This document shows positions 1 to 64,000 of a DNA stretch of 64,000 nucleotides, in pieces (the first letter of the stretch is position 1; each line of letters opens with the position of its first letter). A program made the translations under genes and the position numbers. The stretch is from contig NZ_PDOB01000009.1 in assembly GCF_002760665.1 (NCBI RefSeq), positions 1 to 64,000 on the forward strand, in the 5' to 3' direction. Under the pieces are notes generated by a model. That model was given only the letters and a program-made list of their open reading frames with translations. It was not told the DNA's origin and did not search any database. Origin of the DNA: Massilia psychrophila. GTDB taxonomy: Bacteria; Pseudomonadota; Gammaproteobacteria; Burkholderiales; Burkholderiaceae_D.

Positions 1-700
1 CGCCGCGCACCAGGATATGCGTGTCGGGGAAATGGCGGCGAATGCGCTCCAGCACTCGCTTGAGGATCATCGTATTCTCGGCGCCGGTCGGACGCATGGA
101 CGAGCGCAATACGGCCGCCACCAAGGCACCGCTGAGGCCCTCGAAAATCACCAGCGGCAGAGAACAGGTGCTGCCATAGTGGTGGTTGCAGAATGCGAAT
201 GGCTGCGGGCCATGAGCCTGATCTTGCGTGTGGTCGATGTCGAGCACCAGCACAGCCGGAGCGGTGGCGTAGCCGGCGATGAACTGGTCCACGAGCGCAC
301 TGCTGAGGCGGAAAATATCCCTGCGCCGGGCCGCATGTTCGAAACGGGAGATGGTGGAGGCCGATGCCAATGCCGCCTCGTCGTTGAACGGGGCACGGCC
401 CAAGCCAAGACGAAACATCGGGTCGTGGCGCAGCGCAGTGCAACCGTTACCGTCCTCGTAGCCGCTGGCGATCTGATAGACCCGCTGGTTCAGGATGTCG
501 TGTTGCGAATGGGTGACGTAGCTGGCGTGACGTCGGTCGGTGAGCGCCGCCGAGAGCCGCTTGGTCAGGCCAATCTGGCGGTCTATCCCATTGAGCAGCA
601 GTGGCCCGACATCGGACGACAACGCCCCGCCTTCGACGTCGGCCCGCACTGAAAAACCCGGAATGGAAGCAAAGCGGAGCTGTTCTGGCTTAAAATTCAT
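1..700 (-). CDS. IS1380-family transposase, 5' part (runs off left edge)
   Basis: Read on the minus strand from ATG at 700, about 233 codons are open to the window edge. The start reads MNFKPEQLRFASIPGF and continues with a segment ending in DVGPLLLNGIDRQIGL, then RRHASYVTHSQHDILNQRVY, AALASASTISRFEH and VLVLDIDHTQDQ. This combination is characteristic of IS1380-family DDE transposases, and the last motif contains the first catalytic Asp. The enzyme would cut and paste its own element. The 3' half, including the remaining catalytic residues and one inverted repeat, lies outside the window, so intactness cannot be judged. The terminal repeat expected to the right of the start, somewhere in 720-850, was not identified. 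Confidence 0.85.
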   Translation of the reverse strand, partial: MNFKPEQLRFASIPGFSVRADVEGGALSSDVGPLLLNGIDRQIGLTKRLSAALTDRRHASYVTHSQHDILNQRVYQIASGYEDGNGCTALRHDPMFRLGLGRAPFNDEAALASASTISRFEHAARRRDIFRLSSALVDQFIAGYATAPAVLVLDIDHTQDQAHGPQPFAFCNHHYGSTCSLPLVIFEGLSGALVAAVLRSSMRPTGAENTMILKRVLERIRRHFPDTHILVRG

Positions 701-1006
701 CTTGGGCAAGGTGTGTTTGTGTTGAACGAATAGGTTTCTAGATAATTCCCATTCTATCAATCACTTACGTCACTCTTGCCCTTTTTTATGCAATATCCGG
801 GTTAGGGCGCTACTTTTGCGAACTGTGGCAATATTGCCTTTTATTCATTCTTGCGCTAGGGCCCCGCGATGGTCGGCATATGTCCAGGGTGCAACAATTA
901 AAGCCAAGCATACTCTAAAGTTGTTGACAAGAAACCTTGTAAAAGGCAGAGTTCGTTTTGCTGCTGTTGCAACGCTACCGCGCGGCCGCCTTTCCATGGA
1001 ACCTTG
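701..1006. other. Intergenic: end of IS1380-type element and upstream region of the GGDEF gene
   Basis: About 306 bp of AT-richer sequence between the transposase start and the propeller/GGDEF gene. It must contain the right terminus of the IS1380-type element, but no repeat could be matched because the other end is outside the window. A TTGACA hexamer at 924-929 is a possible -35 for the downstream gene, without a convincing -10 at the usual distance. No gene was seen. Confidence 0.5.
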
Positions 1007-4000
1007 ATGCTTCCTCTGATTTCGTCTCAACTGCTGCGCCTGTTTGCCTGGTGTTGCCTGCTCGTCCTCGCCGGCGTGGCTGGAGCAACCCCCACCTCCG
1101 ACCTGCGCTTCAAGCGCCTTGGCGCGCTCGACGGCGATGACCTGTCGATCATGGCGCTGTTGCAAGACCGCCAGGGCTTCATCTGGATCGGCACCAATAG
1201 CGCCGGACTGTACCGTTATGACGGCTACCAGGCCAGCAAGTATCTCCACGATCCGCGCAACCGGCGCAGCCTGCCGAGCGACCGGGTGCTGGCGCTGTTC
1301 GAAGACCCGCAGGGCCAGATCTGGGCCGGGACCCAGGAAGGCGTGGCGCGCTTCGATCCCGCATCGGGCGACTTCACCTCATTGACCCTGCCGCCCGGGC
1401 CGGCGCGCCAACGCATGGTCAAGGCGATTGTCGGCGACGGCGCCAAGGGCATGTGGGTCGCGACCTGGGGCGGCTTGCAGCATGTCGACAGCGCCAGCGG
1501 CGCCGTGACCGTGTACACGCACGACCAGCAGGACCAGGCAAGCCTGGGCAGCAACGACCTTAATGCGCTGGCGCTGGACCCGCAAGGCGGCCTTTGGATT
1601 GCCACCTGGCCGGGCGGACTCGACTATCTGGCGCCAGGTGCTACCCGCTTCGTGCATTATCGGATCGACTCGTCGCAAGCGCCCGACGACAAGCGTAATA
1701 TTGCCCGCTCGCTGTACTTCGCCGCCGACGGCACCTTGTGGATCGGTACTGAAAACGGCATCGTCACCTGGAACTCCGCCCAGCCATGGTCGGCGCGCCA
1801 GCAAATCGCATCGCCGCCGAACCGGATCACCACGCTGTATGGCGACCGCAGCGGCGCGGTGTGGGCCGGCACCCTGGCCGCCGGGCTGCTGCGCTGGGAC
1901 AAGGGCAGCAGCACGGCGGTGCATTACGTGCACCGCGCCAACGATATACACAGCCTGCAATCGGACCATATCCACGCCGTGCTGCACGATCGCGGCGGCA
2001 TCTTGTGGGTCGGCTCGTACACCAACGGCATCAGCCAGGTCAACCTCAATAGCCGCGGCTTCGAGCGCGTCATCCCGTTCGACAGCGCCGCCGACAGCCT
2101 GTTGCGCGACAATGCGATCCGCAGCATCGACGGCGCGCCCGACGGCCGGCTTTGGCTGGGCAGCAATACCGGCATTGCGCTGTTCGATCCGGCCGAGGGC
2201 GCCGTGATCCAGACCTGGCGCAGCGCGCCGAAGCGCCCGGGCGCGCTCAGCAACGACACCGTCTACAGCCTGTACCAGCAGCCGGGCGGGCCGCTGTGGG
2301 CCGGCACCGCGGCCGGGCTGAACCGGCTCGACCGGCAGGACGGTGGCTTCCAGGTCATCGGCTTCGGCGCCATCGCCGCCAATTTCATCAACGTGATTGC
2401 GCCTGGCGCCGGCGCCACGCTGTGGCTCGGCACCGGCCAGCAGGTAGTGCACTACGATATTGCCAGCGGCAAGTGGACCGGCTACCCGAACAACCCGCTT
2501 GATCCGCTCGATCCGGCCAGGCGCAGCGTGGGCGGCACCAGCTGCATCGTCGAAGACAGTCTGGGTCGGGTCTGGATGGGCTCGGAATGGAACGGCGGCG
2601 GGCTCGACCTGCTCGATGTGGCCAGCGGCAAGTTCCGCCATTTCCGCCACGATCCGGCCGACCCGGCCTCATTGGCGCACGATAACGTCTCGAGCCTGTA
2701 CCAGGATCCGCAGGGCCGGCTTTGGGCCGGCACGGCGCGCGGCGTCCAGCAGGTGCTGGTAGGGGCCGACGGCGCCATTTACTTTCGCAGCTACAGCGCA
2801 GCAGGCAGCGTCGGCGCGGTCAAAATCCTGGCGATGCGCAGCGACCGCGCCGGACTACTGTGGCTGAGCACGGCAAAAGGGCTGCTGCGGCTCGATCCGG
2901 TCAGCGGCAAGATCAGCAGCTATAGTGCCGCCGATGGCCTGTCCGAGGGGTTTGCGCTCAACGTTGCCACCGCCGCGCCGAACGGCGTGCTGTATTTTAG
3001 TGGCCTCAATGGCATGACCGGAGTCCATCCCGACAAGGTGCACAGCGTCTCGATGGCGCCGCACGTGGCGATCACCGACATGCGGGTGTTCAACCGCTCG
3101 CTGGCCGAAAGCGGGCACAGTGCCGACGTCAAGCTGCGCGGCACGATCACCGCGCCGACCGAGATCACGCTGTCGGTACGGCAGTCGGTATTTTCGCTCG
3201 AGTTTTCGGCCCTGCACTACACCGACCCGGCGCGCAACGCCTACGCCTACCGGCTTCAGGGTTTCGACCGCGACTGGGTGCAGGCCGATGCCAACCACCG
3301 CAGCGCCACCTACACTAACCTCGATCCCGGCACCTACCTGTTCGAGGTCAAGGCGGCCAACGAGCAGGGCGTGTGGAGCAAGCAGCCGGCCAGGGTAACA
3401 ATCCGCATCCTGCCGCCGTTCTGGCAGACCTGGTGGTTCCGCCTGCTAGCGGCGCTGCTGGCGACTGGCCTGCTGGCGGCGGCTTACCATGCCCGGGTGC
3501 GCAGCCTGACGCGGCGCCAGGAGCAGCTGCAGGCACTGGTCGCGGCGCGCACCGGCGAACTTGAGGAAAGCAACGCCAAGCTGGCGATGCTGTCTTCCAC
3601 CGACGCCCTGACAGGCATCACCAACCGGCGCGGCTTCGACGAGGCGCTGGCGGCGGAATGGCAGCGCGCCAAGCGCGGCAATCACGCGCTGGCGTTGGTG
3701 ATGCTCGACGTCGACTACTTCAAAAGCTACAACGATTTCTATGGCCACCAGGCGGGCGACCAGTGCCTGCGCGCGGTGGCCGCGGTGATCGAGACGTTCG
3801 GTCGTCGCACCAGCGACATGGTGGCGCGTTACGGCGGCGAGGAGTTCGTGCTGCTGGCGCCGGAGACCGACGCCGCCGCCGCGCTGGCGCTGGGACAGGC
3901 CATCTGCCGCGAACTCGAACGGCTGGCATTGCCGCATGCGCAGTCGCCGTACGGGGTAATTACGATCAGTATCGGCGTGGCGGCAATAGTGCCGGCCGAC

Positions 4001-4138
4001 GACAACGATTCGGGCATGCTGGTGCGCTTGGCGGACAGGGCGCTGTACCGCGCCAAACAGGCCGGGCGCAACCGGGCGATGCTGCCGCTTGTCAGCGTTG
4101 AAGCGGCACGCGATGCGGCCGATATCGAGGCGCACTGA
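1007..4138 (+). CDS. Two-component-type beta-propeller sensor with Y_Y_Y domain and GGDEF diguanylate cyclase
   Basis: Predicted membrane sensor making cyclic di-GMP, 1043 aa. A signal peptide covers about residues 1-28. Many WxGT / GL(Y/N)R(Y/L)D propeller repeats fill about 35-720, followed by a Y_Y_Y-type immunoglobulin-like domain (about 730-800), one membrane helix (about 808-830), a short coiled coil and a GGDEF domain. The active-site loop is GGEEF (about residue 943). An RxxD inhibitory site, RTSD, lies five residues before it, so product inhibition is expected. The N-terminal half matches hybrid two-component sensors that sense glycans in Bacteroidetes, but here the output is GGDEF and no kinase is present. 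The ATG at 1007 is preferred over the TTG one codon upstream. The neighbouring genes are IS-related, so they give no clue to the ligand. Confidence 0.92.
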   Translation: MLPLISSQLLRLFAWCCLLVLAGVAGATPTSDLRFKRLGALDGDDLSIMALLQDRQGFIWIGTNSAGLYRYDGYQASKYLHDPRNRRSLPSDRVLALFEDPQGQIWAGTQEGVARFDPASGDFTSLTLPPGPARQRMVKAIVGDGAKGMWVATWGGLQHVDSASGAVTVYTHDQQDQASLGSNDLNALALDPQGGLWIATWPGGLDYLAPGATRFVHYRIDSSQAPDDKRNIARSLYFAADGTLWIGTENGIVTWNSAQPWSARQQIASPPNRITTLYGDRSGAVWAGTLAAGLLRWDKGSSTAVHYVHRANDIHSLQSDHIHAVLHDRGGILWVGSYTNGISQVNLNSRGFERVIPFDSAADSLLRDNAIRSIDGAPDGRLWLGSNTGIALFDPAEGAVIQTWRSAPKRPGALSNDTVYSLYQQPGGPLWAGTAAGLNRLDRQDGGFQVIGFGAIAANFINVIAPGAGATLWLGTGQQVVHYDIASGKWTGYPNNPLDPLDPARRSVGGTSCIVEDSLGRVWMGSEWNGGGLDLLDVASGKFRHFRHDPADPASLAHDNVSSLYQDPQGRLWAGTARGVQQVLVGADGAIYFRSYSAAGSVGAVKILAMRSDRAGLLWLSTAKGLLRLDPVSGKISSYSAADGLSEGFALNVATAAPNGVLYFSGLNGMTGVHPDKVHSVSMAPHVAITDMRVFNRSLAESGHSADVKLRGTITAPTEITLSVRQSVFSLEFSALHYTDPARNAYAYRLQGFDRDWVQADANHRSATYTNLDPGTYLFEVKAANEQGVWSKQPARVTIRILPPFWQTWWFRLLAALLATGLLAAAYHARVRSLTRRQEQLQALVAARTGELEESNAKLAMLSSTDALTGITNRRGFDEALAAEWQRAKRGNHALALVMLDVDYFKSYNDFYGHQAGDQCLRAVAAVIETFGRRTSDMVARYGGEEFVLLAPETDAAAALALGQAICRELERLALPHAQSPYGVITISIGVAAIVPADDNDSGMLVRLADRALYRAKQAGRNRAMLPLVSVEAARDAADIEAH

Positions 4139-4146
4139 CGGCCGCC

Positions 4147-4690
4147 CTAGCGCGACCAGCCGCGCTGAGCTGCCGCCTGCTCGCCCTTGGCGTCGAGCGA
4201 CGGCCCTACCGTGCGCGCGTCGACCGCATCGAGCACCGCCGGCGGCATCGCGCTGCCGGCCTGGCGATAGGCGCCGGCCGCGCCACCGCCACTGTCGGTC
4301 AGCACCGGGATGGTCCACTGGCCGTCCGACCGGCACGCCAGCCCGGCCGCCCCGCCGACTGCGAACGTGCGGCAATACTGGCCCTCTTTGGCGACGAAGC
4401 TGACGCCGATCGTGATGGCGCTACCGGCGGCCGGCGGCGCGCTCGCCAGTTGCCGCGTCAAGGCCGTGTCGAGCTTGCCACGCGCGGTCAGCGTACCGTT
4501 GCTGCCACCCGAAGCGAAGGTGGTTTCACCCTGCACGCTGTGCAAGCCGAGCGTGCCGGCCAGCACACCGACCACCAGGGTGGCGGCGATCGCGCCCCAT
4601 TCCGGCCACGACCAGCGGTGCGACGTTTCGATGACGACCGGTTTCCTTGCCGCCCGCACGCTGTCGAGATGGACCACCTTCGGCGAGCTT
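4147..4690 (-). pseudogene. C-terminal fragment of a membrane anti-sigma factor (headless)
   Basis: The minus-strand frame contains HLDSVRAARK, a membrane helix (WGAIAATLVVGVLAGTLGL), then GTLTARGKLDTALTRQLAS, ITIGVSFVAKEGQYCRTF and GLACRSDGQWTIPVL. This resembles the periplasmic half of anti-sigma factors paired with ECF sigma factors in Betaproteobacteria. The N-terminal cytoplasmic sigma-binding domain and any start codon are missing. Upstream of about 4690 the frame runs into the antisense of the tssM fragment, so the gene was cut at that junction. No ECF sigma gene is nearby. The family call is moderately sure; the truncation is clear. Confidence 0.6.
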
Positions 4691-4699
4691 GACGCCGCC

Positions 4700-6546
4700 T
4701 GCCGCAGGCGCCCTGGCGTGTTCACCTTTCCGCTCGAATTTGCCTCGATCAAGACGCCGCTACGCGCCTTCCTGGCCACGCTGTTCGACGAAAACACGTA
4801 CCAGTTCAAGCCGGTGTTCCGCGGCTTTTACTTTACCAGCGCACTGCAGGAAGGCAGCGTCCAGGACCTGGCGTCGAAACGCGTCGCCAGCCGCTTCGAC
4901 CTGAAGCTGCAAGAGCAGCAGGCCGCCGCGACCGGCGAACCCGGCGAACCCGGCGAGCAGAGCGGCGGCTTCTTCCTGCACGACCTGTTCCGCAAGGTGA
5001 TCTTCGCCGACCGCGATCTGGTGGCGCGCTACACCAGCCCCACAAAAGCGCGCCTGAAATACGGCGCGTTCTTCGCCGCCACCGTGTTGCTGGGCTGCTC
5101 GCTGGGCCTGTGGAGCTGGTCGGCCATGGGCAACCGCCAGTTGGTGGCGAACGTCCAGGCCGACCTCGAGAAGACGGTGCAGCTGCAGGCCAAGCGCTCC
5201 GACTTGCAGTCGCGAATGGAAGCGCTGGAAATTTTGCAGGACCGTATCGAGCAGCTGCAGAAATACCGCGATAGCAAGCCATGGATGCTTGGCTTCGGCC
5301 TGTACCAGGGTGGCGCGCTCGAGCGCAAGCTGCGTGACGAATACTATGGCGGCGTGCGCGAAGTGATGCTTGCCCCGGTCGGCGCCGCCCTTGAATCGCT
5401 GCTCACCCAGATGAACGCCAACGCCGACAAGCTTGACACCGTGCCGGCGTCTGCGCCCGCGGCGCGGCCTGGTCAGCCCTACCAGGACGCTTCGCCGACC
5501 AGCTCGGCCGACGGCTACAACGCGCTCAAGACCTACCTGATGTTAAACGACAAGAGCCGGGCCGAAGCCAGCCACCTGAACGACCAGCTGACGCGCTATT
5601 GGCGCGGCTGGCTCCAGGCCAACCGCGGCGCCATGCCGCGCGAACAGATGATCCGCAGCGCCGAGCGGTTGATGAGCTTTTACGTTACCCAGATAGGCGA
5701 CCCGGCCTGGCCACAGCTGACCGCCAAACTAAGCTTGGTCGACACGGCGCGCGAGAACCTGCGGCGGGTGGTACGCGGCACGCCGGCGCGCGAACGGGTG
5801 TATGCCGACATCAAGGCGCGCGCCGGTACCCGTTTCCCCGCGGTGACGGTGGCGCGCATCGTTGGCGAGCAGGACCAGGCGCTGGTGGTCGGCAGCGTCG
5901 CCGTGCCGGGCGCCTTCAGCCGCGAGGCGTGGGAGAAATTCGTCAGCGGCGCCATCAAGGACGCCTCCAACAAGGAGCTGCAAAGCAGCGACTGGGTGCT
6001 CAAGACGGCGGTCAAGGACGACCTGACGTTAGAGGGCAGTCCGGAGCAGATCCAGAAGTCGCTTACCGAACTGTACAAGGCCGACTACACGCGCGAGTGG
6101 CTCAGGTTCGTGCAGGGAGTGACCATCAGCGAACTGTCCAGTTTCGATGCGAGCGTGCGGGCGATGAACCGGCTGGGGGATCCGCAGACCTCGCCACTGG
6201 CCAAGCTGCTCACCGCGATCTACCAGGAAGCCTCGTGGGACAACCCGGCGGCCGCCCGCGCCAACATGGCGCGGGTCGAAACCGGCCTGTTCGCGTGGTT
6301 CAAACAAACTATCCTGCAGCGCGCGCCAAGCGAAGCGCGCAACGATCTTCGGAGCGACACCGCGGCGATGGGCCCGATTGGGCGCGAATTCGCCGGCGTT
6401 GCCAAGCTGGTCGGGCTGCGCGAAAAGGAAGCTTCGCTCATGAGCGGTTACCTCGACAGCCTGTCGCGCCTGCGCAGCCGCCTTAATACGCTCAAGAACC
6501 AGGGCGATCCGGGGCCTGGCGCCAAGCAGTCCATGCAGCAGACGTT
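4700..6546 (+). pseudogene. tssM: Internal fragment of type VI secretion membrane protein TssM (IcmF)
   Basis: The frame carries about 610 residues typical of the middle of TssM/IcmF: GVFTFPLEFASIKTPLRAF, a segment with QFKPVFRGFYFTSALQEG, the third membrane helix (YGAFFAATVLLGCSLGLWSW), the long periplasmic region and, near its end, NQGDPGPGAKQSMQQT. Full TssM is about 1200-1300 aa. The N-terminal two helices and NTPase-like region, and the C-terminal IcmF domain, are missing. On the left the fragment joins the anti-sigma remnant near 4680-4715; on the right it stops at the IS terminus (6547), whose bases supply the final codons and stop. An upstream ATG at 4310 extends the frame only across antisense of the anti-sigma gene and is not a real start. 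The other T6SS genes lie 53 kb away. Confidence 0.85.
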
Positions 6547-6627
6547 AGCAGGTCGTTAAAAAAAGCATGAATACCTTCGGGTTTTATCGATGATCAGTCG
6601 AATTTATCGCTCTCAAACCCGCATTCA

Positions 6628-6668
6628 GCCCTGAAACCAGGTTCTGGCCGCATTTCAGGGCGTTTTTT
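6628..6668 (+). terminator. Hairpin with T-run near the left end of the IS
   Basis: GCCCTGAAA (6628-6636) pairs perfectly with TTTCAGGGC (6653-6661), with a 16-nt loop, and is followed by GTTTTTTGCG. On the plus strand this has the form of an intrinsic terminator. It would stop transcripts entering the IS from the tssM side before they run antisense through the transposase gene. Confidence 0.6.
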
Positions 6669-6710
6669 GCGCGTTTTCACGCCTTTCGGCGCTCTCTGGG
6701 CGGATTCCGC

Positions 6711-7826
6711 CTATACCGTCGACAAACGCCAACCAAAAATCGTCGCCATGCGCGCCAGGTTGTAGACCGCAAAAGTGAAAATTGTTTGTGCCCTGACCTT
6801 CGCCAGACCGACAAAACGCGCCTTGCGCAGACCACCGATTGTCTTACTCCAGCCGAATATCTGTTCGACCAGTTTGCGTTTCTTCAGGCTTACCGCGTAG
6901 CCCTTGTGGCGCGTGATGCGGGCATCGATGGCACTGTGTTTTTTCTGCGCGACGTGCGGTGTAATCTTCAGTTTGCGCAGCTGCTTGACGAATTCAAAGG
7001 CGTCATAGCCGTTGTCGGCGCCAAGCGTCGAACCGGCTTTCGTCATGCTCCGCTTCGCCATCGTCAGCGCCGCGTCGCGCTCCGCCGTGCCGGTCGCCAG
7101 CGTCGTTTCAGCATCGACCACGAGGCCGTTGCGGTTCTCCATCAGCGCATGGCTCAAGTAGCTCATGCGAGACTTGTCGCCTGCGCTTTTTTTGTACAGA
7201 CGGGCGTCCGGATCGGTCGTCGAATGGTGCGTTTCGTTGGAGCGTTTCTCGCCCTTGAAATCGACCGTGGCGTTACGTCCGCCATCCTCCGGCGGCTTGC
7301 CACTGCCGTCTTTTTTAACGAAACTTTTCATCGACGCCCACGCTTCGATCTGGGTGCCGTCGACCGTGAAATGCTCGTCCGAAATCAGATCTTGCCATTG
7401 CGCGATCAGCAACACCTCGGCGAAGAAACGCTGTGCCATGCGCTCGCCGAACAGGCGGTCGCGGTTGGCGCTGAAGGTCGAATGGTTCCATACCGCCTCG
7501 TCGATATTCATGCCGACAAACCAGCGGTAGAGCAGGTTGTATTCAATGTGCTGGACCAGCTGGCGCTCGGAGCGGATCGTGAACAACGTCTGGATCAGGC
7601 TGGCCCTGAGCAAGCGTTCCGGCGCAATCGACGGTCTGCCACGGCGCGAGTACAGCGGCGCAAACTCGGCGTTCATGCTCTGCAAAATTCCGTCAACCAG
7701 AATGCGTAATCTGCGCAGAGGATGCCTCTCAGGAATGCGCTCCTCCAGCGATCGGTAGCTGAACATGGCGTGCTGGGTGACGTCGGTCTTGCGCATGGGG
7801 TCGAAGTAAAAAGTTGTTCTCTTCAT
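6711..7826 (-). CDS. IS5/IS1182-like transposase (DUF772-type N-terminus)
   Basis: 371 aa with ATG at 7826. The N-terminal part has YRSLEERIPERHPLRRLR and RRGRPSIAPERLLRASLIQT, the DUF772-type helical domain of IS5-superfamily transposases. It is followed by HFTVDGTQIEAWASMKSF (first catalytic Asp), TLGADNGYDAFEFV (second Asp region) and a C-terminal KRKLVEQIFGWSKTIGGL segment carrying the catalytic Glu. All three DDE regions are present and no stop interrupts the frame, so the gene is probably active. A later Met (MRKTDVTQHAMFSY) is an alternative start. Confidence 0.9.
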   Translation of the reverse strand: MKRTTFYFDPMRKTDVTQHAMFSYRSLEERIPERHPLRRLRILVDGILQSMNAEFAPLYSRRGRPSIAPERLLRASLIQTLFTIRSERQLVQHIEYNLLYRWFVGMNIDEAVWNHSTFSANRDRLFGERMAQRFFAEVLLIAQWQDLISDEHFTVDGTQIEAWASMKSFVKKDGSGKPPEDGGRNATVDFKGEKRSNETHHSTTDPDARLYKKSAGDKSRMSYLSHALMENRNGLVVDAETTLATGTAERDAALTMAKRSMTKAGSTLGADNGYDAFEFVKQLRKLKITPHVAQKKHSAIDARITRHKGYAVSLKKRKLVEQIFGWSKTIGGLRKARFVGLAKVRAQTIFTFAVYNLARMATIFGWRLSTV

Positions 7827-7921
7827 ACAACGTATACCCCCGCCGTCCAGTTGACAGGGCAGTGGAATTTTTCAACAGCCTGCTAAGCCGCCCGGCGTGA
7901 CGAAGCAGGATAAAAATAGGG

Positions 7922-9142
7922 GTGCTGCACGGTTCTGTCCGGCAGCGCCCCAAGGTAGTCGGCGCTATGGCCGACCTGGTGATGGGACAGCTGACCGACC
8001 GCTACACCAACCGCATGGGCCGCTACCGGCCGTGGCTGCTGCTGCTGGCGGTGCCTTATGGCATCAGCGTGTTCTTCGTCTTCACTACCCCCGACTGGGC
8101 CTAAAGCGCCAAGCTGGTGTGGGCCTACGCCACTTACATCATCATGACCGTGATGACGGCGGGCGTCGGGATTCCCTACATTTCGCTGATCAGCGGGCTC
8201 ACCAGCGACCCGCAGGAGCGCCTCTCAGCCAATGGCTACCGGCTGTTCTTTGCCAAGATCGGCGCCTTCATGGTCACCATCATCGTGCCGATCCTGGCGC
8301 AGCGCTGGGGCGGCGGCAACCCGGCCACCGGCTACCAGGCGGCGATGGCGGTGATGGCGCTGATCGGCGTGGCGATGTTCCTGTTTTGCGTATTCAGCAC
8401 CACCGAACGGGTGATCCACGTAGTCGAGCGGCAGTCGCTGGCCGACCAGGTCAAGCTGCTGCTGCGCAACGACCAGTGGCTGATCCTGTGCGGCGTTTGC
8501 ATTACCGGCACCGTCGGCTACGTGGTGCGCGGCTCGGTCGCCATCTACTACGCCAAGTACTACCTCGGCGCCGACACCGCCACCGTGTCGGCCTTCCTCT
8601 CGATCGGCGTGGCGGCGGCAATCCTGTCGATGATCGCTTCGACCTGGGTCACCAAGTTCTATTGCAAGGTCAAGCTGTTTCGCAACACCCAACTGGCGGT
8701 GGCGGCGATCAGCGTGCTGATCTACGTGGTGGTCAAGCCGGGCGACATCATGCTGGCGTTCGTCCTGTATTTCATCTTGTCGTTCGTGGTCGACCTGCAC
8801 GCGCCGGTGTTCTGGTCGGCGATCGCCGAAACCATCGATTACGGCCAGGTCAAGACCGGCAAACGCGTCTCCGGCTTTGCCTTCGGCGGCATTTCGGTGT
8901 GCCAGAAGGCCGGCATGGCGGTCGCCGGCGCGATGGTCGGCATCTTGCTGACGTATTTCAACTACCAGCCGAACCAGACACAGACGCCGCAGGCGCTGGC
9001 GGGCATCGCCATGATGCTGTCGGTGATTCCCGGCTTCTTCCATTTCGTCATGGGCATGCTGATGTTCAAATACCGCATCAGCGATACCTACTATACGACC
9101 GTGACGGACGACATGCGCACCCTTGGCTACGTCGCCAGCTAA
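7922..9142 (+). pseudogene. GPH-family sugar:cation symporter, truncated and with an internal stop
   Basis: The frame contains ADLVMGQLTDRYTNRMGRYR followed by PWLLLL, the signature loop between helices 2 and 3 of glycoside-pentoside-hexuronide symporters, then about ten further membrane helices to the stop at 9142. About 50-60 N-terminal residues are missing next to the IS end at 7884. A TAA at 8102-8104 (after TTPDW) interrupts the frame, which continues in the same phase (SAKLVWAYATYI). It lies first in the arabinose island and was presumably its L-arabinose or arabino-oligosaccharide importer. With both lesions it should not make a working permease, unless the stop is a sequencing error and a start is supplied from elsewhere. 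Confidence 0.8.
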
Positions 9143-9157
9143 GCTGAAAAACGACCC

Positions 9158-10105
9158 ATGGAACAACTTCTCACACCGCTGATCGCGCAGCGCGCCGATC
9201 CCCATATCGTGCGCCACAGCGACGGCCATTACTATTTCACCGCATCGGTACCGCAATATGACCGCATCGAACTGCGCCGCGCCAAGACCATCGCCGGGCT
9301 GGCCGACGCTATGCCGGTGGACGTCTGGCGCAAGCCCGACAGCGGCCCGCACAGCGAACTCGTATGGGCGCCAGAACTGCACTTCAACCAGGGCGCCTGG
9401 TACGTCTACTTCGCCGCGGCGCCCAGCCGCGAGATCAAGTTCGAGCTGTTCCAGCACCGCATGTACGCGATCCGCAACACCAGCGCCAATCCGCTCGACG
9501 GCGGGTGGGAGTTCATGGGCCCGGTCGACACCGGCATCGACACCTTCTGCCTCGACGCCACCACCTTCACCCACAAGGGGCAGTTGTACTACCTATGGGC
9601 GCAGAAGGACAAGGCGATCGCCGGCAACTCGAACCTGTACATCGCGCCGATGAAGACGCCGTGGCAGATCGACGGCAAACCGATTATGCTGAGCAAGCCG
9701 GAATTCGACTGGGAGACGCGCGGCTTTTCCGTCAACGAAGGGCCGTCGGTGCTGCAGAGAAACGGCAAGGTGTTCATCAGCTATTCGGCCAGTGCCACCG
9801 ACGAGAACTACGCAATGGGTCTGCTGTGGGCCGACGATGACGCCGACCTGCTCGAGCCGGTGTCGTGGACCAAGCTGGCGCGGCCGGTGCTGCAAACCTG
9901 CTACGAGCACGGCGTCTACGGTCCGGGCCACAACAGCTTCACCCGGGCCGAAGATGGTGATACCGTGTTACTTGTCTACCACGCGCGCACCTATACCGAA
10001 ATCGTCGGCGATCCGCTGTGGAATCCGGACCGCCACATTTTCGTCAAACGTCTGCGCTGGGACGAGCAGGGCATGCCGCTGTTCGGCCGCCCGTCGATCG
10101 ATTGA
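9158..10105 (+). CDS. Cytosolic glycoside hydrolase family 43 (probable alpha-L-arabinofuranosidase)
   Basis: 315 aa without a signal peptide, so it probably acts on imported arabino-oligosaccharides. The five-bladed GH43 propeller is recognisable by RADPHIVRHSDGHYYFTAS near the N-terminus (catalytic base Asp), VWAPELHF, FCLDATTF (pKa-modulating Asp) and FSVNEGPSVL (acid Glu), then YGPGHNSF. It follows the transporter remnant by 15 bp and precedes the epimerase by 14 bp, in one operon with the L-arabinose oxidation genes. Arabinofuranosidase is inferred from this context; family 43 also includes xylosidases. Confidence 0.85.
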   Translation: MEQLLTPLIAQRADPHIVRHSDGHYYFTASVPQYDRIELRRAKTIAGLADAMPVDVWRKPDSGPHSELVWAPELHFNQGAWYVYFAAAPSREIKFELFQHRMYAIRNTSANPLDGGWEFMGPVDTGIDTFCLDATTFTHKGQLYYLWAQKDKAIAGNSNLYIAPMKTPWQIDGKPIMLSKPEFDWETRGFSVNEGPSVLQRNGKVFISYSASATDENYAMGLLWADDDADLLEPVSWTKLARPVLQTCYEHGVYGPGHNSFTRAEDGDTVLLVYHARTYTEIVGDPLWNPDRHIFVKRLRWDEQGMPLFGRPSID

Positions 10106-10119
10106 AGATGGAGGCAAGC

Positions 10120-11172
10120 ATGAACGACAAGGTCGTCAAGTCGCCGTTCGGCCAACTGGCCGACGGCGCCAAGGTCAGCCTGTACACCTTGGTCAATGCC
10201 CACGGCATGGTGGTTAAAATTACCGATTTCGGCGCCATCATTACCGAACTGCACGCACCGGACCGCGCCGGCGTGCTGGCCGACGTGGTGCTCGGCTTCG
10301 ACATGCTGGCGCCTTACGTGGCGCCGAATCCGTACTTCGGCGCCACCATCGGCCGTTACGGCAACCGCATCGCCGACGGCCGCTTCGAGCTCGACGGCGA
10401 AATTTTTCAGTTGGACGTCAACGACGGCGCCAACCACCTGCACGGCGGCTCGCGCGGCTTCCACACCGTCCTGTGGCAGGCGACGCCGGACCAGGAAGGC
10501 CTGACGCTGACCTACCGCAGCGCCGACGGCGAGCAGGGCTACCCGGGCAACCTCGACGTCACGCTGCGCTACGAGCTGACCGACGACAACGAACTGCTGA
10601 TGCGCTGCTCGGCCGTGACGGACCGTGCCACGCCGGTCAACCTGACCCAGCACAGCTATTTCAACCTGGCTGGCGGCGGCGACATTCTCGCCCATGAACT
10701 GACGATCCACGCCGATTCCTTCACGCCGATCGACGCCGCGCTGATCCCGACCGGGGCGCTGGCGCCGGTGGCCGGCACCCCATTCGACTTCCGCTCGCCG
10801 CGCCCGATCGGCGAACGCATCGCCCAGCCGGACAAGCAGCTGCGCCAAGGCGCCGGCTACGATCACAATTTCGTGCTCGACAAGCAGGGCGGGCGCATGA
10901 CGCTGGCCGCGCGGGTGCGCGAGCCGGTGACCGGCCGCATCCTCGAGTTGTACACCGAAGAGCCCGGGCTGCAGTTTTACAGCGGCAATTTCCTCGATGG
11001 CAGCCTGCCCGGCAAGGGGCGCAGTATCGACTATCGCAGCGGCTTCTGCCTGGAGCCGCAGCATTTTCCCGATTCGCCGAACCAGCCTGAGTTTCCAAGT
11101 ACCATACTGCGGCCGGGCGAACGGTACATGACCGAATCGCGTTTCAAGTTTTCAGTGGAGAACCACGCATGA
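10120..11172 (+). CDS. galM: Aldose 1-epimerase (mutarotase)
   Basis: 350 aa; interconverts alpha and beta anomers of aldoses, here probably supplying the anomer used by the sugar dehydrogenase. Family motifs are visible: FGATIGRYGNRIADGRF, NDGANHLHGGSRGFH (catalytic His region), LTQHSYFNLAG, YDHNFVL and GLQFYSGNFLDG. The start at 10120 is chosen because GGAGG at 10110-10114 is correctly spaced; an ATG at 10108 lies on that ribosome binding site. The stop overlaps the start of the lactonase gene (ATGA), which shows translational coupling. Confidence 0.95.
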   Translation: MNDKVVKSPFGQLADGAKVSLYTLVNAHGMVVKITDFGAIITELHAPDRAGVLADVVLGFDMLAPYVAPNPYFGATIGRYGNRIADGRFELDGEIFQLDVNDGANHLHGGSRGFHTVLWQATPDQEGLTLTYRSADGEQGYPGNLDVTLRYELTDDNELLMRCSAVTDRATPVNLTQHSYFNLAGGGDILAHELTIHADSFTPIDAALIPTGALAPVAGTPFDFRSPRPIGERIAQPDKQLRQGAGYDHNFVLDKQGGRMTLAARVREPVTGRILELYTEEPGLQFYSGNFLDGSLPGKGRSIDYRSGFCLEPQHFPDSPNQPEFPSTILRPGERYMTESRFKFSVENHA

Positions 11173-12038
11173 TGCAATTGGTGGTCGATGGCGAGAACGA
11201 ACTGGGCGAATGCGTCCTTTGGTGCGAACGTACCGGCCGCTTGCTGTGGACCGACATTCCGGCGGCGACGCTGTGGGCGCACACGCCGGCCACCGGCGAC
11301 ACGCGCAGCTGGGCGATGCCGCAAAAGCTCGCCTCGTTCGCATTCACCGGAGACGACGACCGCCTGCTGCTGGGCCTGGCGAGCGGCCTGGCGTTTTTCA
11401 CCTTTTCCGGCGCTGCAGTCACGCATATCTGCGACGTCGGGCCGGACTTGGCGGCCACCCGCATCAACGACGGCCGCTGCGACCGCCAGGGCCGTTTCGT
11501 GTTCGGCATGTTTAACCAGAAGCACAGCCCACGCGAGGCGATCGGCAGCTTTTATCGGCTCAATTGCGACCTGTCGCTCGAGCGTCTGCCACTCGGGCCG
11601 GTGGCGATTGCCAACAGCATCTGCTTCAGCCCGGACGGCGCCATCATGTACTACTGCGACTCGCTCACCAAGGTGATCCGCTGCTGCGATTATGGCGACC
11701 AGGTGGGCGAGTCGCGCGTGTTCGCCGACCTGACCGGCGAGACGGGCGAGCCGGATGGCTCGACCATCGATGCCGAGGGCTACCTGTGGAACGCGCGCTG
11801 GGGCGCCGGCCGCTTGGTTCGCTACGCACCGGATGGATCGGTCGAGCGGGTGCTGATGCTCGACGCGCCGCAGCCGACCTGCGTCGCCTTTGGCGGTCCG
11901 TTGCTCGACAAGGTGTATGCGACCAGCGCGCGCCAGTGGCTGTCCGACGCCGAAGTAGCGGCAGCGCCAAAGTCCGGTGGCGTCTTTACGCTCGCCACCG
12001 ATGTCATTGGCCTGCCCGAGCAACGCTTCCTGGGCTAA
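11169..12038 (+). CDS. SMP-30/gluconolactonase-family sugar lactonase (probable L-arabinolactonase)
   Basis: 289 aa, six-bladed SMP-30 propeller. ELGECVLWCERTGRLLWTDI holds the metal-binding Glu; RINDGRCDRQGRFVFG, IANSICFSPDGAIMYYCDS and DGSTIDAEGYLWNARWG hold the Asn and Asp ligands and catalytic residues. It would hydrolyse L-arabino-1,4-lactone to L-arabinonate, step two of the oxidative pathway, in the cytoplasm. The substrate is inferred from the dehydrogenase and arabinonate dehydratase in the same cluster. It overlaps the epimerase gene by four bases. No lesion was seen. Confidence 0.88.
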   Translation: MMQLVVDGENELGECVLWCERTGRLLWTDIPAATLWAHTPATGDTRSWAMPQKLASFAFTGDDDRLLLGLASGLAFFTFSGAAVTHICDVGPDLAATRINDGRCDRQGRFVFGMFNQKHSPREAIGSFYRLNCDLSLERLPLGPVAIANSICFSPDGAIMYYCDSLTKVIRCCDYGDQVGESRVFADLTGETGEPDGSTIDAEGYLWNARWGAGRLVRYAPDGSVERVLMLDAPQPTCVAFGGPLLDKVYATSARQWLSDAEVAAAPKSGGVFTLATDVIGLPEQRFLG

Positions 12039-12050
12039 GTCCGTGCTCCT

Positions 12051-12069
12051 GATAACGATTTCGATATCG
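12051..12069. promoter_or_regulatory. Candidate operator upstream of the dehydratase gene
   Basis: GATAACGATTTCGATATCG lies about 110 bp before the dehydratase start. Its last 12 bases in common, GATTTCGATATC, occur in inverse orientation at 22132-22149 before the LysR gene (16 of 18 bases shared overall) and, with one mismatch, at 17609-17620 before the GH51 gene. The recurrence at three promoters of one island suggests a shared regulator site. Confidence 0.55.
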
Positions 12070-12179
12070 ATATCGCGAAAAAATTGATTGGAAAGATATT
12101 CCCCCAGCTTTTAGTATGACTTATCGCTGGCCTGGGCCACCAATAAGTCCCCGGCGCCAAGAAAATTCTGGAGGAATGG

Positions 12180-13931
12180 ATGTCTGAGATCAAAAAAACG
12201 AAGCTGCGTTTGGCCGAATGGTTCGGCTCGCAAGACAAGAACGGTTTCATGTACCGCAGTTGGATGAAAAACCAGGGCATTCCCGATCATGAGTTCCAAG
12301 GCAAGCCGATCATCGGCATCTGCAACACCTGGTCTGAACTGACTCCTTGCAACGCCCACTTCCGCAAACTGGCCGAACACGTCAAGCGCGGCATCTTCGA
12401 AGCCGGCGGCTTCCCGGTCGAGTTCCCGGTATTTTCCAACGGCGAATCGAACCTGCGCCCGACCGCCATGCTCACGCGTAACCTGGCCAGCATGGACGTC
12501 GAAGAATCGATCCGCGGCAACCCGATGGACGCCGTCGTGCTGCTGGTCGGCTGCGACAAGACCACCCCGGCGCTGCTGATGGGCGCGGCCAGCGTCGACC
12601 TGCCGACCATCGTCGTCAGCGGCGGCCCGATGCTCAACGGTAAGTTGAACGGCAAGAACATCGGCTCCGGCACTGCCGTCTGGCAGCTGCATGAACAGAT
12701 GAAGGGCGGCCAGATCAGCATGCACGATTTCCTCTCGGCCGAAGCGGGCCATTCGCGCTCGGCCGGCACCTGCAACACGATGGGCACGGCGTCGACCATG
12801 GCCTGCATTGCCGAGGCGCTCGGCACCTCGCTGCCGCACAACGCCGCTATTCCCGCGGTCGACGCGCGCCGCTATGTGCTGGCCCACATGTCGGGCATCC
12901 GCATCGTCGAGATGGTGCACGAAGACCTGCGTCTGTCGAAAATCCTGACCCGTGAAAATTTCGAGAATGCGATCCGGGTGAATGCGGCGATCGGCGGCTC
13001 GACCAACGCGGTGATCCACCTGAAGGCCATCGCCGGCCGCATCGGCGTGCCGCTGGAGCTGGAAGACTGGACCCGCATCGGCCGCGGCACTCCGACCATC
13101 GTCGACCTGCTGCCGTCGGGCCGCTACCTGATGGAAGAGTTCTACTACGCCGGCGGCCTGCCTGGCGCCATCCGCCGCATGGGCGAGGGCGGCCTGCTGC
13201 CGCACAAGGACGCGCTCACCGTCAACGGCAAGACGCTGTGGGAAAACTGCATCGACGCGCCGATCTACGACGACGAGGTGATCCGCAAGCTGGACACGCC
13301 GTTGATCGCGGACGGCGGCATCTGCATCCTGCGCGGTAACCTGGCGCCGCGCGGCGCGGTGCTGAAACCGTCGGCCGCCTCGCCGCACCTGATGAAGCAT
13401 CGCGGCCGTGCCGTCGTGTTCGAGGACTTCGCCCACTACAAGGAGCGCATCCTCGATCCCGACCTCGACGTCGACGCCAACTCGATCCTGCTGATGAAGA
13501 ACTGTGGCCCGAAAGGCTACCCCGGCATGGCCGAAGTAGGCAACATGGGCCTGCCGCCAAAGCTGCTGGCGCAGGGCGTGACCGACATGGTGCGCATCTC
13601 GGACGCGCGCATGAGCGGCACCGCCTACGGCACCGTGGTGCTGCACGTGGCGCCGGAAGCGATGGCGGGCGGGCCGCTCGGCATCGTGCGCGACGGCGAC
13701 TACATCGAGCTCGATTGCCACGCCGGCAGTCTTCACCTGGACATCGGCGACGCCGAGATGACGGAGCGGCTGGCGCTGCGCGCCAAATTGCAGGAAGCGG
13801 CAAAAGGCGCCGGCATGAAAGGCGGCTATCAGGCTTTATATATCGATCACGTGCTGCAGGCCGACGAAGGCTGCGACTTCGACTTCCTGGTCGGCTGCCG
13901 CGGATCGGCCGTGCCGAAGCATTCACACTAA
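12180..13931 (+). CDS. L-arabinonate dehydratase (IlvD/Edd family)
   Basis: 583 aa, the usual length of this subgroup. It removes water from L-arabinonate to give 2-keto-3-deoxy-L-arabinonate. Iron-sulfur and active-site motifs are complete: GICNTWSELTPCNAHFRKLA, LLVGCDKTTPALLMGAAS, AGTCNTMGTASTMACIAEAL and KNCGPKGYPGMAE. A good ribosome binding site (GGAGG at 12171-12175) precedes ATG 12180. It starts a new transcription unit after a 141-bp gap holding the candidate operator. The IlvD/Edd family also includes xylonate and gluconate dehydratases; length and the neighbouring AraD1 and semialdehyde dehydrogenase genes favour the arabinonate enzyme. Confidence 0.92.
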   Translation: MSEIKKTKLRLAEWFGSQDKNGFMYRSWMKNQGIPDHEFQGKPIIGICNTWSELTPCNAHFRKLAEHVKRGIFEAGGFPVEFPVFSNGESNLRPTAMLTRNLASMDVEESIRGNPMDAVVLLVGCDKTTPALLMGAASVDLPTIVVSGGPMLNGKLNGKNIGSGTAVWQLHEQMKGGQISMHDFLSAEAGHSRSAGTCNTMGTASTMACIAEALGTSLPHNAAIPAVDARRYVLAHMSGIRIVEMVHEDLRLSKILTRENFENAIRVNAAIGGSTNAVIHLKAIAGRIGVPLELEDWTRIGRGTPTIVDLLPSGRYLMEEFYYAGGLPGAIRRMGEGGLLPHKDALTVNGKTLWENCIDAPIYDDEVIRKLDTPLIADGGICILRGNLAPRGAVLKPSAASPHLMKHRGRAVVFEDFAHYKERILDPDLDVDANSILLMKNCGPKGYPGMAEVGNMGLPPKLLAQGVTDMVRISDARMSGTAYGTVVLHVAPEAMAGGPLGIVRDGDYIELDCHAGSLHLDIGDAEMTERLALRAKLQEAAKGAGMKGGYQALYIDHVLQADEGCDFDFLVGCRGSAVPKHSH

Positions 13932-13951
13932 TTAGAATATCTGGAGACCCC

Positions 13952-14952
13952 ATGCTGCTTGTACAATTTCTGAACGCCGCCGGCCAGCGCCGCGTCGGCA
14001 TCCTGCAACACGATACCATCCGCGAAATCGACGGCGTCGAATCGACCCTGGCGCTGGCTCAGGCGGCGATCGCCGCGCAAACCGGGCTTGAGCAACTGGC
14101 CGCCTCCAAATCCGGCGCGCAGACCCACGCGTACGCCGACGTCGTCGCCGGTGGCCGCCTTCTGGCGCCGCTCGACCATCCGGACCCGGCGCACTGCTAC
14201 GTCACCGGCACCGGCCTGACCCACCTCGGCAGCGCCGACACGCGCGATTCGATGCACAAGAAGTTGTACCAGCAGGACGGCGGCGAGATGGACGCGCTGT
14301 CGGACAGCATGAAGATGTTCCGCATGGGCGTCGAAGGCGGCAGGCCGGCGGCGGCTTTGGTGTCGCGCCGGAATGGTTCTACAAGGGCGACGGCTCGATC
14401 GTGCGCGCCAGCGGCCAGCCGCTCGAGATGCCCGAGTTTTCGCTCGACGGCGGCGAAGAGCCGGAGATCGCCGGCCTGTACGTGATCGGCGCCGATGGCC
14501 AGCCTTACCGGGTCGGTTACGCGATCGGCAACGAGTTTTCCGACCACGTCACCGAGCGCCAGAACTACCTCTACCTTGCGCACTCGAAGCTGCGCGCCTG
14601 CAGCTTCGGCCCCGCGCTGCTGGTCGGCGAACTGCCGGCGCACGTGCAGGGCCATTCGCGCGTGGTCGGCACCGATGGCAAGGTGCGCTGGGAAAAGGCC
14701 TTCGTCAGCGGCGAGCAGAACATGTCGCACACGATCGAGAACCTCGAGCACCACCACTTCAAGTACGCGCTTTTCAAGCGCCCTGGCGACGTCCACGTGC
14801 ACTTCTTCGGCACCGCCACGCTCAGCTTCGCCGACGGCATCTTGGTGCAGCCGGGCGAGACGTTCGAGATCGAAGCGGACGCCTTCGGACCGCCGCTGCG
14901 CAACCGGCTGGCGATTGTCGAATCCACGAGTGCGAAAGTGAAGACCTTATGA
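13952..14952 (+). pseudogene. araD1: AraD1-type FAH-family protein (2-keto-3-deoxy-L-arabinonate dehydratase), frameshifted
   Basis: Two frames together make one FAH-family protein of about 333 aa. Frame one runs from MLLVQFLNAAGQRRVGILQH to [10 protein letters not shown]; frame two continues [20 protein letters not shown] to the stop at 14952. The change of frame falls at about 14345-14362, in a run of gcggcgg repeats, and one missing base restores a continuous protein. The intact enzyme would convert 2-keto-3-deoxy-L-arabinonate to 2-oxoglutarate semialdehyde. Both halves are well conserved and the next gene starts on its stop codon (ATGA), so this is either a very recent mutation or a sequencing error in a GC repeat. 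Confidence 0.82.
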
Positions 14953-16520
14953 ACATTACCGGTAAAGCCCTGATCGGCGGCGTCAGCGAGCGCGGCAACG
15001 GCGCCAACTTCAAGGCCGTCGACCCGGCCCTGCGCGCACCACTCGAGCCGGCCTTTTACATGGTCGATGCAGCCCAGATCGACCGCGCCTGCAACCTCGC
15101 ACGCGACGCCTTCGACGCTTTTCGCAACACCAGCGACGAGCAGCGCGCCACCTTCCTCGACACCGTCGCCGACCAGGTGATCGCCATCGGCGACGAATTG
15201 ATCGTGCGGGCGATGGCCGAATCCGGCCTGCCGCGCGCGCGGCTCGAGGGCGAACGTGGCCGCACGGTCGGCCAGCTGCGCCTGTTCGCCGCCTTGCTGC
15301 GCGAAGGCTCGTGGCGCGACGTGCGCATCGACAGCGCGCTGCCGGAGCGGGTGCCGCCGCGGCCTGACATGCGGTTGCGCCTGATCGGCGTCGGCCCGGT
15401 CGCCGTGTTCGCCGCCAGTAATTTTCCGTTGGCGTTTTCGGTGGCCGGCGGCGACACCGCCTCCGCCTTCGCGGCCGGCTGCCCGGTGGTGCTGAAGGCG
15501 CACTCGGCGCATCCGGGCACCTCCGAACTGGTCGCTCGCGCGGTGGTGAAAGCGGTGGCGCTGTGCCAGCTGCCGGCCGGCGTGTTTGCACTGCTGACCG
15601 GCACCGGCAATGGCATCGGCCAGGCGTTGGTGGCCCATCCGGCGATCCAGGCGGTCGGTTTTACCGGCTCGCGTTCCGGCGGCCAAGCCTTGATGGCGGT
15701 GGCTGCGGCGCGGCCGCAGCCGATTCCCGTGTATGCCGAAATGAGCTCGATCAACCCGGTGTTTTTGCTGCCGGGCGCGCTGGACCGGCGCGCCGAAGAA
15801 ATCGACGCCGGCTTCGCCGCATCGCTGACGATGGGCGTCGGCCAATTCTGCACCAATCCCGGGCTGGTACTGGCGATCGACGGCGAGCAGTTCGACCGCT
15901 TCGCCGCCAGCGCCGCCAGGGCGCTCGACGCCACCGAAGCGGCTACCATGCTGACGGCCGGCATCGCGGCAAGCTACCAGGGCGGTGTGCAGCAGCTCGC
16001 CGCGCACGACGCCGTCATCACGCTGGCGCACACCGCGCACGGCGAAGGCAAGGGCGGCGCCGCGCTGTTCAAGACCAGCGGCGCGGCCTTCCTGGCGCAG
16101 CACGCGCTGCATGGCGAAGTGTTCGGCCCGGCGTCGCTGCTGGTCGCCTGCAAGGACGCCGATGAGGCGCGCCTGGTCGCCGAAAGCCTCGAAGGCCAGC
16201 TGACGGCGACCATCCAGATGGAAGCAGGCGACATGGACGAGGCGCGCAAGCTGCTCACGGTCCTCGAACGCAAGGTCGGGCGCATCCTCGTCAACGGTTT
16301 CCCGACCGGCGTCGAAGTGTCGACCGCGATGGTGCACGGCGGCCCGTTCCCGGCGACCTCGGACGGGCGCAGCACGTCGGTGGGTACGGCGGCGATCAAC
16401 CGCTTCCTGCGCCCGGTGTGCTACCAGAACATGCCGCAGGCGCTGCTGCCCGAGGTGCTGCGCGACCATAATCCTGCCGGCACATGGCGGCGGCGTGACG
16501 GCTCGCTCGGCAAAGCGTAA
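14949..16520 (+). CDS. 2-oxoglutarate semialdehyde dehydrogenase (aldehyde dehydrogenase family, NADP-type)
   Basis: 523 aa. It oxidises 2-oxoglutarate semialdehyde to 2-oxoglutarate, the last step of the pathway. Visible features are the cofactor-binding [20 protein letters not shown] region, [21 protein letters not shown], the catalytic Glu in [17 protein letters not shown] and the catalytic Cys in [12 protein letters not shown]. The start at 14949 overlaps the araD1 stop by four bases, and the frame open further upstream is only antisense-free overlap with araD1. The subgroup matches the FAH-linked semialdehyde dehydrogenases of oxidative pentose pathways. No defects were seen. Confidence 0.92.
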
Positions 16521-16563
16521 TCATTAGCGCTATCACCACACTACAAGAGCAGACGGAGACAGC

Positions 16564-17331
16564 ATGAAACAGTTGGCCAACTATGGCAGCCTGCGTGGCA
16601 AGCGGGTATTTGTGACCGGCGGCGGCACCGGCATCGGCGAGGCCATCGTGGCCGCCTTTGCCGGGCAGGGCGCCGTCGTCGGGTTCGTCGACATCGCGCG
16701 CGAGGCGAGCGATGTCCTGTGCGCGCGCTTGGCGCAGGCCGGCCTGCCGGCGCCGCAGTTCCGCCACTGCGACATCACCGATATCGCCGCGCTGCAAGCG
16801 ACGATGGCCGAACTGGCCGCCGAGCTGGGCGACTTTGACGTACTGGTCAACAATGCCGCCAACGACCAGCGTCACGACATCGCCGACGTCTCGCTCGACT
16901 ACTGGAACGAGCGCATCGCGGTCAACCAGCGGCCGATGTTCTTCACCTGCCAGGCGGTAGTGGCAGGCATGCGCAAGAAGGGCGGCGGCGCGATCATCAA
17001 CTTCAGTTCGATGTCGTGGCACGTCAAGGGCAGCGGCTACCCGGTGTACGCCACCACCAAGGCAGCGGTGATCGGCCTGACGCGCAGCCTCGCGCGCGAC
17101 CTCGGCAAGGACGGCATCCGCGTCAACACGGTCACGCCTGGCTGGGTGATGACGCAGCGCCAGGTCGAGCTGTGGGTGAACGACGCCGCCAGGGTCGAGA
17201 TCGCCAAGGCGCAGTGCCTGCCAGGCGAACTGATGCCGGACGACATCGCATCGATGGTGCTGTTCCTCGCCGCCGACGACAGTGCGATGTGCACCGGGCA
17301 AGAATTCATCGTCGACGCCGGCTGGGTCTGA
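16564..17331 (+). CDS. SDR-family oxidoreductase (probable L-arabinose 1-dehydrogenase)
   Basis: 255 aa classical short-chain dehydrogenase: TGGGTGIGEAIVAAFAGQGA (cofactor loop), CDITDI, LVNNAANDQRHDIAD, INFSSMSWHVKGSGYPVY with the YATTK catalytic Tyr/Lys, and PGWVMTQRQ after the active site. Classical SDRs use NAD or NADP; which cofactor is not clear here. In this cluster it is the only candidate for the first step, oxidation of L-arabinose (or another pentose or hexose) to the lactone. GGAGA precedes ATG 16564. It is last in the operon and is followed by palindromic repeats that may end transcription. Confidence 0.85.
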   Translation: MKQLANYGSLRGKRVFVTGGGTGIGEAIVAAFAGQGAVVGFVDIAREASDVLCARLAQAGLPAPQFRHCDITDIAALQATMAELAAELGDFDVLVNNAANDQRHDIADVSLDYWNERIAVNQRPMFFTCQAVVAGMRKKGGGAIINFSSMSWHVKGSGYPVYATTKAAVIGLTRSLARDLGKDGIRVNTVTPGWVMTQRQVELWVNDAARVEIAKAQCLPGELMPDDIASMVLFLAADDSAMCTGQEFIVDAGWV

Positions 17332-17335
17332 TCAA

Positions 17336-17441
17336 TTCAAAATGGGGTCAGACCCCATTGAAATTAAATGGGGTCAGACCCCATTGAAATTCGGTCCGGG
17401 CACGATTTCTACCTATTTAAAACGGGTCTGACCCCTTTTTT
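17336..17441. repeat. Three GGGGTCAGACCCC-type palindromes
   Basis: Two direct copies of AATGGGGTCAGACCCCATT, each extended by TTCAA/TTGAA-type flanks (about 17336-17365 and 17366-17391), are followed by an inverted variant, AACGGGTCTGACCCCTTTTTT, at 17421-17441. Each can fold as a near-perfect hairpin; the last, with its T-run, also looks like a terminator for the SDR operon. The same core occurs three times inside surf1 (27175-27301), so it is a dispersed REP-like element in this genome. Confidence 0.85.
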
Positions 17442-17492
17442 ATAAAAGGCAGGTTTGACCTCCGACGCGCCTCTGCAGCGCATGGGATTCGC

Positions 17493-17657
17493 ATGCTCAT
17501 CACGTTCAAACATACCGTCGCGGTGTTGGCCGCGAGCGCCTTTGCGGCGCCCGCGCTGACCAGCCCCGACCATCACATCAAGGTGCGCGTGGCCGTCACG
17601 CCGCAGCAGAGTTCGATATCCGCGCCGCATGGCGGCTTCGTCGCAATATTTAAATAA
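17493..17657 (+). CDS. Short exported ORF or gene remnant
   Basis: 54 codons starting MLITFKHTVAVLAASAFAAP, which has the form of a signal peptide and resembles the leader of the next gene (MHALKHTVLALAFAAAPAFA). After about 22 residues only SPDHHIKVRVAVTPQQSS and a short tail remain. It could be the leftover 5' end of a second exported glycosidase, or spurious. It contains one copy of the island's candidate operator motif (17609-17620). Confidence 0.3.
   Translation: MLITFKHTVAVLAASAFAAPALTSPDHHIKVRVAVTPQQSSISAPHGGFVAIFK
17609..17620. promoter_or_regulatory. Candidate operator half before the GH51 gene
   Basis: GAGTTCGATATC matches the shared core GATTTCGATATC in 11 of 12 bases and lies about 60 bp before the GH51 start codon. 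It is weaker evidence than the other two sites because it sits inside a short possible reading frame. Confidence 0.35.
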
Positions 17658-17680
17658 CTAAAAAACACCAGGAGACAGCA

Positions 17681-19228
17681 ATGCACGCACTCAAACACAC
17701 CGTCCTCGCACTGGCCTTCGCCGCCGCGCCGGCCTTCGCGCAGGTCAGCGTGACAATCGACGCTGCGCATCCGGGCGCGGTGATCAACAAGAACGTCTAC
17801 GGCCAGTTCGCCGAACACCTTGGCACCGGCATCTACGAGGGCATGTGGGTCGGCCCCGGCTCGAAGATCCCCAATACCAAAGGCTGGCGCAACGACGTTG
17901 TGGGCGCCCTGAAGGACCTGCACGTGCCGCTGGTGCGCTGGCCGGGCGGCTGCTTCGCCGACGAATACCACTGGAGGGACGGCACCGGCCCGCGCGCCAA
18001 GCGCCCGGTCAAGGTCAATACCAATTGGGGCGGCGTGGAAGAGAGCAACGCGGTCGGCACCCACGAATTCTTCGACCTGGTCGAGATGCTGGGCGCCGAC
18101 GCCTACGTCAACGGCAACCTCGGCTCCGGCACGCCGCAGGAGATGTCGGAGTGGGTCGAGTACATGACCTCCGACAGCAAGTCGACGCTGGCAAACCTGC
18201 GCCGCAAGAACGGCCGCGAGAAGCCGTTCAAGCTGGCGTATTTCGGCATCGGCAACGAGGCCTGGGGCTGCGGCGGTAACATGACGCCTGAGTATTACAC
18301 CGGCATGTACAAGCACTTCAAGAGCTTCCTGAAGGCGCCTGAAGCGACGCGGCCGAAATTCATCGCCAGCGGCGGCAACGACAACGACACCAAATGGACC
18401 GATGTGATCAGCCGCGATGCCGCGCACGAAACCGATGGCATCAGCTTCCATTACTATACGATCCCGACCGGCAAATGGGAGGTCAAGGGCGCCGCCACCG
18501 GCTTCGACGAGGCGCAGTGGATAGCGACGCTGGCAAACACGCTGAAGATCGATGGCATGATCACGAATAACGTGGCGAAGCTCGACAAGAATGACCCGGA
18601 CAAGAAGATCGGACTGTTCGTCGACGAATGGGGCACCTGGTACGACGTCGAGAAGGGTACCAACGCCGGCTTCCTGTTCCAGCAAAATACGATGCGCGAT
18701 GCGGTGGTGGCGGCCCTCAACTTCAACATCTTTCACGCCCACGCCGAGCGCGTGCGGATGACCAATATCGCGCAGATGGTCAACGTGCTGCAGGCGATGA
18801 TCATCACCGACAAGGACAAGATGATCCTGACGCCGACCTATCACGCGTACCAGATGTACGTACCGTTCCAGGATGCGACGTCGCTGCCGGTGGCGCTGGC
18901 GAATAACGTGCCGTACAGGGTCGGAGGCGTCAGCATCCCGGGCGTCAGCGCCTCCGCCGCGCGCGGCAAGGACGGCAAGCTGTGGCTCGCGCTGGTTAAC
19001 ACCAACCCGGGCCAGCCGGTCGATGTCGCCCTCGACGTCGGCGGCCGGCACATCGCCGCGGTCAACGGCCAACTGCTGACGGCCGCCGCGATGGATGCCC
19101 ACAACACGTTCCAGCAAGCGACGACGGTCAAGCCGGTGCCGTTCAGCGCCCGCGCCGCCGGCGGCAAGTTGAGCGTTAAGCTGCCGGCCAAAGCGGTGGT
19201 CGTGGTGGCGGTCGAGGTGCAACCATGA
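17681..19228 (+). CDS. Exported alpha-L-arabinofuranosidase, GH51
   Basis: 515 aa with a clean signal peptide (to AFAQ, about residue 21). GH51 family: it releases L-arabinose from arabinan or arabinoxylan side chains with retention. The acid/base Glu sits in GIGNEAWGCGG (about residue 193) and the nucleophile Glu in GLFVDEWGTWYDVE (about 316). LVRWPGGCFADEYHWRDGTG is the typical substrate-binding segment, and the C-terminal beta domain is complete. It overlaps the next GH43 gene by four bases (ATGA), forming a unit of exported arabinan-degrading enzymes. The N-terminus starts the (beta/alpha)8 domain directly after the signal. Confidence 0.95.
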   Translation: MHALKHTVLALAFAAAPAFAQVSVTIDAAHPGAVINKNVYGQFAEHLGTGIYEGMWVGPGSKIPNTKGWRNDVVGALKDLHVPLVRWPGGCFADEYHWRDGTGPRAKRPVKVNTNWGGVEESNAVGTHEFFDLVEMLGADAYVNGNLGSGTPQEMSEWVEYMTSDSKSTLANLRRKNGREKPFKLAYFGIGNEAWGCGGNMTPEYYTGMYKHFKSFLKAPEATRPKFIASGGNDNDTKWTDVISRDAAHETDGISFHYYTIPTGKWEVKGAATGFDEAQWIATLANTLKIDGMITNNVAKLDKNDPDKKIGLFVDEWGTWYDVEKGTNAGFLFQQNTMRDAVVAALNFNIFHAHAERVRMTNIAQMVNVLQAMIITDKDKMILTPTYHAYQMYVPFQDATSLPVALANNVPYRVGGVSIPGVSASAARGKDGKLWLALVNTNPGQPVDVALDVGGRHIAAVNGQLLTAAAMDAHNTFQQATTVKPVPFSARAAGGKLSVKLPAKAVVVVAVEVQP

Positions 19229-20733
19229 GGCTCACTGTGCTTGCGCTGGCCGTCTCGATCAGCCTGGCGGCTTGCGGCGGCGGCAGCAGCGGCAGCGCGG
19301 TCACCCCGGCGCCGGCGCCCGTGCCGACGCCATCCCCAGCCCCGGCGCCGACCCAAACGGCAGTCACGTTCACCAACGTTTCGGTGCACGATCCGGCCGT
19401 CATCAAGGTCGACGCCACCTGGTACGTCTTCGGCTCGCATCTGGCCGCGGCCAAGTCCACCGACCTGATGAACTGGACCAAGACCGCCGACGGCGTTACC
19501 GCAGCCAACCCGCTGTTCAACAACGTCGTCACGGCGCTGGCCGATACCTTCGCCTGGGCACAGGTGACGGACCTGTGGGCGCCGGACGTGATCAAGCTCG
19601 ATGACGGCAAGTTCTACATGTACTACAACGCCTGCAAGGGCGATTCGCCGCGCTCCGCGCTCGGCTTCGCGGTGGCCGATAAGGTGGAAGGCCCGTACAC
19701 CAACAAGCAGATCCTGCTGAAGTCCGGGATGTGGGACCAGATCAGCGACGACGGCACCATCTACGACGCGCGGATCCACCCGAATACGGTCGATCCGACC
19801 ACGTTGCGCGACAAGGACGGCGCGCTTTGGATGGTCTACGGCTCGTACTCGGGCGGCATCTTCATCCTGGCGATGGACAAGGCGAGCGGGCTGCCCAAGC
19901 CGGGCCAGGGCTACGGCAAGCACCTGATGGGCGGCAACCACGCGCGCATCGAAGGCGGCTACATCATGTATAGCGCGCAGTCGGCCTACTACTACCTGTT
20001 TACGTCCTTTGGCGGGCTCGATGCGAATGGCGGCTACAACCTGCGCGTGTCGCGCTCGCGCAATCCGGATGGCCCGTTCGTCGACGCCAAGGGCACCGAC
20101 ATGGCGACCGTCAAGGCGAATCGGGCGTTGCCGCTGTTCGACGACGCCAGCGTCGCGCCGCACGGCCAGAAGCTGATGGGGAACTACCAGTTTGCGCTGG
20201 CGGCCGGCGAGAGCGGCACGCCGATCGGCTACGTCTCGCCCGGTCACAACTCGGCGCAGTACGACGCCGCCAGCGGCAAGTACTTCATCCTGTTCCACAC
20301 CCGCTTTCCAGGAACCGGCGAAGCGCACGAACTGCGGGTGCACGAAATGTTCATCAGCGAGGACGGCTGGCCGGTGGTGGCACCGTTCCGCTACGCGCCG
20401 CTGACGCTGGCCGTGCCGACGATCAGCGCGACCGTCACCGCGGCCGACGCCGCCGGAACGTATAAGATGATCAACCACGGCAAGGACATCAGCACCTCGG
20501 TCAAGTCCTCGCAGGCGATCAAGCTGGCGTCGGATGGCACAGTCAGCGGGGCGGCGACGGGCAGCTGGGCGCACAAGGGTGGCAACAACGTTGGAATCAC
20601 GCTCACCGGCGGCGGAACGTTCCACGGAGTGCTGTCGCGCCAGTGGAATACCAACGCGAACGCCTTCGTCGTCACCTTCACGGCGCAGTCGGTGGACGGC
20701 GTGTCGATCTGGGGCGCCCGTAGCGGCCACTGA
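19225..20733 (+). CDS. GH43 arabinan endo-1,5-alpha-L-arabinosidase, lipoprotein, with C-terminal beta-barrel domain
   Basis: 502 aa. A lipoprotein signal with lipobox LAAC (Cys near residue 16) is followed by a GGGSSGS and Ala/Pro linker, so it is tethered to a membrane, probably the outer one. The GH43 propeller begins at VSVHDPAVIKVDATWYVFGS; DLWAPDVIKLDDGKFYMYYN and the NTVDPTTLRDKDGALWMVYG segment hold the catalytic Asp residues, and IEGGYIMYSAQSAYYYLF the acid Glu. The last 100 residues (from TVTAADAAGTYKMINHGKD) form the lipocalin-like domain seen in extracellular endo-arabinanases of the Abn2 type. It starts on the GH51 stop codon. Confidence 0.9.
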   Translation: MRLTVLALAVSISLAACGGGSSGSAVTPAPAPVPTPSPAPAPTQTAVTFTNVSVHDPAVIKVDATWYVFGSHLAAAKSTDLMNWTKTADGVTAANPLFNNVVTALADTFAWAQVTDLWAPDVIKLDDGKFYMYYNACKGDSPRSALGFAVADKVEGPYTNKQILLKSGMWDQISDDGTIYDARIHPNTVDPTTLRDKDGALWMVYGSYSGGIFILAMDKASGLPKPGQGYGKHLMGGNHARIEGGYIMYSAQSAYYYLFTSFGGLDANGGYNLRVSRSRNPDGPFVDAKGTDMATVKANRALPLFDDASVAPHGQKLMGNYQFALAAGESGTPIGYVSPGHNSAQYDAASGKYFILFHTRFPGTGEAHELRVHEMFISEDGWPVVAPFRYAPLTLAVPTISATVTAADAAGTYKMINHGKDISTSVKSSQAIKLASDGTVSGAATGSWAHKGGNNVGITLTGGGTFHGVLSRQWNTNANAFVVTFTAQSVDGVSIWGARSGH

Positions 20734-20756
20734 ACTGCAATCGAATTGAGGAATCC

Positions 20757-21773
20757 ATGAGCTTTTCGTTTCGATCCCTTGCGGCCGTGCTTGGACTGGC
20801 GCTGTGTTTTGGCTGCCAGGCCGCGCAGGTCAGCGTGCACGACCCGGTGATGGCGCAGGACGGCGCCCGCTACTACCTGTTCAGCACTGGGCCGGGCATC
20901 ACCTTCTACAGTTCGGCCGACATGCAGAACTGGACGCCGGAAGGCCGCGTGTTCGCCGGCCCGCCGGCCTGGGCCAAGCGCGCCGCGCCGAGCTTCAATG
21001 ACCACATCTGGGCGCCGGACATCCAGCATCACAACGGCAGGTTCTACCTGTATTACTCGGTGTCCGGTTTCGGCCAGAACACCTCCGGCATCGGCGTCAC
21101 GGTCAACCGGACGCTCGACCCGCATTCGCCCGACTACCGTTGGGAAGACCAGGGCATGCTGCTGCAATCGGTGCCGGGGCGCGACGATTGGAACGCGATC
21201 GACCCGAACATCGTCGAAGACGGCAAAGGTGGCGCGTGGATGTCGTTCGGCTCGTTCTGGAGTGGCTTGAAGCTGGTGAAACTCAACGACAACTGGACGC
21301 AGCTGGCCGAGCCGCAGGAATGGCATTCGATCGCGCGCCGCGAGCTGTCGACATCGGTGGCCGGCGCCGGCGCTGGCGCCGGCGAGATCGAAGCGCCCTA
21401 CATCTTCCGCAAGAATGGCTACTTCTACCTGTTCGCCTCGTGGGGGCTGTGCTGCAAGGGCAAGGACAGCACCTACCGCGTGATGGTCGGCCGCGCCAGC
21501 GACGTCAGCGGGCCGTACCTCGACCGTGCCGGCAAGGACATGGCGGCCGGCGGCGGCTCGCTGGTGCTGGCCGGCGACAAGGACTGGCAGGGCGTCGGCC
21601 ACAACAGCGTCTACACGATGGTCGGCAAGGACTTGCTGGTGCTGCATGCCTACGAGCGCGCCGACAAGTACTTGCAAAAGCTCAAGGTCATGCAGATTCA
21701 GTGGGACAAGGACGGCTGGCCAACGGTCGACCCGCGCGACCTGAATCGGTACAACAGCACGCAACTGCCATGA
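20757..21773 (+). CDS. Exported GH43 arabinan endo-1,5-alpha-L-arabinosidase
   Basis: 338 aa with a signal peptide ending near CQAAQ (about residue 23). It would cut the arabinan backbone in the periplasm or outside. Motifs: VSVHDPVMAQDGARYYLFST (Asp29 as base), SFNDHIWAPDIQHHNGRFYL, WNAIDPNIVEDGKGGAWMSF (second Asp), EIEAPYIFRKNGYFYLFASW (acid Glu) and VGHNSVYTM. It is the short single-domain form of the enzyme, unlike the two-domain lipoprotein just upstream (23-bp gap, same operon). No damage was seen. Confidence 0.92.
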   Translation: MSFSFRSLAAVLGLALCFGCQAAQVSVHDPVMAQDGARYYLFSTGPGITFYSSADMQNWTPEGRVFAGPPAWAKRAAPSFNDHIWAPDIQHHNGRFYLYYSVSGFGQNTSGIGVTVNRTLDPHSPDYRWEDQGMLLQSVPGRDDWNAIDPNIVEDGKGGAWMSFGSFWSGLKLVKLNDNWTQLAEPQEWHSIARRELSTSVAGAGAGAGEIEAPYIFRKNGYFYLFASWGLCCKGKDSTYRVMVGRASDVSGPYLDRAGKDMAAGGGSLVLAGDKDWQGVGHNSVYTMVGKDLLVLHAYERADKYLQKLKVMQIQWDKDGWPTVDPRDLNRYNSTQLP

Positions 21774-21799
21774 TTCGCTCGATGCTGATGGCGCTGCCG

Positions 21800-22134
21800 G
21801 ACTGGGCGCTGCAGCTGACGGCGCGCAGATCACCGGCGAGGACAACGCCGACGCCCGCGGCAGCGCGCTGGTGACCAACGACATGACCAGGGAAACCGGC
21901 ATCGCATGGGACGACATCGATCCGGCGGCGGTCATTCGCGGCGACGGCCAGGCCATCGTCGACTTCAACGGCAAGTCCTGCATCTTCCACCACAACGCCA
22001 AATTGCCGGGGGAGGTGAGTACCGCCGTTCGGTGGCAGTCGAGGCATTCCAGTATGGGGCGGACGGCAAAATCGGCCTGATTGAGCAGAGCGCGCAGGGG
22101 CCGGCGGCGAATCCCTCGGCGGGCTGCAGGTGAT
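21800..22134 (+). pseudogene. Remnant of a further GH43 gene
   Basis: Scattered GH43-like pieces without a complete frame: GIAWDDIDPAAVIRGDGQAI resembles the IDPAVFIDDDGQA motif, and FNGKSCIFHHNAKLPG followed in another frame by GGGEYRRSVAVEAFQYGADG resembles the conserved YHNAALPGGGEFRRSV segment. The central part is deleted and there is a frameshift near 22010. It directly follows the intact GH43 gene, so the exported set once had another member. Confidence 0.65.
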
Positions 22135-22149
22135 ATCGAAATCGATAAC
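22132..22149. promoter_or_regulatory. Candidate operator upstream of the LysR gene
   Basis: GATATCGAAATCGATAAC, 40 bp before the regulator's start, is the inverse of the site before the dehydratase gene (GATAACGATTTCGATATC), differing at two of 18 positions. It fits autoregulation plus control of the arabinose operon by the LysR protein. Confidence 0.55.
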
Positions 22150-22190
22150 ATTTTGCCGCGAGCAATATCGGGGATGATATTATTTTGAAA

Positions 22191-23132
22191 ATGGACTCTC
22201 CCAACCCAAACTGGTTCCTGAAGGCGCGCCTGAAGACGCGGCAACTGCTGCTGCTGATCGCGCTCGACGATTTTCGGAATACCCACCGTGCCGCCGACGA
22301 GCTGAACATGACGCAGCCGGCCGCTTCCAAACAGATCAAGGATCTCGAGGAGATGCTCGGCGTGCGCCTGTTCGAACGGCTGCCGCGTGGGATGGAACCA
22401 ACCCTGTACGGCGAAACGATGATCCGCCACGCCCAGATGGCGCTGACCGGCCTGTCGCTGGCGCACGACGACATCGTCGCGCTGAAGGCGGGCCTGGCGG
22501 GGCAGGTCGAGGTCGGCGTGATCATGACTGCGGCGATGGCCTTGCTGCCGCGCGCGGTCGCCCGTATCAAGGAGCACGCGCCGCTGCTGCGGATCGGGGT
22601 CCAGGTCGAGCCGAGTAACGTCTTGCTCGACAAACTGCAGCGCGGCACGCTTGACTTCATGATCGGGCGCATCTTCGACACCGCCGACAGTTCCGGGCTG
22701 ATCTACGAAGAGCTGACCGAGGAGCCGGCTTGCGCGGGGGTGCGCCCCGGCCATCCGCTGCTCGAACGGCGCGAGCTGGCGCTGAAGGATATTTCGGCGT
22801 TGCCGTGGATCTTGCCGCCGCACGGCAGCATCCTGCGCCACCGCTTCGACATGATGTTCCGCCGTGCCGGCCTCGAGCCGCCAATCAATGTGGTTGACTC
22901 TACCGCGCTGTTGCTGGTGACGGCGCTGTTGCAGCAGACCGATTCGCTGCATGTGATGCCGATCGACGTCGCCGCCTACTACGCCTCGCTCAATGTAGTG
23001 AAGATCCTGCCGATTGACCTGCCATGCAAGATGGACGCCTTCGGCATCATCCTCCAGCAGGACCACCTGCTGTTGCCGGCTGCCGGCCTGCTGCTCAAGG
23101 AAGTGCGCATCGCCGCGCTCGAAATGTACTGA
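22191..23132 (+). CDS. LysR-family regulator of the arabinose island (GbpR-like)
   Basis: 313 aa from ATG 22191; a TTG two codons upstream is an alternative. The N-terminal winged helix-turn-helix is clear (FRNTHRAADELNMTQPAASK and KDLEEMLGVRLFERLPRGME), followed by a LysR-type effector domain from about residue 95. It resembles the sugar-responsive GbpR group that controls arabinose and galactose uptake and oxidation in other Proteobacteria; the effector is not deducible. It closes the island, in the same direction as the enzymes, with the shared motif in its own promoter. Confidence 0.85.
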   Translation: MDSPNPNWFLKARLKTRQLLLLIALDDFRNTHRAADELNMTQPAASKQIKDLEEMLGVRLFERLPRGMEPTLYGETMIRHAQMALTGLSLAHDDIVALKAGLAGQVEVGVIMTAAMALLPRAVARIKEHAPLLRIGVQVEPSNVLLDKLQRGTLDFMIGRIFDTADSSGLIYEELTEEPACAGVRPGHPLLERRELALKDISALPWILPPHGSILRHRFDMMFRRAGLEPPINVVDSTALLLVTALLQQTDSLHVMPIDVAAYYASLNVVKILPIDLPCKMDAFGIILQQDHLLLPAAGLLLKEVRIAALEMY

Positions 23133-23644
23133 GAAGTGAGGTGCTCAAACCTAAAGATTTTCCCTGATCGAGGCCGGTAGTTCGCGATCTTTTCAATCGT
23201 CGTCGGTCCATCGTCACAGTCCACTATCCATATCGCTTACATATACCAACATCAAACCAGACTCGCTTGTCTGCAATAGCTTCGACCTTCAGCGTGCCCG
23301 GTTGATCCGAAATCATCCCGCGCTGCTGTTCGAAAAAGGCATCGATCTCGTCTTGGAGGATGGACAGGTGTATCGAGTCGACGGTTGCACAGCACAGCAC
23401 AGCTCGACGGAGCAATGCTAAGGAAGCGATCCAGCGTTTGAAGCATCTTTACCCGCGCGTTCGCCACGACCTGCGCGGACAGGCTGAAGATGTTGTTGTT
23501 TGTGCCCGCATCGAGATAGGACAGCTGCTACCCCTGCGGCGCACGGGTCAGATCAAAATACTTGTGCTGCCTCAGGAGGTGCGCTCTCAGTCGAAGCCTT
23601 GAGATGGCCGGTCAGCCTTCGATGCCAATGGCCGCTATCGTTGC
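23133..23644. other. Gene-poor stretch with decayed minus-strand coding traces
   Basis: About 510 bp without an intact gene. On the minus strand, short frames read like protein (for example QLSYLDAGTNNNIFSLSAQV, then ANARVKMLQTLDRFLS, then in another frame SILQDEIDAFFEQQRGMISD) and together suggest a frameshifted remnant between about 23225 and 23560. The family was not recognised. Confidence 0.4.
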
Positions 23645-24052
23645 TCAGGCAGCCGCCGGTGGCGAAGTCGCCAATGAAAATCCTTCGTCGATCCAGCCGG
23701 TAATTCCTCCTGGCATAATTTTGACGGGGCGTCCGAGCTTTGCCAGGCGAATCGCCGCGCGCGCCGCGCCGTTGCAATGGGGGCCGGCGCAATAGGTCAC
23801 GAAGACCGTCTCGACCGGGTACTGGGCCAGCTTTGCGTTGACGATTTTTCCATGTGGAAGATGGTTGGCTCCGGCAATGTGCGCAGCGGCAAACTGATCT
23901 GGTCCGCGCACATCGAGCAGGACGAAATCATGGGCGCCGGTGGCGAGTGCATGGTGGACGTCCCAGCAATCCGTTTCGAACTGCAGAATGGCTTCAAAGT
24001 GGGCAAGGGCAATGGCATGAGGTGCTGCAGCTATTTCGGTGATGATGGACAT
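23645..24052 (-). CDS. Rhodanese-like domain protein
   Basis: 135 aa, a single rhodanese domain: FVLLDVRGPDQFAAAHIAGA (typical substrate-side motif), HLPHGKI and the active-site loop TYCAGPHCNGAARAA with the catalytic Cys, then GGITGWIDEGF. It would transfer sulfane sulfur or act in thiol chemistry in the cytoplasm; no signal peptide is present. It is divergent from the FtrA-like regulator gene, 95 bp apart, an arrangement that suggests the regulator controls it. Confidence 0.9.
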   Translation of the reverse strand: MSIITEIAAAPHAIALAHFEAILQFETDCWDVHHALATGAHDFVLLDVRGPDQFAAAHIAGANHLPHGKIVNAKLAQYPVETVFVTYCAGPHCNGAARAAIRLAKLGRPVKIMPGGITGWIDEGFSLATSPPAAA

Positions 24053-24147
24053 GGTCGAACCCGGGGTTGGTTGGTGTGGGGCTATTATCGATGCCGCCGG
24101 CCTGTCTCGATAGTGGCGTAAACGTCAATGTGCGGTAACATAACGCC

Positions 24148-25104
24148 ATGGAAAAACATCTTGTTGTCGCGCTCGCTTATGACAGGCTCTGTACCTTTGA
24201 ATTCGGTTGTACCGTCGAGCTGTTCGCGCTTGATCGTCCTGAGTTGGAAGTGCCCTGGTATGCATTCGCCGTCTGTGCAGCCGAGTCGGGGCCTATCCGA
24301 GCTGCCGGCGGCATTTCGGTCCTGGCGCCGTTCACCCTGGATTTGCTCGACCGCGCCGATACCATCATCATTCCGGGCTGGCGCGATGCCGATGAGTTGC
24401 CGTCCGTTGCTTTGCTCGACAAGTTACGTGCGGCCTACCGGCGCGGTGCCCGGCTGTGCTCGATTTGCTCCGGGGTCTTTGTCCTGGCCGCAGCCGGGGT
24501 TCTTGACGGCAAGCGCGCGACTACGCATTGGCGTTATGCCGGGCGCCTGGCACAGCGTTACCCATCCATAGAAGTAGAAGCCGACCTGCTCTATGTTGAT
24601 GCGGGACAAATCATTACCTCGGCCGGGTCGGCCGCCGGACTCGACATGTTGTTGCATCTGGTACGCCGCGACTACGGGGCCAAGGTCGGCAATCTGGTGG
24701 CGCGACGGCTGGTCGTCGCGCCGCATCGGGAGGGCGGCCAAGCCCAGTTTGTGCCGCGTCCAATGGCGCGCGATGAGGGCGGCCGACTGGCAAAACTGAT
24801 GGACTGGCTGCGCGCACATTTGGCGCAGCCGCACACGCTCAGCTCGATGGCGCAACGTGCCATGATGAGTCCACGCACCTTGCAGCGCCAGTTTCAAGAC
24901 GCCACCGGACTGGGGCCGGTCAACTGGCTGATCCGGGAACGGGTGGCGATCGCCAAGGACCTGCTGGAGTTGCCCGACACGCCAATGGCGCAGGTAGCCG
25001 AACTGGCCGGTTTCGGTTCGGAAGAATCGTTGCGACGGCATTTTCGCCGACTCGTCGCCACCAGTCCGGGTGCGTATCGACAAAGGTTCGCAGCGATGCC
25101 GTAA
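24148..25104 (+). CDS. ftrA: GlxA/FtrA-type transcriptional regulator (DJ-1/PfpI + AraC HTH)
   Basis: 318 aa. An N-terminal class I glutamine amidotransferase-like (DJ-1/PfpI) domain has LVVALAYDRLCTFEFGCTVE and the nucleophile-elbow-like SICSGVFVLAAAGVL around residue 110. The C-terminal AraC/XylS domain has two HTH motifs, SSMAQRAMMSPRTLQRQF and MAQVAELAGFGSEESLRRHF. Members of this group sense small molecules through the non-catalytic DJ-1-like fold. The divergent rhodanese is the likely target. The symbol is by resemblance to proteins annotated FtrA. Confidence 0.88.
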   Translation: MEKHLVVALAYDRLCTFEFGCTVELFALDRPELEVPWYAFAVCAAESGPIRAAGGISVLAPFTLDLLDRADTIIIPGWRDADELPSVALLDKLRAAYRRGARLCSICSGVFVLAAAGVLDGKRATTHWRYAGRLAQRYPSIEVEADLLYVDAGQIITSAGSAAGLDMLLHLVRRDYGAKVGNLVARRLVVAPHREGGQAQFVPRPMARDEGGRLAKLMDWLRAHLAQPHTLSSMAQRAMMSPRTLQRQFQDATGLGPVNWLIRERVAIAKDLLELPDTPMAQVAELAGFGSEESLRRHFRRLVATSPGAYRQRFAAMP

Positions 25105-25149
25105 GGTCTCGCCATGGCGGCACATGGCAGACAGGTGGTGCTTGCCGAG

Positions 25150-25686
25150 TTACTTCACCCGCTGCTTTTCCAGCTTGCGCGCGAGGGTGCGCCGGTGCAT
25201 GCCGAGCCGGCGCGCCGCCTCGGAAATATTAAAATCGGTCTCGGCCAGTACGGCATGGATGCGCTCCCACTCGAGCGTCTTGATCGAGGTGGGGCGCGCG
25301 GTCAGCGCCAGGTCGGCGCTGGCGACCTGGTGGCCGAAGGCCGCTTCGATGTCGTCGGTGTTGGACGGCTTGGCCAGGTACTGGCAGGCGCCCAGCTTGA
25401 CCGCCTCGACTGCCGTGCCAATGCTGGCAAAACCGGTCAGCACGACGATCAACATGGCCGGATCGTGCGCGTGCAGCATCTGCACGCAGGCCAGGCCCGA
25501 CAGGTTGCCGGTCAGTTTCAGGTCGACCACCGCGTAACCGGGCACATGCTGGCGCAGCAGCGCGCGCGCCTCGTCGTAACTGGCGGCCAGCAGTACGCGG
25601 TATTGGCGGCGCTCGAACGAGCGGCCGAGGGTGCGGGCGAAGTCGAAGTCGTCTTCGACGATGAGCAGCAGGCGTTCAGGCTGCAT
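25150..25686 (-). CDS. regA: RegA/ActR/PrrA-type response regulator
   Basis: 178 aa: a receiver domain (LLLIVEDDFDFARTL, phospho-acceptor Asp in YAVVDLKLTG, Lys in YLAKPSN) plus a short C-terminal Fis-type helix-turn-helix (SEAARRLGMHRRTLARKL). This is the compact architecture of global redox regulators RegA/PrrA. Its start overlaps the end of regB by 11 bases. It is the last gene of the cyo-surf1-regBA unit, so the oxidase and its regulator appear co-transcribed. Confidence 0.93.
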   Translation of the reverse strand: MQPERLLLIVEDDFDFARTLGRSFERRQYRVLLAASYDEARALLRQHVPGYAVVDLKLTGNLSGLACVQMLHAHDPAMLIVVLTGFASIGTAVEAVKLGACQYLAKPSNTDDIEAAFGHQVASADLALTARPTSIKTLEWERIHAVLAETDFNISEAARRLGMHRRTLARKLEKQRVK

Positions 25687-27016
25687 GACTGGTTTCCTCA
25701 GGTTGCAGGGCGATCGACGCCAGAGGCAGGTCTAGTCGCACACTGGCGCCGCCTTCGGCGCGGTTGCGGGCACTGACGCGGCCACCTAAAGTGCGGGCCA
25801 CGTTGACCACCAAAAACAGGCCAAGACCGCCGCCGGGCCGGCCCTTGGTCGACTGGTAGGGCGTGCCGAACTGGTCCAGCATGCCGGGGGCGAAGCCGGG
25901 GCCGCCGTCAGTAATCAACAGCACCAGCGCATCGCCTTCGCGGCGCGCTTCCAGGCGCTGCCAATGGGGCGACGCCTCGAAGGCATTGTCGAGTACGTTC
26001 CAGATCATCTGCTTGAGGGTCGAGTCCGACACTACCGGCACGTCGCGCTCGATATGGTTGTCGTATTCGAAGGCGACAATCGGCCGGCTGGCGCGCCACT
26101 CCGCCACCAACTGGTCGAGGAACACCTTAATGGTGGTCTTAGCCGATGATTCGCCGCGCGCTTCGCCGGCCGACATCAGGATGCCGCTGACGATGGTCTT
26201 GCAGCGTTTGAGCTGGGCCTGCATTTCGCCCAACTCCGCCAGCAATTCGGGATTACGCGCGAACTCGGGCATGCGGCGCCAGTCGCCCAGGATCACCGCC
26301 AACGTCGCCAGCGGCGTGCCGAGCTCGTGGGCGGCGCCCGAGGCCAGCAGACCCATCCGTACGATATGCTCTTCCTCGGCGGCGCGCTGGTGCAGGCCGG
26401 CGAGCTGGGCGTCGCCGGCGCGCAGGTTGCGGTTGATGCGGGTGATGAACACGAGCAGCAGGGCCGCATTGACGACGAAGCTGATCAGGATGCCCTGAAT
26501 ATAGAGGCTCGACATGCCGCGCCCATGGTCGAGCGGCAGCGGCAGCGGCTTGGCGAACAGCGCCAGCGCCGCCACGCAGGCGCCGGTGATGACGACGATG
26601 GTCCAGCTCGACCATGGCTGCAGCAGCACCGCCGCCAGGATCACTTGCAGCAGGTAAAGGAAAACGAAGGGATTGGTCATCCCACCGCTGAGATAGAGCT
26701 GCATGGTCAGGCTGAAGACGTCGACCAGCAGCGCCAGGAACAGCTGGCGGTTGTCGACGTAGTGCTGTTCCTTCCAGCGCAACAGGCTGAAAATGTTAAA
26801 GGCGATTAGGCAGGCCAGCAACTGCAGCATCGCCGGCACCGGCAACTGGACGCCGAAGCCCATTGACACGACGGCGATCGTCGACAGCTGGCCAACCACC
26901 GCGATCCAGCGCAGCTGGATCAACTGGTGCATGTTGCGATAGCCGGCGGCATTGGCGTTCTGGCCCGGCACCGCCATCGGTTCGATCACATCGCTTTTTC
27001 GTCGCCCGGTCTTCAC
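25676..27016 (-). CDS. regB: RegB/PrrB-type redox-sensing histidine kinase
   Basis: About 446 aa from GTG 27016, chosen because AAGGGA lies just before it; ATG 26977 is an alternative. Six membrane helices carry the quinone-binding heptapeptide motif of RegB (SGGMTNPFVFLY). The H-box is GAAHELGTPLATLAVILGDW, and QLKRCKTIVSG holds a Cys at the position expected for the redox-active Cys of RegB. ATP-binding G-boxes follow (DGGPGFAP, GGGLGLFL). It would phosphorylate RegA according to quinone and oxygen status. It starts 12 bases after the surf1 stop, in the same operon as the quinol oxidase. Confidence 0.93.
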   Translation of the reverse strand: MKTGRRKSDVIEPMAVPGQNANAAGYRNMHQLIQLRWIAVVGQLSTIAVVSMGFGVQLPVPAMLQLLACLIAFNIFSLLRWKEQHYVDNRQLFLALLVDVFSLTMQLYLSGGMTNPFVFLYLLQVILAAVLLQPWSSWTIVVITGACVAALALFAKPLPLPLDHGRGMSSLYIQGILISFVVNAALLLVFITRINRNLRAGDAQLAGLHQRAAEEEHIVRMGLLASGAAHELGTPLATLAVILGDWRRMPEFARNPELLAELGEMQAQLKRCKTIVSGILMSAGEARGESSAKTTIKVFLDQLVAEWRASRPIVAFEYDNHIERDVPVVSDSTLKQMIWNVLDNAFEASPHWQRLEARREGDALVLLITDGGPGFAPGMLDQFGTPYQSTKGRPGGGLGLFLVVNVARTLGGRVSARNRAEGGASVRLDLPLASIALQPEETSHAA

Positions 27017-27027
27017 GTCGTCCCTTA

Positions 27028-27933
27028 TCAAATTTTCCCGCGCGCAATGGCGTAGCTGGCGCCGGCCGACATCAGCCCCATGGCAAACCAAGTCAGGGCG
27101 TAGACAAGGTGGTTGTTGTGGAAGGATACCACCGTCAGGCCGGCGACCGGGGCGACCGGCGCGCCGATGCGGGAAAAGGGGTCAGACCCGTTTGTTGTTC
27201 GGCGACCAGTGCCCTGAACGTCGTGATTAATGGGGTCAGACCCATTTGTTATTTTGATTTCTACGCCCTGGACCTCGCGATTAAACGGGTCAGACCCTGT
27301 TTTTGGGGCAACGGAATTAGTGGCGTCCTGGTCGAGGAACCAGGGGGCGATGCGGGTCAGGCCGCGGGCGGCGCCGATTGCTTCGGCATCGCGCGAATAC
27401 CAGCGGTTGTGCTTTGGGTCGTTGTCGCGCAGGAAGCCGCCGCCGCGCTCGCTCATGCGCAGCAAGCCGGTGATGCCGACGGCGCCGGGACCGGCATCGG
27501 CCGGCGTGGCGTCAGACGGGATAAAGCCGCGGTTGATGAGAACGACGGCGCCGCCGCTGTTGACGTTGTCGGTGCTGCCGCTGCCGCCAATGACAAAAGG
27601 CGTCAGCACCCAGAAGCCGGCGCCCAGTTCGGTAACCGCCTGCACCCGGGTGGACAGCCGGTCGAGAAAGCGGCCTTCGAGGCGCAGGTGGCGGTATTCG
27701 TCGTTGTTTCTGGACAGGGCTGTCCAGGCGGCGACGGGCGGGGCGGCGGTAGCGGGCGCATGCACGCGCCCGTCGACTTGCGCGATCAGCGCTTTTTTCC
27801 ACTGCAGGCGCTGGACTTGCCAGGCACCGAGGGAGAATAAAACGGCGCACAGCAACGCCAGACAGAGCGCAACTACCCGCCGCGCCCCTGTCCTGCGCGG
27901 CGTGGCCGGGTTTGCGCCCCGCGGATTGGTCAT
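27028..27933 (-). CDS. SURF1-family oxidase assembly protein with an inserted repeat
   Basis: 301 aa. Helix 1 (VVALCLALLCAVLFSLGAWQ, about 20-40) and helix 2 (LTWFAMGLMSAGASYAIA, near the C-terminus) flank the periplasmic SURF1 domain (LEGRFLD, GFWVLTPFVI, INRGFIP, HNNHLVYALTW). SURF1 inserts heme or helps assemble haem-copper oxidases; here it follows cyoD with a four-base overlap. About 50 residues between PWFLDQDAT and VAGLTVVSF are not part of the family: they form an 18-residue repeat beginning NGSDP or TGSDP, encoded by GGGTCTGACCC palindromes. The insert sits in a loop just before helix 2 and keeps the frame open. Confidence 0.9.
   Translation of the reverse strand: MTNPRGANPATPRRTGARRVVALCLALLCAVLFSLGAWQVQRLQWKKALIAQVDGRVHAPATAAPPVAAWTALSRNNDEYRHLRLEGRFLDRLSTRVQAVTELGAGFWVLTPFVIGGSGSTDNVNSGGAVVLINRGFIPSDATPADAGPGAVGITGLLRMSERGGGFLRDNDPKHNRWYSRDAEAIGAARGLTRIAPWFLDQDATNSVAPKTGSDPFNREVQGVEIKITNGSDPINHDVQGTGRRTTNGSDPFSRIGAPVAPVAGLTVVSFHNNHLVYALTWFAMGLMSAGASYAIARGKI
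27175..27301. repeat. 54-bp tandem repeat of the GGGTCAGACCC palindrome within surf1
   Basis: The core GTCAGACCC recurs at 27181, 27235 and 27289, exactly 54 bp apart, each inside a GGGGTCAGACCC-like palindrome. On the coding (minus) strand the units translate as TGSDPFNREVQGVEIKIT, NGSDPINHDVQGTGRRTT and a partial NGSDPFSR. Spacers are diverged but share the VQG codons. It is the same core as at 17336-17441. Confidence 0.9.
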
Positions 27934-28325
27934 GGCATGTCGTGTTGCATGGCCGGGCCCATCATGCTCGGCATCATGTTGTGGTTCATGTTGTACATCA
28001 CCCAGATTGATCCGCTCAGCATGATGACCACCACCATCGTCGTGAACAGCATGGCCAGCATCGACCAGCCGCCTTCGACCTTGGTGTTCATGTGGAGGAA
28101 ATAGACCATGTGAACGACGATCTGCACCGCGGCCAGGCCCAGGACCACCAGGCCGGCGGTGCCGGAGTTGCTGAAGACCTTGCCCATCACCAGGTAGAAC
28201 GGGATGGCGGTGAGGATCACCGCCAGCGCAAAGCCGGTGGCATAGCCGCGCAGGGTCGAGTGCGGGACCTGCTGCTCATGCCCGTCGTTGTGGCCGTGGC
28301 CGGAAACATCGTCATGCGCGCTCAT
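27930..28325 (-). CDS. cyoD: Cytochrome o ubiquinol oxidase subunit IV
   Basis: 131 aa with start [17 protein letters not shown]; the His-rich head is usual for CyoD. Three membrane helices follow ([52 protein letters not shown]). It stabilises the haem-copper quinol oxidase in the inner membrane. The start at 28325 is chosen because the cyoC stop overlaps it (ATGA); a frame open further upstream lies inside cyoC. It overlaps surf1 at its own stop. Confidence 0.95.
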
Positions 28326-28969
28326 GGCAGCACTCCCATCAGGTAGACAAAGGTGAAGACGCCGATCCAGATGACGTCGAGGAAGTGCCAAAACATCGAC
28401 AGGCACATCAGGCGGCGGCCATTTTCCGGTGTCAGGCCGTGTTTGCCGAGCTGGAACATCAACGTGATCAGCCAGATGATGCCGAAGAAAACGTGCAGGC
28501 CGTGGGTGCCGACCAGCGCGAAGAACGCTGTCAAGAAGCCGCTGCGCTGCGGGCCGGCGCCTTGGTGGATCAGGTGGGCGAACTCGTACAGTTCAAGGCC
28601 GATGAAGCCGGCGCCGAGCAGGCCCGTGACCGCCAGCCAGGCCAGCACCGGGCGCAGTTTCCCCTTTTGCATTTCCAGCATGGCGAAGCCGTAGGTGATC
28701 GACGACAGCAGCAGCAGCGCCGTGTTGATCGCCACCAGCGGCAGGTCGAACAGTTCGGCGCCGGTGGGGCCGCCCGCGTAATTACGGCCAAGGACCGCGT
28801 AGGTGGCGAACAGGCAGGCGAACACCAGGCAGTCGCTCATCAGGTACAGCCAGAACCCCAACAAGGTGCCGTGTTCAGGATGATGCTCGCGAACGTAGAA
28901 GCGCGCGCTCGGGTCGGCGGGCGCAACGCCCGATTCAGGGTAAGTGCTAGGGTAGGTGGTCTCAGACAT
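28322..28969 (-). CDS. cyoC: Cytochrome o ubiquinol oxidase subunit III
   Basis: 215 aa with five membrane helices. Family signatures are [57 protein letters not shown] and [19 protein letters not shown]. It is a core subunit of the bo-type quinol oxidase without redox centres. It overlaps both cyoB (8 bases) and cyoD (4 bases), so the operon is translationally coupled. No anomalies were seen. Confidence 0.97.
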
Positions 28970-30977
28970 GGGCTTCCACTTGGGTATCGAGTAAGCGGGT
29001 GCGGATATTTTCCGTACGGGCGACTTCGTCGGCCGAAATAAAATAATCGCGTTGATAATTAAAGGTATGAACGATGACGGCGGCGATCACGGCGGCCATG
29101 CCCAGGCCGGCAATCAGCCAGATCTGCCAGACCAGCGCGAAACCGACCAGCGCGCACAGACCGGCGATGATGAAACCGGCGCTCGTATTCTTCGGCATGT
29201 GAATTGCCATGAAGCCGCTGCGCGGACGCTGGTAGCCGGCAGATTTCATGTCGGTCCAGCTGTCGTTGTCGTACACACGCGGGGTGAACGCGAAGTTATA
29301 GTCCGGCGGCGGCGACGAGGTCGACCATTCGAGCGTGCGGCCACCCCACGGGTCGCCCGTGACGTCGCGCAGTGCTTCGCGGTTGCGGTAGCTGACGACG
29401 AACTGCATCAACATCGAGGCGATACCGAGCATCACCAGGAAGGCGCCGAAGGCGGCGACGATGAACCAGATCTGCAGCGACGGGTCCTCGAAGCGGCTGA
29501 CCCGGCGCGTCACGCCCATCAGGCCAAGCACGTACAGCGGCATGAAGGCGAGGTAGAAGCCGACCACCCAGAACCAGAACGAGCACTTGCCCCAGAAGTC
29601 GTCGAGCTTGTAGCCGAACGCTTTCGGGAACCAGAAGTTGATGCCGGCGAACAGGCCAAACAGCACCCCGCCGATAATCACGTTGTGGAAGTGGGCGATC
29701 AGGAACAGGCTGTTGTGCAGCACGAAGTCGGCCGCCGGCACCGCCAGCAGCACGCCGGTCATGCCGCCGATGACGAACGTGATCATGAAGGCGATCGTCC
29801 ACATCATCGGCAGCTCGAAGCGGATGCGCCCGCGGTACATGGTGAACAGCCAGTTGAAGATTTTCGCGCCGGTCGGGATCGAGATGATCATCGTGGTAAT
29901 GCCGAAGAACGAGTTGACGGAGGCGCCCGAACCCATGGTAAAGAAGTGGTGCAGCCAGACCAGGTAGGACAGGATCGTGATGACGACGGTGGCATACACC
30001 ATCGACGTGTAGCCGAACAGGCGCTTGCTGCAGAAGGTGGCGACCACTTCCGAGAAGATGCCGAACGCCGGCAGTATCAGGATGTAGACCTCGGGGTGGC
30101 CCCAGATCCAGATCAGGTTCACATACATCATGGCGTTGCCGCCCATGTCGTTGGTGAAAAAGTGGGTGCCGAGCATGCGGTCCATCGACAACATGCCGAG
30201 CACTGCGGTCAGGACCGGGAAGGCGGCGACGATCAGCACGTTGGTGCACAGCGCGGTCCACGTAAAGATCGGCATCTTCATCAGGCTCATGCCCGGCGCG
30301 CGCATCTTGACGATGGTGGCGAGTAAATTCACTCCGGACAGCAGGGTGCCGACGCCGGCTATCTGCAGCGACCATATATAGTAGTCGACGCCGACATCGG
30401 GACTGGCCAGGATGCCCGACAGTGGCGGATACGCCAGCCAGCCGGTGCGGGCGAATTCGCCGACGAACAGCGACACCATCGTCAGGCCGCCGCCGAACGC
30501 GGTCATCCAGAAGCTGAAATTGTTGAGGAACGGGAAGGCGACGTCGCGCGCGCCGATCTGCAGCGGCACGACGTAGTTCATCAGGCCCGTCACCAAGGGC
30601 ATGGCCACAAAAAAGATCATGATCACGCCGTGGGCGGTGAAGATCTGGTCGTAGTGGTCCGGCGGCAGGAAGCCGCTGTTGCCGCCGAACGCCATGGCCT
30701 GCTGGGCGCGCATCATCAGCGCATCGGCGAAGCCGCGCATCAGCATGACCAGGCCCAGGATCATGTACATGATGCCGATTTTCTTATGGTCGATGCTGGT
30801 GATCCAGTCGCGCCACAGTGGGCCCCACAAGCGGAAACGGGTGAGGGCGCCGAGCATTGCGGCGCCGCCGATGGCCACCATGGCGAAGGTGGCCAGCAGG
30901 ATCGGATCGTGAAGGGGAATCGCGTCCCAGCTTAGCCGCCCGAACAGAAGCTTTGTCAGGTCAATTTGGTTGAGCAT
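28962..30977 (-). CDS. cyoB: Cytochrome o ubiquinol oxidase subunit I
   Basis: 671 aa, the normal length. Catalytic haem-copper subunit with about 15 membrane helices. Low-spin haem ligand region [40 protein letters not shown] (CuB His and the His-Tyr crosslink pair), the WLHHFFTMG CuB histidines, HFHNVIIGG haem ligands and the D-channel [20 protein letters not shown] segment are all present. It reduces oxygen to water with electrons from ubiquinol and pumps protons. It is encoded 13 bp after cyoA. Confidence 0.98.
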
Positions 30978-30990
30978 TGGTTGTCTCTTC

Positions 30991-31992
30991 TTATTGAGTT
31001 GGTTGGCGTGATGTGGATATATGCGCTGGCGGACTTGCCATCAAGGTCGGCTTCTCGCCCATCCTGTGGTTGGCATGGGCGTCGGCCGCCATCGTATGGT
31101 TCATGCAGGCCGCGCCAGGCGCGACGCAGCGGTTGAGGATGGCGTCGTACAGGTCGCCGGCGACGACGCTGTAGCGCCGCACCCCTTCGCGCTGGCTTGG
31201 CTTTTCCAGCTCCAGGTAAGCGCTGCGGTCGAGCATGGATGTGCTGGCCCCGGCCCCAGCCCCGGCTTTCACCGACGCCACCCAGGCGTCGAACCCGGCC
31301 TGGTCCTTGCCGTGAAATTTGAAACGCATGTCCGAGAAGCCGGCGCCGCTGAAGTTGGCCGAAAAGCCATCGTAGCTGCCCGGCTTGTTGATGACGGCGT
31401 TGAGCGTCGTCTGCATGCCCGGCATGGCGTAGATCTGGCCGGCCAGGGCGGGAATGAAAAACGAATTCATCACGGTCGAAGCGGTAATTTTGAAACGCAC
31501 CGGCACGTCGATCGGGGCCACCAGTTCATTGACCGTCGCGATGCCCTGTTCCGGGTAGATGAACAGCCACTTCCAATCGAGCGCGACGACTTCGACGATC
31601 AACGGCTTGGTGTCCATCGAAATCGGGCGGGCGGCGTCGAGGCGCTGCAGCGGTCGGTACGGGTCGAGCACGTGGGTGCTGATCCAGGTAATCACGCCGA
31701 GTGCGATGATGATGAGCAGCGGCGCGCCCCAGATCACCAGTTCGAGGCTGGTCGAGTGGTCCCAGTCGGGCGAATAGGTCGCCGCGGTGTTACTCTTGCG
31801 ATAGCGCCAGGCAAACAGGATGATCAGGACGATGACCGGGACGATGATCAACAACATCAACGCAGTCGACACGACGATCAGGCGCGCCTGCTGGACGGCG
31901 ATGTCGCCGGACGGGTTCATCACCACGCTGTTGCAGGCACTCAGCAACAAAATGGGCGAGAGGAGCATCACGCGGGTAAGTAAGTAAGTCAT
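30991..31992 (-). CDS. cyoA: Cytochrome o ubiquinol oxidase subunit II
   Basis: 333 aa lipoprotein: lipobox LLSAC (Cys near residue 20), two membrane helices, then a cupredoxin-like domain without the CuA ligands, as expected for a quinol oxidase ([55 protein letters not shown]). The C-terminus has a His- and Met-containing extension ([20 protein letters not shown]) slightly longer than in enteric CyoA. It is the first gene of the operon. The 144 bp up to the divergent MFS gene must hold both promoters; none was pinned down. Confidence 0.96.
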
Positions 31993-32136
31993 GCGATATG
32001 GGTATGTATAGTCGGTCTGAGGTGTTACAGTACAGCAGCTAACAACGGAACGCGATTGGACAAATTGTCCTACCCAGGCGGGTGCGCCGCGCGCCCAGTT
32101 ATGATTGCGGCAGACAAAATAGGAGGAGAATTGAGC

Positions 32137-33480
32137 ATGTCAGACATTCATACCCCACGCCCCGGCTCCATCAAGGAGCGTGCCGACATCGGCGCCGATG
32201 CGCGCCGCATCAATGCCGACCATTCCGCCGTCGCGCCGGGCGAAATCGCGGTCGGCGTGGTGATCGGCCGCGCCTCCGAATATTTCGACTTTTTCGTTTT
32301 TGCCATCGCCTCGGTGCTGGTGTTTCCGTCGGTTTTTTTTCCCTTCGCCGACAAGCTGACTGGCACGCTGTACGCTTTCAGCGTGTTCGCGCTTGCCTTC
32401 GTGGCAAGGCCGATCGGCACCGCGCTGTCGATGGCGATCCAGCGCCGCTACGGGCGCGAAGTAAAGCTGACCGTGGCGCTGTTTCTGCTCGGCGTATCGA
32501 CCGCCGGCATTGCCTTCCTGCCCACTTACGCCCAAATGGGCAGCACCGCCATCGTGCTGCTGTCGCTGCTGCGCGTCGGCCAGGGGTTGGCGCTGGGCGG
32601 CTCGTGGGACGGCCTGCCGTCGCTGTTGGCGCTGAACGCTCCGGCCGACCGGCGCGGCTGGTATGCGATGCTCGGCCAGCTGGGCGCGCCGGTGGGCTTC
32701 ATGATTGCCGCCGGCGTGTTCTGGTACCTGCTGTCCGACCTCAGCAGCGCCGACTTCCTGTCGTGGGGCTGGCGCTACCCGTTCTACGTCGCCTTTGCCA
32801 TCAACGTGGTAGCGCTGTTCGCCCGCCTGCGGCTCATTTCCACCAACGAGTACACCCACTTGCTTGAAGAGCAGGAATTGCAGCCGACCCCGTTTGGCGA
32901 AATGACCCGCCACCAGGGCCGCAACGTCGTCATCGGCGCGCTCGCCGCGCTTGCCAGCTACGCCTTGTTCCACTTGGTGACGGTGTTCCCGCTGTCGTGG
33001 ATCAGCTTGTATTCGCCGCGCGAGGTGGCCGGTTTCCTGGTAATCCAGATCATCGGCGTCGCCCTGATGGCGGTGGCGGTTGTCGCTTCCGGCCTGATTG
33101 CCGACAAGGTCGGCCGGCGCACCACACTCGGCACCCTGGCCGGCCTGATCGCCGTGTTCAGCTTTTTCGTTCCGATGCTGATGAACGGCGGCGAATCTGG
33201 CCAGAACACGTTTATTTTGGTCGGTTTCGTGTTGCTGGGACTGTCGTATGGCCAGGCCGCCGGCGCCGTCACCGCCAACTTCCCGGCGCGCTACCGCTAC
33301 ACCGGCGCGGCGTACACATCCGACCTGTCGTGGCTGGTCGGCGCCGGCTTCGCGCCGCTGGTGGCGCTGGCGCTGGCCGCCAAGTTCGGAATGGTCTACG
33401 TCGGCTTGTACCTGCTGTCGGGCGCGGTCTGCTCGCTGGCGGCCCTCAGTCTGAACCGCAAGCTCGATATCCGCGACTGA
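32137..33480 (+). CDS. MFS transporter, MHS-like (metabolite:H+ symporter)
   Basis: 447 aa with 12 predicted helices. EYFDFFVFAIASVLVFPSVF, FVARPIGTALSMAIQRRYGR and RVGQGLALGGSWDGLPSLLA fit the metabolite:H+ symporter branch of the major facilitator superfamily; ADKVGRRTTLG is the repeated loop motif in the second half. Start 32137 follows AGGAGGAG at 32121-32128; the frame is open further upstream without a ribosome site. The substrate cannot be told from sequence. It is divergent from cyoA. Confidence 0.88.
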   Translation: MSDIHTPRPGSIKERADIGADARRINADHSAVAPGEIAVGVVIGRASEYFDFFVFAIASVLVFPSVFFPFADKLTGTLYAFSVFALAFVARPIGTALSMAIQRRYGREVKLTVALFLLGVSTAGIAFLPTYAQMGSTAIVLLSLLRVGQGLALGGSWDGLPSLLALNAPADRRGWYAMLGQLGAPVGFMIAAGVFWYLLSDLSSADFLSWGWRYPFYVAFAINVVALFARLRLISTNEYTHLLEEQELQPTPFGEMTRHQGRNVVIGALAALASYALFHLVTVFPLSWISLYSPREVAGFLVIQIIGVALMAVAVVASGLIADKVGRRTTLGTLAGLIAVFSFFVPMLMNGGESGQNTFILVGFVLLGLSYGQAAGAVTANFPARYRYTGAAYTSDLSWLVGAGFAPLVALALAAKFGMVYVGLYLLSGAVCSLAALSLNRKLDIRD

Positions 33481-33679
33481 CAGGCGGCAGCTGGCGCAGC
33501 GCCGTATCTTCCCGCGCAGCAGCCATGGCCGTCAAGCGGCGCGAACTTCCGCGCTCCTGCAAACGGACGAACGGTGTAAGCTGGAATTTGGCGGTGCCGC
33601 GGGCGATGCGATTTATCCACTGTCGCACGCACGATGGCATCTCGCACTCAGTTGACGTATTTATTAAGGTGAGAAAATC

Positions 33680-33970
33680 ATGAAACCAAGCACATGGCTT
33701 TTCGCAGCTGCAATGTCCGCCTCCGCCCTGGCGGTGGCACAAGCGCCCCAGAGTTCAGGTGTGACCGAAACCACCGACCCGGCCAAAATCGCCGCCATCG
33801 AGCAGCGTGCACAAGAACTGGCGTCGCGTCCGGCGGCGCCAACGGCGGACGCGGGCGACCAGATGAAAAACAAGGGCGCGCGCCATCACAAAAACAAGGC
33901 CATGCACAAGGGCATGAAAAAAGCCAAGCCGCCATCGGATACGCCAATGGCGACCGACAGCAAGAGCTGA
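33680..33970 (+). CDS. Small exported basic protein, function unknown
   Basis: 96 aa with a signal peptide (MKPSTWLFAAAMSASALAVA, cut near AQA), then a short Ala/Gln helix (DPAKIAAIEQRAQELAS) and a Lys/His-rich tail (KNKGARHHKNKAMHKGMKKA). AAGGTGAG before the ATG is a good ribosome site. No known family was recognised. Composition resembles small periplasmic proteins that bind metals or polyanions, but no function is claimed. It stands alone, converging on ilvE. Confidence 0.75.
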   Translation: MKPSTWLFAAAMSASALAVAQAPQSSGVTETTDPAKIAAIEQRAQELASRPAAPTADAGDQMKNKGARHHKNKAMHKGMKKAKPPSDTPMATDSKS

Positions 33971-33987
33971 ACCGGCCTGCAGCGGCG

Positions 33988-35088
33988 TCAGCAGACCGCG
34001 TGCATCCAGCCGTGTGCATCCGGCGCGGTGCCGTGCTGGATCGCCAGCAAGGCTTCGCGCAGCGCCATCGTCACCGGGCCGTTTTCGCCGTTGTTGATGG
34101 TCAGCTCGAAGCCGTTGGCCTTGACAAAGCCGACCGGCGTGATCACCGCGGCGGTGCCGCAGGCAAATACTTCGGTCATGCGGCCGGCCGCGATATCGTC
34201 GCGCCACTCTTTCACGCTGAGTTTGCGCTCGACCGTGCCGTAGCCGAGGTCGCGCCCGAGCTGCAGCAGACTGTCGCGCGTGATGCCGGGCAAGAGGGTG
34301 CCGGTCAGTTCCGGCGTCACGAGCGTGGTCTTGCCGTCTTGCTGGTACACGAAGAACAGGTTCATGCCGCCCATCTCTTCGACATACTCGCGCTGCACGG
34401 CGTCGAGCCAGACGACTTGGTCGCAGCCTTTTTGCTCGGCCTGCGCCTGCGCCACCAGGCTGGCGGCGTAGTTGCCGGCGCACTTCGCTTCGCCGGTGCC
34501 ACCGGGGGCGGCGCGCACGAAGTCTTCACTGATCCACACCGTGACGGGCTTGACGCCTTTCGGAAAATAGGCGCCGGCAGGCGAGCCGAACATGACGAAC
34601 AGGTATTCGAGGGCGGGGCGCACGCCGAGAAAAGGGTCGGTGGCGATCATCAGCGGACGCATGTACAGGCTTTCGCCGACGTTTTGCGGCACCCAGTTGC
34701 GCTCGAGCGTAATAAGCGCGTCGGCCGCTTGCATGAACAGCTCCGGCGGCAGCGCCGGCATGGCCAGGCGCTTGGCGCTGCGGTTGAAACGTTCGGCGTT
34801 CGATTGCGGGCGGAACGTCTTGACGCCGCCGTCGGGCTGGCCGAACGCCTTGAAGCCCTCGAAAATGGCTTGGCCGTAGTGCAGCGACGAACACGACGGA
34901 TCCAGGCTCAACGGGCCGTAGGCCTTGATCTCGCCCTGTTGCCAGGCGCCGTCGCGGTAGGGAATGACCACCATGTGGTCGGTGAAGGTGCGCCCGAAGC
35001 TCAGTTTGCTCATGCGCGCGGCGCGCTCCGCGTCGCTATGGATGTTGGCCGATGGCGTGACGACGAGGCGTGGCTGGGTAGTGGTCAT
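33988..35088 (-). CDS. ilvE: Branched-chain amino acid aminotransferase
   Basis: 366 aa from ATG 35088 (MTTTQPRLVVTPS). A fold-type IV PLP enzyme: transfers amino groups between glutamate and Val, Leu, Ile. PLP Lys is in GEAKCAGNYAASLVAQAQAE; LHYGQAIFEGFKAF and EEMGGMNLFFVY are typical of the long (about 360 aa) IlvE class; GTAAVITPVG forms the phosphate-binding turn. It is a monocistronic gene between two unrelated ones. An ATG 21 bases upstream is a less likely start. Confidence 0.95.
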   Translation of the reverse strand: MTTTQPRLVVTPSANIHSDAERAARMSKLSFGRTFTDHMVVIPYRDGAWQQGEIKAYGPLSLDPSCSSLHYGQAIFEGFKAFGQPDGGVKTFRPQSNAERFNRSAKRLAMPALPPELFMQAADALITLERNWVPQNVGESLYMRPLMIATDPFLGVRPALEYLFVMFGSPAGAYFPKGVKPVTVWISEDFVRAAPGGTGEAKCAGNYAASLVAQAQAEQKGCDQVVWLDAVQREYVEEMGGMNLFFVYQQDGKTTLVTPELTGTLLPGITRDSLLQLGRDLGYGTVERKLSVKEWRDDIAAGRMTEVFACGTAAVITPVGFVKANGFELTINNGENGPVTMALREALLAIQHGTAPDAHGWMHAVC

Positions 35089-35272
35089 GGATAGTCCCGG
35101 ATAGGTCAAAAAAATTCAGGCGCAACGGCCTCGTGCGGCCGCGCGTGAACGAACATACAGATTGTAGCGCGGCATGGCGCGGCCATGGTGAGCGGCAGCG
35201 CTTGCCGCCATGTTTTTGATCTGTAAGATCGGCTCTTGGAGCTTGCGACGTAACATTTGGGAGGCATGCATC

Positions 35273-35908
35273 ATGCAACGCCGTAACATGTTGAAGAGCT
35301 TGTTGGTCGGGCCGCTCGCTTGCAGCGCGGACCTGGCCTTGGCGCAGGGCTTGATGGCGACCCCGGCGCAGACCGAAGGGCCTTTTTTTCCTGATAAACT
35401 GCCGCTCGATCAGGACAATGACCTGGTTCGCATTGCAGGACATCAGGCGCCAGCCGCAGGTGAAATCACCGAGTTGACGGGACGGATAGTAGACCTGAAC
35501 GGCAAGCCGCTGGCGGGGGTGACGATCGAGATCTGGCAGGTCGATCACAACGGCCGTTACATCCATTCGGCCGATGCCAGCGTTAAAAACGATGCCAATT
35601 TTCAGGGCTACGGCCGGTTTGAAACCGGCCAGGGCGGGCAGTACCGGTTCCGCACCATCAAGCCGGTGCCGTATCCCGGACGCACCCCGCACATCCACGT
35701 CAGGCTGCGCGAGGGCGGCCACGAATTGCTGACCACTCAACTGTACGTGCAGGGCCACCCGCTCAACGAGCGCGATGGCGTCTTGCGCGCCATGCGCGAC
35801 AGCAGGGCGCGCGCGTCGCTGATGGTACCGTTTTTGCCGAGCAAGGAAGGCCGCAGCGCACTGGCGGCAAGCTTTGACATTGTATTGGGAGTGACCGCGG
35901 CCACGTGA
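35273..35908 (+). CDS. Exported intradiol ring-cleavage dioxygenase-like protein
   Basis: 211 aa from ATG 35273, with GGGAGG correctly spaced. The N-terminus MQRRNMLKSLLVGPLA looks like a twin-arginine or Sec signal. The domain is a protocatechuate/catechol dioxygenase fold: TEGPFFP, GVTIEIWQVDHNGRYIHSAD (first Tyr ligand), RFRTIKPVPYPGRTPHIHV (second Tyr and two His ligands of Fe3+). Exported relatives are common and mostly uncharacterised. It is shorter than PcaH, without the usual N-terminal dimerisation part. No pca or cat genes are nearby. Confidence 0.85.
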   Translation: MQRRNMLKSLLVGPLACSADLALAQGLMATPAQTEGPFFPDKLPLDQDNDLVRIAGHQAPAAGEITELTGRIVDLNGKPLAGVTIEIWQVDHNGRYIHSADASVKNDANFQGYGRFETGQGGQYRFRTIKPVPYPGRTPHIHVRLREGGHELLTTQLYVQGHPLNERDGVLRAMRDSRARASLMVPFLPSKEGRSALAASFDIVLGVTAAT

Positions 35909-35961
35909 ACGGCAGCCGCGATCAGTGCCATTACGGTGTCCTCACCTGCTTCAAGACAGCT

Positions 35962-36459
35962 TTATTGAGCGCGGGAAAGTTGCAATTCCCAATAACCGAC
36001 ATCGACCCACTGGCCGAACTTGCGCCCGACCCGTTTGAAAAGAGCAACTTTTTCGAATCCGACGCTTTCGTGCAGGCGCACGCTGGCGGTGTTCGGCTGC
36101 GCGATGCCACCCAGGACCACCTGCATGCCGCGTGCGCGCAAGTCGTCGATTAACGCCTGGTACAGTTGTGAGCCAATGCCTTGCCGGGCGAAGCCGGGCG
36201 CCACGTAGACGGTGCTCTCGACAGAAAAACGATAGGCGCTGCGCGATCGCCAAGGCGTCGCATATGCGAAGGCGACCACCGCTCCCTCGCGCGCGTATAC
36301 ATACCAGGGCAGCCGGGCGCCGACCTCGTCGACCCGGCGCGCCATGTCGTCGGCTTCGACCGCCTGTTCCTCGAACGTCACCGTGCTGGTTTCGACATAG
36401 TAGTTGTAGATCGCTGCAATGGCGGCGGCATCGGTAAGCTTGGCGAGTCGGATCGACAT
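35962..36459 (-). CDS. GNAT N-acetyltransferase, phosphinothricin acetyltransferase-like
   Basis: 165 aa. Begins IRLAKLTDAAAIAAIYNYYV and has STVTFEE, SVESTVYVAPGFARQGIGS (acetyl-CoA P-loop RQGIGS), GGIAQPNTASVRLHESVGFE and GRKFGQWVDVGYWELQL, the pattern of the PAT/MddA group that acetylates phosphinothricin or methionine sulfoximine. The true substrate is unknown. It converges on the dioxygenase gene. Confidence 0.9.
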   Translation of the reverse strand: MSIRLAKLTDAAAIAAIYNYYVETSTVTFEEQAVEADDMARRVDEVGARLPWYVYAREGAVVAFAYATPWRSRSAYRFSVESTVYVAPGFARQGIGSQLYQALIDDLRARGMQVVLGGIAQPNTASVRLHESVGFEKVALFKRVGRKFGQWVDVGYWELQLSRAQ

Positions 36460-36695
36460 GAAAATGTTCGGTAGCGTGGATTAAATTTGGCAGATTTGCG
36501 GTATGCGGTCAGGCATATCTTTATTGTCGGCCAAAATTAATTTTTTGTCAATAATATTGTGGAAAAATTAAGTTATCCGGCCCATGTGCGAAGTACTTAA
36601 CATTCGCATTTAACCATTGCCCGTATATTTACCTACTTGTTTACCCGTCTGCCAATCGTCTTGGTGGGTGTGTTCATTACCTTAAGGCGCCTAAA

Positions 36696-37748
36696 ATGAA
36701 AAACCCAGTGCTCGTTCCCGTCGTCGTTGCCGCCTTTGCTGGCGCCGTCTTGCTCGGCGCCGCCTCCCTGGCCCTGGCCGCCGAAAATCCGCCCAAGGCC
36801 GAACCGGCCATGCAGAAAGTGCTCGACGCCCTTGCTTCGCTGGGCGGCAAGCCGGCCGAAACCCTGACCCCGGAAGAAGCGCGCAAGCAGCCGACGTTCG
36901 CCGACGCGGTCAAGAAAGTGACCAGCGACATGGGCAAGAGCGCCGCGCCCGACGCTGGCGTGACCGTCAAGGACATGTCGATCGCCGGCCCGCTGGGTAA
37001 TTTTCCGATCCATATTTACACGCCGGAAGGCAAGGGGCCGTTCCCCGTCATGGTCTATTACCATGGCGGCGGCTTCGTCATCGCCGACACCAAAACCTAT
37101 GACGCCTCACCGCGCGCGCTGGCGAAGATGGCCAACGCCATCATGGTGGCGGTCGACTATCACCTGGCGCCGGAACACCCATTCCCCGCCGCGCCGAACG
37201 ATGCCTACGCGGCCTACCTCTGGACACTCGAGCATGCGAAGGAAATCAACGGCGATCCGGCCAGGGTGGCGGTCGGCGGCGAAAGCGCCGGCGGCAACCT
37301 GGCGACCGTGGTGTCGATGATGGCGCGCGACAAGAAAGTGGCGATGCCGGTGCACCAGTTGCTGGTCTACCCGGTCGTCGACGCCAACATGGAGACGCTT
37401 TCGTATCGCAGGAACGCCGAAGCCAAGCCGCTCAACAAGGCGAGCATGGCGTGGTTCTTCAAGCATTACGCGGGCGACCCGGCCAACCCCTATGCGCTGC
37501 CGATGAAAGCTGTTTCGCTAAAGGGACTGCCGCCTGCGACCGTCATCGCGGCCGAAATCGATCCCCTGCAGTCGGAAGGAAAAGCCTATGCCGACCGCCT
37601 GAAAAAAGATGGCGTCGCCGTGACATACAAGCAGTACATGGGGGTGACACATGAATTTTTCGGCATGGGCGCGGTGGTGCCGAAAGCAAAAGAAGCCGAG
37701 CAGTTCGCCGCCGATGCGCTGAAAAAGGCGTTTGCGGCCAAGAAATAA
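36696..37748 (+). CDS. Exported alpha/beta hydrolase, HSL-type esterase
   Basis: 350 aa with a signal peptide (to LALAAE, about residue 29). The hormone-sensitive-lipase-like esterase signature is complete: oxyanion-hole HGGGF in MVYYHGGGFVIAD, nucleophile GESAGG in VAVGGESAGGNLATV, DYHLAPEHPFPAAPNDAY, catalytic Asp near AAEIDPLQSEG and His in THEFFGMG. It probably hydrolyses short acyl esters in the periplasm. It is preceded by 236 bp of AT-rich sequence with no gene and a good candidate for the promoter. Confidence 0.93.
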   Translation: MKNPVLVPVVVAAFAGAVLLGAASLALAAENPPKAEPAMQKVLDALASLGGKPAETLTPEEARKQPTFADAVKKVTSDMGKSAAPDAGVTVKDMSIAGPLGNFPIHIYTPEGKGPFPVMVYYHGGGFVIADTKTYDASPRALAKMANAIMVAVDYHLAPEHPFPAAPNDAYAAYLWTLEHAKEINGDPARVAVGGESAGGNLATVVSMMARDKKVAMPVHQLLVYPVVDANMETLSYRRNAEAKPLNKASMAWFFKHYAGDPANPYALPMKAVSLKGLPPATVIAAEIDPLQSEGKAYADRLKKDGVAVTYKQYMGVTHEFFGMGAVVPKAKEAEQFAADALKKAFAAKK

Positions 37749-37854
37749 GACCGACAGCGACCGGGAAGGGCGACGGCTGCGATGCAAAAACAGGATTGAA
37801 ATAAAAGCGAGGTCTGCTTGCGGTTCCCCGATGTATCTGGCGAACCTGGGTGAC

Positions 37855-38719
37855 TTATGCCGCCAGCACGCAATTGCGTCCGTTTGCCTTGGCGCGGTAC
37901 ATCGCCGCATCGGCGCGACTGATCGCCTCGTCGAAGCGCTCGAGCGGCCTGGACGCCGTGACCCCGGCGGAGAAGGCGACCGCCAGCAGGGGATCGACGG
38001 CGTCGATGCGCATCGCCCCGATGCGCGCGGCAATGCGGTCCAGCACGGCCAGCGCCTCGTCGAGCCGGGTGTCGGGCATCAGCAGCAAAAATTCCTCGCC
38101 GCCCCAACGCGCCAGCGTATCGGCCACGCGCAAGGTGGCACCGGCTTCGCGGGCGAAGCTTTGCAGCACGGCGTCGCCGCCTGCATGGCCGTATTTGTCG
38201 TTGATAGCCTTGAAAAAATCGACGTCAATGGATCGACGCTTCGAACGGCGGATGGTGCCGCGGCTGCAGCCAAGCCAATGCCGCGGTGGCCGCGCCGAGG
38301 GCGGCAACGGCGAACGCGCTGAGCCAAAGGGTCTGGCGCGGGCGCAAGGCGAAGGCGCAGAAGACGAAGATCACCGGCAAGCCGATCAGCATGGCGCTAC
38401 CCAGGTTGTCGAGCACGGCATACAGCGCCAGGGCTTGGACAATGGCAAACTGGGCCTGGGCGAGCGCCAGTTTCCAGTTGGGAATTTTTAACCACGGCGC
38501 GCAACGCAATAGAATATAAAACGCCACCACGCCGGACAGACACAACGAGACGACCAGAACCGCTGCCGGTCGGGCAATGTAGCCGCCCGTCACTTGGTGC
38601 CACACCACGGCGCAGCAAAAGCTGTACAGCAGCGCGGTGGCAGCCCAGTACGTCAACACGCTGCGCAGCTTCCGGGTGGTGCCAAACACCGCGTGTGACA
38701 TCTTTTTAACCAGGGACAT
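37855..38719 (-). pseudogene. Membrane diguanylate cyclase with an internal deletion
   Basis: The first 160 codons from ATG 38719 encode a five- or six-helix membrane domain ending in WLQPRHHPPFEASIH and a stop. In another frame a GGDEF domain follows at once: RSIDVDFFKAINDKYGHAGG, LARWGGEEFLLLMPDTRLDE and ISRADAAMYRAKANGRN. The first third of the GGDEF domain, with the DxLTxLxNRR motif, is missing and the frame is shifted at about 38228-38260, so one deletion of perhaps 80-100 codons made both lesions. The GGEEF loop survives but cannot be expressed with its membrane part. Confidence 0.85.
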
Positions 38720-39022
38720 GCGGTATTATTGCTAACGAGAATGTATCAGTCTACTTTCTAATCGGACAGTGGCAAAAGAATATTCTGTAACGATTAGCCA
38801 AGTGCTTGTCGTATTGTTAGCGCAGTGCAACAAGTTGTTGCCCGTAGATTGTGTTCGTTCGCCTGGGTACAACTGGCACCGTCGAGAGCCTGTCGAAATG
38901 GTTGATCCGTGGCGTACTGGCCCGATCGACCGGTAGCCGCCGTCGAGTTGACAAGCGCGGCATGATAAACATGATAAACAAGTCATAATGCAGCGTCACC
39001 ATCCCCCCCCCGAAGGACCGCC
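38720..39022. other. Intergenic between diguanylate cyclase remnant and GST gene
   Basis: 303 bp, no gene seen. It contains a perfect tandem repeat of ATGATAAAC (38962-38979) just after TTGACA (38948-38953), and a run of nine C before the GST ribosome site. The repeat may be a regulator site for the GST promoter, but no -10 box is clear. Confidence 0.4.
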
Positions 39023-39724
39023 ATGACCGACCTGTCCTCTTTTCCGATTACCAAAAAATGGCCCGCCGTCTATCCTGAGCAGATCCAGCTTTACTCGTTG
39101 CCGACGCCGAACGGCGTCAAGGTGTCGATCATGCTGGAAGAGACCGGGTTGCCGTACGAGGTTCACTTGGTCAGTTTCGACACGCAAGACCAGCTGACGC
39201 CGGAATTCATCTCACTCAGTTCCAACAACAAGATCCCGGCGATCCTCGATCCTAACGGACCCGGCGGCCAGCCGCTGGCGCTGTTCGAATCGGGGGCGAT
39301 CCTGATCTACCTGGCCGAAAAAAGCGGCCAGTTGCTGCCGCAAGACGCCGCCGGCCGCTACCAGGCGATCCAGTGGGTGATGTTCCAGATGGGCGGCATC
39401 GGGCCGATGTTCGGCCAGCTCGGCTTCTTTCACAAGTTCGCCGGCAAGGACTACGAGGACAAGCGCCCGTTAGCGCGTTACGTCGCCGAAGTGAAGCGCC
39501 TGCTTGGCGTGCTTGACGCGCGTCTGGTGGGACGCAGCTGGATCATGGGCGACGACTACTCGATCGCCGACATCGCCACTTTTCCGTGGGTGCGCAACCT
39601 GATCGGCTTTTACAATGCGGGCGAGTTGGTCGCCATCAACGACTATCCGCAGGTGCTGCGCGTGCTGGACTCCTTCGTGGCGCGCCCGGCGGTGGCGCGC
39701 GGGCTCGAGATCCCGGCCCGGTAG
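39023..39724 (+). CDS. Glutathione S-transferase family protein (YfcG/YghU-like)
   Basis: 233 aa. N-terminal thioredoxin-like GST domain (IQLYSLPTPNGVKVSIMLEE, NNKIPAILDPNGPGGQPLAL, FESGAILIYLAE for glutathione binding) and an all-helical C-terminal domain (GRSWIMGDDYSIADIATFPW). The Asn after TP, in place of a catalytic Ser or Tyr, is as in the disulfide-bond oxidoreductases YfcG and YghU. It probably acts on disulfides or peroxides in the cytoplasm. GAAGGA precedes the ATG. Confidence 0.92.
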   Translation: MTDLSSFPITKKWPAVYPEQIQLYSLPTPNGVKVSIMLEETGLPYEVHLVSFDTQDQLTPEFISLSSNNKIPAILDPNGPGGQPLALFESGAILIYLAEKSGQLLPQDAAGRYQAIQWVMFQMGGIGPMFGQLGFFHKFAGKDYEDKRPLARYVAEVKRLLGVLDARLVGRSWIMGDDYSIADIATFPWVRNLIGFYNAGELVAINDYPQVLRVLDSFVARPAVARGLEIPAR

Positions 39725-39759
39725 GGGGACCCCCGGTTTGCGGACTAAGAGCTGCTTCT

Positions 39760-40258
39760 TATCGGCAGGCGGCACGCCGGCAAATAATTCCCAGTGCGAA
39801 ATGCAGCATCGCGAGACAGGTACAGCTCTTCTTTTCCCAACGTACCGGTCAGCGTCGGAATCGATTCATCCGGCTATGAACCCGTTCGACAGCCATCGGC
39901 GTGCTTTCGCGCCTTCTACTCGCTTTTCGTCATGCTGCTGGCCGCGTGACTTCATGTGTGTCGTCAAGCCGAACTCGGCCACCAGAATACGAATGGCATC
40001 CTAGTCATGTCCTTTGTCCAGGCTCAGGTGCTGCGGCGTTTCGTGCGTCGGCTCGGGCCGCTCAATCATCAGTTGGGATAACGTCCGTTCCACCAACTTC
40101 ATGTCATGCCGGTTTGCACCATCGATCTCAATGGCGATCGGTATGCCATTCGCTTCTGTCAGCAGGCTGCGCTTGACACCACCTTTGCCTCGGTCGGTCG
40201 CGTCGGGGCCGGTTTTTCCCCCACCCAATGGCGCCTTCGTCATTGCCCCATCGAGTGC
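39760..40258 (-). pseudogene. IS5-family transposase, decayed 3' part
   Basis: The minus-strand frame reads DGAMTKAPLGGGKTG, TDRGKGGVKRSLLTEANGIP and EIDGANRHDMKLV, the second half of IS5-family transposases of the IS427/IS1031 sort. It meets a stop after LSLDKGHD, where an Asp-Ala-Ile continuation in the same frame follows, and then frameshifts in SRMNRFRRW. It is joined without a gap to an IS1595 fragment at about 40258. It is non-functional. Confidence 0.8.
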
Positions 40259-40944
40259 CACCTTATGCGTGTAACCGAGCCGCTCGAGCACTTCAAAACC
40301 CAACAGCCCGTCGGACACCTCGCAGCTGCCCGGCGCCACGGCCAGCCGCCCCCAGAGCGTCAGGGCCGCGAACGAAAAGCCGGCGACCGGATCGAAACGC
40401 ACTCGTTGCGGACGCCCTCGCGCATTTCCACTGCCGCGACGAAGGCCACCTTGTTCGTCGATCCGCGTCCCGGTCCGCCGCCGGTGCGCTCCCCGCCCAG
40501 GTAGGCGTCATCGACACGGATATCGCCTTCCAGCGGGCGATCGGCCTCGCGCTGGGCCATCGCCGCCATCAGCTTGTGCTTGAGCAGCCAGGCGGCCTTC
40601 CAGGAAATGCCCAACTGCCGCATCAAAGCCAGCGCTGCGATGTTCGTCTTCGACTGCGTGATCAGGTAGATCGCCAGGAACCACTTCGTCAACGGTAGGT
40701 GACCATGCTCCATCACCGTTCCCGAGCGCAGGCTGGTCTGATGCCGACAGGCGCCACACTGCCAGTACCGTCGTCCCTGCCGCCTGAATTCGTAAGCGGT
40801 TGTATGGCCGCACGGGCAAACGAACCCGTGCGGCCAGCGCGCCTTGATGAATGCGGTTTCGCACTGTTCCTCGCTGCCGTACTCCTTCAGGAATGCTGCC
40901 AGGGACAGCCCCTTCTGGAACTGAATTGCGTTGATCGCCATCAT
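40259..40944 (-). pseudogene. IS1595-family transposase, frameshifted and 3'-truncated
   Basis: Starts MMAINAIQFQKGLSLAAFLK with a zinc-ribbon (CPCGHTTAYEFRRQGRRYWQ, CGACRHQTSLRSGTVMEHGH) and the ISXO2-type domain (DDAYLGGERTGGGPGRGS), as in IS1595. Near 40385-40400 the frame shifts from NECVSIRSP to RFDPVAGFSFAALTLWGRLA and goes on to GLLGFEVLERLGYTHKVA, still IS1595-like. At about 40258 it changes abruptly into an IS5-type sequence. The catalytic C-terminal His/Glu part is lost. Confidence 0.82.
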
Positions 40945-40949
40945 CGTCT

Positions 40950-41007
40950 CCTCAGTAACTCAAACATTCTGAAGATTTGACTCGGCGGGAGCGGTTGAGT
41001 TCTGAGG
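40950..41007. repeat. Inverted repeat upstream of the IS1595 remnant
   Basis: CCTCAGTAACTCAA (40950-40963) and TTGAGTTCTGAGG (40995-41007) pair with a one-base bulge. They lie just upstream of the IS1595-type start codon and may be its promoter-side hairpin or an internal part of its terminal region. Confidence 0.5.
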
Positions 41008-41100
41008 AAAAAACATAATCAGGTAATAGGTTGTTGCCTGATTTTCATTAGAGAGCGATGATTATTCGCTAGTCGGCGGGCATGTTATCGTGCATGTTAT

Positions 41101-41146
41101 TGACTGCGACTGCGACTGCGACTGCGACTGCGACTGCGACTGCGAT
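41101..41146. repeat. Hexanucleotide microsatellite (GACTGC)n
   Basis: About 7.5 uninterrupted copies of GACTGC. It lies in the gap between the IS1595 remnant and the phnA-like gene, outside any credible gene; the (Cys-Asp)n and (Ala-Val)n frames through it are not convincing proteins. Confidence 0.9.
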
Positions 41147-41241
41147 GGTGCCGGCAAATCCGGGCCATTCAGGCGTGATAACCCTGCATGCTTCGTTTTG
41201 CCAGTCAGACTCCCTGGAAGAAAAGCCGGGGTCTGCCTCCT

Positions 41242-41589
41242 TCAAGCCTTCTTGACGAATTCGCTCTTCAGGCTCATGGCGCCGAAGCCGTCGATCTTGC
41301 AATCGATGTCGTGGTCGCTGTCGACCAGCCGGATGTTCTTTACCTTGGTACCGACCTTGACGGTGCCGCCCGAGCCTTTCAGCTTCAGGTCCTTGATGAC
41401 GGTGACGGTGTCGCCGTCCCGCAGGACGTTGCCGGCGCTATCGCGGTATACTTTCGGGCCCTCGACGGCGGCGCCGGCTTCGGCGTCGGTGGCGCTCCAC
41501 TCGTGGCCGCATTCCGGACAGGCGAGCTGGACTCCGTCCTCATAGGTGAATTCGGAATTGCATTTCGGGCAGGGGGGCAGGGCGCTCAT
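41242..41589 (-). CDS. yjdM: Zinc-ribbon PhnA/YjdM-like protein
   Basis: 115 aa. An N-terminal zinc ribbon ([16 protein letters not shown] and [10 protein letters not shown], four Cys) is followed by the PhnA domain ([60 protein letters not shown]). Originally linked to alkylphosphonate use by location only; the function is unknown. The start at 41589 begins the zinc ribbon; the frame is open far upstream across the PPTase antisense phase but without homology. It lies downstream of the PPTase gene on the same strand. Confidence 0.93.
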
Positions 41590-41656
41590 CGGATACTCCT
41601 TGTTGGCCAGGGCCGGCCTGTGACAGGCGCGCAGTATAGCAGCGCACATTGCAGGG

Positions 41657-42226
41657 TTACAGCGCCAGCGCGCCGGCCAGTTCCAGGGGCAGCTCCAGCG
41701 CGAGCACGCGGCAGCCGGGCAGTGGCGTCCATTCGGCCAGCGGTTCGCCATACAGCTTGAGGCAGGCTTCTCGCTCGGCCCAGGCCTGGGCGAAGGCGCG
41801 CGGTCGCTCAAGCTCGGGGAGCGCCGCCAGGCGGATGGCGCAAGCCATGCCGAGGTAGTCGTGGGCCACCCGCGCCCAGTCCGACGTTGCCCGCACTTCC
41901 ACCAGGTCGAGGCCGACCGCGCCGTGCGGGTTGATCGCCACCATCGAGACGGCGCCGGCATGGCTGATCGACAGGCCCGGCACCAGAGGCCATCCTTCAA
42001 TCGCCACGTGAGGCGCGCTGCCGGGGTTTGAATGCACGGCGATCCGTTCGATGGCGATGCCAAGAACGTGCGCCAGCGCCTCGCGCACGGCAATGCGGAT
42101 GCGCGCGCGGGCCTGCGTCCGCTGCGCGCCCTTGCCGTCACCATCGCCATTGACAACCGAAATCACCAGCACTTCGTCGCCCCAGGGAGGCAGCGGCCCA
42201 GGCCAGGGATGGACAACGATCGCCAT
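41657..42226 (-). CDS. 4'-phosphopantetheinyl transferase
   Basis: 189 aa, Sfp/AcpT-like. Metal-binding motif [11 protein letters not shown] and the [13 protein letters not shown] motif (normally WxxKEAxxK) are present, as is [20 protein letters not shown] before them. It would load the phosphopantetheine arm of coenzyme A onto a carrier-protein Ser. Its start overlaps the stop of the NRPS-like gene by four bases, so the obvious substrate is that enzyme's carrier domain (Ser574). Confidence 0.88.
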
Positions 42227-45200
42227 CAGCGCGCCGGGGCCGCCGGGCAGCCGGCCCAGCTCGAGCCGGCCGGGATGTGCTCGCCCTTCATTACCAGGGT
42301 CAGCGGGCCGAGGCGGGCGTTGTCGCCGACCTTCGCGCTGTAGAGCACCGCGCTGCGCGGCCCCATGTAGACCTTGCTGCCGATGTCGACATGGTCGATC
42401 TTCATGACCCGGTCTTCGAACAGGTGGGTCTGCGGGCAGGCAAACGCGTTGAGCTCGCTGTAGTCGCCGATGGTGACGCAATCGAACTCGGTGATGTCGG
42501 TGGTGTCGAGGTAGACGCCGCGGCCGATCTTGCAGCCCAGCAGGTTAAACGCGACAGGCAGCCACGGCGTGCCGCGCAGGTAGCGCATGAAGTTCGGCAC
42601 GGCGATGCCTTCGTACATGTTGGTGACGCCTTCGGAGAGCCACACGAACGGTGTCCACATCGGGGCGGCGCGCTTGCGGTAGCGCCCCAGCAGCAACCAT
42701 TTGAACGCCATCACGAACAGGTAGTTGCCGATGCCATAGATCAGGCCGGCCATTGCCAGGTCGCTCACTACTTCGCCCCAGCGCCCGGCGCCGGCGATCG
42801 GTACGACGTCGAGCACGACCGTGTAGCCGACGGCGATGACGACCGCGTGCGGGGCGACGATGCGAAACGCTTCGACCAGCGTGCGTCCCAGCCGGCGCAG
42901 CGGCGAGGGCCGGTACGTCAGCCACTCCGGGTAGCCACTCACTTCCTCGCGTGCCGGCAGGTGGATCGGCGGCGAGCCGAGCCAGGTGTCGCCGCTTTTC
43001 ATCTGCTCATTATCGGGCGCGTAGGTGTGGACGCCGACCAGCACCCGTTCCGGCAGGATGGTGCCGTCGGGGATATAGCTGCCGTTGCCGACGAAACTGC
43101 GGTGCGACACCACCGTCGGCTGCATCGTCATCCAGCCGCCGTCGATCTGTTCGTCGCCGAGCATGACGGCGTCGGCGATGAAGGTTTCGTCGCCCAGGGT
43201 CAGCATGTCGGGAACCACGCCGAGGGCGGTGGAAATTTCGGCATCGCGCCCGACCTTGGCGCCCAGCAGGCGGTACCAGAACGGCGCGAACACGGTGGCG
43301 TAAATGCCATGCAACACGTTCAGGCTCGATTCCTGGATATGGCTGACCAGCCATTTCTGGCAGTAGGTATTGCTGTGCACGGCCGAGCGGCCGGGCTGCA
43401 GCCGCGGCATCGCCCCCCAGCGGATGCCGGCCGATACCAGCATCGTCAGCACGATCAGCACGGCGCTGGCCGGGAAGGCCAGCACGAAGTAGCGCGCCAG
43501 CTGGACGGTGACGCGCTCGCCCTGCAGCCACGGCATCAGTTCGCCCTCGTCGAACGAGTCGATCAGCACGAAACTCGGAAACACCGGCATGAAAAACAGG
43601 GTGGCGATCAGCAGCATGCCGAATACGAAGAACAGCGCTTCTCCGGCGACACGCAGGCGCCCCACGGCGGGGCGGGGCGGCACGTTGGATACGAACGGCT
43701 TGATGTCGCGCGCCGGCGAGCCGCCCCAGACGCGCCCGGCGGGGACGTGGACGCCGTCGGCCAGCGCTGCCTGGCCTTCGAGGTGGCCGGCCTGGCCGAT
43801 CGAAGTATTGCCTTCCAGTACGGCGTACGAGGCGACGCAGGCGTCGTCGGCCAGAGTGATGCGTCCGAGCAGCAGGCGGCCGCGTTCAACCCGGGCGTTT
43901 TCGAAGTTGACGGCGTTGCCAATGCTGACATTGTTGCCGATGACCAGCAGATCGGGCGCGCGCAAGGTCATCGCGCCGATGATCACTTCGTCGCCGACGG
44001 TCGCGCCCAAGGCGCGCAGCCACCAGTTGTACAGCGATGATCCGGCCAGCAGGTAAACCGGCGCGGACTCGACCAGCCGGTCGGCCAGCCACCAGCGGTA
44101 GTACGTCAAGCCCCACAACGGGTAGGAGCCGGCTTTCAGGCGTCCGGCAACGATCCACTTGCCGGCGATCGCGAAGACGAATTCCATTATTGTCGCGAGC
44201 AGGAACACGCCGATCGAGGCGGCGATGGCGCGCGTGACCGAGTCGCCGGGCGAGCCGGTCAGGAAGTGGAAAGTAAAAAACGGCGCCAGCCACTGGGCCA
44301 TGCGCAAGGTCACCAGGAACGGTACGGCGGCGGCCTGGGCCACGCCGCAACGCCAGCGCTGGACGCCAGAAGGCGGCGTCCAGTCGGCCTGGGCGGGGGT
44401 GGCAAGCGGCGCATCGGCCAGTGCGGCGGCGATCAGGCCGATCTTGCGGTGGTGGTAAATGTCGCGCACCGTCACGTGGGCGAAGGCCGGATCGGCGCGC
44501 AACGCGGACGCCAGGCGGGCGGCAAAAAACGAGTGTCCGCCGAGGTCGCTGAAAAAGTCGGCGTCGCGCCGGATCGGCTGGCCCGGGAACAGTGCCGCGA
44601 GGGCTGTGAACAGCGCGCTCTCGGCCGGCGTTTCCGGCACGCTTGACTCGCCCGCAGACGCGGCCGGCGCGATTGACAGCGGCATCGCCTTGAGCGCCTT
44701 GCGGTCGATCTTGCCGGAAGTGAGGCGCGGCATCGTGGCCAGAATTTCGTAGCGGCCGGGCACCATATATGGAGGCAAGTGTTCGACGAGCGCGTGGCGC
44801 AGGCTTGACCGCGCCAGCGCGGCGCTGCCGGCGGACAGCACGATGTAGGCGACCAGCTGGTCGATGTCATCAATCTTGCTCAGCAGCACCGCGACGGTGC
44901 CGACGCCATCCTGCTGGGCCAGCACGGTTTCTATCTCTCCCAGCTCGACGCGAAAGCCGCGGATCTTGACTTGGTCGTCGGTACGGCCGAGGCATTGCAC
45001 TTCGCCATCGACATCAATGCGGGCCAGGTCGCCGGTGCGGTACAGGCGCGCATCCATGCTGCCCGCCGCCCACGGGTTGATCAGGAATTTATCCGCCGTC
45101 AGGTCGGGCCGGCCGAGGTAGCCCGCCGCCAGCCCGGGGCCGGTGATGCACAATTCGCCCGTCTCGCCGCGCGCCAGTAAACTGAGGGCCGGGCCTTCGG

Positions 45201-46251
45201 TGCCGATTACCAGCAAGCCGTAATTGGGCAGCGGCGTGCCGATGGTAATCAAGCGCCCTGGCTGCAGCCGCGCCAGGCTGGCCGACACCGTCGCTTCGGT
45301 CGGGCCGTAGGTATTGAACATCTCGCGGCCGGGGCGCGACCAGCGCAGGACGAGCGACTCGGGGCACATTTCGCCGCCCAGGTTAATCAGGCGCAGGCTG
45401 GCAACCTCCTCGGCAAACAGCGCCTGCAGGGTCGGCACCGCGTGCAGCACGGTGACCTTGTTGGCCGACAGCATGCGCGGCAAGGTTTCCGGGTCGCCCG
45501 AGATTTCCTTCGGACCGATCCAGAGCGTGGCGCCGACCAGGTACGCAATCCAGATTTCCTCGAACGACATGTCGAAGGCGACTGAAAAGCCCTGGTAGAC
45601 GCGGTCGTCGGCGCGCACTCCCAGCACGGCGTTTTCGCTGCGCAAAAAGTGGCAGATGCTGCGCTGGGTGATCAGGATGCCCTTCGGCTTGCCGGTCGAG
45701 CCGGAGGTGTAGATGACGTAGGCCGGGGCATCGGGCGAGACGGCGCCGCGCTGGCGCATGGTTACGCCGGCACTTGACGGCGCGAGCATGGCTTGCGCCG
45801 TCCACACCGGACGCTCGACGCCGTCCAGTTGCGGCGCCATCAACGCATCAGTGACGATGCCGATCGCTGCCGCGTCGTCGAGGCACACTTGCAGCCGCTC
45901 GACCGGGGTGTCCTGGTCGACCGGCAGCCATGCCGCGCCGGTCTTGGCAATGGCCGCTTGCATCACCAGCAATTCGATCCCGCGCGGCATCCACAACCCG
46001 ACGATGGCGCCGGGCACTACGCCCGCCTCGATCATGCGCGAGGCGGCCAGCCCGGCCATCCGGTCGAGCTCGAGGTAGCTGATTTCACGCTCGCCGTAGA
46101 CCAGCGCTATGTAATCGGGACTGCGGCGCGCGGTCGCTTCGAGCAGGTCGGCAAGGATTTCTTCCCTCAGCAAGCCTGGGTCAAACGGGCCGTACAGGAC
46201 GTTCGGGTTGATTTGGAACGGGGTGGTATCAAGCAGGGAGAGATCGTTCAT
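42226..46251 (-). CDS. Pls/PosA-type NRPS-like synthetase (adenylation, carrier, membrane/hexapeptide C-terminal domains)
   Basis: 1341 aa in one module. Adenylation domain about residues 35-530: YVIYTSGSTGKPKGI, NTYGPTEATVSAS, YRTGDLARIDVDGEVQCLGR and LTSGKIDRKAL are intact. Carrier domain about 540-620 with DLGGHSFFAARL (Ser574). The rest, about 640-1341, alternates membrane helices with left-handed-helix hexapeptide-like stretches (GDEVIIGAMTLRAPDLLVIG and IGRGVYLDTTDITEFDCVTI), the terminal domain known from epsilon-poly-lysine synthase. No condensation or thioesterase domain exists, as in Pls. By eye the specificity residues begin D-M-E, and Glu at the third position would suit a basic amino acid. 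The product is probably a poly- or oligo-amino acid made at the membrane. Confidence 0.88.
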   Translation of the reverse strand: MNDLSLLDTTPFQINPNVLYGPFDPGLLREEILADLLEATARRSPDYIALVYGEREISYLELDRMAGLAASRMIEAGVVPGAIVGLWMPRGIELLVMQAAIAKTGAAWLPVDQDTPVERLQVCLDDAAAIGIVTDALMAPQLDGVERPVWTAQAMLAPSSAGVTMRQRGAVSPDAPAYVIYTSGSTGKPKGILITQRSICHFLRSENAVLGVRADDRVYQGFSVAFDMSFEEIWIAYLVGATLWIGPKEISGDPETLPRMLSANKVTVLHAVPTLQALFAEEVASLRLINLGGEMCPESLVLRWSRPGREMFNTYGPTEATVSASLARLQPGRLITIGTPLPNYGLLVIGTEGPALSLLARGETGELCITGPGLAAGYLGRPDLTADKFLINPWAAGSMDARLYRTGDLARIDVDGEVQCLGRTDDQVKIRGFRVELGEIETVLAQQDGVGTVAVLLSKIDDIDQLVAYIVLSAGSAALARSSLRHALVEHLPPYMVPGRYEILATMPRLTSGKIDRKALKAMPLSIAPAASAGESSVPETPAESALFTALAALFPGQPIRRDADFFSDLGGHSFFAARLASALRADPAFAHVTVRDIYHHRKIGLIAAALADAPLATPAQADWTPPSGVQRWRCGVAQAAAVPFLVTLRMAQWLAPFFTFHFLTGSPGDSVTRAIAASIGVFLLATIMEFVFAIAGKWIVAGRLKAGSYPLWGLTYYRWWLADRLVESAPVYLLAGSSLYNWWLRALGATVGDEVIIGAMTLRAPDLLVIGNNVSIGNAVNFENARVERGRLLLGRITLADDACVASYAVLEGNTSIGQAGHLEGQAALADGVHVPAGRVWGGSPARDIKPFVSNVPPRPAVGRLRVAGEALFFVFGMLLIATLFFMPVFPSFVLIDSFDEGELMPWLQGERVTVQLARYFVLAFPASAVLIVLTMLVSAGIRWGAMPRLQPGRSAVHSNTYCQKWLVSHIQESSLNVLHGIYATVFAPFWYRLLGAKVGRDAEISTALGVVPDMLTLGDETFIADAVMLGDEQIDGGWMTMQPTVVSHRSFVGNGSYIPDGTILPERVLVGVHTYAPDNEQMKSGDTWLGSPPIHLPAREEVSGYPEWLTYRPSPLRRLGRTLVEAFRIVAPHAVVIAVGYTVVLDVVPIAGAGRWGEVVSDLAMAGLIYGIGNYLFVMAFKWLLLGRYRKRAAPMWTPFVWLSEGVTNMYEGIAVPNFMRYLRGTPWLPVAFNLLGCKIGRGVYLDTTDITEFDCVTIGDYSELNAFACPQTHLFEDRVMKIDHVDIGSKVYMGPRSAVLYSAKVGDNARLGPLTLVMKGEHIPAGSSWAGCPAAPAR

Positions 46252-46370
46252 GCGGGGCGGTTTCGGTTGACGCGAGCGGATGCCGCACCAAGCTCCACAT
46301 TACAGGGAATTTCGCAAAAGGATGGTGCGCCTGAGAACTTTTTTAAGCCCGTGCCTGAACCCATGTGGGC

Positions 46371-46399
46371 TTGACATTTTTGCCGCATCCCACAATACG
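46371..46399 (+). promoter_or_regulatory. Candidate sigma-70 promoter for the 35-residue peptide
   Basis: TTGACA at 46371-46376, a 17-bp spacer and AATACG at 46394-46399; the -35 is perfect and the -10 weak. It lies 26 bp before the GTG start of the small ORF and points away from the NRPS-like gene. Confidence 0.45.
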
Positions 46400-46424
46400 A
46401 TCGAAAATTAACGAGGAGGTCACC

Positions 46425-46532
46425 GTGTCCCTACGATCATTCGGCGCCGTCACAGTGCTGGCGACGGCCATGTTGTGCGCCCTCGTGGCCGGCCTGATGC
46501 GCGTGCCGATGCACGCCGCCGGCATGCGCTGA
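46425..46532 (+). CDS. 35-residue single-helix membrane peptide
   Basis: GTG start with a very strong ribosome site (GAGGAGGT, 46413-46420). The sequence MSLRSFGAVTVLATAMLCAL then VAGLMRVPMHAAGMR has one hydrophobic helix and a short basic tail. It ends five bases before the 3' end of the converging hydrolase gene. No family was recognised. The ribosome site and promoter-like sequence argue that it is expressed; the small size keeps this tentative. It could act with the divergent NRPS-like membrane enzyme, but this is only proximity. Confidence 0.5.
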   Translation: MSLRSFGAVTVLATAMLCALVAGLMRVPMHAAGMR

Positions 46533-46536
46533 AGCG

Positions 46537-47781
46537 TCAATCCTGTCTCAGCGCTCGCCCCAGCAGGTCGGCGCGCGGATAATCCCATTGCGGCACGCCC
46601 TGCGGGCAAGCCTTGCCGGCAAACTGCGCCAGGTCGATGGCGGAAAAATTCGACCGGGGCGTGGCGCTGAAACGGCTGTCCGCAGCCAGCATGCCGGTCA
46701 GTTGCGGCGCCCTCGCAAAGCGCAGCCAGGCGCGGAAATAGCAGTTGTCCCGCGCGAGCCGGCGCAACGCCGCCAGGCTGCCGTCATGATCGAGCAGGAG
46801 CGTGATCCCGGGCGCAAGCTCACGCCCGGACGAACCGCTCGACAAACCGGCGGGACACTGGCCTGGCGCCAGCATCGCCGGCGCCAGGCCCAGCACGCCG
46901 CTGCGCAGCCGGTAAGTGCCGCCAGCTTCGTTGCGTTCGACCGCGACGAAATTGAAGCACAGCGGATTGGCGGGATACGCCGACATCGCAGCGTCGACCA
47001 GTTCGCTGGCGGGATCGCGCCCGCGCAGCTCGTCGGCCAGCATGCGCGCGCCACGCGCCGAACCGACGCCTTGCACCGCCACGAATAGCAGGCAGGCGGC
47101 CAGGCCTGTTAGCAGGCCGCTGCGGCCATGGGTGCCGGCATGCGCCTGCGCCGCCCCGGCCACCAGCCCCACCAGTGCCAGCAGGATCAGCGAGCCCCAG
47201 TGCAGAAAGCCGGCCTGGAAGGCAAACAGCGGCACGCCGGTTAGCAGCAGCAGCAGCGGCACGCCGATAAATTTTCGTTTGACCATGAGCGCCAGCGGCG
47301 CCCCGGTGGCGATCCAGAATACCGGCTCGAGGATGAACACCATGTCGCCGTACAGCCAGCGCTGGTCGACTGGGTAAAACGGGTGGATGCCATAGGAATT
47401 GAGGAAGTCCATCGACAGGTGCAGCAGGAAGCCGAGGGTGATGGCGTACAGCAGCGCGCGCCGCGCATTGCCGCTGGTGGCCAGCAGCCGGCGCGCCGCC
47501 GGCCACAGCAGCCAGATCAACGCTGCCAGCAGCAGCGCCTGCGGCAAGGCGAACAGCAGCGTGTGGGTGTGGCCGCGGTGATGCAGCAGGTAGCCGAGCG
47601 GACGCGGCAGCAGTGACGTGAACACCAGGTCGAGGTCGGGGAAATTGCTCGCCGCCCAGCACGACACCAACAGCATGCGGCGCCGCACCTGCTGGCTGGC
47701 TGCTTCCGGTTCCGGCGCCACGCTGCGATGGACCAGTTCGCCGACTGCGAGTCCTGTCAGGGAATGACTAAGATTATCCAT
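46537..47781 (-). CDS. YdjM/DUF457-type membrane-bound metal-dependent hydrolase
   Basis: 414 aa from ATG 47781 (MDNLSHSLTGLAVGELVHRS). The family motifs are DNLSHSLTG (first His), NFPDLDLVF (Asp ligands), HHRGHTHTLLFALP and LLHLSMDFLNSYGIHPFYPV, with several membrane helices between them. A soluble C-terminal region (about 270-414) follows. The family is named from its His/Asp pattern; the reaction is unknown. It overlaps no neighbour and converges on the small peptide gene. Confidence 0.85.
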   Translation of the reverse strand: MDNLSHSLTGLAVGELVHRSVAPEPEAASQQVRRRMLLVSCWAASNFPDLDLVFTSLLPRPLGYLLHHRGHTHTLLFALPQALLLAALIWLLWPAARRLLATSGNARRALLYAITLGFLLHLSMDFLNSYGIHPFYPVDQRWLYGDMVFILEPVFWIATGAPLALMVKRKFIGVPLLLLLTGVPLFAFQAGFLHWGSLILLALVGLVAGAAQAHAGTHGRSGLLTGLAACLLFVAVQGVGSARGARMLADELRGRDPASELVDAAMSAYPANPLCFNFVAVERNEAGGTYRLRSGVLGLAPAMLAPGQCPAGLSSGSSGRELAPGITLLLDHDGSLAALRRLARDNCYFRAWLRFARAPQLTGMLAADSRFSATPRSNFSAIDLAQFAGKACPQGVPQWDYPRADLLGRALRQD

Positions 47782-47909
47782 GCCGCAATCTACCATGCGG
47801 CTGAAGTAAAACCCCGGGCGGCCCGGGTACAGCTTGAAGTGCACATGCCGGTAGCGGAAAATCGCTTGTCCATGTCACAATACACAACGATACAAGAGGA
47901 GACTGGCCG

Positions 47910-49586
<1,677 letters not shown>

Positions 49587-49643
49587 GGTGCCGGACGCGC
49601 CATCTCCACTTCGATTATGCATAGCCCTTCACTTGTCAGCACC

Positions 49644-50150
49644 ATGTCTACATCCACATCTACATCCACACCGCGCCCGCCCTGCAAAGTCAAGCTCTCC
49701 CCGGTCCACGGCAACGGCGTCTTCGCCACCCGCCCGATCGAGGCGGGCGAGCGCATCATCGAGTATCTCGGCGAGCGCATCGACTGGCCGGAGGCGTTGC
49801 GGCGCACCGAGGCGAGCGACGGCCCGGTCAACCATACGTTTTATTTCAGCCTGGCCGACGGCAACGTCGTCGATGGCGGCAGCCGCGGCAACGACGCCCG
49901 CTGGATCAACCACGCCTGCGAGCCTAACTGCGAAGCCTATGAAGAAGACGGCCGGGTCTTCATCCATGCCTTGATGGAAATCGAGGCCGGCGAGGAACTC
50001 AATTACAACTACGCGCTGGTGTACGACGAACGCCACACCCCGGCGGTAAAACGCGCGTTTGGCTGCCTGTGCGGCACGCCGGGCTGTCTAGGCACCATGC
50101 TGGCGCCGAAGAAGCGCAAGTCGCGGGCGAAGGCCAAGACCAAGACCTAG
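49644..50150 (+). CDS. SET-domain protein (protein lysine methyltransferase-like)
   Basis: 168 aa from ATG 49644; an ATG at 49617 is possible. A 12-bp tandem duplication near the start encodes STSTSTST. The SET domain is complete: KLSPVHGNGVFATRPIEAGE, RWINHACEPNCEAYEEDGRV (SAM-binding NHxCxPN), GEELNYNYALVYDE (catalytic Tyr) and a post-SET Cys cluster in FGCLCGTPGCLGTML. The Lys/Arg-rich tail (PKKRKSRAKAKTK) is unusual. Bacterial SET proteins are known; the target, host or self, is not deducible. Confidence 0.9.
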   Translation: MSTSTSTSTPRPPCKVKLSPVHGNGVFATRPIEAGERIIEYLGERIDWPEALRRTEASDGPVNHTFYFSLADGNVVDGGSRGNDARWINHACEPNCEAYEEDGRVFIHALMEIEAGEELNYNYALVYDERHTPAVKRAFGCLCGTPGCLGTMLAPKKRKSRAKAKTKT

Positions 50151-50342
50151 AGCAGCTGACTGACGCCAGCGAAGGAACCGCTTGATGACTGCGCGGCGCT
50201 CGTCGCGAATATGCGATCGTGACGAACCCGAGTGCGTCGGGATTGCAGCCCATTCGTAGTTCCGCTTGCGACCCAACGCGGAAGTAGCTGGCCCGCTATT
50301 GAACGCCCCTTTCTGCGCTCCTCAAGAGACCAGCTTGTCTCT

Positions 50343-51227
50343 TCAATTTTTATTGACGCTTGCCTTGCCAGGAGCCGCTTCGGCACTGAGCGTCTGAGCA
50401 AGGGTCGCGCGCGCCTTGACCGCATAGTTACGGCAGGCGTTGGCATCGATGAAGGCGCCATTGCCGAGTGCCGCCTGTTTAGCCTTGCGCTCCCACAAGC
50501 CACCCGCTTCCGGATGCGCGGCGACGAGGATGTCGCAGGGCAGCGCTTGAATCGTGGTGATCGAGCGCTCGACGTCCGCCTGCGCCTTCGGGTAAAGCGG
50601 ATTGCCGCTGAAACGCAGGCCTTTGGCGGCCAGCGCAGTCAGGCTGTCGGCAAACACGACGTTCACGGTCCGCCCATTTTCTTCGGCTTGCCAGGTCCAG
50701 CTGGTTCCGCCCTTGGTGTGTCCTGGCGTGAAGTGCGCGGTCACGGCCAGCGGCCCGAGATGGATGGTTTCGCCGTCACGTACTGCGCGGGTGCGAGCGA
50801 CCGGTGGCATGGGAGTCAAGTTCGGATATTGCGCATCGGCCCGATCTGGCTGGCCGTTCTCGAGCACCCGGACAGAGGCCGCACTGGCCAGCACCGTTGC
50901 GCCGCTCAGCTTCTGCAAGTCTACGATGGCCCCTGCATGATCTTGGTGGGCGTGTGAGTTCAGGATGTAGCGGATGTCTTCGACCCGGAAGCCGAGCTTG
51001 CGGATATGCGCCACAACGTGAACCGCTGCCGCAGGTCCGCCGACATCGACGAGGATGTGTCCCGCTGACGATGTAATCAGCACAGCGCTAATCCCACCGG
51101 TGCCGACGTAATAGGTGTTTCCGTACACGGGGAAAGGGTCTTGCGGCGCGTACCAGTCTGCCGCCTTGGCAGTGGTGAGGAATGCTCCTAAAAAAAACAT
51201 GGAGCACCCGAGAAGTTTCTTTTTCAT
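50343..51227 (-). CDS. Subclass B3 metallo-beta-lactamase
   Basis: 294 aa with a signal peptide (to AKAAD, about residue 23). Zinc ligands of B3 enzymes are all present: SHAHQDHAG (His92, His94, Asp96, His97), PGHTKGGTSWTW (His196-equivalent) and AAHPEAGGL (His263-equivalent). The usual Phe/Tyr between His and Asp is Gln here. B3 enzymes hydrolyse penicillins, cephalosporins and carbapenems in the periplasm; chromosomal members are typical of Janthinobacterium and relatives. No mobile element abuts it, so it is likely intrinsic. No LysR regulator is next to it. Confidence 0.92.
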   Translation of the reverse strand: MKKKLLGCSMFFLGAFLTTAKAADWYAPQDPFPVYGNTYYVGTGGISAVLITSSAGHILVDVGGPAAAVHVVAHIRKLGFRVEDIRYILNSHAHQDHAGAIVDLQKLSGATVLASAASVRVLENGQPDRADAQYPNLTPMPPVARTRAVRDGETIHLGPLAVTAHFTPGHTKGGTSWTWQAEENGRTVNVVFADSLTALAAKGLRFSGNPLYPKAQADVERSITTIQALPCDILVAAHPEAGGLWERKAKQAALGNGAFIDANACRNYAVKARATLAQTLSAEAAPGKASVNKN

Positions 51228-51937
51228 TCTTGTCCTGAGGATAATTTAAGGATGTCTGTCCAGGCGTCGGCACTACGGCATGCTGCGACTGCGAAGCGCC
51301 AACGCCAACGCCAGCATTGTAGAGATAAAGATATGTGACTAATGCGCAAATTGTCACACTGTAACCGGCCGCTTTTGGCCGACTGCTGCCTCTCGCAACA
51401 GGCAGCTCCCGCCCGAAGCAGCCTTGACATACTGTTGCGCATATTAACTGCATCCTGGTCGGCGTCGGCTTTTGCGAGCGCCTGTTCGCCGACTGCCTGG
51501 GCAGGGCGTGTTCCACACCGCTGACTTCGCCGGCCAGGGCCTTGCGCGCTAAGACCGTCATCCTCGCGAAGGCGGGGATCCATGCTGAGCAGGCCGAAGG
51601 TTGACTAGATTCCGGCAGAGATTCTAGGAGCGGACGTGGCGAAGTGCGGACCGCGTCGAGTCGCAAAGGGGGTATGGATCCCCGCGTGCGCGAGGATGAC
51701 GGTCTTTGGGATAGCGAATCTATCAGCGCCTGCGGTGCGCTTCGTCCAATACCTACAACGCCACCGGGTAAGTCTCGGGCGCTTCCCCTCGTCGCCCAGT
51801 GGCTGGCCGGCTCGAGCGGCTCCGCCGCGCCGGTGGTGGCGAAGCGGAGGATGGCGTCGAACTGGCGCGGAAGCTGGGACGAAAAATAGTGGCTCTGGCG
51901 GTTCGCCGACGTGCGAGTTATGTTCCCACACGACGAA
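51228..51937. other. 710-bp gene-free stretch with a long inverted repeat
   Basis: No credible gene on either strand; open frames here lack homology and ribosome sites. It contains the inverted repeat at 51553-51704. Confidence 0.6.
51553..51704. repeat. 31-bp inverted repeat around a GGGGATCCAT core
   Basis: The left arm (51553-51583) begins GACCGTCATCCTCGCG and ends GGCGGGGATCCAT; the right arm (51674-51704) is its near-complement, ending CGCGAGGATGACGGTC. The two arms differ by three or four bases and are separated by 90 bp. Such CGTCATCC...GGGGATCCAT sequences recur between genes in many GC-rich Proteobacteria, so this is probably a non-autonomous REP/MITE-like element. Confidence 0.8.
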
Positions 51938-52639
51938 TCAGTTCGGGGTTGGTGTGGTTCGGCATGACGGATCACCGGTTTCCGGTTGAAGGCGCCAGGC
52001 TTCGGCCAGCAGTGCCTGCACTTCGGCGTCGGCGGTCTGGTCGAAATGGCGGTACCAGTGGCTGACGGCCATAAACCCCAACGGCGCCGACAGGCACACC
52101 ATCTCGTCCACTTCGCCAGCAAGCGCGGCGACGCTCTCGGGCGGACCGACGGGCGCGGCGATGACCAACCGCGCAACATGGCTGCGGCGCACTACCTCGA
52201 CCGCGGCGCGCAAAGTGGCGCCGGTGGCGATGCCGTCGTCGACCAGAATAATGCAGCGGCCCGCAAGCTGGGGCGGCGGGCGGCCGGCACGGTAGAGCCG
52301 GCCGCGGCGTTCGATTTCGGCCATCTCGCGCGCGCTGGCCTCTTCGATCTGCTTCATCGAGACGCGGCCAGATTCGACCAGGCCGGCCTGCAGCACGCGC
52401 ACGCCGCCGGCGCCGACCGCGCCCATCGCGTATTCGGCGTGGCCGGGCAGGCCGAGTTTGCGCACCAGCATGATGTCGAGCTCAACGCCGAGGGCTTGCG
52501 CCACCGCGAAGCCGACCGGCACGCCGCCGCGTGGCAATGCCAGCACCAGCACGTCGGCGCGCCCGGCATAAGTCAACAGCGCTTGCGCCAGCAGTTTGCC
52601 GGCGTGGGCGCGGTCGGTGAATCGTTCTGGCGTGTCCAT
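51938..52639 (-). CDS. Phosphoribosyltransferase-family protein
   Basis: 233 aa from ATG 52639 (MDTPERFTDRAHAGKLLAQA). PRPP-binding motif GRCIILVDDGIATGATLRAA is perfect; VLVLALPRGGVPVGFAVAQA and LDIMLVRKLGLPGHAEYAMG precede it, as in the stand-alone group often linked to stress or dienelactone-hydrolase genes. The base or substrate is unknown. The frame is open upstream to 53179 but only opposite fghA. It is followed on the left by the gene-free stretch. Confidence 0.9.
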   Translation of the reverse strand: MDTPERFTDRAHAGKLLAQALLTYAGRADVLVLALPRGGVPVGFAVAQALGVELDIMLVRKLGLPGHAEYAMGAVGAGGVRVLQAGLVESGRVSMKQIEEASAREMAEIERRGRLYRAGRPPPQLAGRCIILVDDGIATGATLRAAVEVVRRSHVARLVIAAPVGPPESVAALAGEVDEMVCLSAPLGFMAVSHWYRHFDQTADAEVQALLAEAWRLQPETGDPSCRTTPTPN

Positions 52640-52872
52640 GCGAATGACTTCCGTTGCGCTCTTGATAGGCAACCGTGCGGAGATTTCCGCGGCTGATTGT
52701 TTGACAGGAAAACAGCGTAACGGTTGCAGCAGGCTGCGGCAAATGTCGACGATGGGGCGGGCAAGCGCGGGCTTGCCCTGCAGCGGCCGCATGGCAGCCA
52801 TGCAACGACGAGCAACGCGGCACCCGCGTGTCAGGCGCACCGGCAGCGACCGCGGTCTGCCGGGATAGGCTC

Positions 52873-53712
52873 TCAGCCCAGGTTTTCGCGGTGAAAGCGC
52901 AGGTGCGCTTCCATGAACGTCGAGATGAAGTAATAGCCGTGGTCGTAGCCGGCGTGGCGCCGGATTTCGAGGCGCTGGCCGGCCTGTGCGCAGGCCGTTT
53001 CGAACATATCCGGGCGCAGTTGCGTGGTGAGGAATTTGTCGGCCAGGCCCTGGTCGATCAGGATGCCGTCGGGGAAGGGCGCCTGCATCGTGCGCATCAG
53101 TTCGCTTGCGTCGTAACGCTGCCAGGCGGCGTGGTCGGCGCCGAGGTAGCCGGTGAACGCTTTTTCGCCCCATGGGCAAAGCGAGGGCGCGGCGATCGGC
53201 GCGAACGCCGACACCGAACGGAACAGATCGGGGTTACGCAGGGCCAGCACCAGCGCGCCATGGCCGCCCATCGAATGGCCGAAGATGCCGGTACGCTCGC
53301 CGTCGACCGGCAGCGTGGCGATCACCAGTTCGCGCAATTCGAGCAGGTAGCTGTACATGCGGTAATGTTCGCTCCACGGCGCTGTGGTGGCGTCGAGATA
53401 GAAGCCGGCGCCGGCGCCGAAGTCCCAGGCATCGAGCTCGCCCGCGACGCCGGTGTCGCGCGGGCTGGTATCGGGGGCCACCAAAATCATCCCTTCGCGC
53501 GCGGCATGGCGCTGGGCGCCGGCCTTGGTCATGAAAGTTTCTTCGTTGCAGGTCAGCCCTGCCAGATAGAACATGGCCGGCAGGCGTTCGCCGGCGGCGG
53601 CGCTCGGCAGGAACACCGAAAAGCGCATCGGCAGGCCGATAGCGCTCGAGTGGTGGCGGTAAAAGCGTTGCAGGCCGCCGAAGCAGGCGTGCTCGCTGAT
53701 GAGTTCTGGCAT
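52873..53712 (-). CDS. fghA: S-formylglutathione hydrolase
   Basis: 279 aa, normal for FghA (esterase D). It hydrolyses S-formylglutathione to formate and glutathione in formaldehyde detoxification. Motifs: YLAGLTCNEETFMTKAGAQR, PDTSPRDTGVAGELDAWDFG, GIFGHSMGGHGALVLALRNP (nucleophile Ser), and DKFLTTQLRP and YDHGYYFISTFMEAHLRFH with the catalytic Asp and His. The usual partner adhC is not in the window. It starts at ATG 53712. Confidence 0.96.
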   Translation of the reverse strand: MPELISEHACFGGLQRFYRHHSSAIGLPMRFSVFLPSAAAGERLPAMFYLAGLTCNEETFMTKAGAQRHAAREGMILVAPDTSPRDTGVAGELDAWDFGAGAGFYLDATTAPWSEHYRMYSYLLELRELVIATLPVDGERTGIFGHSMGGHGALVLALRNPDLFRSVSAFAPIAAPSLCPWGEKAFTGYLGADHAAWQRYDASELMRTMQAPFPDGILIDQGLADKFLTTQLRPDMFETACAQAGQRLEIRRHAGYDHGYYFISTFMEAHLRFHRENLG

Positions 53713-53775
53713 ACGATATCCTGATCTGGTTGACTGCCGCAGTATGCCTTGCTGCGCCGATCTTTGCCAATTCGC

Positions 53776-54351
53776 CTAGCGAAGCGGGGGTGGGAGCCCG
53801 AGGTGGCGCTCGACGGTGGCGCGGATCGCCTCGAAGTTGTCGCTGGCCGCCGCCAGGTCGCCGGCCAGCAGGGTGTAGCGGGCGCGCACCTCCAGTTCGG
53901 TGGGCGCGTGCTGGCCGGGCAGGCGCGGCAAGGGTGACGGCGCGGGCGCCATCGACAGCAGGTCAACGGCAGCGTCGCGGGTGAGGCTGGCCCAAGCGCC
54001 GACCCGCACGCCCGCGTACAGCAGCTTCGCTTCCATCAGCATGCAACCGCCGGCCATGCAGGCATAGTAAAACATGGTGTCGGCGTCGACGCGCAAGTTC
54101 AATGGGCTGCGGATGGCTACGTCATGGATGATCGAAGCGCGCCGGTAGTTGCCGGTGTACGGGCTGCCAAGCGAAGACCAGAGTGTGCGCGGAATGCTGG
54201 CGCCGTTGGTGATGGCTCCTGTTAAAGCCTCCCAGCGGCGGCCTTGCGGGTCGATGTACCAGAACGCCTCTAACAGGCACATGTTGCTGTCTTCGCCCCG
54301 TTCGCACAGCCATTCGGTCTTCGGATTGCCTGAAAAACTGCCGTAGCCCAT
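53776..54351 (-). CDS. DUF1353 protein
   Basis: 191 aa. The DUF1353 pattern is clear in the first 120 residues: FWYIDPQGRRWEALTGAITN, GASIPRTLWSSLGSPYTGNY, RRASIIHDVAI and DADTMFYYACMAGG with the conserved His-Asp. This domain is often phage-encoded and its role is unknown. About 70 residues of extra C-terminus (from MAPAPSPLPRLPG) look helical. It ends 63 bp upstream of fghA on the same strand. Confidence 0.85.
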   Translation of the reverse strand: MGYGSFSGNPKTEWLCERGEDSNMCLLEAFWYIDPQGRRWEALTGAITNGASIPRTLWSSLGSPYTGNYRRASIIHDVAIRSPLNLRVDADTMFYYACMAGGCMLMEAKLLYAGVRVGAWASLTRDAAVDLLSMAPAPSPLPRLPGQHAPTELEVRARYTLLAGDLAAASDNFEAIRATVERHLGLPPPLR

Positions 54352-54814
54352 GATTGCCCACCTCCTTGGTGCCAGTACAGCACGCTTAGGGCGGGAGGTG
54401 CTGGCGCAAGGTCAAGATTGGAGTCAGGCTCGAAGCCGGCCGCGCTGATCGCCCCGCACCGGGGCAGCGGCATCTTTGCGCTCAACCAGTTCGCGCTGGA
54501 CCATGGCCGGTACGCCACCGAAACCTTGCCATGCCGGTAAGGTCAACGACACAAACAGGTCGGTCGGCGATTGCCGGCAGGGCCGCGCGGGAGGTGGTGC
54601 AGGTGTCATGTGTCATGCGTCATGATCGCGTGCGCCAGGGTCGCTGTCCATGCGGGGCCGCCTTCCCGGTGCGGCGTGGCGAATGGCAAGACAGGTCCGG
54701 GCCGGCCGCTGACGATATTGCAAATTCGATGGAAAAGTGACATTGACTTTACAATATATTGTCAGATACTCCGAAGGCGATGACGCTTTGCCGTCTCAAC
54801 TGGAAGGAACTGCG
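54352..54814. other. Intergenic, 463 bp, no gene; promoter at its right end
   Basis: Short frames on both strands lack family resemblance and ribosome sites. The right end holds the promoter and palindrome described for 54743-54770. Confidence 0.5.
54743..54770 (+). promoter_or_regulatory. Promoter with a palindromic operator in the spacer
   Basis: TTGACT (54743-54748), 16 bp, GATACT (54765-54770). The 12-bp perfect palindrome ACAATATATTGT occupies 54751-54762, filling the spacer. A repressor bound there would block RNA polymerase. The promoter serves the 77-residue gene at 54815. Confidence 0.6.
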
Positions 54815-55048
54815 ATGAATTTACTGCGCAACGACAACGACACCGCCGGCACCTGCGCCGAGAACGAACAAAACTACGAACGGCGCGACGATCGCTGCCG
54901 CGACATCGTCGACCATGCGATCGCCGTCCAGCACTCGCGAAATACCATGTCCGCCGTCGAATACCTGAAGTCGCATGACATCACTGCCGACGTTATCGAG
55001 CGCGTGATGCTCTGGCCCGAGCGCCGGCGCCGCCGCGGCTTCGGGTAA
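54815..55048 (+). CDS. Conserved small protein, 77 aa, function unknown
   Basis: Start ATG 54815 follows AAGGA at 54803-54807. Acidic and polar N-terminus (NDNDTAGTCAENEQNYERRD), then a helical part (IVDHAIAVQHSRNTMSAVEY, LKSHDITADVIERVML) and a basic tail (PERRRRRGF). Similar short proteins with a VQ-x-NT-x-SAVEYLK pattern are familiar from Oxalobacteraceae, without known function. No membrane segment or signal. The palindrome in its promoter suggests tight repression. Confidence 0.7.
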   Translation: MNLLRNDNDTAGTCAENEQNYERRDDRCRDIVDHAIAVQHSRNTMSAVEYLKSHDITADVIERVMLWPERRRRRGFG

Positions 55049-55240
55049 GTACGGCACTCATACCCCGAGCGCCGCGCGCCTTGTGCGGTCGCACGCTTGC
55101 CGGCCAGTCCAGAAAAATGTCAAAATAATATTGAATTTTGTTCTGTTCCGTTCGCCTGCACAGGATGCTTATGGACAAAAAATGTTCTTGGAAAATTATT
55201 CAGATATTTTTTATTGATTTCGGAATTGACTTTGCAAGTC

Positions 55241-55373
55241 ATTGATTTCGTTCGAATTATTTTTTGCCTTCTGAATGAGCATTTTGTTGAAACCCGCATT
55301 CCCAAAGGCTTGCGTGGTGTCAAGGGGGGCTTATCCACAAAGTTATGCACAACCACTGTGGATATCTTAAAAA
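55241..55373 (+). repeat. DnaA-box element, copy A
   Basis: AT-rich 133-bp sequence matching 58802-58935. It ends with three DnaA-box-like sites: TTATCCACA (55331-55339), TTATGCACA (55343-55351) and the inverse TGTGGATAT (55357-55365). The last 43 bp share 33 bases with copy B. It lies 160 bp before the UvrD-like helicase gene. Confidence 0.75.
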
Positions 55374-55532
55374 CTGCTTTATAAACTGACACTTAGACCG
55401 TTTACTGCTCGCGGACCCGGCGCTGTGCGACCGGGCTCGGCACAGTGCATGAGAATGTTTGTGCAAAATACCGGTTTTCTTCTTGCGCAAAATAACTGGA
55501 TAAATGTACAGTAGTATCCACCCCAAGCCTGA

Positions 55533-57698
55533 ATGCCCGCCATGCCTGAAGCTGTTGCTCCGATTGTTGTTACTCCCACCCTTGTTGCTCCCACCCTTGC
55601 TGCTCCCGTCCTCGCCGCCTCCACTACTGCCGACGATCCCTACGGCAGCCTCAACCCTGAGCAGCGCGCCGCCGTCGAGCACGATATTGGCGCCGGCGAG
55701 GGCGCCGCGCGTCCCTTGCTGGTCATCGCCGGCGCCGGTTCCGGCAAGACCAACACGCTGGCGCACCGCGTAGCCCGGCTGATCCAGGGCGGCACCGATC
55801 CCCAGCGCATCCTGCTGCTGACGTTTTCGCGCCGCGCCGCCACCGAAATGACGCACCGCGCCGGCAGCGTGCTGGCGCGCGTGATGGGCATGCGCGCCAG
55901 CAGTGCGCCGGCCAGCCTGCCGTGGGCCGGAACCTTCCACAGCATCGGTGCGCGCCTGCTGCGCGAGTACGCCGGGCGCATCGGGCTGGATCCTTCGTTC
56001 ACCATCCACGACCGCGGCGATTCCGAGGACCTGATGGGCATGGTGCGGCACGACATCGGCCAAAGCCAGATCCAGGGCGCCAGGCGCTCCCCCCTGAAGG
56101 GCACCTGCCTGTCGATCTACTCGCGGGCGGTGAACAGCCGCGATCCGCTGGCGCTGGTGCTGCAGAGCACTTTCCCGTGGTGTAAGGAATGGGAAGCCGA
56201 GCTGAAAACGCTGTTCGGCGCCTACGTCGACGCCAAGCAGGAGCAGAACGTGCTCGACTACGACGACTTGCTGCTGTTCTGGTCGGAAATGGCGGCCGAC
56301 CCCGAGCTGGGGCCGGAGCTGGGCGCTTTGTTCGACCATGTGCTGGTGGACGAGTACCAGGACACCAACCGCTTGCAGGCGGCGATCATCACCGGCATGA
56401 AGCCGGACGGGCGCGGCGTGATGGTGGTGGGCGACGACGCCCAGTCGATCTACGCCTTTCGCGGCGCCACGGTGCGCAACATCCTCGATTTTCCGCAGCA
56501 ATTTTCGCAGCCGGCGGTGCTGATCACGCTCGAGCGCAACTACCGCTCGACGCAGCCGATCCTCGACGCTTCCAACGCCGTCATCGCCGGCGCGCGGGAG
56601 CGCTATGCCAAGACGCTGTGGACCGACAAGGCATCGACCGTGCAGCCGCAATTGGTCTTGATCCCGGACGAGGCCGAGCAGGCGCGTTGGGTCTGCAACC
56701 GCATCCTCGAGCACCGCGAGGCGGGCATCGCGCTGACGGCCCAGGCGGTGCTGTTTCGCGCCGCCAGCCACAGCGCGGCGCTGGAACTCGAACTGATGCG
56801 GCGCAACATCCCGTTCGTCAAGTTCGGCGGCCTGAAGTTTTTGGAGGCGTCACACATCAAGGACGTGCTGGCGGTGCTGCGCTTTGCGCAGAACCCGAGC
56901 GGGCGCATGGCCGGCTTTCGCGTCGCCCAACTGATTCCCGGCATCGGGCAGGCCACCGCCAGCAAGTTGCTCGACGAGGTCGGCGCGGCGGCCGAGCCGA
57001 CCGTCGCGGTGGAACAGTTCGCCGCGCCCGCCAGGAGTGCCGGCGACTGGCGCGAGTTCGTCGCCCTTTACCGCGCGCTGCGCACGCCGGGCCTGCGCTG
57101 GCCGGCCGACATCGAGCTGGTCAAGACCTGGTATTTGCCGCACCTGGAACGGATGCACGACGACGCGCAGGTGAGGGTGGCCGATGTCGAACAGCTGGCG
57201 CAGCTGGCGGGCGGCTACGGCACGCGCGAAACTTTTCTCGCCGAAATAACGCTCGACCCGCCGGAGGCAAGCAGCGACCGCGCCGGCCCGCCCCTGCTCG
57301 ACGAGGATTACGTGATTCTCTCGACCATCCATTCGTCCAAGGGGCAGGAGTGGAAATCGGTCCACGTGCTCAACGTCGTCGACGGCTGCATCCCGTCGGA
57401 CATGAGCACCGGTAACGCCGACGACATCGAGGAGGAGCGCCGCCTGCTGTACGTCGCCATGACACGCGCCAAACAACATCTGCACCTGGTGGTGCCGAAC
57501 CGTTTCTTCATCAAGCAGCAGGCGCAGATGGGCGACCGTCACGTGTATGCGGCGCGCAGCCGCTTCATCACGCCGGCCATGCTCAAGCATTTCGAGGAAT
57601 GCGTGTGGACCAGCGCCGAAACGCGGCACACCAAAAAACCGATGCCCGACAGCGTGCGTATGATGGTAAGGGACCGCGCGCGCAATGCGTGGAAGTGA
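55533..57698 (+). CDS. UvrD/Rep-like ATP-dependent DNA helicase
   Basis: 721 aa superfamily 1A helicase. Motifs in order: SLNPEQRAAV (Q motif), LLVIAGAGSGKTNTL (Walker A), LTFSRRAATEMTHR, AGTFHSIGARLLREYAGRIG, HVLVDEYQDTNRLQ (Walker B), VVGDDAQSIYAFRGATVRNI, LERNYRSTQPIL, ILSTIHSSKGQEWKSVHVLN and EERRLLYVAMTRAKQHLHLV. All catalytic motifs are intact. It unwinds 3'-to-5', probably in repair or fork restart. The first 34 residues are a low-complexity run of VAPTL-like pentapeptides not seen in UvrD; a start nearer SLNPEQ is possible. No operon partner. Copies of the DnaA-box element lie on either side of this gene and the next. Confidence 0.93.
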   Translation: MPAMPEAVAPIVVTPTLVAPTLAAPVLAASTTADDPYGSLNPEQRAAVEHDIGAGEGAARPLLVIAGAGSGKTNTLAHRVARLIQGGTDPQRILLLTFSRRAATEMTHRAGSVLARVMGMRASSAPASLPWAGTFHSIGARLLREYAGRIGLDPSFTIHDRGDSEDLMGMVRHDIGQSQIQGARRSPLKGTCLSIYSRAVNSRDPLALVLQSTFPWCKEWEAELKTLFGAYVDAKQEQNVLDYDDLLLFWSEMAADPELGPELGALFDHVLVDEYQDTNRLQAAIITGMKPDGRGVMVVGDDAQSIYAFRGATVRNILDFPQQFSQPAVLITLERNYRSTQPILDASNAVIAGARERYAKTLWTDKASTVQPQLVLIPDEAEQARWVCNRILEHREAGIALTAQAVLFRAASHSAALELELMRRNIPFVKFGGLKFLEASHIKDVLAVLRFAQNPSGRMAGFRVAQLIPGIGQATASKLLDEVGAAAEPTVAVEQFAAPARSAGDWREFVALYRALRTPGLRWPADIELVKTWYLPHLERMHDDAQVRVADVEQLAQLAGGYGTRETFLAEITLDPPEASSDRAGPPLLDEDYVILSTIHSSKGQEWKSVHVLNVVDGCIPSDMSTGNADDIEEERRLLYVAMTRAKQHLHLVVPNRFFIKQQAQMGDRHVYAARSRFITPAMLKHFEECVWTSAETRHTKKPMPDSVRMMVRDRARNAWK

Positions 57699-57732
57699 AC
57701 GTGAATGGAATAACGAAACGCCTGCGTGCGGT

Positions 57733-58641
57733 TCAGCCGGCCGGGCCGATCGGGGTGGCGACGGCGACGTAGTGCCGGGCCGCGCCGCCGGCATCCTCGA
57801 AGGCCAGCACCGAGCAGCGCAGGTCGCAGGCGCCGCTCGCCAGCATCACGTGGAGTTCGCCGTCCCAGCTTGCGTCAGCCGCCAGCGCCGTCATGATCTC
57901 GTTTGTCAGATCCGGCGGAAATGCTTCGCGGTGAACGGCGTGCAGGTCGCGCCCGCGCAATTGCTCGGGCTGCATGCCGACCAGCCGGCACAAGGTCGAA
58001 TTGGGCTCGACAATGCGGCCCTCCCGATCGAGCGTGAGGACCAGTACCAGTGCGTGGCGGTCGACGGCGGCAATCACCTGTTGTGCCCGCTCGAGTTCGG
58101 CATACGCCGCCGCGCGCGCGCGCGCGGCGGCCGCCAATGTCGCGTACGCGCGCAGCGACGCGATGACGGTGGTATAGAGCTTGCGGGTGGTCAGGTCGGC
58201 TTTGCTCCAGAAATCGCTGACGTCGTAGTCGACGATGATGCTGTGCTCGAGTTCCTGGCCCGGCTGGCCGGTGCGCAGTACGACGCGTACCAGATCGTTG
58301 TGCAGCTCGTTGCGGACCTGGCGCGCCAGGCGCAGGCCGGCGTCGGAAGTTTCCATCATCACATCGAGCAGGATGAGGGCAATATCGGGGATGTCGCGCA
58401 ACTTGTCGAGCGCTTCCTTGGCCGAGTAGGCGTGCAAGAAGCTCAGGCGGCGGCCCTGGAAATTAGCATTGCTGAGCGCAAACTTGGTGACGACATGGAC
58501 GTCCACGTCATCGTCGACAATCAAAATGCGCCACGGCGGCGTCTCGTCCGCGGCAACGCTGCCCGTGGCCGACGCTTCGTCATCGTCATCGTCAGCGAAC
58601 AGGTGTGGATCGTCTGCAGTGGCATGGTCGCTTGCTTGCAT
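57733..58641 (-). CDS. Response regulator with REC and PAS domains
   Basis: 302 aa. An acidic leader (DDPHLFADDDDDEAS) precedes a receiver domain (ILIVDDDVDVHVVTKFALSN, phospho-acceptor Asp in ALILLDVMMETSDAGLRLAR, Lys in FWSKADLTTRKLY). After a helical linker a PAS domain follows (about 195-300: LDREGRIVEPNSTLCRLVGM). No enzymatic or DNA-binding output is present. The receiver resembles those that precede HD-GYP or GGDEF domains (DUF3369-like proteins), so this may be a truncated or adaptor form. Confidence 0.85.
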   Translation of the reverse strand: MQASDHATADDPHLFADDDDDEASATGSVAADETPPWRILIVDDDVDVHVVTKFALSNANFQGRRLSFLHAYSAKEALDKLRDIPDIALILLDVMMETSDAGLRLARQVRNELHNDLVRVVLRTGQPGQELEHSIIVDYDVSDFWSKADLTTRKLYTTVIASLRAYATLAAAARARAAAYAELERAQQVIAAVDRHALVLVLTLDREGRIVEPNSTLCRLVGMQPEQLRGRDLHAVHREAFPPDLTNEIMTALAADASWDGELHVMLASGACDLRCSVLAFEDAGGAARHYVAVATPIGPAG

Positions 58642-58801
58642 TGGCTCACACTAGGACAGCACGGGCGAATTGTCAAAGCAATTCATGACGCATAAATTGT
58701 CGTAAAAAACCGAACTTTTTCAGACTTATCCCCTGTTGGGAACTTTTGTAGGAGAATGCCTCATAAGGACATGTAGGAAGAATCCTCATCTGCGCCAAGT
58801 G

Positions 58802-58935
58802 ATTGATTCATTTGAGTTTACTTTTTGCATTTAAAACGGGCAATTTAATGAAAACCGCATGAATACAGGGCTGGCAGGGTGCTCAGCTTGAGTTGTCCAC
58901 AATGTTATCCACAGTTCGTGTGGATATCCTGAAAA
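58802..58935 (+). repeat. DnaA-box element, copy B
   Basis: Partner of 55241-55373. Three sites: TTGTCCACA (58893-58901), TTATCCACA (58905-58913) and inverse TGTGGATAT (58919-58927), with the same 12- and 14-bp offsets as copy A. It ends next to a decayed transposase reading frame. Confidence 0.75.
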
Positions 58936-58936
58936 G

Positions 58937-59220
58937 ATGAATGAAATCCGTGGGTTAGCACAGATGTTCGGTAATCAAAGTGTTTCTGGAAAAATAGTTG
59001 CCGTGATACAAGGGCTTTCACGCGCTTTTGCCGAGTTCACCGAGGCAAAGCTGGCCGAGCGCGTCCACGAAGCGCTGATCAAGAACTATCTGGGCGACAC
59101 GCTGATTGGCCACATCAGTCGAGATGGCACAGCGATCGCGGCGAGAGAAAAGCCGGCGAACACTGGCACAGATGCTCAGTGATTTGCCCAAAGCGTGTGA
59201 ATTCGCCGTGCAAGTGCGCG
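58937..59220 (+). pseudogene. Transposase fragment (DDE type, IS4/IS5-like)
   Basis: About 75 codons read VIQGLSRAFAEFTEAKLAER, NYLGDTLIGHISRDGTAIAA and REKPA, the region around the first catalytic Asp of a DDE transposase. A stop follows, and MLSDLPKACEF, a later part of the same family, appears in another frame at about 59173-59205. The rest is gone. Family assignment beyond DDE is unsure. Confidence 0.6.
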
Positions 59221-59319
59221 GCCCTGCCGTCGGCGTGGCGCCGTTCGCCGCGCGGTCAACGGCGGGGGCCAGCAATTGCTCGGGGTGCCAGCTCGCGCTG
59301 GTCACCGCGTTCGGGTGGA

Positions 59320-59553
59320 TTTGACAAGCGTGTGCTGGGCATGAACGGTCGATGCATGGTCGGTGGCGTCAGCCTGCTGATATTCGAAGCGCCAGTTCAA
59401 CCCCTCGGCGGCGACGATCCGCTGCAGGAAATCGAAGTCGGTCTCGCGGTACTGGAGCCGTAGCGGGCGTGCCGAAAGTGCCTGCGCCAGGTCGAACTCG
59501 CCGCGCACGCGCGGGTAATCGGCCAGCAGCTCGGTGACGATTTCCTGAACCGT
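59320..59553 (-). pseudogene. vgrG: VgrG fragment directly after tssK
   Basis: About 75 codons, in frame with tssK immediately after its stop: VQEIVTELLADYPRVRGEFD, ALSARPLRLQYRETDFDFLQ and RIVAAEGLNWRFEYQQAD. This is the gp27-like N-terminal part of VgrG, the spike protein of type VI secretion. It has no start and ends in unrelated sequence. Its place after tssK, where tssL or tssJ usually lies, shows a rearrangement. Confidence 0.8.
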
Positions 59554-59560
59554 TCAGGAA
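59542..59560. repeat. 19-bp palindrome over the tssK stop codon
   Basis: TTCCTGAACCGTTCAGGAA has 9-base perfect arms with one central base. It covers the tssK stop and the first codons of the vgrG fragment, so it marks the junction point; without a T-run it is a poor terminator. Confidence 0.6.
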
Positions 59561-60897
59561 GCAACCGCGATCAGTTCGAGTTTCAGCGCGCGCATCCCGG
59601 AAGGGACGTAGATTGAAATCGATTGGGCCTGCAGCATCCGTTCGTACATCGGCCCCTTGCTGTCGAGCGTGAAGTAGCAGGTGTCGGGGCGCACCGGCAC
59701 CGCCGCCGGTACTTGCGGCGCGTGCTGCAGGCGCACGCCGGGCATCGCCGACAGGACGAATTTTTCGACGTCGTCGGGCGCGCCGATCTTGAAGCGCAGC
59801 GGTACCACGTCGACCAGTTCGAGCGCTGCCATGTCGGCCGAAACGGCCAGGTAGAACGCGGTGCGCTCGTCGATCTTGCCGGAGTCGAGCATGCCGTGGT
59901 GGTACGACGGCTTCGTTTCGGTCAGGGCGATGGCAAAATATTTACTGGAAATGACGGTGTCGAGCAGCTCGCGGATGATCAGGTGCAGCCGTTCGAACGA
60001 CGGCCCCGGATCGGCGTGCTGGTAGGACGGCAGGTCCGACAGCACATGATTTTTGGAGAACGTCATCAGGCCGCCTGCCAGGCCGAGCAACTGCTGGAAC
60101 AGCCGCTCCGGATGCAGCGTCGGATGCTGGAGGTAGTGCGACAGCGAAGCGAACGCCGAACTGGCCGTGTGCAGCAGCCAGAAGGTGGACATGTCGCCCG
60201 AGCGGTATTCGATGACGTTCTTGCTAGGCTCGCGATGGTGGCCGTGCAGTGCGCTCACTTTCGCCTGCAGCGCGTCGAGCAGGCGGCGCAGTTGTACGAA
60301 CAGCGGCGACGAACTGCGGATCGACAGGCTGGGCGGGATGAACGTCGGGTCGGTTTCGAAGCCGCCGGTCGACAGCCGCCGCAGCCTTACCAGCGGGAAG
60401 CTGACGAACGAATCGCGCGGCTCGCTCTCGGCCACCAGCCGCAGCGACTTCTTGAGGTAGGTCAGCTGGGCCAGCGCGGCCTGGGTAAACAGGTCCGGCG
60501 TTTCGCACGTGCTCTGGGCAAAGCGGGCGCCGTTGTTGACCTGGCCGGTGGGCGTGAAATTGCCGCCGAAATGCTTCAGCGCGGGCAAGGCGGCGTGAAA
60601 GGTGACGCTCTGGCCTTGCCCCAGCTCGCTCAGGTCGACCGCCCCGGGCAGCTCGTCGTTGCCGGGCGCGTTGACGATTTCGCCGTCGGGGAAGATCAGC
60701 GACAGCTCGAGCACGCGCAAGGAGTTGCTGACCAGCGCCTCGCGGTCGACCTTCAGGTGGCTGACCCCCCATGCATACGGATGCAGGGCCTTCACGCTTT
60801 CGTGCAGCCGGTGCTCGTGATATTGATCCTGCTGCTGGAAATGCTGCGGCCTCAGGAACAGCCCTTCACCCCATAGAACCTTGCTGGCAGTACTCAT
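59554..60897 (-). CDS. tssK: Type VI secretion baseplate subunit TssK
   Basis: 447 aa, full length for TssK (ImpJ/VasE). Starts MSTASKVLWGEGLFLRPQHF, the hallmark N-terminus, and continues QQDQYHEHRLHESVKALHPY and AWGVSHL; the C-terminal neck/receptor part ends PSGMRALKLELIAVAS. It links the T6SS baseplate to the TssJLM membrane complex. It is divergent from tssF with 176 bp between. The following tssL and tssM genes expected in many T6SS clusters are replaced by a vgrG scrap. Confidence 0.96.
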   Translation of the reverse strand: MSTASKVLWGEGLFLRPQHFQQQDQYHEHRLHESVKALHPYAWGVSHLKVDREALVSNSLRVLELSLIFPDGEIVNAPGNDELPGAVDLSELGQGQSVTFHAALPALKHFGGNFTPTGQVNNGARFAQSTCETPDLFTQAALAQLTYLKKSLRLVAESEPRDSFVSFPLVRLRRLSTGGFETDPTFIPPSLSIRSSSPLFVQLRRLLDALQAKVSALHGHHREPSKNVIEYRSGDMSTFWLLHTASSAFASLSHYLQHPTLHPERLFQQLLGLAGGLMTFSKNHVLSDLPSYQHADPGPSFERLHLIIRELLDTVISSKYFAIALTETKPSYHHGMLDSGKIDERTAFYLAVSADMAALELVDVVPLRFKIGAPDDVEKFVLSAMPGVRLQHAPQVPAAVPVRPDTCYFTLDSKGPMYERMLQAQSISIYVPSGMRALKLELIAVAS

Positions 60898-61073
60898 TTT
60901 TGATCCTTTGTGTAGACCGCGGAACAGGCGCAGGCGACGGTTTATCGTGTGCCAAAGAAACCATTTCACCGGGAAATTGCTTCTTCGCCTTTGTTGTATA
61001 TCAAGTCAACCGAGTTCGGTAGGCAATAGATTCAGTATTTGGCGCGTGCGCGCGAAACGGACCGGAGTCAATT

Positions 61074-62918
61074 GTGGAAGAACTGCTGCCTTACTACGAA
61101 CGCGAGCTGGGCTTCCTGCGCCGCTATTCGCGCGAGTTTTCTGAGCGCTATCCGAAAATCGCCGGGCGCCTGCTGATTGCCGGCGAAGTGTGCGAAGACC
61201 CGCACATCGAACGCATGATCGAATCGTTTGCGCTGTTGAACGCCCGTGTGTCAAAGCGGCTCGACGACGACTACCCGCAATTTACCGAGGCATTGTTCGA
61301 GGCGCTGTACCCGCACTACCTGCGGCCGTTTCCGTCATGCTCGATCGCCCGGTTTGATTTCGGCGGTAGCGCCGCCCAGCTCAGTACGGCTGGAGAGATG
61401 CCGCGTGGAACCGAACTGAGCACGCGGCCGGTGCAAGGCGGCGCATGCACATTCCGCACCGCGTATCCGGTGACGATGGCGCCGGTGGCGCTAACGCAGG
61501 CACGATTTTCGGCCATCCTCGATGCCCCTGAAGCGGTGGCGGCGCCGCCCGGTGCCACCTCGAACCTGAGCCTGACGATCGAGTCCACCGCCGATGCCCT
61601 GGCGCTGTCCCAGCTCGGGTTGGCGTCGCTGCGCGTGTTCATCGACGGCGAGCCGTCGTTTTGCGCGGCCTTGCGCGACGCCCTGTTCATGCGCACCGTC
61701 AAGGCCTACGCCGAATTCGATCAGAGCCGGCGCTGGATCGCCCTGCCGGCCATCCCGGTCAGCCCGGCCGGTTTCGGCGAAAACGAGTCGCTGATTCCCT
61801 ACCAGGCCCGTTCGCACCCGGCCTATCGCCTGCTGACCGAATATTTCTGCTTTCCCGAGAAATTCAATTTTTTCGACATCGACCTGGCCGCCATCTGCGC
61901 CGCGCTGCCGGCCGGCGCCAAAAAGGTCACGCTGCACCTGGCGCTGGCCGGTTTGCGCAGCGACTCGAACAACGCCCGCATGCTCGGCACGCTGTCAGCC
62001 AACAACGTGCTGCTCGGCTGCACGCCGGTGGTCAACCTGTTCAGCCAGCACGGCGTACCGATCCGGCTGAGCCACACCACCGACAGCTATCCGGTACTGG
62101 CCGACGGACGCCGCGCGTATAGCTACGACGTCTACTCGATCGACTTGGTCAAGCTGGTGCGCCAGACGCCGCATGGGGAGTCGGTGGTCGATTTCCACCC
62201 GTTCTATTCCCTGCGCCACGGCCAGACGCCGGAAAAGAACGGTCACTACTGGGTGATGCGCAGAAATGACGTCATTGCCACCAACAGTCCCGGCTTCGAG
62301 ACGGCCATTTCGATCGTCGACATCGATTTCGACCCGGCGGCGGTCGAAACCGACACCCTCAGCCTCGAGATCACCTGCACCAACCGCGACCTGCCGGCGC
62401 AGCTGACCTATGGCGTGGCCGGCGGCGACCTGTTCCTGGCGGGCGGCTCGACCGTGCGCACGGTCGGCTTCCTGCGCAAACCGACCCTGGCGTACCGTTT
62501 TTCGCGCGGGGGCGGGGCGCACTGGCGCCTGATCTCGCACCTGTCGCTGAACCACCTGTCGCTGTCCGGCGGCGGCCTGGAAGCATTTCGCGAAATGCTG
62601 ACCTTGTACGACCTGCCGCGCTCGCCGATTTCCCAGCGCCAGATCAGCGGCATCGACGCCGTCAGTTACAAGCCGGCCACCGCCTGGATGCCAGGCAACC
62701 CGTTCCCTTGCCTGGTGCGTGGCGTCGAAGTCGGTCTGACCATCGACGAGGAAGCGTTTGTAGGCAGCGGCATCCACGCCTTCGCCCACATCGTCGAATG
62801 TTTTTTAGGGCTGTACGTGCACGCCAACAGCTTTACGCAGCTGGTGGTGATATCGAAGAAAAACGCGGAGGAACTGTTGCGATGCACACCACGAAGCGGC
62901 GATTTGAGCCTTGTGTAA
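61074..62918 (+). CDS. tssF: Type VI secretion baseplate subunit TssF
   Basis: 614 aa (ImpG/VasA), GTG start: the reading MEELLPYYERELGFLRRYSR with EFSERYPKIAGRLLI is the conserved head of the family. DPHIERMIESFALLNARV, YFCFPEKFNFFDIDL and the C-terminal VEVGLTIDEEAFVGSGIHAF with LFAHVLECFLGLY-like HIVECFLGLYVHANSF are further marks. It forms the wedge of the baseplate with TssG and TssK. It overlaps tssG by 37 bases. Confidence 0.96.
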   Translation: MEELLPYYERELGFLRRYSREFSERYPKIAGRLLIAGEVCEDPHIERMIESFALLNARVSKRLDDDYPQFTEALFEALYPHYLRPFPSCSIARFDFGGSAAQLSTAGEMPRGTELSTRPVQGGACTFRTAYPVTMAPVALTQARFSAILDAPEAVAAPPGATSNLSLTIESTADALALSQLGLASLRVFIDGEPSFCAALRDALFMRTVKAYAEFDQSRRWIALPAIPVSPAGFGENESLIPYQARSHPAYRLLTEYFCFPEKFNFFDIDLAAICAALPAGAKKVTLHLALAGLRSDSNNARMLGTLSANNVLLGCTPVVNLFSQHGVPIRLSHTTDSYPVLADGRRAYSYDVYSIDLVKLVRQTPHGESVVDFHPFYSLRHGQTPEKNGHYWVMRRNDVIATNSPGFETAISIVDIDFDPAAVETDTLSLEITCTNRDLPAQLTYGVAGGDLFLAGGSTVRTVGFLRKPTLAYRFSRGGGAHWRLISHLSLNHLSLSGGGLEAFREMLTLYDLPRSPISQRQISGIDAVSYKPATAWMPGNPFPCLVRGVEVGLTIDEEAFVGSGIHAFAHIVECFLGLYVHANSFTQLVVISKKNAEELLRCTPRSGDLSLV

Positions 62919-63976
62919 TCGAGCGCCTGTTTGCCGAACCGCAGCGCTTTGAATACTTTCAGGCGGTGCGGATGCTGGAACTGTGGCTCAGGCGACATGG
63001 CGTGCCGCAGGAAGGCGCGGTGGCCAATTTTTTGCGCTTCCAGAATTCGGTGTCGCTCGGTTTTCCGGCGAGCCAGATCGAAGCGTTGCAGCCTGAACCG
63101 CGCGAACTGGCGCGCGACGCTGGCACGCTCGGGGCGGCGCTTGCCCGCGCCGAACTGAAATACATCCGCATTACGCCGGCCTTCATGGGCATGCTGGGGA
63201 TGGCCGGCAGCCTGCCGGCCCACTACACCGAACGCATCGCCGCCCACCAGTTGTTCGACAAGGATGATGGCCCGCGCGCCTTCCTCGATACATTCTCGAA
63301 CCGCGCGCTGGCGCTGTTCTACGAAGCGTGGCGCAAATATCGGCTGGAACTGAAATACCAGATCAAAGGCAAGGACGGCTTCCTGCCGCTGCTGCTCTCG
63401 CTGGCCGGGCTCGGCCACGCCGCGCTGCAGGGGCGCCATACCGAAGGCAGCGACGGGTCACAGGGCGGGTTGCTCGACGATACGATCGGCTATTTTTGCG
63501 GCGCCTTGTTGCACCGGCCAACTTCGGCCGGATCGATCGCGCGGGTGCTGTCGGAGTATTTCGGCCAGCCGGTCAGCGCGGAGCAGTTCGTCGGCAGCTG
63601 GTACAGCTTGCCGCTCATGCAACAAAGCGCCCTGGGCGGCGCCAACGCGGTACTCGGCGCCGGCGCCGTGGTCGGCACGCGCGCCTGGCAGCGCGACTTG
63701 CGGCTGCGGCTGACGGTGGGGCCGCTGGACCGGGCCAGTTTCGCCTCGTTCCTGCCAGGCGGCAAGGCGGCGTGCGTGCTGGCCAGGCTGCTCACCATGT
63801 TCACCGGCGTGACGCTCGAGTACGAAATCGAATTGGTGCTGGTGGCTGCCGACGTCGAGCCGATCAGATTGCAGTCGGGGCGTAGTTGCGGACGGCTCGG
63901 GTGGGACACGTTTCTGGGCGCAACCGCCGGCGCGCACGACCGCCACGACGTGCGCTACGCCATCCACGATCTATAG
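62882..63976 (+). CDS. tssG: Type VI secretion baseplate subunit TssG
   Basis: 364 aa from ATG 62882 (MHTTKRRFEPCVIERLFAEP), ImpH/VasB family: RFEYFQAVRMLELWLRRHG, LRFQNSVSLGFPASQIEAL, TPAFMGMLGMAGSLPAHYTE and the C-terminal LGWDTFLGA are typical. It pairs with TssF in the baseplate wedge. The reading frame is open upstream inside tssF but has no start with a ribosome site there; GGAGGAAC before 62882 supports the choice. It is complete and ends 24 bp before the window edge, so further T6SS genes may follow. Confidence 0.96.
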   Translation: MHTTKRRFEPCVIERLFAEPQRFEYFQAVRMLELWLRRHGVPQEGAVANFLRFQNSVSLGFPASQIEALQPEPRELARDAGTLGAALARAELKYIRITPAFMGMLGMAGSLPAHYTERIAAHQLFDKDDGPRAFLDTFSNRALALFYEAWRKYRLELKYQIKGKDGFLPLLLSLAGLGHAALQGRHTEGSDGSQGGLLDDTIGYFCGALLHRPTSAGSIARVLSEYFGQPVSAEQFVGSWYSLPLMQQSALGGANAVLGAGAVVGTRAWQRDLRLRLTVGPLDRASFASFLPGGKAACVLARLLTMFTGVTLEYEIELVLVAADVEPIRLQSGRSCGRLGWDTFLGATAGAHDRHDVRYAIHDL

Positions 63977-64000
63977 TTCAGCCAGACGGACCAGCAGCGC

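What the first reader, a model, noticed from the sequence alone, without database searches (positions are those of the whole stretch)
55241..58935. Two copies of a 134-bp element with three DnaA-box-like sites bracket a helicase gene
Copies at 55241-55373 and 58802-58935 are alike over about 134 bp. Each ends in three nonamers with identical offsets: box, +12 box, +14 inverted box (TTATCCACA/TTATGCACA/TGTGGATAT and TTGTCCACA/TTATCCACA/TGTGGATAT). The last 43 bp share 33 bases. Exact spacing in otherwise diverged copies argues that protein binding, perhaps DnaA, conserves it. They could be DnaA-titrating or DnaA-reactivating sites, or ends of a mobile element that uses DnaA boxes; copy B abuts a transposase remnant. 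A UvrD-like helicase and a response regulator lie between them.
Basis: partly seen in the sequence, partly recalled or inferred. Interest (0 to 1): 0.68.

Follow-up and report, generated by a model that had tools for sequence, protein, structure and literature searches.

The report
DARS-like DnaA-recharging sites in Massilia
Two short DNA elements beside a helicase gene in a Massilia-type bacterium have the same layout as the E. coli sites that recharge the replication-starting protein DnaA, and closely similar elements turn up, often beside the gene priA, in a large share of related bacteria, although the papers I could read describe such sites only in E. coli and its nearer relatives.

Summary
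Copies A (55235-55373) and B (58796-58935) are 69% identical over 141 bp, with boxes at identical offsets (box, +12 box, +14 inverted box). Shuffled windows give 0 such sites. The genome holds one more, in the hemE-priA gap, plus a partial fourth beside it.

The offsets match the core of the E. [quoted passage not shown] When both gaps were left free (0-25 bp), 72 of 73 class-wide hits and 12 of 13 order-wide hits fell on this one spacing out of 676. The core occurs in 132/145 family and 121/204 class genomes (reversed-pattern control: 0).

It sits at -95 to -99 in 117/171 distinct cores. E. coli DARS2 has a footprinted IHF site at -87 on the same strand.

The hemE-DARS-priA order is conserved across the family, and priA adjacency also occurs outside the order. 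The A/helicase/response-regulator/B order is conserved in Massilia. DnaA, Hda, IHF-alpha and a Fis homologue are encoded.

Best reading: DARS elements that release ADP from DnaA with IHF's help. The geometry is shown; the activity is inferred. Mobile-element ends are rejected.

The parts
55235..55247 (-). Copy A: IHF consensus AATCAATGACTTG, 96 bp before box III
   Evidence: one of only 3 perfect consensus sites in the 64-kb window; 2 of the 3 belong to A and B
55279..55297 (+). Copy A: conserved block GCATTTTGTTGAAACCCGC between the IHF site and the core (binder unknown)
55331..55339 (+). Copy A: DnaA box III, TTATCCACA
55343..55351 (+). Copy A: DnaA box II, TTATGCACA (+12)
55357..55365 (-). 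Copy A: DnaA box I, inverted (TGTGGATAT; +14)
58796..58808 (-). Copy B: IHF consensus AATCAATCACTTG, 97 bp before box III
58838..58858 (+). Copy B: conserved block GGGCAATTTAATGAAAACCGC
58893..58901 (+). Copy B: DnaA box III, TTGTCCACA
58905..58913 (+). Copy B: DnaA box II, TTATCCACA (+12)
58919..58927 (-). Copy B: DnaA box I, inverted (TGTGGATAT; +14)
55533..57698 (+). Divergent UvrD/PcrA-like helicase between the copies; copy A lies in its upstream region
   Evidence: PF00580, PF13361; below the equivalog cut-offs of PcrA, UvrD and Rep
57733..58641 (-). Receiver-PAS protein (weak receiver-domain match) between the copies; copy B lies upstream of it
   Evidence: PF08448 above cut-off, PF00072 below cut-off

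Best explanation
A and B are DnaA-reactivating sequences (DARS) of the IHF-assisted, DARS2-like type. Proposed mechanism: ADP-DnaA, produced after initiation by Hda/clamp-driven hydrolysis, binds boxes III, II and the inverted box I. The head-to-head contact forced by the inverted box I loosens ADP. IHF bends the DNA about 90 bp upstream and brings the flanking conserved block against the DnaA complex. Apo-DnaA leaves, takes up ATP and supports the next initiation. Shown here: geometry, IHF placement, conservation, locus orthology, and presence of DnaA, Hda, IHF-alpha and a Fis homologue in the genome. Inferred: DnaA and IHF binding, ADP release, effect on initiation.
For: (1) Same box order, orientations and offsets as E. 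coli DARS1 (L004:1608/1622/1634) and DARS2 (L005:636/650/662). A review states that DARS1 and DARS2 share the same spacing with box I opposite to II and III (PMC5742627). (2) With both gaps free to vary 0-25 bp, 72/73 exact hits class-wide and 12/13 order-wide have gaps 3 and 5 (binomial vs 1/676: 1e-202 and 1e-33; genomes are related, so this is an order of magnitude only). (3) IHF consensus on the minus strand at -95 to -99 in 117/171 distinct cores, none on the plus strand in the 130 bp upstream. E. coli DARS2's footprinted IBS pair lies at -87 (minus strand) and -71, so the same-strand site is about one helical turn nearer. (4) 132/145 family genomes, 121/204 class genomes, 0 reversed-control hits. 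(5) A profile of the family element finds E. coli DARS1 (E=1e-6) and DARS2 over its IHF-to-core length (E=0.005). (6) DnaA, IHF-alpha, Hda and a 39%-identical Fis homologue are in the window's genome. (7) E. coli DARS1 and DARS2 lie in the uvrB and mutH promoter regions (PMC5835720); here the elements lie by a UvrD-like gene and priA.
Against: No binding or nucleotide-exchange data exist for these sequences. Box affinities may differ from E. coli: box I is ATATCCACA and B's box III is TTGTCCACA. The Fis sites essential for E. coli DARS2 have no consensus counterpart in A or B. Hda in the window's genome is not proof that DnaA cycles through an ADP form there.
Confidence: 0.8

Rival explanations
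1. Transcription control: DnaA with IHF at these sites regulates the helicase gene (A), the receiver-PAS gene (B) and priA, tying repair/restart helicase expression to DnaA activity. This is not exclusive with the DARS reading.
For: A lies about 170 bp before the helicase start codon, and the hemE-priA copies precede priA in at least ten named genera. E. coli DARS1 and DARS2 lie in the uvrB and mutH promoter regions.
Against: Several other cores lie between convergent ORFs with no promoter apparent, e.g. L050, L055, L077, L094, L141 (simple ORF calls). The tandem hemE-priA copies sit about 300-460 bp apart. B points away from its gene. The fixed IHF-core module is independent of gene context.
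Confidence: 0.1
2. Pure DnaA titration sites: high-affinity boxes that sequester DnaA without changing its nucleotide.
For: Consensus boxes in clusters; the only perfect TTATNCACA boxes in the window belong to A and B.
Against: Titration does not need one spacing out of 676, an inverted third box, or an IHF site at a fixed distance.
Confidence: 0.06
3. Ends of a mobile element that uses DnaA boxes.
For: An IS1182 transposase remnant abuts B; two similar repeats bracket two genes.
Against: Direct, not inverted, repeats. The same A/helicase/receiver-PAS/B order holds in seven same-genus or Massilia records with about 3.4-3.6 kb spacing where measurable. The remnant was not found in the other 292 sequences. 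The element is orthologous at hemE-priA across the family. No match on plasmids or phages.
Confidence: 0.01
4. Replication-origin modules: the hemE-priA pair is part of oriC and A/B are derived from it.
For: In the complete same-genus genome G004 the hemE-priA cluster (94 kb from dnaA) is the only DnaA-box cluster in the 360 kb scanned; only a single box lies just upstream of dnaA.
Against: A and B lie 1.79 Mb from dnaA in G004. In G028 a separate origin-like site with TAGTAGTAGTAG repeats and box clusters lies at 5.1375-5.1387 Mb, 43 kb from hemE-priA, near the GC-skew change. None of the class loci examined lies beside dnaA.
Confidence: 0.03

Closest known systems
E. coli DARS2 (rppH-mutH region; IHF- and Fis-dependent DnaA-reactivating sequence)
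   Same: Three boxes III +12 II +14 inverted I; IHF consensus on the same strand upstream of box III; located in a promoter region of a DNA-repair gene; recovered by the profile of the present family.
   Different: IHF site at -97 instead of -87 and -71; boxes closer to consensus; no Fis consensus in A or B; two copies bracketing one locus plus a third genomic copy; different flanking genes; an extra conserved block GCATTTTRTTGAAACCCGC; a beta- rather than E. coli-type gammaproteobacterium.
E. coli DARS1 (bioD-uvrB)
   Same: Identical core geometry; located upstream of a DNA-repair gene; matched by the family profile (E=1e-6).
   Different: No perfect or one-mismatch IHF consensus near the DARS1 core; the literature describes DARS1 as working without added factors in vitro (PMC5742627).
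E. coli datA (IHF-dependent DnaA-ATP hydrolysis)
   Same: DnaA boxes plus an IHF site outside oriC.
   Different: Its essential boxes all face the same way (PMC5742627); here box I is inverted, as in DARS.
Bacillus subtilis DnaA-box clusters (titration)
   Same: DnaA boxes outside oriC.
   Different: B. subtilis lacks DARS1, DARS2 and IHF (PMC13220808).

Membership tests
DARS (DnaA-reactivating sequence) | Core of three DnaA boxes with the DARS1/DARS2 spacing and box I opposite to II and III | tested here: met
   free-gap control
DARS (DnaA-reactivating sequence) | Located outside oriC on the chromosome | tested here: met
   1.79 Mb from dnaA in G004
DARS (DnaA-reactivating sequence) | Promotes ADP release from ADP-DnaA and nucleotide exchange | not testable with these tools
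   needs biochemistry
DARS (DnaA-reactivating sequence) | Deletion delays, and extra copies advance, initiation | not testable with these tools
   needs genetics
DARS2 subtype | IHF site on the box-III side of the core at a helically defined distance | tested here: met
   -96/-97 in A/B, 117/171 cores; E. coli -87 same strand. About 10 bp further out than in E. coli
DARS2 subtype | Fis sites (FBS2-3) beyond the IHF site | tested here: inconclusive
   No consensus GnnYAnnnnnTRnnC within -120 to +60 of A or B; weak excess at -66 in 16/171 cores; Fis binds degenerate sites; a Fis homologue is encoded
DARS2 subtype | Position orthologous to E. coli DARS2 (mutH region) | tested here: not met
   helicase locus and hemE-priA instead; hence DARS2-like, not DARS2 itself
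datA | Essential DnaA boxes all in the same direction beside an IHF site | tested here: not met
   box I inverted
IS/transposon ends | Terminal inverted repeats linked to a transposase and variable insertion sites | tested here: not met
   direct repeats at orthologous sites

The most novel reading that the evidence does not exclude
DARS is an old and general part of the DnaA cycle across Gammaproteobacteria in the broad sense (including Betaproteobacteria), ancestrally seated beside priA with IHF about 97 bp away, multiplied in some lineages (tandem at priA, paired around a helicase in Massilia, arrays beside xseA with IHF at -30). The E. coli DARS1 and DARS2 would be diverged descendants rather than an enterobacterial invention.
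Probability: 0.5. Interest if true: 0.75.

Novelty: new variant of a known kind. Interest (0 to 1): 0.64.

Why it matters
The papers I could read describe DARS2 cores as specific to gammaproteobacteria related to E. coli (PMC4245941). If these elements work, DnaA recharging by DNA is much more widespread, there is a simple sequence signature to find it (12/14 core plus IHF at -97), and several non-enterobacterial models become testable. The recurrent seat beside priA, uvrB, mutH and a UvrD-like gene raises the question whether recharging DnaA is coupled to repair or restart.

Tried and rejected
Mobile-element ends: rejected by orthology, direct orientation and absence of the IS remnant elsewhere. 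Plasmid or phage origin: no match. Origin of replication: A and B far from dnaA; checked with GC skew, which is too weak in G004 to locate the origin. Terminus position: an E. coli-type dif consensus found nothing usable (one 3-mismatch hit in the own genome), so the distance to the terminus is unknown. Fis sites: no consensus site in A or B. Literature: no held paper joins DARS with Betaproteobacteria or Burkholderiales; two papers join it with Burkholderia, of which one was opened: it mentions DARS-like sites only for Vibrio cholerae. The original 2009 DARS paper is not held, so what it says of distribution rests on later papers.

Full report
CHECK OF THE OBSERVATION. A gapped alignment gives 97 identities in 141 positions, same strand. 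Each ends in box, +12 box, +14 inverted box: A 55331/55343/55357, B 58893/58905/58919. The pattern TTRTCCACA-N3-TTATNCACA-N5-TGTGGATA with up to 3 mismatches is found twice in the window and never in 100 dinucleotide shuffles. In the whole 4.73-Mb genome it is found three times, with no hit of the reversed control. The third copy lies between hemE and priA (L003:1501). About 400 bp further on, still before priA, a fourth, incomplete copy keeps the IHF site and two boxes but has lost box I.

WHAT THE GEOMETRY IS. In E. coli MG1655 the bioD-uvrB gap (DARS1) holds boxes at L004:1608(+), 1622(-), 1634(-), and the rppH-mutH region (DARS2) at L005:636(+), 650(-), 662(-). Read from the other strand this is III, +12 II, +14 inverted I: exactly the arrangement of A and B. 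A review states that DARS1 and DARS2 share the same spacing and that box I is opposite to II and III, and that head-to-head contact is the special feature of DARS (PMC5742627).

SPACING CONTROL. The strongest test leaves both gaps free (0-25 bp each, 676 combinations) and demands exact boxes. In 300 genomes of the order, 12 of 13 hits have gaps 5 and 3. In 150 genomes of the class, 72 of 73 do (counted by eye from the list). The binomial figures are 1e-33 and 1e-202; the genomes are related, so these only show that chance is out of the question.

DISTRIBUTION. Up to 3 mismatches: all 5 genomes of the genus searched and 132 of 145 of the family, 33 of 40 genera. Up to 2 mismatches: 121 of 204 in the class and 50 of 160 in the phylum sample. 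Reversed-control hits were 0 in every one of these searches. Named records with the exact core include Duganella, Rugamonas, Massilia, Collimonas, Herminiimonas, Undibacterium, Nitrosomonas, Methylomonas, an Alcanivoracaceae and a Zetaproteobacterium bin. The window's genus is inferred to be Massilia: same-genus genome G002 has a core at C47:2831-2864, which is also the position in the Massilia sp. RYN_587 contig L117, and records named Massilia share the A/B locus.

IHF SITE. The 64-kb window holds three perfect IHF consensus sites (WATCAANNNNTTR; 0.5 expected), and two of them lie 96 and 97 bp before box III of A and B, on the minus strand. Across loci it is at -96 to -99 in 54 of 70 cores. 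In the 171 distinct cores of the larger set it is at -95 to -99 in 117; only 7 further sites fall in the 130 bp upstream, and none is on the plus strand. In E. coli DARS2 the two 13-mers separated by 3 bp that are footprinted by IHF (PMC4245941) correspond to L005:729-741 and 745-757. In the same frame they start at -71 (plus) and -87 (minus). The minus-strand site is therefore one helical turn closer than in Massilia; two other loci have it at -88 and -89.

OTHER CONSERVED PARTS. Across the family the element also keeps a block near -57 to -36 (GCATTTTRTTGAAACCCGC), TGTCAAG near -13 and AAAAGCRCTTATGAA after the core. In seven Massilia-clade A loci mean conservation is 0.92 in the core, 0.92 at -60 to -36 and 0.88 at the IHF site, against 0.63 upstream and 0.59 downstream; B behaves similarly. 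A profile built from 56 family copies finds E. coli DARS1 (E=1e-6) and DARS2 over the IHF-to-core length (E=0.005). The core itself contributes much of those scores.

LOCI. Among the fetched family loci, which were found by the core and so are a selected set, most lie in the hemE-priA gap, often as a tandem pair or triple 300-460 bp apart. Cores beside priA are also seen outside the order (L051, L053, L054; also L080, L098, L105, L107, L153 from gammaproteobacterial records). The A/helicase/receiver-PAS/B order with 3.4-3.6 kb spacing is found in G000, G001, G004, L092, L099 and L149, and the separate A and B contigs of G002 agree. Some cores lie between convergent ORFs, so promoter control is not the common denominator. 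None of the class loci examined sits beside dnaA.

MACHINERY. DnaA, IHF-alpha, Hda and a 39%-identical Fis homologue are encoded in the window's genome, so ADP-DnaA production and an IHF-dependent return path are both plausible.

INTERPRETATION. The best-supported reading is an IHF-assisted DARS. Shown: sequence architecture, conservation, orthologous loci, presence of partners. Inferred: binding, ADP release, effect on initiation. Titration alone does not need this geometry; transcription control may be an added role; mobile-element ends are excluded. For the hemE-priA copies an involvement in the origin cannot be fully excluded in Massilia, where that cluster is the only one in the 360 kb around dnaA that I scanned. 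In G028 an origin-like site is separate from it. A and B are 1.79 Mb from dnaA.

NOVELTY. PMC4245941 calls the DARS2 core specific to gammaproteobacteria related to E. coli; PMC6090056 mentions DARS-like sites in Vibrio cholerae. I found no held paper on Betaproteobacteria. The library lacks most subscription papers and the original DARS paper, so prior notice cannot be excluded.

Noticed in passing
L195 (G015:C28:698500-702500), L196 (G051), L194 (G070), L197 (G028), L198 (G105): A second class of 12/14 cores beside xseA in two genera: tandem arrays of up to 7 cores (about 245 bp period in L195) with the IHF consensus at exactly -30 on the plus strand in 15 cores, instead of -97 on the minus strand. 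About 1.4-1.7 Mb from dnaA in the closed genomes. Possibly another kind of DnaA-recharging or -inactivating site.
   Followed up: partly
L271:17510-18720 (G028:C1 about 5.1375-5.1387 Mb): Origin-like site with two near-identical AT-rich copies carrying TAGTAGTAGTAG repeats next to a DnaA box, upstream of an aspartate carbamoyltransferase gene and 49 kb from dnaA.
   Followed up: partly
window 58937-59179: Remnant of an IS1182-family transposase next to copy B.
   Followed up: yes
L003:1808-1931: Degenerate fourth copy before priA: intact IHF site and two boxes, box I lost; the same loss appears in several relatives.
   Followed up: partly
L200 (G004), L199 (own genome): Only one DnaA box with up to one mismatch was found in the few kilobases around dnaA, so the origin of Massilia may not lie at dnaA.
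   Followed up: partly
L101, L144, L146: Exact cores on MAG contigs labelled Phycisphaerales, Anaerolineae and Clostridiales; perhaps mis-binned proteobacterial contigs.
   Followed up: no
window 59554-60969: A type VI secretion gene (T6SS_VasE family) lies just beyond the IS remnant downstream of copy B.
   Followed up: no
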